This document shows positions 1 through 32,298 of a stretch of DNA of 32,298 nt, one piece after another. Source of the DNA: a bacterium. Lineage in GTDB: Bacteria > Verrucomicrobiota > Kiritimatiellia > CAIKKV01 > CAIYGI01. Position 1 is the first letter of the stretch. Every line of letters starts with the position of its first letter. The stretch is taken from assembly GCA_025360745.1 (NCBI GenBank), contig JANYBP010000010.1, positions 1 to 32,298 of the forward strand, written 5' to 3'. Below the pieces are notes generated by a model. It saw only the letters and a list, made by a program, of their open reading frames with translations. It was not told where the DNA came from and ran no database searches. The position numbers and the translations under genes were made by a program.

Positions 1-161
1 AGCTGCGCCAAAGTTTCACAACCCAAGCAACTCACCCGCGATTCCCGCGTACTGCCAAGCCGCGCCCGGTATTCAGCAGCCCGCAGCCTCCGCAAGTCCA
101 TCCTCGACCAGCCAGAAACCGTTGCCAGAACACGGGAAACCCGCAACTGACCGTATGCCTG
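1..161. other. Left-edge sequence, no supported gene
   Basis: The first plus-strand frame is open from the window edge to a TGA at 148-150 (49 codons) and ends in TRETRN. It could be the C-terminus of a gene entering from the left. Its composition is Arg/Ser-rich without a recognisable motif, and a second plus-strand frame is also open here, so coding is not established. The repeat cluster begins just after the TGA, a position where repeats often follow the end of a gene. Confidence 0.2.
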
Positions 162-474
162 CGATAGTTTGCCTGTCCCCTGTATGCGATAGTTTGCCTG
201 TCCCCTGTGTACCTATCCCCTGTACCTACCTACCTACCTGTGTACCTGTGTCCCCTGTGTATCCCTGTATCCCGTCTCTGTTTTCACGATAGTTTGCCTG
301 TCCCCTGTACTGTGTGCCTGCGATAGTTTGCCTGTCCCCTGTATCCGTCTCTGTTTTCACGATAGTTTGCCTGTCCCCTGTGTATCACGATAGTTTGCCT
401 GTCCCCTGTATCCTCTCCTGTATCCTCCTCTTGTATCCTCGCCCTGTATCCTGCCCTGTATCCCGTCTCTGTTT
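162..474. repeat. Irregular cluster of six 22-bp repeats plus pyrimidine-rich satellites
   Basis: The 19-mer CGATAGTTTGCCTGTCCCC followed by TGT occurs six times without mismatch, starting at 162, 187, 287, 321, 360 and 388. Start-to-start distances are 25, 100, 34, 39 and 28 bp, so it is neither a simple tandem array nor a CRISPR. A second motif, CCGTCTCTGTTTTCA, occurs three times (about 273, 346 and 464). The rest is variations on CCTGTATCC and TACC. All copies have the same orientation. The last copy of the second motif runs into the stop codon of the adjacent endonuclease gene at 475-477. The pattern resembles families of short interspersed repeats seen next to REP-associated transposases in other bacteria, but no transposase is visible here. 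Confidence 0.85.
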
Positions 475-1272
475 TCAGGCATCGTACATCCGGAGGTCGT
501 CTCTGGTGATCTGGTCGGCAGGCACCAGTCTGTAGTGGCGTTCTTCCGTGATGCGTATCTCTTCACCGAAAACGCCAAGTTCAAAGAGGGCGATCAGATC
601 CTTTTCCACAAACTGCGCGGAGATCGCACGGCAGATGAGTTGCGGGAACTTCTCCGCACAACAGGCCATATCCTGTCTGGTCTGCACTGTAGAAAGACGG
701 TCGCTTCCGCCTTTCGCTTGAACGGGCAATACGTACTGCCGCCCCCGCTTGTCGATGGCGACATAGATTTCGTCGATTTCCACCTGTCCCAGTCCAGTAA
801 CGGTTGTCCGCAGATGGTTCTGAAGCGAATACGCGGCGACGCCAAGAAAGATGTCGAGGAGTCTATTGTAACGGACCTTCGCCAAAAGCGCCTGTTCGTC
901 CGATAGCGCATAGGCCGAAACGATCTCGGGGGTGGCATCGGGAATCTTGATGGCGGCCAACTGGGGATTCGGAAGGATACGGTTGATCGCAACCAACCGG
1001 AACGCATACAGAGATTTGCCTCGTCCTTCAATCACCCACTCTTTCCCGGGCGGTTGCGTCTTCGCAATGGCGTCCGGTAAAGCCATTCGGTATCGAATCG
1101 AGTAGATCGCATCGCCGAGATTCTTCGGCAATTTGATCCGCAGTTTCTTCGCCATTGCCGTGAGTTCGTCGCGAGGAAACGGCAGGTCCGTTGCCCCATC
1201 TTTGTAACGACTACAGAAGATACTTTCCATCAATGCCGAATAGCGGTTATCGGGCTGCTTCTTCCGCCTCAT
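475..1272 (-). CDS. Putative type II restriction endonuclease (PD-(D/E)XK-like)
   Basis: This 265-residue protein overlaps the methyltransferase gene upstream by ATGA and has a strong GAGGAGGG ribosome-binding site, so the two are translationally coupled. The only nuclease-like signature is in its second half: VEIDEIYVAIDKRG followed by VLPVQAKGG. It fits an acidic residue on one strand followed by Q-x-K, a known variant of the D/E-x-K metal site. The first 110 residues are basic and could bind DNA. Its place in a vsr-methyltransferase operon is the main reason for the call. I cannot assign a specificity, and no named endonuclease family comes to mind. The protein ends (RMYDA) at the edge of the repeat cluster. 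It could instead be an accessory protein of the restriction system. Confidence 0.65.
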   Translation of the reverse strand: MRRKKQPDNRYSALMESIFCSRYKDGATDLPFPRDELTAMAKKLRIKLPKNLGDAIYSIRYRMALPDAIAKTQPPGKEWVIEGRGKSLYAFRLVAINRILPNPQLAAIKIPDATPEIVSAYALSDEQALLAKVRYNRLLDIFLGVAAYSLQNHLRTTVTGLGQVEIDEIYVAIDKRGRQYVLPVQAKGGSDRLSTVQTRQDMACCAEKFPQLICRAISAQFVEKDLIALFELGVFGEEIRITEERHYRLVPADQITRDDLRMYDA

Positions 1273-2606
1273 GAAACCCTCCTCATCGCCGGTCGGGCCG
1301 ACGACTCGATCTCAGACTGTTTCCGTTTATGCAAACCGTTCTTGCGGTCACGCCGCGCTATGGGAACGGGAACCTTCCAGTATTCCGCGGCCTCTCCCAT
1401 ATCCATCGAGAGAAGATCGGGACGGCCGAGGTCAACGCTTTGGGCAGGTCGTTCTGGTACGATTCCGAGCGCCCGAATAACCGCGCCGGCAACAGCTCTG
1501 GCAAGTGGCGGCGGAACCGAGTTTCCGATCTGGCGCGCTCCGTGCCACTTCGTAACATGGAAACGGAACCAATCGGGATACCCGTGAAGGCGGGCCATTT
1601 CGCGAACGGTAACACAACGGGAAAAGGCGAAATGTATAGGGCGTGGACTGGTGAAGGCGCCTCGGGCAGAATCTGTGCCTGCGCGCAACGTGTTGCAGAC
1701 GCCGTTCCGGGACAGTTTGAAGAATCGCGAAATCGGTTCGACTTCGCCTTCCCGCGTTGCCCCGAAGCGTTTCCGAGAAATGTCCGTATGCACCGTGCGC
1801 ATGCTGGAAGTCAGTATGTCGGGCCGCCAGTTTCGGACGTAGCCGAAATGCCATGCGGCATCGCCGGCGCAACGCAACTCGCGCGAGTAATCGGAGAGGA
1901 CTTCGCCATTCCCATCCTTCACCGAATCGGACGTCATCAGTTCGACCCACTGCTCGACGTCGGGTAAGTCCGCGAGGGCATCGAGACAAGTTGGCGTGGG
2001 GTTCCTCCCATTCCGGCCAAATAGGTCGTCCCCGGTCGTGCTGGTCTCCTCTGGGTAGACCGGAACCGCGACGCCCTTCTTCGCGCCGAGCAAGAAGAGG
2101 CGTTGCCTGTCTTGCGGAACTCCGTAATTCATCGCGTTCAAAACCTTCCACGGAATCTGTACGCGATACCCCAAGTCCCCGAATACTTCGATCAGAGATT
2201 CGAGGAACATACGGTGTTTGCCGATCGTCAAACCCTTGACGTTCTCGAAAACGAAAGTCTTTGCCCCGAGTTCGGAAACCAGGCGAACGAATTCCTTCAC
2301 GAGTTGGTTGCGAGTGTCGTCAAGCATTCGGTGTCCGATCAGGGAAAACCCTTGACATGGCGGGCCTCCGAAAACGACATCCACAGGCTTTCGTCCAATC
2401 CCCGCCCTCTCTCGCAACTCCTGCCCGGTCAACCCGACTATTGACCGTGCCAGGACGTTGGTGTTTGGGAAATTATAGTGGTGAACGGCGGCATGAATCG
2501 GGTCGATCTCCACGGCGGCAGCGATGTCGAACCCGGCTTGCTCGAACCCCAACGACATGCCTCCGGCACCGGCAAACAGGTCGATTCCTATGGGTCGCCT
2601 ATCCAT
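1269..2606 (-). CDS. dcm: DNA (cytosine-5-)-methyltransferase
   Basis: Transfers a methyl group from S-adenosylmethionine to C5 of cytosine in a specific DNA sequence, protecting host DNA from the linked endonuclease. With the start chosen here the protein has 445 residues. Conserved motifs are in canonical order: motif I DLFAGAGG (9-16), motif IV PPCQGFS with catalytic Cys84, motif VI ENV (121-123), motif VIII QDRQR (165-169), motif IX REMARLHGYP (335-344) and motif X GNSVPP (361-366). The target-recognition region lies between about 175 and 325. I chose the ATG at 2606, not the upstream one at 2633, because GAGGA precedes it at good spacing and its overlap with vsr is then only 8 bp. The recognition sequence cannot be read from the protein. 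The gene symbol is generic. Confidence 0.95.
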   Translation of the reverse strand: MDRRPIGIDLFAGAGGMSLGFEQAGFDIAAAVEIDPIHAAVHHYNFPNTNVLARSIVGLTGQELRERAGIGRKPVDVVFGGPPCQGFSLIGHRMLDDTRNQLVKEFVRLVSELGAKTFVFENVKGLTIGKHRMFLESLIEVFGDLGYRVQIPWKVLNAMNYGVPQDRQRLFLLGAKKGVAVPVYPEETSTTGDDLFGRNGRNPTPTCLDALADLPDVEQWVELMTSDSVKDGNGEVLSDYSRELRCAGDAAWHFGYVRNWRPDILTSSMRTVHTDISRKRFGATREGEVEPISRFFKLSRNGVCNTLRAGTDSARGAFTSPRPIHFAFSRCVTVREMARLHGYPDWFRFHVTKWHGARQIGNSVPPPLARAVAGAVIRALGIVPERPAQSVDLGRPDLLSMDMGEAAEYWKVPVPIARRDRKNGLHKRKQSEIESSARPAMRRVS

Positions 2607-3003
2607 TCGCAAAATCCTCGATCCGCGCCTCAAGCGCGTCCTTCTTCTTGAGTTGGCATTGCCAGACGATCATGACAGACCAGCCCGCTTTCCTCAAGCC
2701 GTTTGCCTGCTTCCGATCGCGCGCCTTGTTGACGGCAATCTTCGGCTTCCAATAGTCAAGCCGGCTCTTGGGCAGCCTGCCGTAGCGGCACGAGTGCCCA
2801 TGCCAGAAGCACCCGTGAACGAAGATGACTTTATGTCTACTGACCAAGACCAAGTCGGGGCTTCCCGGCAGGTCGTCCCTTGTAAGCGAGTACCGGAAGC
2901 CAAGGCGATGCACGATGGAGCGGACGGCCTTCTCCGCTCCGGTATCGCGAGTGTGGACCGCCCCCATGATCTTGCTTCGAGTCGTTTTGCTTACTCGATC
3001 CAT
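2599..3003 (-). CDS. vsr: Very short patch repair endonuclease (Vsr)
   Basis: Nicks DNA beside T:G mismatches that arise when 5-methylcytosine deaminates, starting repair back to C:G. This offsets the mutagenic cost of the neighbouring methyltransferase. The 134-residue length is normal for the family. Visible hallmarks are the N-terminal MGAVHTRDTGAE helix region, LPGSPDLVL with the catalytic aspartate near residue 50, the zinc and active-site segment HGCFWHGHSC (63-72), the W-x-x-K-I-x-x-N segment, and a C-terminal GWSVMIVWQCQL. It is the first gene of the three-gene restriction module and starts 42 bp after the stop of the upstream alpha-2-macroglobulin gene. No clear intrinsic terminator separates them, so read-through is possible. 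Confidence 0.96.
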   Translation of the reverse strand: MDRVSKTTRSKIMGAVHTRDTGAEKAVRSIVHRLGFRYSLTRDDLPGSPDLVLVSRHKVIFVHGCFWHGHSCRYGRLPKSRLDYWKPKIAVNKARDRKQANGLRKAGWSVMIVWQCQLKKKDALEARIEDFANG

Positions 3004-3045
3004 TCTCTTGTGTCCATCTACCTGGGTTTTTTGACACGGCGCGGG

Positions 3046-6000
3046 TTACTTCACTTCCAGTTCAAAGCTCTCCGAGTGGCTGTTGAACTCCGGGGCGTAC
3101 ATGCTCTGGATGCTGGCGATGCCGGTCTGGTATTTGCCCTTGAGTTGGATGCGCACGCTGTACTCGAAAACATATATGCCTTTCGGCAGATAGTGTATGA
3201 AGAAGTGGCTGGCGGTGTCGCGGGTGCTCTCGTAGTACGCCAGCCCGTCCTGGAATCTGGTCTGGCTCAGCACGTTCACCGGTTCGGTGCCGCTGCCGCG
3301 CTGGTCTTTGAGATGGACATATTCCATGTCGCGATCCACGCGCAACTCCAGGCGCACGACCAGTTCGTCGCCGACCGCCAGCGCACCTTTGACCGGCTGT
3401 AGAACCTGGCCGGCCTTGGTGTTGTCCTTGCGGTAAAGCGTCTTCTTCAACTTCAGCGGCGTGCCTTCGTAAGGTGTGACCTTGGTCATGTCCTCCAGAT
3501 ATTGCCAGTGTACGCTGCCCCAACTGACACCTTCGTCGGTTTTCTTCACCGTGATGCTGCCCATGCCCGGCTTGATCTCGCCGCGGACGAATTTCTTTTC
3601 GTAAAAGCCGGTGCCGGCCTCGACCTTTTCAGGCTTGATCGTCTCGCCGCCCAGACTGACCTCGACCAGCGCGTCGCTGGCCAACAGGTTTTTGCCGCGC
3701 AGGAGCAGACCATAGACGGCGTCGGCGGTGGCCTTGGTGGTCTTCCAGTCCTGCGTCTGCTTCTGCTTCAACAGCCAGACCTTGCAATCCTCGACGGCCT
3801 GGGCGTCGCCCATGACCTCGTCGAAGGCCTCGATCATCAGCGCCTGCGTCTCGATCGGCGCGCGATACCACCACCAGCTCAGTTCGAGATCGCGCCAGAA
3901 CAGGCCCAGCTCATCGTTGCTGACCGAGCGCTCTTTGATGGACTTCATGATCGCGGTCGGCGTCTCGAGATCGCCGAAGCGCTTGAGGGCGATGGCGAGA
4001 TGGCCCTGCGATTGCCGGCAGTCCAGCTTGAGCCAGAACTTGCGCGACTGCTGAAGGAAAAAGTCCAGGGCCTCCTGGCGATCCTTCGCGACCGGCATGT
4101 CCTTGAGGAAGAAACTGCGGCCATACAGGTAAAGCGCGTCGATCGAACCAGGCACGTACTCTTCAGGATGCGAGTTGTTCTTCTGAATTTCGTGGTAGCG
4201 CCTGTCCATCCAGCCGTCGAGCGCGTTCAAGGCCCTGAGCGCCGCGCTCAGGTCCACGTTCTCCGCGCCCAGATGCCGCAACCGGCCGAAGCCGGTCACG
4301 ATGTAGAGGGTGATGTATTCATCGCCACGTCCGCCGGGGAACCACGGCCACAAACCGTCGCCGAGTTGCATCTGGGCCAGTTTGTCGAAGGTCCGCTTGG
4401 TCTCGTTGTCGAGCCGGGCGGCGTCGAACAGGAGGCCGACGTTGCGGCGGGCCTGGCTTTCGTCGTTGCCCTGCCGCAGCCACGGCGTTTCTTCGAGCAT
4501 CACCGACTTAAGCTCCTGGTTCTTCTCCAAGGGACTGTCGAGCGCCGCGGTGTTCTTCCAGAGGTCGAAGATGCGGCGAATCTTCGGATCGGCATTGGCA
4601 ATAAAGCGCGCCAGCGCGTTGGCATAAAGCCGGTTGAAGGTCTGCTCGCTGCACTCGTAGGGGTATTCCATCAGGTACGGCAAGGCCATCACCGCATACC
4701 AGGCCGGCCGGGAAACCATCTGCACCGTCAGGTTCTCGCTCTTCAACGTCCGCGAGCGGCCCGACTCCCGCAGTTTGGCGAAGTCGAACTTCTTCGTCTG
4801 TATCCCGCGGATCGGCAGCGGCAGCGATTCGATCACCAGTATCCGCCGCGACAAGACCGGCAGATAGCCTTCCTCGCCGTCGCTGAGGCGGTCGGTCGCG
4901 CCGACGGCCTTGTAGGTCAGGAAATCGCACCCATCCGGAATCGCCAGGCGCCAGGCGAACGACTTCGACTCTTTCGACGGAATATCGAACGCATATTCCG
5001 AATTCCGAAGACCGACTTCTGAATTCAGCTCTTTCAGCGTCCGCGCATCGGCGAGCGTGAGCCGTACCCTGCCGGTCTGGCGGGCGGCCGACTGGTTGCT
5101 GACCTTGACGGTGAATTCGACGATGTCGCCCTCGCGCACGAAGCGCGGCGGGTTCGGCTCGACCATCAGATCCTTGCTCGTAACGGCCTTGTCGTCGAGA
5201 AAACCCGCGCGCAGTTCGCGATCATGGACAAAGCTCATGAACTTCCACTCGGTCAAGGCCTCCGGCATGCTGAATTCCATCTTCACCACGCCGTCCTTGT
5301 CGCTGAGCAGGTGCGGGAAGAAAAAGGCCGTCTCGTTGAGATTCTTGCGGGCCGCAACCTTGTTAAGGTCCGGTTGCTGTGCTCTTTCGCCTGCCGCGAC
5401 AAAGCCGGCGTTTTTTTCAGGGAGGCTTGCGTGCATGGCATCGCCAAGAGCGGCGGGCGCCGCGGCCAACATCATGGCTCCCGCCGGTGCGCTATCCTGC
5501 ATCGCCATCATTTCCGGTTCTGCTCTTTCAACCGGCGTCTTCGCCATCACACTATTGGTAACTGCGTAAGCGCGCATTCCTCCCCGTCCGTTCTCTCCGC
5601 CCCGGAAGTAGCCGTAGCCCCAGAGGTTGGCGGTGATATCGTTGGGGTAGTGCCGGTAACTCAGATCGGCGTGCCGGTACTCGCTGCGCCAGCCGCCGAA
5701 GATGTGCTGGAAGCCGGCCGCTCCATTTTCGAACCGCGGATAGACGCGGGTGTATTCGCGGCGGAAGACACTAAAGTCCCGCATCCAGCTATGCGGCTGA
5801 TACTGATCGAGCGATACGTCGTACAGTCCGGCCACCATTTCGGCCACGGCGCCCCTGGCGTCGGGGCCGGTCACGACGGCGGTCCAGGTCGTTTTTTTGC
5901 CCGGTTCCAGTTTGGAGGTGAACCGCTCCCATTTAACCGTCAATTTCTTGTTCGACCACGGCACATCCACAACCCGGTTTTCAAGATAAGCGCGGTTTTC

Positions 6001-9000
6001 GCGGACATAGGTCACGCGCAGCGTGAAACCGCCGCGCAGTTCCTCGGTGACGGCCTGTTCGATCAGTTCCTGCGTCCGGTCCGCGGCGGTCCACCAGCCG
6101 CGCAGCAACTTTCCGCCCTGCTCCAATTCGACATAGGCCCGCCCGGAATCGTAGCCGGTGCCCCAGAGCGCGACAAAATTCGCCCCCGCTTCAACCGACC
6201 AATTTGGAGCGGCCAGGCGGTTGGCCTGGCGGACATTGCATTTCGGCGCTTTCGGATCCACAACCTGCAGCGTATGGCGGGCCATGACCGTTTTGCCGAA
6301 GCGATCCTTCGTTTCCAGAATCGCGCGGTAGATGCCGGCCGGGAGTTGAACGGGCATTTTCAGTTTGCCCGTTGCATCCGTCTTGAACGGCTGTTCGGCG
6401 ACGACTTCGCCCAGTTCCCAGGAATCGGGATTGGCCGGATCGCTCTTCGGCTCGCCGTTCGGTCCCGGATTGGCGCGGAACCACCAGTAATCGTAGCGCG
6501 CGGCCGCAAACTCGGCGCGCACAACCTGCTCCGGCTGCTTCAGCGCATGAATCTTCAAGCTCCCATCCGCGGCCTGTGGTTCGCCGTCGAGCGACTCCGT
6601 CCCGATGCTCAACTCCACCGCCTTGTCGGGCGTCTGCCATTCCCCGGCGTTGAGCGTGGTCTGCAACGCGGTGTAACCGACCCGCACGCTGCGGCTGTCG
6701 GAGCGCGTTTCGCCGGTCGAGTCGGTCACGTCGGCATAAACCTGGAAGTTGAATATCGGCCCGGTCTTTTCCGGCGCCGCAAGGTCGGGCGCGGCCAGGA
6801 AGGCGATCGTAAACGCGCCGTCGCTGCCGCTGGTCGCGGCGCCGTGCGCGATATTCTGGCTGTCGCCGCGGTTCGGCGGCAGGCAATAGCGGCCCCACCA
6901 GCACCAGTCGGGGAAGCGGACTTCGCGCACGACCCGCCACTTGATCTTCGCGCCGCCGATGGCCGCGCCGGTATAGGCGCTGGCCTTGCCGGGCACGATC
7001 ACCTCGGCGCCCAGTTTCGCCGCCTGCTTCGGACGCGAGAGTTCGACCTGGAACTTCGGCCGCTTATATTCCTCGACATTGAAGCTGGCCGAGCCCTTGC
7101 CCGCGTGCCAGATGGTCATGCGGCCCATGACGCGATCGCGCGGCGCAGTGAATACGCCGTCGAACGAGCCGTAGTCGTTGCTCTTATGCGTGGCGCGGGC
7201 AATCTCCTTGCCGTTGGAATCGCGAAACTCCACGACGATCTCCTCGCCGGCGATCGTTCCGTAATTATTCTGGGGGCGATTGAAGCGGTAATGAATGCCC
7301 TTGTAGTGGATCGTCTGGCCGGGCCGGTAGAGCGCGCGGTCGGTGAAGAAGACCGTTGCGTGGTCCGCGGGATCCACCCGCTCCCCGCCGAATCCGAAGA
7401 CGCTGTCGCTGGCCACGGCCTGATCGCCACTGCGGGCCAGCAACAGCAGTTGCCGTCCGCCCTGGCTGGCGAAGCGGAACATACCGTTCTCGTCGCTTGT
7501 CGCCGCGGGCTCGGGTTTGAACCAGCCTTCCCGGTCGCGCGCCCACGCGCGCACCGTCGCGCCCGTAATCGGTTCGCCGGTCAGCGCCTTGAGCACGAAG
7601 CCGTCGAGCGGACCGCCATCCATGTGTGGGCGGACCACCAGCGCAAGGTCGCTGACCCAGACGAGCGCGGCGGAGACCTGATTGTTATCCTTGCTGAAAT
7701 TCGCGTCGTGGCTGGCCAGGATCGCATAGAAGCCCGGCTTGAGGTTTTTGGGCGCCGCCATTTTTTCCGTGCGTTCGCGATAATCGGCGCTGACCGGCAG
7801 TTCGGCGTTCCATTCGGCGGCCGCCTTGTTTTTGAGCAGTTCCTGACAGAACTTCTCGTCCAGGCCGCCAAAGCCCCAGCGTTGTCCGGCGAGATACTTG
7901 TCGAAGTCGTACGGCACAGCCCGCAGGAAAACCCGGGACAAATTCCGATAGGTGACGTCGATCGCCGGCCAGGGCTCGTTCCAGACGCGTTCGGTGGCGA
8001 CACTGACCGATTTCGCCTCAATCTGCTGCAGCAGGTTCCAGCACCAGATGCCGCCGACACTCTTGGGGTAAAGTTCCACGCCGCGCTTCGCGAGTTTGCG
8101 CGCCCCGGCTGGTTCGCTTTCGCCGTTAAGCAATGTCGCCCAGGCAAACAGCGCGCGCGCCGAGATCTCGTGATCCGCCCATTCGTCGCTAAACCTTTTC
8201 AGCGCGGCTTTGTAATTGTCGTTCTTTTCGGGACCGACGGCCATGTTGTTGCCCAGGCTGAGACGCCAGAGGTCGGCGTCGGCAAAGGCCGTCCTGTCGG
8301 CGTCGTTGCGGTGGAACGCCAGCAGGTTCTGGAACAGCCGCACGGCCTTGTACTTGGGCGAATCGGCCGCGGCGGCGTCCGGCTGCCATTTCAAAAACTG
8401 CGCGACCGTCCCGAAGACCGGGCTGTCGGCGGCAATCTCGAACTCGTCCTCGGCCTTGGCCACGCCCTGCTCGCCGGCCTGGTAGAACTGCAACGCCTCG
8501 TGAGCCAAAAAGTCGAAGACCGTGGGACGATAGGTGTCGGGCAGCCCGCCCTTTTCCAGCAGGTCATTGTAGTCGCCGACCGGCGTGGCCTTGAGCAGCT
8601 TTTCGTTGGCGAGCGCGACGGTGAAATGTTTGTCGATTTCGGCGAGAATGCGCGGCAGATCCCAGGTCGTGAAATCCTTGCCGGGCGCTTCGGCGGTCGC
8701 GGTGCGCTGCTGGAAACGCCAGCGGTTCTGCTGGAAATACTGCCAGTACCAATGGGCCAGGATCGCCTCCAGCATCGGCTTCATTTCCGCAGGCGACTTT
8801 CCGATTTCGTCCCGCAGCCGGACCACCTTCTCCTCCGGCTTGTTGCCCTGGATGTTGCCTTCCAGGGCGATCTTCATGCCGACCGCCTTGATGGCCTCCG
8901 CATAGCGTTTGTTTTGCAGGGCGTCGGCCAGGATCGGTTCGAGTTCCGCGATGGCCGTTTTGGGCAGGCCTTTGTCGAGCGCCTGCCGGACCTTTTCCCA

Positions 9001-9078
9001 ATTTGTGGCGGCGGTCGTTTGCAAGGCCGCCAGCGAGGCGACGATCGCGAGCAAGATTCTGGTTTTATTGATTGTCAT
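3046..9078 (-). CDS. Bacterial alpha-2-macroglobulin family protein with CSEQ thioester
   Basis: A 2010-residue exported protein predicted to trap proteases by covalent capture in the periplasm. The N-terminus has a basic start, a hydrophobic core and a likely type I signal-peptidase site (LQTTA then ATNW). There is no lipobox cysteine, unlike Escherichia coli YfhM. A helical repeat-like region (about 25-350) precedes a carboxypeptidase-regulatory-like segment (about 480-560) and the MG2 domain starting near RPGQTIHYKG (about 580). A Met/Ala-rich stretch near 1185-1225 is a plausible bait region. The A2M core domain (ETAFFFPHL, about 1250) follows. The thioester motif YPYECSEQ has Cys1476 and Gln1479, and WPWFPGG marks the thioester-domain helices. 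The gene follows a zinc-ribbon gene by 25 bp. No penicillin-binding protein 1C gene, the usual partner, is adjacent. Confidence 0.93.
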   Translation of the reverse strand: MTINKTRILLAIVASLAALQTTAATNWEKVRQALDKGLPKTAIAELEPILADALQNKRYAEAIKAVGMKIALEGNIQGNKPEEKVVRLRDEIGKSPAEMKPMLEAILAHWYWQYFQQNRWRFQQRTATAEAPGKDFTTWDLPRILAEIDKHFTVALANEKLLKATPVGDYNDLLEKGGLPDTYRPTVFDFLAHEALQFYQAGEQGVAKAEDEFEIAADSPVFGTVAQFLKWQPDAAAADSPKYKAVRLFQNLLAFHRNDADRTAFADADLWRLSLGNNMAVGPEKNDNYKAALKRFSDEWADHEISARALFAWATLLNGESEPAGARKLAKRGVELYPKSVGGIWCWNLLQQIEAKSVSVATERVWNEPWPAIDVTYRNLSRVFLRAVPYDFDKYLAGQRWGFGGLDEKFCQELLKNKAAAEWNAELPVSADYRERTEKMAAPKNLKPGFYAILASHDANFSKDNNQVSAALVWVSDLALVVRPHMDGGPLDGFVLKALTGEPITGATVRAWARDREGWFKPEPAATSDENGMFRFASQGGRQLLLLARSGDQAVASDSVFGFGGERVDPADHATVFFTDRALYRPGQTIHYKGIHYRFNRPQNNYGTIAGEEIVVEFRDSNGKEIARATHKSNDYGSFDGVFTAPRDRVMGRMTIWHAGKGSASFNVEEYKRPKFQVELSRPKQAAKLGAEVIVPGKASAYTGAAIGGAKIKWRVVREVRFPDWCWWGRYCLPPNRGDSQNIAHGAATSGSDGAFTIAFLAAPDLAAPEKTGPIFNFQVYADVTDSTGETRSDSRSVRVGYTALQTTLNAGEWQTPDKAVELSIGTESLDGEPQAADGSLKIHALKQPEQVVRAEFAAARYDYWWFRANPGPNGEPKSDPANPDSWELGEVVAEQPFKTDATGKLKMPVQLPAGIYRAILETKDRFGKTVMARHTLQVVDPKAPKCNVRQANRLAAPNWSVEAGANFVALWGTGYDSGRAYVELEQGGKLLRGWWTAADRTQELIEQAVTEELRGGFTLRVTYVRENRAYLENRVVDVPWSNKKLTVKWERFTSKLEPGKKTTWTAVVTGPDARGAVAEMVAGLYDVSLDQYQPHSWMRDFSVFRREYTRVYPRFENGAAGFQHIFGGWRSEYRHADLSYRHYPNDITANLWGYGYFRGGENGRGGMRAYAVTNSVMAKTPVERAEPEMMAMQDSAPAGAMMLAAAPAALGDAMHASLPEKNAGFVAAGERAQQPDLNKVAARKNLNETAFFFPHLLSDKDGVVKMEFSMPEALTEWKFMSFVHDRELRAGFLDDKAVTSKDLMVEPNPPRFVREGDIVEFTVKVSNQSAARQTGRVRLTLADARTLKELNSEVGLRNSEYAFDIPSKESKSFAWRLAIPDGCDFLTYKAVGATDRLSDGEEGYLPVLSRRILVIESLPLPIRGIQTKKFDFAKLRESGRSRTLKSENLTVQMVSRPAWYAVMALPYLMEYPYECSEQTFNRLYANALARFIANADPKIRRIFDLWKNTAALDSPLEKNQELKSVMLEETPWLRQGNDESQARRNVGLLFDAARLDNETKRTFDKLAQMQLGDGLWPWFPGGRGDEYITLYIVTGFGRLRHLGAENVDLSAALRALNALDGWMDRRYHEIQKNNSHPEEYVPGSIDALYLYGRSFFLKDMPVAKDRQEALDFFLQQSRKFWLKLDCRQSQGHLAIALKRFGDLETPTAIMKSIKERSVSNDELGLFWRDLELSWWWYRAPIETQALMIEAFDEVMGDAQAVEDCKVWLLKQKQTQDWKTTKATADAVYGLLLRGKNLLASDALVEVSLGGETIKPEKVEAGTGFYEKKFVRGEIKPGMGSITVKKTDEGVSWGSVHWQYLEDMTKVTPYEGTPLKLKKTLYRKDNTKAGQVLQPVKGALAVGDELVVRLELRVDRDMEYVHLKDQRGSGTEPVNVLSQTRFQDGLAYYESTRDTASHFFIHYLPKGIYVFEYSVRIQLKGKYQTGIASIQSMYAPEFNSHSESFELEVK

Positions 9079-9103
9079 GCGTATGTCACTCCTGATTCAC
9101 GGT

Positions 9104-9751
9104 TCAAGACATGGACTGGCCGCATTCGGGACAGAATTTCGCGCCAGGCGACACCTCGCTGGCGCACTTGGGACAACTGTTCTTGATGGCAAGTTTCTCG
9201 CCGCACTGGGGACAGAACTTGGCGCCCTTGGTTTCGGCGCCGCACTTGGGGCAGACCAGTTGCCGGTCGCGCTTGACATCCATTTTCTGCCCACGGGCCA
9301 CGCCTTCCGCCGCGGCCTTTTCGCCGGCGCCGGAGACCTCGCCGGCCGCGCGCGCGGCCTCGATTTCCACTTCCGCATTGGGGGCACACTTCAAGCACAG
9401 GCCCTTGTCCTTGTTCCAGCAGGGGGCGCAGACATACTCCGTGCAGCGCGCGCAGCGGTGAAAGTGTTTTTTGGCCTGTTCGATGGCGGCCAGGAAGGCG
9501 GCGTCGTGCGCATTGCCGTAACCCGATTCCACTATGCTCTCAGCCACATTGCCCGCCGTGCCGATCGCTCCGCCCAGCAGGCCCGCGGCCTTGCTCAGCC
9601 AACCCGAGGCGCGGCCGCTCCGAAATGGAGCGAAGGAGGAGCGGAAGCGGTCGCCGCAACGTTCGCAGTTGAATTCGAACTGAAAGCCCGCATTGGTGCC
9701 GGATTTAACCGACAGATCGTTGAAGTTGCTGCTGAATTGAATCTCGCTCAT
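9104..9751 (-). CDS. Multi-zinc-ribbon cytoplasmic protein
   Basis: A 215-residue protein with at least six CxxC knuckles. The first is FNCERCGDRF near the N-terminus, then a CARC/CAPC/CLKC cluster in the middle. The C-terminus holds two consecutive ribbons: CPKCG with CPQCG, and CPKCA with CPECG. A glycine/alanine-rich segment (LLGGAIGTAGNVAESI) sits between the first knuckle and the middle cluster, and an Ala/Glu-rich linker precedes the C-terminal ribbons. There is no signal peptide. I chose the start at 9751 because GGAG lies 8 bp upstream; a longer frame to 9853 has no such site. It is the first gene of an apparent operon with the alpha-2-macroglobulin. Double zinc ribbons usually mediate protein or nucleic-acid contacts. 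A specific function cannot be assigned. Confidence 0.85.
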   Translation of the reverse strand: MSEIQFSSNFNDLSVKSGTNAGFQFEFNCERCGDRFRSSFAPFRSGRASGWLSKAAGLLGGAIGTAGNVAESIVESGYGNAHDAAFLAAIEQAKKHFHRCARCTEYVCAPCWNKDKGLCLKCAPNAEVEIEAARAAGEVSGAGEKAAAEGVARGQKMDVKRDRQLVCPKCGAETKGAKFCPQCGEKLAIKNSCPKCASEVSPGAKFCPECGQSMS

Positions 9752-9908
9752 AAGTATTTCTCCGCATTCAAGACGTTTGCCCACTCCTATTCCTTCAAAC
9801 TTATAGGACAGGCCCTCTGGAGCGTCAAGCAGCGTTCCACGAAATGGAATCAAGCGAAGAAATATTATATATTCCCGGTCGAACCAAAATGTTCAGGAGC
9901 GGCTCAAT
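9752..9908. promoter_or_regulatory. Divergent intergenic promoter region
   Basis: This 157-bp gap separates the minus-strand zinc-ribbon gene from the plus-strand AsmA-like gene and must hold promoters for both. On the plus strand an AT-rich TATTATATATTCC (about 9863-9875) is a likely -10 region, with TGGAAT at 9845-9850 as a weak -35 (17-bp spacing to TATATT at 9868). The 13-mer at 9869-9881 nearly matches one at the same distance upstream of proB. No promoter for the minus-strand gene stands out. Confidence 0.4.
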
Positions 9909-12900
9909 ATGCTTAAAGATACCGATCTCGAAACGGCACGGCGCGGCGCCCGGCGGCGCTGGCCGTGGCTTGTGCTGGGATTATTCGCGCTGGCGGCGTT
10001 GCTGGTGGGGTTGGCGCCGCGGCTCGCCTCCAGCGGCCCGGTCCGGCGTGCGCTGCTGGTCCGGATCAACGCCAGAATCGCCCCGGCCACGCTGGCGGTG
10101 GATGACTGGTCGCTGCGTTGGTTCGGTCCGCTCGCCGTCAGCGGGCTGCATTTCGCCGATCCCGGGCAGGGTGTGGACGCCAGGATCGTCCGGCTTGGCC
10201 TATCGAACTCCCTGGCATCCATGCTGCGGAAAGGCAAATTGAATCTCGGCACGATTACCGTGAGCGAGCCGCATGTGTCGCTGCGGCTGCCGGAAAAGAC
10301 GGTAAAAACCGCGCCCGCGAAGGCCGCCCCGTCCGCGCGGCCGACCCTTGACGTCAAACAACCCGCCGCGCCGCCGCTGCCGGATCTGGCCGTAAAACTG
10401 GTCGTGCAGGACGGCCGCATCGAGGTCGCCGGCGCATTCGTGTTGGACCAGTTGAACCTGACGGCGGAACTCAAGTCCCCGCGCGAGCCCGTGGCCTTCG
10501 CCTTTACGACGACTGTGCCGTGCGACGGCGAATCGGGGAAGCTTTCGCTGGCAGGCTCGTTGCCGGGACCCGAATATTGCATGACGGGCGCCGCCACACC
10601 AACGACCGAACGCCTGACGCTGGAGCTGTCCAGGCTGAACTTGCGGAGCTTGCGTCCCTTGCTGGAAACGCTGACGGGCCAGCCGTGGATTCGCGGCGGT
10701 CTGGCCGACGGCAAAATCGCGCTGGACTACCGCAGCCAAAACGCGCTGCAATTGAAAACCGACCTGACAGTGGCCGGGCTTTCCGTGGAACCGCCCGGCA
10801 AGCCGGTCTCGCCCCCCGGCGACGTGAGTGTGCGGGCGGAGCTAGCCCTTGCGGATGGCCGCCTGACCATCAGTCAGTTTTCATGCGCATCGCCGTGGCT
10901 GGGCGCCCAGGCCAGCGGGCAGTTCGCCGTTGCGCCGGATGCCAACAGCAGGCACACCGGAGAGATCGAGGCAAAACTGGATGCCGATCTCGCCGCCCTC
11001 ACGCGCGATTTTGGAAGCCTGCTGAAGCTCAACGGCGACCTGCAGGTGGAACGCGGCAAGGCCCGCATGGCTCTGTCGCTCGCCGGGACAACCGAATCCG
11101 TGGAGGCAAAGGTCAGCCTCAGCACCGACGATCTGGCCGTGCGCTCCGACAAACAGCTCTTGCTGCCACGGCCGTCGCCTTCCCTGAAGTTGCACCTTTT
11201 CTGGCCGTACGCGCAGGCGCCGGAGGTGCGCGAACTGCTGGTGGAGCTTCCCTTTGCCAGACTCACCGGCAAGGGACGATTGGATGATGCCTCGCTCCAG
11301 GCCAATATCAACCTCAGCGAGTTCTCCAAAAACTTCCGGAGTTTGACCACAAATTGTCCGGACATGCGGGGAACGCTCGACTTGGAACTTAACAGCCATC
11401 GCGACGGCGAACGCATGGCGGCCGCGTTAAAGGTCAAGGCCAGCGAGGTGACGGCCGCGCTACTGTCCGGCCGCCGCCTGGAGTTCGGCAGCGGACAAAT
11501 GACCGCCTCGGCCAAAGTGCCGATGGTCAATGGCCGGCCGGCGTCCGAGTTGTCGGATCTGGCCTTCGCGCTCGAAACCGCGGCGGGCTCGATCTCCGGC
11601 GCGGCCGCCCGCTTCGTTCCGGCTTCGAGCAACCGGCCGCCGCTGATCGCGGGCGGTCAATTGAAAATCGCCTTCGACCTGGAGGCGGCGCGGAGTTTAG
11701 CGGCGTCCTTCCTGACGAACCTGCCGCCGGAGACAGCGCTCAGCGGCCAGGCCCAAATGGAGGCATCGCTTGAGGGAACAGCCGAGTCCCTGGAAGCCAG
11801 GGTCAACCTGATCACGGAACGCCTCGCCTTGCGCGCCGGCGGGGAAGTGTTCGCGATGCAGCCCGCGCCGACGCTGAAGTTGAACCTCTTTTGGCCATAT
11901 GCAAAGTCGCCGGAGCTTCGTGAGCTACAGTTGGACCTGCCCTTCGCCAGAATCGGCGGCAAGGGACGGCTGGACGACGCCATGCTCAAGGCCGACCTCG
12001 ATCTCGCGGCCTTCTCGCGTGACTTCCGGCGCATGCTTACGAACAGTCCGGCCATGACAGGCACGATCGCCATGGAACTGTCCAGTCATAAAGATGGCGA
12101 CCGCATGGCGGCCGCGCTACTGCTTACGATCGCAAACCTGACGGCTGAGTTGCGGCCGGGACAGCGCTTGACGCTCGACAGCGGACGCTTGACCGCCTCG
12201 GCAAAAGCGCCGCTGATTAATGGCGTGCCCGCGCCGGAACTGTCGGATCTGGTCTTCGCCTTCGAAAGCGAGGCGGGGACAATCTCCGGGGCGGCCGATC
12301 GCCTCGTCCCGCCGGCGGGCAACAGCCCAACGCTGCTCGCGGGCGGTCGGATGCGGGCGGCCTTCGACCTGGAAAAGACGCGGAATTTCGCGGCGCCATT
12401 TTTGACCAATCTGCCGCCGGACAGCGTGCTGAAAGGCAAACTCACCCTCGATGCGCAATGCGCGACCGACCGTCAGGGCGGAACCGTTTCTCTGAATGCC
12501 GCACTCGACCAGTTCAGTTTCGCGAAGGCCGCCAACCAGCCCTTTCTGGAACCGCATGCGGAACTGGCCATCAAAGCCGCGTTTTCCACCGAGGCAAGCC
12601 GGCTGACGCTGGACACGCTTTCCCTCAAGACGTCGCTCGCGGAGATCAGCGCCAAGGGCCGGATCGACGACTTCCAGAAACAACGCATGACGACCGCGGC
12701 CGGCACACTGATGGTGGACTTCGACAAACTGAATCTGCTGATGCGCGCGAACGGCACGGCAAATGCCTCGATTGCCGGCAGACAGGCGCGGCCATTTGCC
12801 TTCAAAGGATCGTTGGCAGACAATCCCCGGACGCTGCTTGCGCAAGCCCAGGCCGAGGCCGGATTATACCTGGCCTCGGCGTCCGGCTTTGGCCTGGCGG

Positions 12901-13652
12901 CGGGCCCCTCGGATATCGGCATGCAACTGAGCAACGGCGTGCTGCGCCTCAACTATGCCCCCACCCTGAATCAGGGGACGCTTCAACTCACGCCAAACAT
13001 CGAAGTCACCGCCGATCCGATGATCTTCTCGCTTCCGCCTGGCGCACAGGTGCTGCAAAATGCGCAACTCACACAGGAGATGCTGGATCAGGTATTGGTG
13101 ATGGTCCTGCCGTTGCTGCACGGCAGCAGCGTCCTGGGCGGCTCGGTTGACCTGACCATGTTGAACTGCCTGGCGCCGCTGGGTGAGACCCTCAAGCGCG
13201 ACACGACTTTCAGCGCCCTGCTGACGCTGCGAAATGTGCATTTGGCGCCGGCCGGCATCCTGGGCTCGGTGTTCCAAGTAGCCGGTCTGGGCGGCAAGGA
13301 AGTGACGATCCAGCAGCACGAACTGACGGCGGTATGCAAAGACGGACGCATAACACCTTCGCCGCTCGACCTGACGGTCGCCGGCAACAACGTTAAGTTG
13401 ACCGGCTCGGTCGGGCTGGATGGCACGCTCGCCTACACGGCGGAAGTGCCAATGGCGAAAAACCTGGTCGGCAAAGAAGCGGAGAAGTACCTGGAAGGCG
13501 TCACGATCAGAGTACCCATCGCCGGCACGGTCACATCCCCGACCATCAACCGCGCCGCCATAAACTCCGAGATCAAACGGCTGATCGAGGAGGCGCTGAA
13601 GAAGGCCGCCCTCGCCAAGATGGGCGACTTGCTCAAAAACATCAAGTTTTAG
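9909..13652 (+). CDS. AsmA/YdbH-like inner-membrane-anchored envelope protein
   Basis: A 1247-residue protein with a basic N-terminus, one transmembrane helix (about 18-38) and a long beta-rich periplasmic body. This architecture is typical of AsmA-like proteins, including TamB, YhdP and YdbH, which span the envelope and are linked to lipid or outer-membrane transport. Supporting segments are LAVDDWSLRWFGPLAVSGLHF near the N-terminus, repeated GxLxLxxxxxD strands, and a C-terminal VPMAKNLVGKEAEKYLEGV with VPIAGTVTSP. The latter resembles C-termini of AsmA-like proteins in this kind of bacterium. Residues 395-624 and 625-854 are an internal tandem duplication with a 230-residue period. AGGAG precedes the ATG by 10 bp. 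It is transcribed divergently from the zinc-ribbon and alpha-2-macroglobulin genes. Confidence 0.8.
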   Translation: MLKDTDLETARRGARRRWPWLVLGLFALAALLVGLAPRLASSGPVRRALLVRINARIAPATLAVDDWSLRWFGPLAVSGLHFADPGQGVDARIVRLGLSNSLASMLRKGKLNLGTITVSEPHVSLRLPEKTVKTAPAKAAPSARPTLDVKQPAAPPLPDLAVKLVVQDGRIEVAGAFVLDQLNLTAELKSPREPVAFAFTTTVPCDGESGKLSLAGSLPGPEYCMTGAATPTTERLTLELSRLNLRSLRPLLETLTGQPWIRGGLADGKIALDYRSQNALQLKTDLTVAGLSVEPPGKPVSPPGDVSVRAELALADGRLTISQFSCASPWLGAQASGQFAVAPDANSRHTGEIEAKLDADLAALTRDFGSLLKLNGDLQVERGKARMALSLAGTTESVEAKVSLSTDDLAVRSDKQLLLPRPSPSLKLHLFWPYAQAPEVRELLVELPFARLTGKGRLDDASLQANINLSEFSKNFRSLTTNCPDMRGTLDLELNSHRDGERMAAALKVKASEVTAALLSGRRLEFGSGQMTASAKVPMVNGRPASELSDLAFALETAAGSISGAAARFVPASSNRPPLIAGGQLKIAFDLEAARSLAASFLTNLPPETALSGQAQMEASLEGTAESLEARVNLITERLALRAGGEVFAMQPAPTLKLNLFWPYAKSPELRELQLDLPFARIGGKGRLDDAMLKADLDLAAFSRDFRRMLTNSPAMTGTIAMELSSHKDGDRMAAALLLTIANLTAELRPGQRLTLDSGRLTASAKAPLINGVPAPELSDLVFAFESEAGTISGAADRLVPPAGNSPTLLAGGRMRAAFDLEKTRNFAAPFLTNLPPDSVLKGKLTLDAQCATDRQGGTVSLNAALDQFSFAKAANQPFLEPHAELAIKAAFSTEASRLTLDTLSLKTSLAEISAKGRIDDFQKQRMTTAAGTLMVDFDKLNLLMRANGTANASIAGRQARPFAFKGSLADNPRTLLAQAQAEAGLYLASASGFGLAAGPSDIGMQLSNGVLRLNYAPTLNQGTLQLTPNIEVTADPMIFSLPPGAQVLQNAQLTQEMLDQVLVMVLPLLHGSSVLGGSVDLTMLNCLAPLGETLKRDTTFSALLTLRNVHLAPAGILGSVFQVAGLGGKEVTIQQHELTAVCKDGRITPSPLDLTVAGNNVKLTGSVGLDGTLAYTAEVPMAKNLVGKEAEKYLEGVTIRVPIAGTVTSPTINRAAINSEIKRLIEEALKKAALAKMGDLLKNIKF
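11091..12470 (+). repeat. In-frame 690-bp tandem duplication inside the AsmA-like gene
   Basis: The first copy starts at 11091 (TESVEAKVSL) and the second at 11781 (AESLEARVNL), exactly 690 bp or 230 codons apart. Shared landmarks in order are PxPxLKLxLFWPYA, ELxLPFAR, GKGRLDD, TNxPxMxGT, GxRMAAAL, ASAKxPxxNG, ELSDLxFAxE and SGAAxRxVPxxxNxPxLxAGG, with LTNLPP near the end. The copies have diverged at many sites, so the duplication is old. Confidence 0.92.
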
Positions 13653-13705
13653 CCGGTCGGCGGCAGCAAGATGACGTGATTATCAATGACGGGGCGAAAC
13701 GGCAT

Positions 13706-13730
13706 GGCAGGGCGCGCTCGCCGCCCTACC
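13706..13730. terminator. Hairpin between convergent genes
   Basis: AGGGCG (13709-13714) pairs with CGCCCT (13722-13727) around a 7-nt loop, and outer GG/CC pairs extend the stem across one mismatch. It lies in the 93-bp gap where the AsmA-like gene and the minus-strand YkgJ-type gene converge, the expected place for a shared terminator. There is no U-run on either side, so intrinsic termination is doubtful. It may instead be one copy of an interspersed GC-rich repeat. Confidence 0.4.
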
Positions 13731-13745
13731 AGTCCTGCCATCACT

Positions 13746-14075
13746 TCACATGATGACGTCCCGCAGAGCGGCGCAGGCCGCCGTGAGCCGTTCGGAACGC
13801 CATTCGTTCGGGAAGCCGCGGCATTGCCGCGGTTTGACGTTCTGGATCAGGCAGGCGTTGCCGGTTTCCAGGAAGATGCATGCGCCATCCGCACGCTCGG
13901 TAAGCGACAACCCGCGCCGGTCGGCGAGCAGGCGCGTATACCGCGCGGTAAAGTCATGCGGCGTCAACCCCAGCAGGTCCGCGATCGCCTCGGCCTCGCC
14001 GTCCCGCAGGATCACGTCGCCAGGTCCGCGGCAGCAGGCGCCGCAGCGCAGACAGTTGAAATTGGCGTGTGTCAT
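13746..14075 (-). CDS. YkgJ family cysteine-cluster protein
   Basis: A 109-residue protein with the defining CxxCxxCC cluster near the N-terminus (Cys8, Cys11, Cys14, Cys15), followed by RGPGDVILRDGEAEAIA. Further cysteines are at about 66, 75, 85 and 101 (GACIF, NACLI, PRQCRGFP, TAACAAL). This is the zinc/iron-chelating domain family (PF03692). Its members bind metal, possibly an Fe-S cluster, but the biochemical role is unsettled. The length suits a single-domain member. A TATAAT lies only 8 bp upstream of the ATG, so the mRNA may be leaderless. It converges with the AsmA-like gene and diverges from proB. Confidence 0.88.
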   Translation of the reverse strand: MTHANFNCLRCGACCRGPGDVILRDGEAEAIADLLGLTPHDFTARYTRLLADRRGLSLTERADGACIFLETGNACLIQNVKPRQCRGFPNEWRSERLTAACAALRDVIM

Positions 14076-14083
14076 TTTGTGAT

Positions 14084-14089
14084 ATTATA
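14084..14089 (-). promoter_or_regulatory. Consensus -10 box just upstream of the YkgJ-type gene
   Basis: The minus strand reads TATAAT at 14089-14084, followed by 8 nt and then the ATG at 14075. Transcription starting 6-8 nt downstream of this box would begin at or within 2 nt of the start codon. No TTGACA-like -35 is found at 16-18 bp spacing, and no Shine-Dalgarno sequence precedes the ATG. Confidence 0.5.
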
Positions 14090-14196
14090 GGCTGGGATTC
14101 TGGTTTGCGCGAGTGACATCATCTTTCGCGCACTCATCAACCAAACACAAAACCTGGCCCGCTTTCCCGAACAAGGCCGAAAAGCGCGTCTGGCGT

Positions 14197-14224
14197 TTGA
14201 TTAACCGGAAAAATGTTGTATTCT
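14197..14224 (+). promoter_or_regulatory. Putative sigma-70-type promoter of proBA
   Basis: TTGATT (14197-14202) and TATTCT (14219-14224) are separated by 16 bp and lie 35 bp upstream of the proB start. Both hexamers match the consensus at four of six positions. The -10 lies inside the 13-mer GTATTCTCGGTCG that also occurs, with one substitution class, upstream of the AsmA-like gene. Confidence 0.5.
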
Positions 14225-14259
14225 CGGTCGCACGAAGAGGGTAAAAACGGATCGGCATC

Positions 14260-15081
14260 ATGAACAAATCGTTGCGCTATCGGGAAACGCTGCCGGATGC
14301 CCGGCGGATTGTGGTCAAAATCGGCAGCCGTGTGCTGGTGCAGCGCACGGGGCGGCCCGAGATGCGCCGCATCCGTAGTCTGGTCGCGGACATCGCCCGA
14401 CTGCACGCCGCGGGCGCCGAACTGGTGATCGTCACCTCGGGCGCCATCGGCACCGGCGTCGAGGCGCTGGGCATGCCGGGTCGTCCGAAGGCGCTGCCGG
14501 ATTTACAGATGGCGGCCGCGGTCGGACAGTGTCGGCTGATGGCGCGCTACGACGCGCTCTTCAACTCCAAGCGCATCAAGGTCGGCCAGGTGCTGCTGAC
14601 GCACGAGGATTTCAACCACCGGCTGCGCATGACCAACGCGCACCGCACGATGGAGAACATGCTGCACCACCGCGTGATCCCGATCGTCAACGAAAACGAC
14701 GTGGTGGCCGACGAGGAAATTCGCGCCGACATCAAGCTGGGCGACAATGACCGGCTGGCGGAACTGGTGGTTAAACTGGTCCGCGCCGACCTGCTGATCG
14801 TGCTGACAACCGTGGACGGCTTGCGCGCGCCGGCGGCCGACGGCCGCACGCGGCGGGTGCCTTACATCGAAAAACTGGACCGCCGGACGATGGCCATGAT
14901 TGAGGCCCCGGTCGCCGGGCTTTCCACCGGCGGCATGGGTTCCAAACTCAAGGCCGCCTATTCCGTGGCCAGGACCGGCTGCAATGTGGTGATCGCCGAC
15001 GGCCGGCGAGCCGGCATCGTCGGCCGCGTCAAGCGCGGCGAAGATACCGGCACGCTGGTGCTGGCGGCGGTGAGCGATTGA
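14260..15081 (+). CDS. proB: Glutamate 5-kinase, short form without PUA domain
   Basis: Phosphorylates L-glutamate at the gamma carboxyl with ATP, the first step of proline synthesis in the cytoplasm. The 273 residues form an amino-acid-kinase fold: VVKIGSRVLV near the N-terminus binds phosphate, VTSGAIGTGVEALG follows, then the substrate segment NENDVVADEEI, GDNDRLAELVV and the nucleotide-site GGMGSKLKAA. The C-terminal PUA domain of the Escherichia coli enzyme (367 residues) is absent; the frame ends cleanly after GRVKRGEDTGTLVLAAVSD. Short, PUA-less glutamate kinases are known. proA follows after a 43-bp gap, so the two are likely cotranscribed from the promoter at 14197-14224. The ribosome-binding site is weak (GGA 8 bp upstream). 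Confidence 0.95.
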   Translation: MNKSLRYRETLPDARRIVVKIGSRVLVQRTGRPEMRRIRSLVADIARLHAAGAELVIVTSGAIGTGVEALGMPGRPKALPDLQMAAAVGQCRLMARYDALFNSKRIKVGQVLLTHEDFNHRLRMTNAHRTMENMLHHRVIPIVNENDVVADEEIRADIKLGDNDRLAELVVKLVRADLLIVLTTVDGLRAPAADGRTRRVPYIEKLDRRTMAMIEAPVAGLSTGGMGSKLKAAYSVARTGCNVVIADGRRAGIVGRVKRGEDTGTLVLAAVSD

Positions 15082-15124
15082 AAGCGACCGAACACCGAAC
15101 AGCAAACACCCACTGGGCGCCAAA

Positions 15125-16384
15125 ATGAATTTACATAAATCCATGATCGCCATGGGCGACCGGGCGGTGCTGGCGGCGCGGGCGCTGGCGGCGCTCGATA
15201 CGCGGCGTAAGAACGCCATCTTACGCGGCATGGCCGACGCCATCGAAGCGCAGCGCGCGACGCTGCAGGCCGCCAACGCCAGGGATCTCGCGGCCGGCCG
15301 CGCGGCCGGCCTTTCGGCGGCCATGCTCGACCGCCTGACCCTCAGCGATGCCCGCGTGGCGGCCATGGCGGACGGTCTGCGAGAGGTCGCGGCTTTACGC
15401 GATCCCGTCGGACAGGTCTTGCGGCGCACGAAGCGGCCCAACGGACTGGTGATCGTCAAGCGCCGCGTCCCCATCGGCGTCATCGCCATCATTTACGAGT
15501 CGCGCCCCAACGTCACGGCCGATGCCGCCGGACTTTGCCTCAAGGCGGGCAACGCGGTGATCCTGCGCGGCGGCAAGGAAGCTCTGCATTCCAATGGGGC
15601 GATCATGGCCGCCATGCTGGCCGGGGGAACGCCGCGGGGGCTGCCCGCGGACGCCTTGCAGTGGATCGCCACGACCGACCGCGACGCCGTGAAGGAACTG
15701 GTCCAGTTGGAAGGGCGCGTGGATCTCGTCATGCCGCGCGGCGGCGAGAGCCTGATCCGCGCCGTCACGGCCCAGGCGCGCGTGCCGGTGATCAAGCACT
15801 ACAAGGGCGTCTGCCATACCTATGTCGACGCCGGCGCCGATCTCAAGATGGCGCTCGCCATCGCCGAGAACGCCAAGTGCCAGCGGCCCGGCGTCTGCAA
15901 TGCCATGGAAACGCTGCTCGTCCACCAGGCGGTGGCGGCGCGCTTCCTGCCCATGGTCGCACGGCGGCTGGGCGAGGAACGGCAGGTGGAGTTGCGCGGC
16001 GACGAGGCCGCCCGCGCCATCGTGCCCGGCATGATCCCCGCCACCGAGGACGATTGGCGCGCGGAATATCTCGATCTGATCCTGGCGGTGCGCGTGGTGC
16101 CTTCGCTGGAGGCGGCCGTGGCGCACATCCAGCGCTACGGGTCGGCCCATTCCGACGCGATCGTGACCCGCGATCGCGACGCCGCGGCGCGCTTCCTGCG
16201 CGATGTGGATTCCGCCACCGTCTATCTCAACGCCTCCACCCGCTTTACCGACGGCGGCGAGTTCGGGATGGGCGCGGAAATCGGCATCAGCACCGACAAG
16301 CTGCATGCCCGCGGGCCCATGGGTCTGGAAGAACTCACGACTTACAAATATCAGGTGACCGGCACGGGACAGATCAGAAAATGA
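15125..16384 (+). CDS. proA: Gamma-glutamyl phosphate reductase
   Basis: Reduces gamma-glutamyl phosphate with NADPH to glutamate semialdehyde, the second step of proline synthesis. The 419 residues match the normal family length. Diagnostic segments are PIGVIAIIYESRPNVTADAAGLCLKAGNA split over the cofactor domain, DLVMPRGGE, IKHYKGVCHTYVD, the catalytic-cysteine segment QRPGVCNAMETLLV (Cys258), and the C-terminal FTDGGEFGMGAEIGIST with HARGPMGLEELTTYKY. The enzyme typically works with glutamate kinase, which channels the unstable intermediate to it, and proB lies directly upstream. No strong Shine-Dalgarno sequence precedes the ATG. Confidence 0.97.
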   Translation: MNLHKSMIAMGDRAVLAARALAALDTRRKNAILRGMADAIEAQRATLQAANARDLAAGRAAGLSAAMLDRLTLSDARVAAMADGLREVAALRDPVGQVLRRTKRPNGLVIVKRRVPIGVIAIIYESRPNVTADAAGLCLKAGNAVILRGGKEALHSNGAIMAAMLAGGTPRGLPADALQWIATTDRDAVKELVQLEGRVDLVMPRGGESLIRAVTAQARVPVIKHYKGVCHTYVDAGADLKMALAIAENAKCQRPGVCNAMETLLVHQAVAARFLPMVARRLGEERQVELRGDEAARAIVPGMIPATEDDWRAEYLDLILAVRVVPSLEAAVAHIQRYGSAHSDAIVTRDRDAAARFLRDVDSATVYLNASTRFTDGGEFGMGAEIGISTDKLHARGPMGLEELTTYKYQVTGTGQIRK

Positions 16385-16434
16385 GGCGAGAGAAGTTTTC
16401 GCAAGCGCGGTCTTAATCGTAATCCGAAAACCCC

Positions 16435-17427
16435 ATGACTCCCGATCGAACACCCTTGCTGGAACTGCGCGACCTGCACACCTGGTTTCCCATTCAGCGC
16501 GGACTGCTCAACCGCACGGTCGGACAGGTCTACGCGGTGGACGGCGTGTCGCTGGCGATTCAGCCGGGCGAAACGCTGGGGCTGGTCGGCGAGAGCGGTT
16601 GCGGCAAGACCACGCTTGGGCGCACCGTGATCGGGCTCGAAAAACCGACCAGCGGAACGCTCCTGCTGGCGGGACGGGAAATCGGCGCCGACCGCACCCG
16701 CGCGCAGCGCCGACGGCTGCAAATGGTCTTTCAGGATCCCTTCGCCTCGCTCAACCCGCGGCTGACGGTGATCGATTTGCTCACCGAGGGCATGCTGGTC
16801 CACGGCCTGATAACCCGCGCGCAAAGCCGCGAGGCGGCGCAGAAGCTGCTGGGGGAAGTGGGCCTGGACAACGACGCGCTGCATCGTTTCCCGCACGAAT
16901 TTTCCGGCGGCCAGCGGCAGCGTATCAGCATCGCGCGCGCCCTCGCCCTGCGACCCGAACTGGTGGTTTGCGACGAAGCCGTGAGCGCCCTCGACGTCTC
17001 CGTGCGCGCGCAGGTGCTCAATCTGCTGCTCAGTCTGCGCGCCCGCCACAACCTGGCCTACCTTTTCATATCGCACGACATTGCCGTCGTGCGTCACATC
17101 GCCCAGCGCGTGGCGGTGATGTACCTGGGCGTGATCATGGAGGAGGGCGCCGCCGGTTCGGTGCTCGACCGCCCGCTCCACCCCTACACCAAGGCGCTGC
17201 GCTCGGCCGTGCCCGAACCCTTCGCGGAGCAGAAGCAGCGCATGGTGCTCAACGGCGACGCACCCTCCCCGGCGCATCCCCCGCCCGGCTGCCGCTTCCA
17301 TCCCCGTTGTCCCTGGGCCGCGCCCGCCTGCCGGATCCAGGCGCCGGCGCTGGAAAATACCGACGATCCCGGCGACCCCATCCACCGTGTGGCCTGCCTG
17401 CGCTGGCGCGAAATCAAGGCGCCGTAA
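16435..17427 (+). CDS. Oligopeptide/dipeptide ABC transporter ATP-binding protein (OppF/DppF type)
   Basis: An ATPase subunit that would power peptide or nickel-type import with a partner ATPase and two permeases. The 330 residues contain Walker A GESGCGKT (52-59), Q-loop VFQDPFASLNPR, signature FSGGQRQRI, Walker B LVVCDEAVSALD and the H-loop SHDIAVVRH. The C-terminal oligopeptide-transporter extension has CRFHPRCPWAAPAC, which marks the OppD/OppF/DppD/DppF group; RTVIGLEKPTSG fits the F-type. It begins 50 bp after proA and is followed by an unrelated zinc-ribbon gene. No permease, substrate-binding protein or OppD lies in the window, so it is an orphan here or its partners are encoded elsewhere. 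The substrate cannot be inferred. Confidence 0.9.
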   Translation: MTPDRTPLLELRDLHTWFPIQRGLLNRTVGQVYAVDGVSLAIQPGETLGLVGESGCGKTTLGRTVIGLEKPTSGTLLLAGREIGADRTRAQRRRLQMVFQDPFASLNPRLTVIDLLTEGMLVHGLITRAQSREAAQKLLGEVGLDNDALHRFPHEFSGGQRQRISIARALALRPELVVCDEAVSALDVSVRAQVLNLLLSLRARHNLAYLFISHDIAVVRHIAQRVAVMYLGVIMEEGAAGSVLDRPLHPYTKALRSAVPEPFAEQKQRMVLNGDAPSPAHPPPGCRFHPRCPWAAPACRIQAPALENTDDPGDPIHRVACLRWREIKAP

Positions 17428-17501
17428 GACTCTTTCGGATTGCACCGCGGCCTTCCCCCTGTTAAACACTTGGGTGTGTTCGACAAAGGAGTTCAGTAAC
17501 C

Positions 17502-18281
17502 ATGAGTTTTGTCACCATACCCTGCACGAAATGCGGCTCCAAACTGAAGATCAGGGAGCTGTTTGCGCGCAACCAGACGGAAATTCGCTGCGTCAAATGC
17601 GGCGCCAAGATTGCGATCACGCAGGACCCCCATGGCGGCAAGCCCACCGCGACCTCCCCCGCGCCCGTGCCCATACCACTCGACGCCAAGCCGCCGGTTG
17701 TGCCGGTCCACGCGGCGCCGCTGCCCGTAGTGGCGCCGCACGCCGAACCCGTTAAACCGTCCGCGGAGCCGCCGCTCCCGCCCGCGGCGACCTCCGACAA
17801 GGCCCTGCCCACCGTCGTTTCGCACAGGCTGATGGTGATCAAACCGAACAGCGGGCTGATCGTCGCGCCCGCGACACCGCCCCACCTGCCGGTCGTGCCC
17901 GTCCCCCTGCCGCCCTCCGCCGTTCACATGGCCGTGTCGGCGGTTCCGAAAGTCATCGCCGTGCCGCCGCCCACGCCCGAGGCGCCGCCGCGTCCGCCGC
18001 CGACCGTGACGCCCGTCCAGCCAGCCCCGCTGGTGGCCGAACTTCAGGCCCGCGTCGTTAAATTGGAAAGCGAAGTCCAGGCCCTGCGGGAAATGTTGAA
18101 TAAGCGTCCCGCCGAAGCCGAAGCGCTCAATCAAAAATTGATGGACGGCCTGGGCGCCGAGATCAACGATACGATCAACCTCTGGAAGCAAGAACTGCTG
18201 GACGCCTCCAAACTGGAACTGAACCGGGCCGAAAGCCTGGTTCAGTCCCTGCAAACCCGCATCCAGCATCTACAGGACTGA
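17502..18281 (+). CDS. MJ0042-type zinc-finger protein with proline-rich linker and coiled coil
   Basis: This 259-residue protein has three visible parts. Residues 1-45 hold a zinc ribbon (IPCTKCG ... IRCVKCGAKIAI) of the kind found at the N-termini of many bacterial regulatory or envelope proteins. Residues about 50-175 form a low-complexity Pro/Ala/Val-rich linker. Residues about 176-259 form a strongly helical, charged coiled coil with heptad spacing (LQARVVKLESEVQALREML). There is no transmembrane segment or signal peptide. AGGAG lies 10 bp upstream of the ATG. The next gene starts 33 bp downstream on the same strand, suggesting an operon with it and trpS. A scaffolding or oligomeric role is plausible, but I cannot name a function. 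Confidence 0.8.
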   Translation: MSFVTIPCTKCGSKLKIRELFARNQTEIRCVKCGAKIAITQDPHGGKPTATSPAPVPIPLDAKPPVVPVHAAPLPVVAPHAEPVKPSAEPPLPPAATSDKALPTVVSHRLMVIKPNSGLIVAPATPPHLPVVPVPLPPSAVHMAVSAVPKVIAVPPPTPEAPPRPPPTVTPVQPAPLVAELQARVVKLESEVQALREMLNKRPAEAEALNQKLMDGLGAEINDTINLWKQELLDASKLELNRAESLVQSLQTRIQHLQD

Positions 18282-18314
18282 TTTTTGCGACAACCGAGCA
18301 ACCAGGAGTAATCC

Positions 18315-18824
18315 ATGAATCTCACTCCCGAACAAAAGAAGAGCGTCGCCCAATGGGTCGAAGAAGGCTGCACCCTCTCCGAAATTCAACGCCGCCTTAA
18401 CGAACAGTTCTCGATGACCGTGCCGTACATGGAAACGCGCATGCTGCTGATCGATCTCGGGCTGGAATTGAAAGACCAGCGCGACAGCAGCGCGCCCGCA
18501 GTCTTTGCCGGAAAGGACCAGGCCGGCGCCGCCGGCGCCCCGGCCCCGCTGCCGGATGAGGACGACTTGGGCCCCGCGGACGCGGCCGGCGAGGCGGCGC
18601 CCGGCGGCGGCAAGGTCCGGGTCGAAGTGGACCGCCTGATGCGCCCCGGCACCGTCGTCAGCGGTTCGGTCACCTTCAGCGACGGCGTCACCGCCACCTG
18701 GGCGCTGGACCAGATGGGCCGCCTGGGCCTCGAAGCCAGCCGCAAGGGCTACCGTCCCAATGCCGAGGACATCCGCGACTTCCAACTCGCGCTACAGCGC
18801 GAACTGCAAAAAACCGGTTACTGA
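18315..18824 (+). CDS. Conserved-looking hypothetical protein, HTH-like N-terminus
   Basis: A 169-residue protein with two probable folded parts. The N-terminal 55 residues (QWVEEGCTLSEIQRRLNEQF) look like a helix-turn-helix of the resolvase/Hin type. An acidic, Ala/Gly/Pro-rich linker follows (about 60-100). The C-terminal 70 residues (RPGTVVSGSVTFSDGV, WALDQMGRLGLE, KGYRPNAEDIRDFQLALQRELQKTGY) look like a small beta domain ending in a helix. I have the impression of this C-terminal pattern in Verrucomicrobia-type proteins but cannot verify it. It has a good ribosome-binding site (AGGAG) and sits 4 bp upstream of trpS, so it is probably cotranscribed with the genes on both sides. No function is assigned. 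Confidence 0.75.
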   Translation: MNLTPEQKKSVAQWVEEGCTLSEIQRRLNEQFSMTVPYMETRMLLIDLGLELKDQRDSSAPAVFAGKDQAGAAGAPAPLPDEDDLGPADAAGEAAPGGGKVRVEVDRLMRPGTVVSGSVTFSDGVTATWALDQMGRLGLEASRKGYRPNAEDIRDFQLALQRELQKTGY

Positions 18825-18828
18825 AATC

Positions 18829-19806
18829 ATGACGTCCAAACCAATGCGTCTGCTGTCCGGCATTCAACCTTCCGGCAATCTGCACCTGGGCAATTACTTC
18901 GGCATGATGCGGCCGGCCATCGAGCTGCAGAGCCGCGGCGAGGCTTTTCTCTTCATCGCCAGTTACCACGCGCTGACCTCGGTCAGCGATCCCGCCGCGC
19001 TGCGGCGCGGCGTGCGCGACGTGGCGCTGGATTTCCTGGCCTGCGGTCTGGATGCGGAGCGCACCTGCTTCTTCCGGCAGAGCGATGTCCCGGAGGTCAC
19101 GGAACTGGCCTGGCTGCTCTCGGTGATCACTCCCATGGGCCTGCTGGAACGCTGCCACTCCTACAAGGACAAGATCGCCAAGGGCATCGCCGCCAACCAC
19201 GGACTCTTCGCCTATCCCGTGCTGATGGCCGCCGATATCCTGGCCTACCAGTCCACCCTTGTGCCGGTCGGCAGGGATCAGAAGCAGCACCTGGAGGTTA
19301 CGCGCGACATCGCGATCAAGTTCAACCAGCAGTTCGGCGAGGTCTTCACCGTCCCCGAAGGCCACATCCCGGACGCGGTCGCCGTCGTGCCGGGCCTGGA
19401 CGGGCAGAAAATGTCCAAGTCGTACAACAACACCATCGAACTCTTCGGGACCGAAAAAGAAACCCGCGCGCGCGTCATGCGCATCGTGACCGACAGCAAA
19501 CCGCTGGAGGCCTCCAAGGATCCCGACACCTGCACGATCTTCTCGCTCTACAAACTTTTCGCCTCCGAGGCCGAACGCGACGCCCTGGCCGCTCGCTACC
19601 GCGCCGGCGGCATGGGCTACGGCGAGGCCAAAAAGGCCCTCTTCGAAATCTTCTGGACGCGCTTCGCCCCCTTCCGCGCCCGGCGCGCGGAATTGGAACA
19701 GAACCCCGCCTTCGTCGAGGCCGTCCTGCGGCGCGGCGCCGACCGCGCCCGCGCGGAGGCCGCCAGGACGCTCGCCGCCGCCCGCCGCGCCATGGGACTC
19801 GATTAG
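18829..19806 (+). CDS. trpS: Tryptophan--tRNA ligase
   Basis: Charges tRNA-Trp with tryptophan using ATP. From the ATG at 18829 the protein has 325 residues, normal for the bacterial enzyme. Class I signatures are present: SGIQPSGNLHLGNYFG (10-25) contains the HIGH-like motif, and GQKMSKSYNN contains KMSKS. Other typical segments are LLSVITPMGLLERCHSYKDK and YPVLMAADILAY. A longer frame from 18760 would overlap the preceding gene by 65 bp and add residues without homology, so I chose the internal start 4 bp after that gene's stop. It is followed by scpA after 27 bp. Confidence 0.97.
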   Translation: MTSKPMRLLSGIQPSGNLHLGNYFGMMRPAIELQSRGEAFLFIASYHALTSVSDPAALRRGVRDVALDFLACGLDAERTCFFRQSDVPEVTELAWLLSVITPMGLLERCHSYKDKIAKGIAANHGLFAYPVLMAADILAYQSTLVPVGRDQKQHLEVTRDIAIKFNQQFGEVFTVPEGHIPDAVAVVPGLDGQKMSKSYNNTIELFGTEKETRARVMRIVTDSKPLEASKDPDTCTIFSLYKLFASEAERDALAARYRAGGMGYGEAKKALFEIFWTRFAPFRARRAELEQNPAFVEAVLRRGADRARAEAARTLAAARRAMGLD

Positions 19807-19833
19807 ACAATCAACGCCGAGGAATCCGCCGCC

Positions 19834-20616
19834 ATGCCCCTGCCAGCCGACGAATACAAAGTCCAGCTCGAAGTCTTCGAGGGTCCCCTCGATTTACTGC
19901 TCTACCTGATCAAGTCCGACGAGGTGGACATCTACGATATTCCGATCGAGCAGATCACGCGCCAGTACATGGAATATCTGGGCGTGATGCGCATGCTCGA
20001 CCTCAACATCGCCGGCGAGTTCCTGGTGATGGCAGCCACGCTGCTGATGATCAAAAGCCGTCTGCTGCTGCCCGTCGAGGAACGCCCCGCCGAGGACGCC
20101 GAGGAGGCCGACCCGCGCTGGGATCTGGTGCGTCAACTGGTCGAATACAAAAAATTCAAGGAAGCCGCCCGCCACCTGGAACTGCGCGAAATGCGCCAGG
20201 GCAACACCTTCGCGCGCGGACTCGAACCGGCCGTGCCGGAGGATCCCGATCCGGGCCTGTCGCTTGGCGACGTCAGCCTTTTCGACCTGATCGCCGCGCT
20301 CAACGCCTCGCTCAAGCGCCTCAAAGACAACGATTTTGGCGAGATACACGACGACCGCTTCACCGTCTCGGACAAGATCGAACTCGTACTGCGCAGCGTG
20401 CATGAAGCGCCGCGCGTTTCCTTCGCCTCACTGCTCGCCGCCAGCGCCTCGCGCCCGGAAATCGTCTGCACCTTTTTAGCCTTGCTCGAACTGATCCGCC
20501 TGCGCCAGATCAAGGTGCGACAGGACGGCGAGTTCGGCGAGATTTTGATCGAAAATGCCACGCCGGAGGCGCTCACGCCGCCGCCGGTCACGGAAGGAGC
20601 CGTCACCCCAGCATGA
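19834..20616 (+). CDS. scpA: Segregation and condensation protein A
   Basis: The kleisin subunit of bacterial condensin; it bridges the heads of the SMC dimer and recruits ScpB for chromosome compaction and segregation. The 260 residues begin with the kleisin N-terminal signature YKVQLEVFEGPLDLLLYLI, followed by VDIYDIPIEQITRQYMEYL and FLVMAATLLMIKSRLLLP. The C-terminal winged-helix part (FLALLELIRLRQIKVRQDGEFGEI) is also typical. An acidic linker (PAEDAEEADPR) separates the two halves. GAGGA lies 13 bp before the ATG. The stop overlaps the scpB start by ATGA, indicating coupled translation. No smc gene is in the window. Confidence 0.96.
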   Translation: MPLPADEYKVQLEVFEGPLDLLLYLIKSDEVDIYDIPIEQITRQYMEYLGVMRMLDLNIAGEFLVMAATLLMIKSRLLLPVEERPAEDAEEADPRWDLVRQLVEYKKFKEAARHLELREMRQGNTFARGLEPAVPEDPDPGLSLGDVSLFDLIAALNASLKRLKDNDFGEIHDDRFTVSDKIELVLRSVHEAPRVSFASLLAASASRPEIVCTFLALLELIRLRQIKVRQDGEFGEILIENATPEALTPPPVTEGAVTPA

Positions 20617-21326
20617 GCGAATCAACCATCACCCTGCCCCAACTGGCGGGCGCCCTCGTTTTCGCCGCGCGCCATCCCCTGACGGCGCGCGCCATCCGCC
20701 ACATCGTCGAGGAAACCGCCCAGACCAGCCCCGAAGTCAGCGCGCTTTTCCAAGGCCTGAAGGACCAGGATGTCGTCACGGCCCTGGCCACCCTGCAAGC
20801 GGGCTGCCAGACCAGCGGACTGGGCTTCGAACTGGTCGAGACGGCCGACGGCTACCGCTTCCAAAGCAGCCCCGGCTGCGGTCCCTGGCTGCGCCGCATG
20901 CTGGAGAGCGGCAAGCCCGCGCGCCTTTCCCGGCCCGCGCTCGAAACCCTGGCCATCGTCGCCTACCGCCAGCCCGCCACCCGCGCCGAAATCGAAAACG
21001 TGCGCGGCGTGGCCGTGGATCATGTGCTGAGGCTGCTGATGGAATTGCAACTCGTGCGCATCACCGGCCGCAGCGAACTGCCCGGCCGCCCCCTGCTCTA
21101 CGGCACCACTCCCGCCTTCCTGGAACACTTTGGCCTGCGCGACGTGCATGAACTGCCCGGCGTCGAGGACCTGGCCCGCCTGGATGCCTCGCGCGCCGAA
21201 ACCCTCAAGGAAGCCGGCGCCGAAGCCGCCGCCTCCGTTTCGTCCGAAGAAGAAACAACGCCGGAGCCCGAGACCCCAGCGGAGGAAACGTCCAAAGATT
21301 CAGAATCACCGGCAAGTTGCGACTAA
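20613..21326 (+). CDS. scpB: Segregation and condensation protein B
   Basis: The winged-helix partner that binds ScpA as a dimer in the SMC-ScpAB condensin complex. The 237 residues contain paired winged-helix domains: LAGALVFAARHPLTARAIRHI at the N-terminus, then GYRFQSSPGCGPWL and the highly typical LSRPALETLAIVAYRQPATR ... IENVRGVAVDHVLRLLMELQLVRITGRSELPGRP, split here across several segments. TPAFLEHFGLRDVHELP closes the second domain. The last 45 residues are a Glu/Pro-rich disordered tail. It overlaps scpA by 4 bp. A 234-bp gene-free gap follows before pheA. Confidence 0.96.
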   Translation: MSESTITLPQLAGALVFAARHPLTARAIRHIVEETAQTSPEVSALFQGLKDQDVVTALATLQAGCQTSGLGFELVETADGYRFQSSPGCGPWLRRMLESGKPARLSRPALETLAIVAYRQPATRAEIENVRGVAVDHVLRLLMELQLVRITGRSELPGRPLLYGTTPAFLEHFGLRDVHELPGVEDLARLDASRAETLKEAGAEAAASVSSEEETTPEPETPAEETSKDSESPASCD

Positions 21327-21457
21327 TAAAGGTGTTCTGTGTTCGGAAACAAAGCGGAAACAGATTGTGTACTCAATGAAAAGCATGCATTAATTGCATT
21401 TTTTCCTAACCCGGCATAGCCGGAACCAAGACGTTTCAAATGATTACCACCTTGCGA

Positions 21458-21487
21458 TTGATTCAAGCCGTAAGGGACTAATATTAG
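21458..21487 (+). promoter_or_regulatory. Possible promoter upstream of pheA
   Basis: TTGATT (21458-21463) is followed by TAATAT (21479-21484, 15-bp spacing) or TATTAG (21482-21487, 18-bp spacing). Neither arrangement is ideal. The site lies in the 234-bp scpB-pheA gap, which also holds a CCGGC-ATA-GCCGG hairpin near 21413-21425 without a U-run and an ATGCA-TTAAT-TGCAT inverted repeat near 21385-21399. Confidence 0.3.
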
Positions 21488-21495
21488 ATCTGAAC

Positions 21496-21535
21496 CCGAC
21501 TCACCGATTCACCGATTCACCGACTCACCGATTCA
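21496..21535 (+). repeat. Five tandem 8-bp repeats CCGAYTCA upstream of pheA
   Basis: CCGACTCA, CCGATTCA, CCGATTCA, CCGACTCA and CCGATTCA follow one another without gaps, differing only at the C/T of the fifth base. The array ends 25 bp before the pheA ATG and just upstream of its GGAGGG ribosome-binding site, inside the presumed 5' leader. Confidence 0.95.
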
Positions 21536-21560
21536 CTGAGCAACTTCGGAGGGCACAAAA

Positions 21561-22628
21561 ATGAGCCTCGATGAAATGCGCGAACGCATCGACCTGATTG
21601 ACGAAGACCTGCTGCGGCTGCTCAACGAACGGGTCCGCATCGCCGTGGACATCGGTCATCTGAAGCGCCAGACCGGCGGCGAAGTTTACGTGCCCGCCCG
21701 CGAAAAGGAAGTGCTCAAGCGGGTCGTCGAACGCAATCCCGGCCCGATGACCGCCGTGGCCGTCCAGTCCGTCTACCGCGAAATCATGTCGGCCGCCCTG
21801 GCGCTGGAAAAGCAGCTCAAGGTGGCCTTTTTGGGCCCGCCCGCGACCTTCACCCACCAGGCCGCGCGCAGCCGCTTCGGCGGCAGCGTCGAATACCACT
21901 CCTGCGAAACCATTGACGACGTTTTCGACGCCGTGCAGAAGGAGCAGGCCGACTACGGCGTGGTTCCCGTCGAGAATTCCACCGAAGGCGCCGTCAACAT
22001 CACGCTCGACCGGCTGGGCGACACCACGCTGAAAATCTACGCGGAAATCTACCTGCCGATCTCGCTCTGCCTGCTGGCGCGTTGTCCGCGCGCCGACATC
22101 AAAACCATCTATTCCAAAATGGAAGTCTTCGGCCAGTGCCGCACCTGGCTGCAGCGGGAAATGTCCGGCATCGAGTGCAAGCCCGCCACCAGCACCACGC
22201 GCGCCGCCGAACTGGCCGCCGCGGAGCAAAATACCGCCGCCATCTGCAGCCGCCTGGCGGGCGAACTCTACGGGCTGGATCTGCTGGAGCCCAACATCCA
22301 GGATCTCGGCGGCAACACCACACGCTTCCTGGTGCTGGGCCACCGCATCGGCGGCGCCACCGGCGACGACAAGACCTCGCTTTTTTTCGCCGTACAGGAC
22401 AAGGTCGGCGCGCTCTACAGCGCCCTGGAGGCTTTCCAGCACAACCATCTCAACATGAGCAAGATCGAATCCCGCCCCAGCCGCAACAAGGCCTGGGAAT
22501 ATGTCTTTTTCGTGGACCTGGACGGCCACGCGGAAGACGCCAACGTCAAATCCGCGCTCAAGGAAATGCGCGAACACTGCACCCTTTTGACCGTGCTGGG
22601 CTCCTATCCGCGTGTGCGGGGAATATGA
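21561..22628 (+). CDS. pheA: Bifunctional chorismate mutase/prephenate dehydratase (P-protein)
   Basis: Converts chorismate to prephenate and then phenylpyruvate, committing flux to phenylalanine. The 355 residues show three domains. An AroQ-type chorismate mutase (1-88: MRERIDLIDEDLLRLLNERV, PAREKEVLKRV) comes first. A prephenate dehydratase (about 90-270) has VAFLGPPATFTHQAARSRFG, YGVVPVENSTEGAV and GNTTRFLVLG. The C-terminal ACT domain (about 275-355) has LFFAVQDKVGALYSALEAF and the ESRP motif implicated in phenylalanine feedback binding. GGAGGG lies 8 bp upstream of the ATG. hisC follows closely. Both act on aromatic or related amino acids, and some HisC proteins also transaminate phenylpyruvate. 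Confidence 0.96.
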   Translation: MSLDEMRERIDLIDEDLLRLLNERVRIAVDIGHLKRQTGGEVYVPAREKEVLKRVVERNPGPMTAVAVQSVYREIMSAALALEKQLKVAFLGPPATFTHQAARSRFGGSVEYHSCETIDDVFDAVQKEQADYGVVPVENSTEGAVNITLDRLGDTTLKIYAEIYLPISLCLLARCPRADIKTIYSKMEVFGQCRTWLQREMSGIECKPATSTTRAAELAAAEQNTAAICSRLAGELYGLDLLEPNIQDLGGNTTRFLVLGHRIGGATGDDKTSLFFAVQDKVGALYSALEAFQHNHLNMSKIESRPSRNKAWEYVFFVDLDGHAEDANVKSALKEMREHCTLLTVLGSYPRVRGI

Positions 22629-22670
22629 GAAGAGGTGGTTACGAAACAATCACAAACGAGAAACACACCA

Positions 22671-23786
22671 ATGCCTACCTTCACCGATTTAGCCAATCCA
22701 TGGATCCGCGGGTTGAAGGTCTACGAACCAGGACGACCCATCGAAGAGGTGGCCCGCGAACTGGGGTTCGCGGACGCCTCGAGCATCGTCAAGATGGCCT
22801 CGAACGAAAACGCCCTCGGCCCCTCGCCGCGCGCCGTGCGCGCCATGAAGGCCAACGCGCGCCAGATGCACCTTTACCCCGACGGCAGCGCCTTCTACCT
22901 GCGTCAGGCGCTCGCCAAAAAGCTGCAGATTCCGCCGGAATACCTGGTCTGCGGTTGCGGCAGCAACGAATTGATCGAATTTTTGGGCCATGTTTTCCTC
23001 GACAAGGGGGCCAGCGCCGTGATGGCCGACCGCGCTTTCATCGTCTACAAGTTGATCGCCGCCATGTTCTGCGCCGACGCCATTTCCGTGCCGATGCGGG
23101 AGTTGACTCACGATCTGGATGCCATGCTGGCCGCGATCCGGCCCGATACGCGGCTGGTCTTTATCGCCAATCCCAACAATCCCACCGGCACCATGGTCAG
23201 CACCCCCGCGCTGGAGCGCTTTATCGAACAGGCCCCGCCGCATGTGGTGGTGGTGGTGGATGAAGCCTACACCGAATTGCTCCCGGCGGCGCGGCAGCCC
23301 AACCTGCTGCGCTACGTGCTCGAAGGCCGCAAGCTGGTGGTGGCGCGCACCTTCTCGAAGGCCTACGGTCTGGCCGGTTTGCGCTGCGGCTATGCGATCG
23401 CCGTTCCCGAATGCATCCAGTTGATCAATCGCGTGCGCCAGCCCTTCAACCTGACAGCCATGACCCTGGCGGCCTGCGAGGCGGCGCTCGGCGACGAGCG
23501 CCACCTGCGCCGCACACAGAAGCTGGTGGCCGGCGGACTGCGCCAACTGGAGAGCGGACTGACCCGCCTGGGCCTGGAGTTCGTGCCGTCGGTGGTCAAC
23601 TTCATGCTGGTCAAAACCGGCGCGGGCCGCGAGGTCGCCAAAAAACTGGAACGCGAAGGCGTGATCGTGCGGCCGGTGGACGGCTATAACCTGCCCGACT
23701 ACGTGCGCGTCAGCGTCGGCACCCAGCCCGAAAATGCCCGCTTCCTGGCCGCATTGGAAAAAGTCATGGCCGAGCGTCGCGGATGA
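22671..23786 (+). CDS. hisC: Histidinol-phosphate aminotransferase
   Basis: A pyridoxal-phosphate aminotransferase that makes histidinol phosphate from imidazole-acetol phosphate and glutamate. From the ATG at 22671 it has 371 residues, close to the family norm. Typical segments are IRGLKVYEPGRPIEEVARELG and KMASNENALGPSPRA, then LYPDGSAFYLRQALA, NPNNPTGTM, VVVDEAYTEL, and the cofactor-lysine segment ARTFSKAYGLAGLRCGY. The alternative GTG at 22635 adds 12 residues lacking family similarity and lies 6 bp after pheA. Placement after pheA leaves open a role as an aromatic aminotransferase, since these enzymes are closely related. Its 3' end abuts the hicBA promoter. Confidence 0.93.
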   Translation: MPTFTDLANPWIRGLKVYEPGRPIEEVARELGFADASSIVKMASNENALGPSPRAVRAMKANARQMHLYPDGSAFYLRQALAKKLQIPPEYLVCGCGSNELIEFLGHVFLDKGASAVMADRAFIVYKLIAAMFCADAISVPMRELTHDLDAMLAAIRPDTRLVFIANPNNPTGTMVSTPALERFIEQAPPHVVVVVDEAYTELLPAARQPNLLRYVLEGRKLVVARTFSKAYGLAGLRCGYAIAVPECIQLINRVRQPFNLTAMTLAACEAALGDERHLRRTQKLVAGGLRQLESGLTRLGLEFVPSVVNFMLVKTGAGREVAKKLEREGVIVRPVDGYNLPDYVRVSVGTQPENARFLAALEKVMAERRG

Positions 23787-23788
23787 TG

Positions 23789-23797
23789 TGTTATAAT
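23789..23797 (+). promoter_or_regulatory. Extended -10 promoter of hicBA
   Basis: TG-T-TATAAT (23789-23797) is a perfect extended -10 element, which can work without a good -35; none is seen at 17-bp spacing. It begins 2 bp after the hisC stop codon and 40 bp upstream of hicB. The 8-mer GAGCGTCG flanks it as direct repeats at 23772-23779 and 23801-23808, a possible operator pair. Confidence 0.6.
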
Positions 23798-23837
23798 GCA
23801 GAGCGTCGTTTGAAAAAGCGGCTATCTGAGTTAGCGT

Positions 23838-24077
23838 ATGAAAAAATATCAGCATTTCGATATTGATTATTACCAGGACGAAGATGGCGTCTTCACCGCT
23901 CAGGTTCCATCGATCCGTGGATGCGTAGCTTCGGGACGAACGATTGAAGAAGCATATCGCAATGCGGTCGATGCTATCGAAAGCTGCCTGGAGGCCAGAG
24001 AAAAAGTTGCGGCGATGGGGCTGCAGAAATCGCGTTACGCCGGACTGAATCTCTATCGGCGGACCGTCAATGCCTAG
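23838..24077 (+). CDS. hicB: HicB family antitoxin
   Basis: Antitoxin of a type II HicAB system; it binds and masks the HicA RNase. The 79 residues show the partial RNase-H-like HicB fold: DIDYYQDEDGVFTAQVPSIRGCVASGRTIEEAYRNAVDAIE, given here in sequence as YYQDEDGVFTAQVPS, then IRGCVASGRTIEEA and NAVDAIESCLEA. The protein ends soon after this fold. It lacks the ribbon-helix-helix or helix-turn-helix C-terminus by which longer HicB proteins repress their own promoter. The gene precedes hicA and overlaps it by 8 bp, so the antitoxin is made first. It has its own promoter beside the hisC end. Confidence 0.9.
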   Translation: MKKYQHFDIDYYQDEDGVFTAQVPSIRGCVASGRTIEEAYRNAVDAIESCLEAREKVAAMGLQKSRYAGLNLYRRTVNA

Positions 24078-24288
24078 ACTGACCCGTGTCTCCTATCGGG
24101 AACTTGGAGCGAAACTGCGGCGGGCAGGCTACGTGGAAATTCGTACGAGCAGGCATCCTGTGTACTACCTGGAAGAACTGAATGTTACGCTTCCTGTGCC
24201 GCGCCATCCGGGCGATGTGCCAATCGGAACCTTGCGGACGATTGTGCGCGAAATGGGTTTGACCATTGAAGAATTCAACGCCCTTTAA
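24070..24288 (+). CDS. hicA: HicA family toxin (mRNA interferase)
   Basis: A small double-stranded-RNA-binding-fold RNase that cleaves mRNA and stalls growth when free of HicB. The 72 residues follow the family pattern: PRLTRVSYRELGAKLRRAGY, then a TSRHPVYY segment that places a histidine at the expected catalytic position, VTLPVPRHPGDVPIGTL, and RTIVREMGLTIEEF at the C-terminus. The usual GSHH run is altered to TSRHP, so activity deserves checking. The GGA at 24061-24063 lies just upstream of the ATG within the hicB coding region. It is the second gene of the pair. The downstream MFS gene starts about 30 bp later. Confidence 0.9.
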   Translation: MPRLTRVSYRELGAKLRRAGYVEIRTSRHPVYYLEELNVTLPVPRHPGDVPIGTLRTIVREMGLTIEEFNAL

Positions 24289-24320
24289 GATCGCAGGGCC
24301 TGAAGCGATTGGATGGGAGC

Positions 24321-25706
24321 ATGGATCGAACTGACCAGGCCGCGGTCATGCCTCGCGGCGTGACCAACGCCTATATCTTCCAGTTATTCAACTCCTGCTC
24401 CTGGTCCCTGATCATCGGCACGCCCATGCTGCTGTTCCTCAAGGGCCTGGGCGCGCCGGCCGCCGTGCTGGGCGCGGCGCTGGCCATGATCCCGCTTTTC
24501 GCGGCGCTGCAGATTCCGGCGGCCGGCTTTGTCGAAAAAATCGGCCACAAGAATTTCGTCGTGCGCGGCTGGGCCGCCCGCAGCATCTTCATCCTCGGCA
24601 TTGCGGTTGTCGCGCTGCTGCCCGGGAGCGCTTCCCCGCGTCTGAAGATTTCGCTGACACTGCTGATGATGGGCTGTTTTTCGGCGGCGCGCGGCATCTC
24701 CGTCTGCGGCCTGATGCCGTGGATCACGCAGATCGTGCCCGAACCGCTGCGCGGCGCCTTTATCGCCCGCGACACGATGTGCATGTTCCTGGCGCTGACC
24801 GGCACCATGCTGCTCTCAAGCTGGTTCGTCGGCGCCTTCCCATCGAGCCGCGCCTTCGGTTTCCTCTTCATCTTCAGCTACCTCTCCGCCCTGGTCAGCG
24901 TGGTTTTTCTGCGGCGCATACCGGACATTCGCACCACGGAAACGCGCGCAAGCAAAACGCCGCCGCCCTGGAAGCAGATGATCTTCTATCCGCCCTTCTT
25001 CCGTTTCGTGCGTTTCAACGTGGTCTACAGTTTCTTTACGGCGGCCCTGGGCGTGATCTGGGTGCCCTTCATGAAGGACGGGTTGCAGCTCTCCGAGAGT
25101 TTGATCCTGGGCATCTCCTCCTATTCGTTCATTGTCTGCGCCGTGGTTTCGCTGGTCACCGGCCCGATTTCCGACCGCACCGGCAGCCGTCCGCTGATGG
25201 CCTTTGCCAGCGCGCTGATCATGCTTTCGCAGATGGCCTGGATGCTGGTCGCGGCGGGCGTGCTGCCCTGCCGGACGCCGGCGCTTTTCATGATCGTGAC
25301 CATTGGCTCGATCGGCTATCCGATCCTCGGCATGACCTCCACCCGCCTGTTGATGGGTTTGATCCCCGCCACCGGCCGCAGCCATTTTTTCGCGATTTCC
25401 AATGTCGCCGTCAGCCTGACCATGGGCCTGATGCCGATCGTCTGGGGTTTTGCGCTGGATGGACTCGGCCGGCTGATCGGCAACGGCTTCGCCTTCCTGC
25501 CCGGCTGGAACTGGAATCGCTACAGCCTCCTCTACGGACTGGTGCTGACCGGCACGCTCTCCGCCCAATTTTTACGCCACCGCCTCGACGAACCGCGCGC
25601 CATGTCCACCGACGAGTTTTTGCGCCTGCTCCTGCGCTCACCCCTGCGTCTGTTCTCGCGCGTCCTCACCCCCTGGCGCAATTTCTTCCTCCCCGGCGGC
25701 GGCTGA
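24321..25706 (+). CDS. MFS transporter
   Basis: A 461-residue polytopic inner-membrane protein of the major facilitator superfamily. About twelve hydrophobic segments are visible, beginning with FNSCSWSLIIGTPMLLFLKG and VLGAALAMIPLFAAL. A basic loop, GPISDRTGSRPLMAF, between the halves matches the GxxxDRxGRR loop between helices 2-3 or 8-9 of the family. The C-terminus is an Arg-rich cytoplasmic tail (LRLLLRSPLRLFSRVLTPWRN). The substrate cannot be predicted. The start is uncertain: the ATG at 24321 has GGGAG very close upstream, a TTG at 24309 adds four residues, and an ATG at 24348 is possible. It ends 9 bp from the convergent AAA_14 gene. Confidence 0.88.
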   Translation: MDRTDQAAVMPRGVTNAYIFQLFNSCSWSLIIGTPMLLFLKGLGAPAAVLGAALAMIPLFAALQIPAAGFVEKIGHKNFVVRGWAARSIFILGIAVVALLPGSASPRLKISLTLLMMGCFSAARGISVCGLMPWITQIVPEPLRGAFIARDTMCMFLALTGTMLLSSWFVGAFPSSRAFGFLFIFSYLSALVSVVFLRRIPDIRTTETRASKTPPPWKQMIFYPPFFRFVRFNVVYSFFTAALGVIWVPFMKDGLQLSESLILGISSYSFIVCAVVSLVTGPISDRTGSRPLMAFASALIMLSQMAWMLVAAGVLPCRTPALFMIVTIGSIGYPILGMTSTRLLMGLIPATGRSHFFAISNVAVSLTMGLMPIVWGFALDGLGRLIGNGFAFLPGWNWNRYSLLYGLVLTGTLSAQFLRHRLDEPRAMSTDEFLRLLLRSPLRLFSRVLTPWRNFFLPGGG

Positions 25707-25715
25707 GGCCACCAG

Positions 25716-26861
25716 TCAATCAACCTCTTTTAGCGCGTCTGCAAGCGGCAGCGCGGTCGCCTTTGGATGAATCGGGTACGAGGCGCTGCCGGGATAAACC
25801 ACGAGCAGGCGATCCAGGTTCAGATTCTGCAAGGCCACATGCATGGACTTCGTCATGGTGGGCGCGTCGGCACATTTGAATTCGACGCCGGTCCGCCGGC
25901 CATCGCGTTCCAGAAGCAGATCCAGTTCGGCGCCTTGCCGCGTGGACCAGAAGTGGGCCTGGGAAGCGTCCGCGCGATCAAGGACCTGTTCAAGGGCAAA
26001 ACCTTCCCAGGATGCCCCGTACTTGGGATGACCCTGAAGCGCCGCCATCGAGCCGACGTTCAGGAAGGCATGCAACAGGCCGCTATCGCGCAGGTACACC
26101 TTCGGCGACTTCACCTGCCGCTTGCCCATATTCTCGAACCAGGGCGGCAGCACGCGCACCAGGTACGTTCCCGCCAGGATGTCCAGATAGTGCCGCACGG
26201 TCTTGCCGCTGACACCCATGGAGCGGGCCAGTTCTTCGCCATTCCAGGTTTGACCATGATAGTGCGTGAGCATGTTCCAGAACCGGCGAAGCGTTTCCGG
26301 CGGCACGTGAATGCCAAGCTGCGGTATATCGCGTTCCACCTGCGTCGTAATGAAGTCTTTCCGCCAACGCAGCGAGGCCGCCGCCGAAGTTGCCAGGAAC
26401 GAGCGGGGAAATCCGCCCCGCAACCACAAATCGCCCTGCGCTTTAAGGCCGGTTTCCGCAAGGTTCAACCCCGCCACGGAGACAAATCGCACCCGTCCGG
26501 CCAGCGATTCCGAAACGCCCTTGATCAAGGTTGGCGAGGCGCTTCCCAGCAGGAGAAAACGTGCCGGTTGCGGATCGCGATCGGCCAGCGGCCTCAGCAC
26601 GGTGAACAGGTGTGGCATCCGTTGCACCTCATCCACAACCACAAGCCCCTTCAGACCCGAGAGCGTCAGCTCGGGAGTGGACAATGCGGCGCGACCAGAC
26701 TCAGTCTCCAGGTCGAAGACATGCGCGCCCTCCGGCCAGTCGCCGGCAATCTGCCGGGCGAGCGTGGTCTTCCCGACTTGTCTTGCCCCCAGCAAGACCG
26801 TTACGGGCGCCTCCGCAATGGCTTCTTGGAGCGTTTTTTTCAGTATTTCACGTTTTAACAT
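25716..26861 (-). CDS. AAA_14/DUF4143 ATP-binding protein
   Basis: A 381-residue P-loop ATPase of a family that is common in accessory regions of bacteria and archaea and whose role is unknown. The N-terminal AAA domain has Walker A GARQVGKT (25-32), Walker B GLVVVDEVQRMP (72-83) and the sensor segment FLLLGSASP. A winged-helix region follows (GEELARSMGVSGKTVRHYLDIL). The C-terminal DUF4143 part carries ELDLLLERDGRRTGVEFK, a PD-(D/E)XK-nuclease-like signature. I chose the ATG at 26861 because GGAGG lies 8 bp upstream; the frame also extends to 26900. It has its own consensus-like promoter with an inverted-repeat operator candidate. Repeat copy A lies immediately upstream of that promoter. Confidence 0.92.
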   Translation of the reverse strand: MLKREILKKTLQEAIAEAPVTVLLGARQVGKTTLARQIAGDWPEGAHVFDLETESGRAALSTPELTLSGLKGLVVVDEVQRMPHLFTVLRPLADRDPQPARFLLLGSASPTLIKGVSESLAGRVRFVSVAGLNLAETGLKAQGDLWLRGGFPRSFLATSAAASLRWRKDFITTQVERDIPQLGIHVPPETLRRFWNMLTHYHGQTWNGEELARSMGVSGKTVRHYLDILAGTYLVRVLPPWFENMGKRQVKSPKVYLRDSGLLHAFLNVGSMAALQGHPKYGASWEGFALEQVLDRADASQAHFWSTRQGAELDLLLERDGRRTGVEFKCADAPTMTKSMHVALQNLNLDRLLVVYPGSASYPIHPKATALPLADALKEVD

Positions 26862-26888
26862 GCATTTATCCTCCATGCTTTTGTGGAG

Positions 26889-26916
26889 ATCATAGTCCAA
26901 TAAGCATGGATGTCAA
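26889..26916 (-). promoter_or_regulatory. Promoter of the AAA_14 gene
   Basis: The minus strand reads TTGACA (26916-26911), 16 bp, then TATGAT (26894-26889). The -35 is perfect and the -10 matches five of six positions. An 8-bp perfect inverted repeat, CCATGCTT at 26873-26880 and AAGCATGG at 26902-26909, brackets the -10 box: one arm is in the spacer and the other is near the start of the transcript. This is a typical position for a repressor site. Confidence 0.75.
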
Positions 26917-26956
26917 CAAGGACGCGCAAGGCTGAAGCGGTTTAGGCTGAAGGCTG

Positions 26957-27130
26957 TTAGAGCGAAGCAACCTCGTACCAGAAAGAGCCGACACCCAGGC
27001 GCGTGTCAGCGGCGCGCCTGACTTCGCGACTGCCCCGTCCGCCTTCGCATAGCAGCACCTCCTTGTTGCGCGCAGCCAGCGAACCCGCCCAGACCTTCAC
27101 TTTCGCAACAGCCGGAACCCACTCCGGCGC
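26957..27130 (-). pseudogene. Conserved 57-codon open frame inside repeat copy A
   Basis: The minus strand is open from just after a TAA (27133-27131) to a TAA at 26959-26957. Landmarks are APEWVPAVA, ARNKEVLLCE and RRAADTRLGVG. The other repeat copy has the same frame with APALVPTVA, ARKAVLLCE and RRAADMRLVVG, a similar length and stops at both ends. No ATG opens the frame, so it is either a decayed gene fragment, a frame started at GTG, or a fortuitous frame in a structured repeat. Confidence 0.35.
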
Positions 27131-27184
27131 TTAAGGTCTATCGCGAGGGTAGACCACCAACGCCATCGTGCAGATGCCAGAACC
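26987..27184 (-). repeat. Diverged direct repeat, copy A
   Basis: About 190 bp homologous over its whole length to copy B at 28414-28603, in the same orientation. Shared blocks read on the plus strand are GTCAGCGGCGCGCCTGA, AGCAC, TTGCGCGCAG, TCGCAACAG, CCGGCGCTTAA and CCAACGCC, in the same order and spacing. It lies between the end of the AbiEi-like gene and the promoter of the AAA_14 gene. No ordinary gene is otherwise supported in 26936-27280. Confidence 0.85.
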
Positions 27185-27280
27185 AGATATCGCGCGGCGA
27201 ATGCGCCCACCAACATGGGTTGTGAAGACCCGCCACGAGCAGTTTCAGCCACTTGGAGCAAAACCGCGAGCTTCCTGGCC

Positions 27281-28333
27281 TCAAGCGGCCTCGATGATGG
27301 AACGGAGATAACGTTCATAAACATTCCGGGCGGCTTCGCGCGTACGGTCGTCGTCAATCGCCAGCAGGTCCGCATAGATGAGGATCGGATGAACACAAGT
27401 ATTCGCGGAGTCCAATCTGCCATCCATACGCCAGAAAGGCGAGAGGAACTCTACGGGACCTTGAGGGTCTTTTTGCAGACTGTGCTTCAGTACAAAGCCA
27501 TGCGGCGGGCGCTCGCCAAAAACCGTGACCGTTCCCGGTTTGAGAGTTCCGGTGAGTTTTGCTTCCGCCACCTCGCCAGACCACAAACCGTTTTCGAGCG
27601 AGGCATTCTTCCACCAGTCGGCATTGATCGAACGATAGCGTTCCGTTACCAGTTTGGGACGAAGAACCTCCAGGTATCCCTGAACCCATCGTTCCAACAA
27701 ACGGTACCGCCCGACCAGCGTTCGCACACCTTTCCCGACCTCGACCACCATGCCCAGTCGTATCAAATCCGCCATGATCCACCCGATGGTGCTATGAGCA
27801 AACCCTGTGGCGGCGGCGATCTCCCGGTAAGCGCGACTGACCAACGCGACGTACGGTTGAGAATTGTCCAGTTGTGAATCCGTCAGCAAGGCGAAGAGCA
27901 GCTTCAATCCACATGGGTGGAACGCGCGCGGCCCGGAAGTTGCGGCGGGCGAAAGAAGCGCGCGCCGTCCGGTAATCAGCACATGCAAACCGGGAGCCCG
28001 CAGGAAGACATTGCCGGACTCGTCCATAAACTCCACCCCGGCCTTGCGGAGCATCTCGGCCTGCCGGTCGTTCACATGCGGCGTCACCAGCAGCAAGCCG
28101 TCTTCGCTTGCCTTCTTCAACAGCGTCAGCAGGTGCACCACGTCGGAATTCAGCGACTGTTTCACCACAAAAGGCCGTCGCAGTTTGTGCCCGCGCAGTT
28201 TGAACCGCACCATTCCGTCGAAGCCTTCTTGCTTTCGGGCGATTGGTCCCAACGAGAAATTCTCGCAGGTCAAGCCGGTGAGTTCACCCACCGCCCGCGC
28301 CGCACGATCAAGCATGCTGGAATCCGTTTTCAT
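27281..28333 (-). CDS. AbiEi-like (AbiEi_2/COG4861-type) antitoxin-family protein, solitary
   Basis: A 350-residue protein resembling the COG4861/AbiEi_2 group, which is annotated as the antitoxin and transcriptional regulator of type IV toxin-antitoxin systems. Supporting segments are LLLVTPHVNDRQAEMLRKAG followed by GVEFMDESGNVFLRAPGLHV, close to the family's AGxxFxDxxGNxYLxxPG pattern. A winged-helix part follows (YREIAAATGFAHSTIGWIM), then a C-terminal RYRSINADWWKNA and HPILIYADLLA. No AbiEii-type nucleotidyltransferase toxin lies downstream; repeat copy A follows instead. I chose the ATG at 28333 because a promoter-like -10 overlaps the start region of the longer frame (28360). A third candidate is at 28315. 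No start has a strong ribosome-binding site. Confidence 0.75.
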   Translation of the reverse strand: MKTDSSMLDRAARAVGELTGLTCENFSLGPIARKQEGFDGMVRFKLRGHKLRRPFVVKQSLNSDVVHLLTLLKKASEDGLLLVTPHVNDRQAEMLRKAGVEFMDESGNVFLRAPGLHVLITGRRALLSPAATSGPRAFHPCGLKLLFALLTDSQLDNSQPYVALVSRAYREIAAATGFAHSTIGWIMADLIRLGMVVEVGKGVRTLVGRYRLLERWVQGYLEVLRPKLVTERYRSINADWWKNASLENGLWSGEVAEAKLTGTLKPGTVTVFGERPPHGFVLKHSLQKDPQGPVEFLSPFWRMDGRLDSANTCVHPILIYADLLAIDDDRTREAARNVYERYLRSIIEAA

Positions 28334-28348
28334 CGCAATCTGTTCACT

Positions 28349-28377
28349 ATTATGCATCATCCATTAGCATTGGACAA
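28349..28377 (-). promoter_or_regulatory. Promoter candidate of the AbiEi-like gene
   Basis: The minus strand reads TTGTCC (28377-28372), 17 bp, then CATAAT (28354-28349). These match the consensus at four and five of six positions. A transcript would begin near 28342, giving a short leader before the ATG at 28333. Repeat copy B ends its open frame 6 bp upstream of the -35. Confidence 0.55.
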
Positions 28378-28383
28378 GATGTT

Positions 28384-28554
28384 TTATTGGACACCAAGAC
28401 CCCCGAAAGCGGCGCCGACAACCAGGCGCATGTCAGCGGCGCGCCTGAATTCGTGGCTGGCCCGTTCGCGCTCGCACAGTAGCACGGCCTTGCGCGCAGA
28501 CAGTGCGCCCGCCCTCGCAGCCACCGTCGCAACAGTCGGAACCAAAGCCGGCGC
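28384..28554 (-). pseudogene. Conserved 56-codon open frame inside repeat copy B
   Basis: The counterpart of the frame in copy A: preceded by TAA, ended by TAA at 28386-28384, and one codon shorter through an in-frame gap in the ARNKE/ARKA region. It reads APALVPTVA, ARKAVLLCE, RRAADMRLVVG and ends GLGVQ. Several differences between copies are synonymous (CTG/CTA, GAA/GAG, AGT/AGC), but many are not. There is no ATG start. Confidence 0.35.
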
Positions 28555-28603
28555 TTAAAAGCTATTTCGAGGGCTGACCCCCAACGCCCCCGGCAAGACC
28601 AGT
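28414..28603 (-). repeat. Diverged direct repeat, copy B
   Basis: Second copy of the roughly 190-bp element, in direct orientation to copy A about 1.43 kb away. It lies just upstream of the AbiEi-like gene promoter. Near one edge it contains CAGGCGC ... GCGCCTG, a 7-bp inverted repeat that copy A also keeps. Its other edge touches the long hairpin at 28594-28690. Confidence 0.85.
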
Positions 28604-28690
28604 TGTATTCCGGCCCGTCGGCATTTCAGCGGTGACGGCGACCGCTAAGGGCCGTGACCGCTGAACTGCCGGATTGAGGGGCCGGTCTTG
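28594..28690. repeat. Long imperfect palindrome / hairpin
   Basis: Two 21-nt arms, 28619-28639 and 28651-28671, pair with only two mismatches around an 11-nt loop. A second, outer helix pairs CCGGCCC (28610-28616) with GGGCCGG (28679-28685). Ends CAAGACC (28594-28600) and GGTCTTG (28684-28690) are also complementary. The element could fold as a cruciform in DNA or a stable hairpin in RNA. No U-run follows on either strand, so it is not a simple terminator. Confidence 0.8.
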
Positions 28691-28931
28691 GATTAAGCGC
28701 ATGTCGCGTGGCTTGGCTGACGGGGGCCACACGCGGTGGTGGAAGCGCGTGAAGCTGACGCGCTGGAACAGCCGCGTGGGGGTGGCAGCCATGACGCGCG
28801 TGATGCGCGTCTAAGCGGCGGTATTCCGCCGCGCTGCAAGTGGTTCGCGGAGTTGGCGCGGGGTGGCGCGGCGGCTGGCCTTTTTGTAGCGGGCGGCGTG
28901 ACAGCCACGCGCTTCCGATGGAGGGGAGAAA
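28691..28931. other. Gene-poor GC-rich stretch with short hairpins
   Basis: No gene is supported. Small frames are open on both strands but are Arg/Ala/Pro-rich and lack motifs. Short perfect hairpins occur, for example GCGGCGG-TATT-CCGCCGC near 28814-28831 and ACGCGC-GTGAT-GCGCGT near 28794-28811. It may be decayed coding DNA or an extension of the neighbouring repeats. Confidence 0.5.
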
Positions 28932-29047
28932 GGACTTAAGGGACGGAAGGGACTTAAGAGACAGAATTGACGGAAGGGGGAAAGTGGCGGGGGGATTGGG
29001 ATGGCGTTTGGTTTGTGGACGGGATGGACTTGGTGGACGGGATGGAC
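28932..29047. repeat. Two purine-rich minisatellites with 18-bp period
   Basis: GGACTTAAGRGAC occurs at 28932-28944 and 28950-28962. GTGGACGGGATGGAC occurs at 29015-29029 and 29033-29047. Both pairs have an 18-bp start-to-start distance. The DNA between them is strongly purine-rich on the plus strand. Confidence 0.85.
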
Positions 29048-29442
29048 GAGGAATGAGGGGGTTTTGGTTGGCGGGTCGCAGGCCCTGTCACAGTCTGCCC
29101 TTCTCGTGTGTCCCGGCCGACGCTTCGGTCAATTGATCTTTGCGGGCTGATCAAAATGACATTGTTGAATGTTCCGCCCTGACCCCAATTGAACTGTTGA
29201 ATGTTCCGCCCTGACCCCAATTGAACTTCCCAATTGAACTGACCCCAATTGAACCATGCCCCAGCTAGCACCAAGGCCATGAGCGCCCATATCAGTCGCT
29301 TGGGAGGATCGAAGTAGTTGAGCGCAGTCCATTCGCTTGGAACGTGAACAATCGAGGCCAGAAGCACGAAGACCCCGACGATTATCGCCAGCCAGGGCCA
29401 TGCGGCAATTGCCTTGCTTGCATTGTTGTAAAGCCAATTCAC
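28954..29442 (-). CDS. Small two-helix membrane protein with repeat-derived tail
   Basis: The 162-residue frame overlaps the SGNH hydrolase gene by ATGA, which supports real, coupled translation of its start. Residues 1-63 look genuine: two hydrophobic segments (about 13-31, AAWPWLAIIVGVFVLLASI; about 50-63, LIWALMALVLAGAW) joined by a polar loop. From about residue 64 the frame is made of the 32-bp tandem repeat. Because 32 is not a multiple of three, the same DNA is read in different frames (FNWGQGGTFN versus VQLGSGRNIQ). The last 40 residues come from the minisatellites (SIPSTKSIPST). The natural C-terminus has probably been replaced by repeat insertion. No function is known. Confidence 0.55.
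   Translation of the reverse strand: MNWLYNNASKAIAAWPWLAIIVGVFVLLASIVHVPSEWTALNYFDPPKRLIWALMALVLAGAWFNWGQFNWEVQLGSGRNIQQFNWGQGGTFNNVILISPQRSIDRSVGRDTREGQTVTGPATRQPKPPHSSSIPSTKSIPSTNQTPSQSPRHFPPSVNSVS
29163..29254. repeat. 32-bp tandem repeat (two full copies plus a partial one)
   Basis: Exact 32-bp copies at 29163-29194 and 29195-29226, each containing TTCCGCCCTGACCCCAATTG, are followed by partial copies ending at 29239 and 29254 (TGACCCCAATTGAAC at 29240-29254). The core TTCAATTGGGGTCAG on the minus strand resembles motifs that flank REP-associated transposases elsewhere; that is recollection, not a search result. Confidence 0.92.
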
Positions 29443-30521
29443 TGTTCGGTTCTACCATCGGAAAGACTTCCGCTGCCAATCCGAATCTGGAACGTACCGG
29501 CCGGTAGTCGCGTGACCAAATCATCGGCCAAAGCGTAAGACAGTCTGCGGTGGCTCTCGGCATCGGGATGTACGCCCTCGTCGCTGTATCCTACAAGATA
29601 CGGACGCGCATCGAAGCAGCTTACCTTGCCATTGGGATAGGCCTTGGCCAATTCCTCCAAAACCGGGAGGCGGTTGGGAGTCATGCGGCAGAAGTTCAGC
29701 AGAACTATTCGTGCCTTTGGGTAAGTCCCTATGATTACATCGAGAAGATTGCGCATCTGGTTGCGGTAACGAGGCGTTCCCTTCTCGCGGTCATTTGCAG
29801 CAACGTTGACAAAAACGATATCGGGCTGTTCGTTGGTCGAGAGGGGAATCCCTTTCTGGAACAAGGAAAACTTGTCGGCAATGTCACCACAACCACAACC
29901 GGGGAAAGCGCGAACACGGTATCGGCTCCCCAATCTCTCTGCCAATCGAAAGGCGTAGGTTAGACTGGCGTTGGAGTTCTGCGCCCAGGTGCCGGAACGT
30001 CCTGAAATAGCTACCCCTGCGGTGATTGAATCGCCAACGAAATCCAGGAGAATTCCGTTGTTTGCGGGGGTCGCCTCCAATACAGCATTGTCACCGAGCG
30101 ACAGTCCCTCGAAACGCAGTTCCGCGCCGCTTGTGTCGCGCGACGCGGGATCGAACCCTTGCGTGTTGGTTGTGAGAAAAACGACGGAGCAGTTAGTTGG
30201 AGACGATCCGGCATCGATCTCCACATCATTATTACCAACGATGTCATCCCAGACAATGGCCTCGCCCCGTCGGATCATGGCCCGGATGGTGCCCGGCACG
30301 CCAGACCGCAGCGATACACAAGCTTTCCCTTTCAGACAGAAACGAACCTGACTGCCGGGATAGATCGTATAGTGCCGTGTCCCGTTTGTCTGCCAAGCAC
30401 CGAGGTATTGGAAGAAATGGGAATCCGCGGCGATAAAGCTTGCGTCATGTGCAGCGGCGCATTGCATTGCGCCGGCTAGAAGAATCCAGAGCACTGTGGT
30501 TGTAACGAGGCAAGTTCGCAT
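29439..30521 (-). CDS. Secreted SGNH/GDSL-type hydrolase (possible carbohydrate esterase)
   Basis: A 360-residue exported protein with a signal peptide (about 1-24, ending CAAAHD). An N-terminal beta domain (about 25-150) resembles the jelly-roll of two-domain carbohydrate esterases. The SGNH domain has block I FVGDSITAG with nucleophile Ser165, block III VAAND (Asn243), and a C-terminal DEGVHPD with His318. The usual D-x-x-H is E315-G-V-H here, with Asp314 one position early, so the exact acid residue is uncertain. It probably removes acyl groups from an extracellular glycan. The gene starts 6 bp after the upstream surface-protein gene and overlaps the next gene by 4 bp, indicating an operon. 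Confidence 0.85.
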   Translation of the reverse strand: MRTCLVTTTVLWILLAGAMQCAAAHDASFIAADSHFFQYLGAWQTNGTRHYTIYPGSQVRFCLKGKACVSLRSGVPGTIRAMIRRGEAIVWDDIVGNNDVEIDAGSSPTNCSVVFLTTNTQGFDPASRDTSGAELRFEGLSLGDNAVLEATPANNGILLDFVGDSITAGVAISGRSGTWAQNSNASLTYAFRLAERLGSRYRVRAFPGCGCGDIADKFSLFQKGIPLSTNEQPDIVFVNVAANDREKGTPRYRNQMRNLLDVIIGTYPKARIVLLNFCRMTPNRLPVLEELAKAYPNGKVSCFDARPYLVGYSDEGVHPDAESHRRLSYALADDLVTRLPAGTFQIRIGSGSLSDGRTEQ

Positions 30522-30527
30522 GCTTTC

Positions 30528-32298
30528 TCATGGCGTCAGGACGATCAAGCGATAGAATTGGTGCGCAGTCCCCGCGGGGATTTGAGTTGTGAAGACCGTC
30601 TGGTCTGCTGTCGCCAGAATCAGTCCGCTGAGATTCGTCCACCCTCTTGTGATGTCATCGGTGCATTGCACGATGTAGGTCCGGCCCGGCACCGTGTTGA
30701 AATTGAAGGTCACCGTTGTACTTGGTCCCGTCGTGGAAACGGACAGGGAAGCAGCCGAAAGACGGGAATTCCCGTCCAACGGGTCGGTGCCTGCCCTCAT
30801 TTCGTCCTTGTTCGAAACGCCGTCATGGTCCGGGTCGTCGTTCGGGCCGTGTTGTCCGGGTGCTATTTCGCGTAACCGGTAAGCGTCCTCCCACTGGTCC
30901 GGCATGCCGTCATGATCCCCGTCCACCGCCACCACGGAATCCACGATTTGTTGCACCAAAATGGTCTGAGTCTGATTCGTGGTGTCGGGTATATAGCGTG
31001 GCGCAGCCGGCAGGTACCCGCTCTTGCGGAGCATGATCGTGTGGGAGGCACTGTGCCAACCAGAACCCGCGTGCGATGCCGGATCCATCCAATCGACGAC
31101 GACATCTGTGACGCTCGTGGTGGGCAGATAGTCCACATAGACCGTCGCGCCCGGCGGCACACTGCGAGCATTGGCAATCAGCCGGTCGGGGGCCGTGTTG
31201 TCGTTCAATGGCAGAGAAACTTCGTTTGTAAGTCCTTCCTGCGCCCACGCGACAACCGGCCGGGGCTGCAGGTTTCCGGTTTTCGTCAGCAGAATGACGT
31301 GTGAACCCGGAGCCAGATTGCCGACCATTACCGGCGAGACTCCCTCGGCGGAATCGGCATAGTCGACATATACGGTGGCCCCGCCCGGGGTCGTCACGAT
31401 CGAAACGCTGCCGGTTGCATCGGATGTCATGTCGAAATGCACGCTAACCGTCTCCGCTTCCATCGCGGCCACAGGCTGCGGCGATGGGCGGGGCCGCCCG
31501 GCTTTCTTAACGGATATGACGTGCGATGCGATCCGGTAGCCCGTCCAATCCCAGTCGCCGGTTTCTCCAAGATTGAGAAGGGCAGGGGTCACGTCGGCGG
31601 TAGGCTGATAGTCCAGGTACACAGTCGCTCCCGCCGGGTCGGATGTCACCTCGACCAGCGCCGGACTCTGCCCAGGGGCTAGATCGAAGTCGAAACCGCC
31701 AATAACGGAATCTGCGGTGACCGTGTAGGCGATCGCGTTGGTTCGGTGCGTGGCTTTGTTATACCACTCGTCCGCGAAACGTTCCGCACCCGCCTTTATG
31801 TAGTAGTGGCCCGGCAATATCGAGTACAGAGCGTAGGTGCCGTTGGAAGCGGTCAGTGCGCGGTGATACGTCCTTCCGCCTGTACCGCGCAAATCAACGT
31901 AGGCATCGGACAAACCGACGCCCCCGCCGCGCACCGTTCCGGCAAGCGTGGAGGGATTCCCCGCGTCGCTGGCATCGTTGGGATTGCGCCCGAGATCGAG
32001 CTCCTGCCAGTTCGGCATGCCATCGCTGTCGTTGTCGTCAAGTATGGTGACTTTCCACTGCGAATAGACGATGTTCTGCCACAGATCGTCCGACACATAG
32101 CAGCGCAACACATACTGCCCGGCATCCCCCCATGCCGTAGTGTGCGTGTACGAACTCGCATTTCCACCTACGGGCGCTCCGTCCCAAGTCCATGAATAAA
32201 TCAGATTGCTGCCCTCAGGATCGTTCGCCCAGACCCGGAATATCTGGCTTGCGGCCTCGTTCATGCTGAACGCGCCGGCTGGCGGCGCATTCGAACTG
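30528..32298 (-). CDS. Large secreted modular protein (PKD, PEGA-like, calcium-type repeats), 5' end outside window
   Basis: The frame stays open to the window edge (SNAPPAGAFSMNEAASQIF), so the start is not in view; about 590 residues are visible. The order is: a PKD/Ig-like domain (RVWANDPEGSNLIYSWTWDG), a calcium-type DNDSDGMPNWQE motif, a carboxypeptidase-regulatory-like beta domain, then three PEGA-like repeats marked by PAGATVYLDY, PGGATVYVDY and PPGATVYVDY. Next come DGDHDGMPDQWEDAY and DDPDHDGVSNKDEMRAGTDP. The C-terminus has FNTVPGRTYIVQCTDDITRG and ends HQFYRLIVLTP. The style is typical of large surface or secreted proteins of PVC bacteria. It probably binds glycans or anchors enzymes at the cell surface, working with the downstream SGNH hydrolase. 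Confidence 0.85.
   Translation of the reverse strand, partial: SSNAPPAGAFSMNEAASQIFRVWANDPEGSNLIYSWTWDGAPVGGNASSYTHTTAWGDAGQYVLRCYVSDDLWQNIVYSQWKVTILDDNDSDGMPNWQELDLGRNPNDASDAGNPSTLAGTVRGGGVGLSDAYVDLRGTGGRTYHRALTASNGTYALYSILPGHYYIKAGAERFADEWYNKATHRTNAIAYTVTADSVIGGFDFDLAPGQSPALVEVTSDPAGATVYLDYQPTADVTPALLNLGETGDWDWTGYRIASHVISVKKAGRPRPSPQPVAAMEAETVSVHFDMTSDATGSVSIVTTPGGATVYVDYADSAEGVSPVMVGNLAPGSHVILLTKTGNLQPRPVVAWAQEGLTNEVSLPLNDNTAPDRLIANARSVPPGATVYVDYLPTTSVTDVVVDWMDPASHAGSGWHSASHTIMLRKSGYLPAAPRYIPDTTNQTQTILVQQIVDSVVAVDGDHDGMPDQWEDAYRLREIAPGQHGPNDDPDHDGVSNKDEMRAGTDPLDGNSRLSAASLSVSTTGPSTTVTFNFNTVPGRTYIVQCTDDITRGWTNLSGLILATADQTVFTTQIPAGTAHQFYRLIVLTP

Follow-up and report, generated by a model that had tools for sequence, protein, structure and literature searches.

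What places two diverged copies of one repeat, in the same orientation, upstream of two unrelated defence-type genes in the genome of a member of the Kiritimatiellia? The stretch of DNA analysed here, below called the window, comprises 32,298 nucleotides and represents one whole contig of a draft genome with 131 contigs. The explanation that we favour, with moderate confidence, is that likely relics of a mobile element flank an AbiEi_2 gene, that the gene of its predicted toxin partner is cut off at repeat copy B, and that the orphan AbiEi_2 protein likely represses both itself and the neighbouring AAA_14 gene via matching palindromes. The locus contains the following features:

25716..26861, minus strand: AAA_14/DUF4143 ATPase gene (matches to PF13173 and PF13635; PADLOC candidate PDC-S01)
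26889..26916, minus strand: predicted AAA_14 promoter of the sigma-70 type (TTGACA-16-TATGAT)
26895..26911, minus strand: operator-like palindrome inside the predicted AAA_14 promoter (13.3 bits, rank 2 in the window)
26928..26963, minus strand: dispersed 36-bp phrase in the spacer between repeat B and the AAA_14 promoter (matches in G001 and L074)
26987..27164, minus strand: repeat copy B, upstream of the AAA_14 gene (pairwise alignment with A)
27137..27164, minus strand: decayed terminal inverted repeat (TIR) at the 5' border of repeat B (7/28 mismatches)
27165..27318, minus strand: remnant of the gene for an NTase-fold partner, a predicted toxin (tblastn with the partners of relatives)
27281..28333, minus strand: AbiEi_2 gene of the antitoxin/regulator type (PF09952; likely start 28333)
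28349..28377, minus strand: predicted AbiEi_2 promoter of the sigma-70 type (TTGTCC-17-CATAAT)
28359..28375, minus strand: operator-like palindrome inside the predicted AbiEi promoter (21.4 bits, rank 1 in the window)
28386-28392, minus strand: additional half-site GTCCAAT near the AbiEi palindrome
28414..28588, minus strand: repeat copy A, upstream of the AbiEi_2 gene (pairwise alignment with B)
28561..28588, minus strand: TIRYT-type TIR at the 5' border of repeat A (21-base core 28561-28581 exact)

Profile searches confirmed that the two genes belong to unrelated families, as the first-pass annotation of this DNA had stated. One product was assigned to PF09952, AbiEi_2 (E 1.2e-30; 107.1 bits against a cut-off of 21), with no match in PADLOC or NCBIfam. 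The other contains the domains AAA_14 (PF13173) and DUF4143 (PF13635) and matches seven PDC-S01 models of PADLOC (best E 2.8e-87). According to the available part of PMC12988326, PDC-S01 ranks fourth in frequency among the defences of prokaryotes, and most such candidates await validation; the control of PDC-S01 is not mentioned in that part. The literature matches listed for DUF4143 and AAA_14 included nothing relevant. The AbiEi_2 gene probably starts at 28333 and not at 28360, because the predicted -10 element falls within the longer open reading frame and the genes of relatives begin at the equivalent of 28333.

The trimmed repeat copies A and B share 138 of 175 aligned positions, with 37 mismatches and a single 3-nt gap. 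In a search of the genome each copy retrieved the other with E ~5e-34, which gives a copy number of two (with copy A as query, the best 40 of 51 candidates were scored). Both copies have the same orientation, each lies upstream of a gene, and each is followed by a predicted promoter; all of this had been noticed at first sight. Two promoter-like sites were found after the repeats, versus a shuffle mean of 0.4.

Both copies start at a TIR of the TIRYT/RAYT type. The TIR of A differs at 1 of 28 positions from the ends of an element on another contig of the same genome, C10, and its 21-base core, with a chance expectation of 0.00 in the window, is exact. The C10 element encodes a Y1 transposase (PF01797; positions 982-1278) between inverted ends at 263-283 and 1398-1418. 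The TIR of B, with 7/28 mismatches, is the second best site in the window, the next best having 10; on the 21-base core it has six mismatches, and four other window sites have seven. Inverted TIRs at both ends were absent: each copy has one TIR, and no other window site lies within 9/28 mismatches. In the available parts of PMC3733652 and PMC6006769, TIRtrons and TIRYT elements resemble this arrangement in two respects. Namely, the GGGGTCAG end of A fits the GGGGWSAS motif, while the decayed TIR of B does not, and the element on C10 carries inverted copies of the same end around its transposase gene. Unlike those elements, the two repeat copies carry a single TIR apiece, contain no gene, and share a body seen in these two copies only. 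On the sequence signatures, A and B are likely relics of a non-autonomous TIRYT-type element; mobile DNA had been suspected at the outset, and the TIR bordering the repeat bears this out. Our literature search found no work joining REP-associated tyrosine transposases with Kiritimatiellota.

The survey of AbiEi_2 relatives (80 of 127 kept; at least 300 nt downstream in 73 of the 80 loci) revealed that 62 of the 64 open reading frames downstream of AbiEi_2 belong to one family, the NTase-fold partner. For the partner from one relative, a structural model (pLDDT 93) resembled NTase folds, among them the toxins MenT1 and TglT; two members of the family gave no Pfam or NCBIfam match. An intact nucleotidyltransferase-type partner is absent downstream of AbiEi_2 in the window. 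A remnant of about 50 codons in two frames is present there (residues 1-41 and 42-50; tblastn E ~1e-11), which overlaps the end of AbiEi_2 and itself ends at 27168-27165, directly adjoining the first base of repeat B at 27164.

AbiEi_2 homologues numbered 72 among the matches listed, the window's own included; the 27 pattern matches in viral contigs included no relative. Sequence searches found no solved homologue of the window protein. Its structural model (pLDDT 84.6, pTM 0.66) gave no PDB match at E ≤0.001; the weak matches were mostly to restriction endonucleases and winged-helix proteins. The proposed operator binding by AbiEi_2 follows the example of assayed AbiEi proteins, of which it matches no solved member by sequence or, at E 0.001, by fold.

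A palindrome was identified upstream of the AbiEi_2 genes in 59 of 79 loci, versus 0.1 expected, with a further half-site in each. This 5-N7-5 pattern was framed after inspection, following a test for perfect 7-3-7 palindromes, which were found in 11 of 80 loci versus 2.0 expected; they were few because the spacing of the half-sites differs in other clades. The half-site has the clade variants GTTCA, GTACG, and GTCCA. The version of the window's clade, RTCCA-N7-TGGAY (17 bp), occurs at two window sites, one between the predicted -35 and -10 elements of AbiEi and the other at the same place in the AAA_14 promoter. These are the best two matrix scores in the window (21.4 and 13.3 bits, respectively). 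The pattern was absent from 46,740 bp of other loci of the same genome (some overlapping), from 20 kb of G001, and from 54,675 bp representing 14 fetched AAA_14 homologue loci of other genomes. It occurred in 100 shuffled windows with a mean of 0.14 and a maximum of two per window. One of the six closest relatives, L098, showed no palindrome in the roughly 120 nt available upstream. Both window palindromes lie outside the repeat. The first-pass annotation is thus partly supported: the two unrelated genes do have a 5' element in common, the palindrome in both predicted promoters. The repeat as a shared mobile or recombining module is not supported, with two copies in the genome and a body not found in the collections searched.

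The likeness of the AAA_14 site to an operator may be a coincidence, the locus then being a decayed toxin-antitoxin operon with element relics beside an independently regulated ATPase gene. The site is imperfect (11/14 positions match), a site of 13.3 bits arises somewhere in 6 of 40 shuffled windows, and the 80 AbiEi_2 loci of relatives include no clear AAA_14 neighbour (two weak tblastn matches, 21 and 23% identity). We nevertheless consider coincidence less likely, given the placement of the site between the predicted -35 and -10 elements and the rarity of such a score upstream of genes of this kind. Its score was attained in 7 of 5000 shuffles of the AAA_14 upstream region, and the upstream maxima did not exceed 5.0 bits for the 14 AAA_14 homologues and 4.2 bits for 18 other window genes. 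Direct comparison of the two promoters, made without relatives, was matched by 13 of 300 shuffles and, for the spacer only, by 60 of 5000. Alternatively, repeat, spacer, and promoter may have been duplicated jointly, which would have set AAA_14 behind a copied abiE upstream region and made the repeat part of the regulatory module. Repeat, spacer, and operator do follow in the same order on both sides, and the spacers, calculated from the coordinates, measure 38 and 39 nt once the 36-bp phrase is omitted. However, homology of the two promoter regions beyond the repeat was not significant (236/1000 shuffles; 167/2000 without the phrase), and we regard joint duplication as rather improbable.

The first-pass annotation had interpreted the locus as gene cassettes with a common 5' module, such as a recombination site, a small RNA, or a leader gene. 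This would explain two same-orientation copies before two unrelated defence-type genes. Also, interleaved inverted repeats occur in each copy at the end nearest the promoter (reached by 11/1000 shuffles for A and 4/1000 for B), and the repeat frame '- 0' is weakly conservative (0.116 and 0.079 of the null in two tests). The search of the genome nevertheless found two copies, and this copy number brings the interpretation close to refuted; together with the searches of relatives it comes near the refuting condition that the first-pass annotation had itself set. The repeat body was not found in 345 genomes of the class (best two candidates per genome scored), in the plasmids and phages searched, or in 97 relatives apart from one 22-base match. 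Nothing beyond this match and chance matches was detected in 18 loci of 15 relatives (14 AAA_14, 3 AbiEi, and 1 other), and no repeat in the 80 AbiEi_2 loci. Exact matches to short conserved pieces of the repeat were absent from species and viral contigs. A cassette system built on a mobile or recombining module is not supported by these searches. The small RNA and the leader gene fared no better: synonymous counts, BLOSUM scores, and codon usage gave no clear coding signal in any of six frames, a 57-residue reading of B yielded no candidate in a protein search that required three shared 5-residue words, and the window had no Rfam match at gathering scores. Folding of the copies was ordinary (z 0.72 and -0.03 in one test; -1.23 and -0.25 in another), and scans for uneven conservation along the repeat gave p 0.17 to 0.44. 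We judge the cassette interpretation to be very improbable.

According to the explanation by element relics and an orphan repressor, a TIRYT transposase would have moved the repeats, and the arrival of B with a deletion would have taken away the rest of the partner gene, presumably that of a toxin. By occupying the palindrome that separates the -35 and -10 elements, AbiEi_2 may block RNA polymerase, in the way known for AbiEi at the promoters of abiE. After toxin loss, the retained switch would govern its own gene and AAA_14. Opinion is evenly poised, in our estimate, on the proposal that a toxin-antitoxin switch was rewired here, with a toxin-less repressor that keeps its operator code and now runs the neighbouring PDC-S01 ATPase beside an element relic. 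If true, the locus offers a testable case of an orphan antitoxin persisting and gaining targets, in which the operator is kept and shared and the toxin is not. The AbiEi_2 family gains a sequence-level operator code with clade variants and a conserved NTase-fold partner family; both are thus open to direct assay.

The type IV toxin-antitoxin system AbiE (AbiEi/AbiEii), as described in the available parts of PMC3985639 and PMC7319586, agrees with the relatives in its gene order, a regulator gene of the antitoxin type and then, overlapping it, a gene of the nucleotidyltransferase fold. A further likeness is the presence of inverted repeats across the promoter, which in the window is a predicted one. 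In contrast to AbiE, the window's partner gene is truncated, its AbiEi_2 matches no solved AbiEi protein in sequence or fold, Pfam and NCBIfam do not name the partner family, and the palindrome is also present at a second, unrelated gene. The AAA_14 gene resembles PDC-S01 in its model matches (PMC12988326, available part) and differs from the 14 fetched homologue loci by the AbiEi_2-type palindrome in its predicted promoter. In Mesorhizobium huakuii, loss of AbiEi shifts many other genes, 116 being differentially expressed; unlike in the window, the toxin gene is present, and the available part of PMC8436566 mentions no operator in the target genes.

The pattern CAGGCGC-N6-16-GCGCCTG, considered as a repeat-specific site, is not peculiar to the repeats, because it occurs at nine places in the genome (two for the reversed pattern). 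The 36-bp phrase has an 89% match in G001, and a 32-bp match at 94% was identified in another locus of the same genome, L074.

The two diverged repeats reported by the first-pass annotation, repeat A upstream of the AbiEi_2 gene and repeat B upstream of the AAA_14 ATPase gene, are real and align with 37 mismatches over 175 positions and one 3-nt gap:

28414-28588, minus strand, repeat A (aligned with B)
26987-27164, minus strand, repeat B (aligned with A)

Full-length matches in the own genome were limited to B for query A and to A for query B. Other own-genome matches of A, among the best 40 of 51 candidates, numbered 12: one of 27 bases and 11 short ones at the terminal inverted repeat (TIR) end, the latter all within bases 20-69 of the query, which begins 32 bases ahead of the repeat border. 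Among 345 class genomes, with 2 candidates scored per genome, a short match was present in seven genomes besides the own one and was restricted to the same TIR end in five of these. The search of 97 relatives with B gave a single match besides the own genome, 22 bases long. The repeat had no match in plasmids and phages; a 24-base piece had zero exact matches in species genomes, and a 21-base piece zero in viral contigs. These searches gave no sign that the repeat heads exchangeable cassettes, with copies upstream of varied genes and in relatives: the genome holds two copies, and the relatives yielded short matches only.

The repeat is bordered by a transposon end. Over its first 28 bases, A has one mismatch to the ends of an element on another contig of this genome (C10), where a PF01797 transposase gene is flanked by inverted copies of a 21-base core at 263-283 and 1398-1418. 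A carries this core without mismatch (0.00 occurrences expected in the window). Contig C108 harbours a short derivative that retains both ends in inverted orientation. The start of the core, GGGGTCAG, is consistent with GGGGWSAS, the motif given for inverted repeats of TIRYT elements (a type with Y1 transposase) in two sources (PMC3733652; PMC6006769). A and B differ from these elements in having one TIR each. With 7 mismatches, the B border is the window's second best 28-mer site (third best: 10); against the 21-base core, its 6 mismatches are just one fewer than at four other window sites. Since a TIR border adjoins a body with no clear coding signal in coding tests, no unusual fold in folding tests, and no Rfam match, A and B are likely relics of a non-autonomous element, although the single TIR per copy and the decayed TIR of B count against this reading.

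Another TIRYT-type end with the GGGGTCAG motif, TTGGGGTCAGGGCGGAACATTCAAC, is present twice without mismatch in the region upstream of A, on the minus strand at 29164-29188 and 29196-29220. Interleaved inverted repeats with two overlapping hairpin options occupy the promoter-proximal end of both copies (28414-28447 in A, 26987-27020 in B); such a pair arose anywhere in the repeat in 11/1000 and 4/1000 shuffles, respectively. Just outside A, at 28619-28671, there is a 21-nt inverted repeat with arms 90% complementary and 11 nt between them.

Among the matches listed in the protein search were 72 AbiEi_2 proteins, the best besides the window's own sharing 75% identity. A scan of species genomes revealed 127 relatives, and 80 loci were retained (L096-L175). 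At least 300 nt of downstream sequence was available in 73 of the 80; in 64 of those 73 it held an ORF of 150 codons or more on the same strand, and 62 of these 64 ORFs belong to a single family. An alignment of 26 members displays G-A-x-A-R-D, then R, D, D, D, and K, all invariant, which we take to be a nucleotidyltransferase signature. The structure model for the partner of one relative is confident (pLDDT 93); its best PDB matches, with modest TM-scores, are nucleotidyltransferases including ANT(2'')-Ia and the toxins MenT1 and TglT. The partner is predicted to be a conserved nucleotidyltransferase-fold family and a toxin. The two members searched matched neither Pfam nor NCBIfam, and the one searched in PADLOC had no match there.

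This predicted toxin gene is truncated at repeat B. The window retains recognisable traces of partner residues 1-41 and 42-50, each stretch in a different frame, and the remnant ends at 27168-27165, directly before the start of B at 27164; elsewhere in 26001-29500 there was no partner match below E 0.1. The arrival of B may have caused the loss of the rest of the gene.

AbiEi proteins bind inverted repeats over the promoter and repress abiE (PMC3985639; PMC7319586). GTCCAAT-N3-ATTGGAY and further half-sites precede AbiEi_2 in five of the six closest relatives (L096-L101); the palindrome was not found in L098, which has only ~120 nt of upstream sequence. A perfect GTnCr-N7-yGnAC palindrome was present in 59 of the 79 loci having 150 nt upstream (0.1 expected), with imperfect ones, e.g. 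in L097, L099, and L100, left out. This pattern was set after inspection, but the excess far exceeds that freedom. In all 59 loci, the palindrome is accompanied by one or more additional half-sites. The half-site sequence reads GTTCA in 49 loci, GTACG in 8, and GTCCA in 2.

RTCCA-N7-TGGAY occurs exactly twice in the window, each time between the predicted -35 and -10: at 28359-28375 for AbiEi_2 and at 26895-26911 for AAA_14. A matrix built from five relatives ranks these sites first (21.4 bits) and second (13.3) across 32 kb, the third scoring 9.9. The value of 13.3 was reached by 7/5000 shuffles of the AAA_14 upstream region, and the maximum was 5.0 bits in the upstream regions of 14 AAA_14 homologues and 4.2 in those of 18 other window genes. 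Direct comparison of the AbiEi_2 and AAA_14 upstream regions, without relatives, gave a best match that 13/300 shuffle pairs reached; for their -35/-10 stretches, 60/5000 shuffles did so. Against shared control, a 13.3-bit site appeared somewhere in 6/40 shuffled windows, RTCCA-N7-TGGAY reached two per shuffled window (mean 0.14), and the AAA_14 copy is imperfect. On balance, control of AAA_14 by AbiEi_2 appears about as probable as its absence, or slightly more so. The common 5' module of the first-pass annotation persists in altered form: judged by sequence, the element common to both 5' regions is an operator-like palindrome in the predicted promoters, not the repeat. The locus combines an orphaned AbiEi_2 regulator with the cut-off gene of its partner and with a candidate defence gene that is probably under the same control; the AAA_14 protein matches PDC-S01, a common defence candidate.

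The AbiEi_2 loci of the relatives resemble AbiE systems in architecture, whereas the window copy lacks the partner. AbiEi_2 had no sequence match to solved AbiEi proteins. Its model (pLDDT 84.6, pTM 0.66) had no PDB match at E 0.001, and the weak matches were mainly restriction endonucleases and winged-helix proteins. Given the missing partner and the lack of a match to solved AbiEi, AbiEi_2 would act at most like an AbiE regulator, and the window locus is not an AbiE toxin-antitoxin pair.

The adjoining transporter gene shares 92% identity with that of a same-genus genome, G001. The DNA match stops at 25710, four bases beyond the transporter stop, so the AAA_14/AbiEi region is absent from G001 at this place. 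Housekeeping genes further along in G001 are on a different contig in the own genome. The minus strand of the window at 478-3003 carries genes for a DNA cytosine methylase and a Vsr endonuclease, then an ORF (478-1272) with no Pfam match. A further AbiEi_2/AbiEii pair (23.8 and 32.8 bits) is encoded on own-genome contig C96 (L082, 504-2509), adjoining genes that in G001 come after the same transporter gene. G001 itself possesses an AbiEi_3/AbiEii pair (L068, 7772-9473); at the equivalent place on C96, only ~130 bp separate the flanking matches (3434 to 3562).
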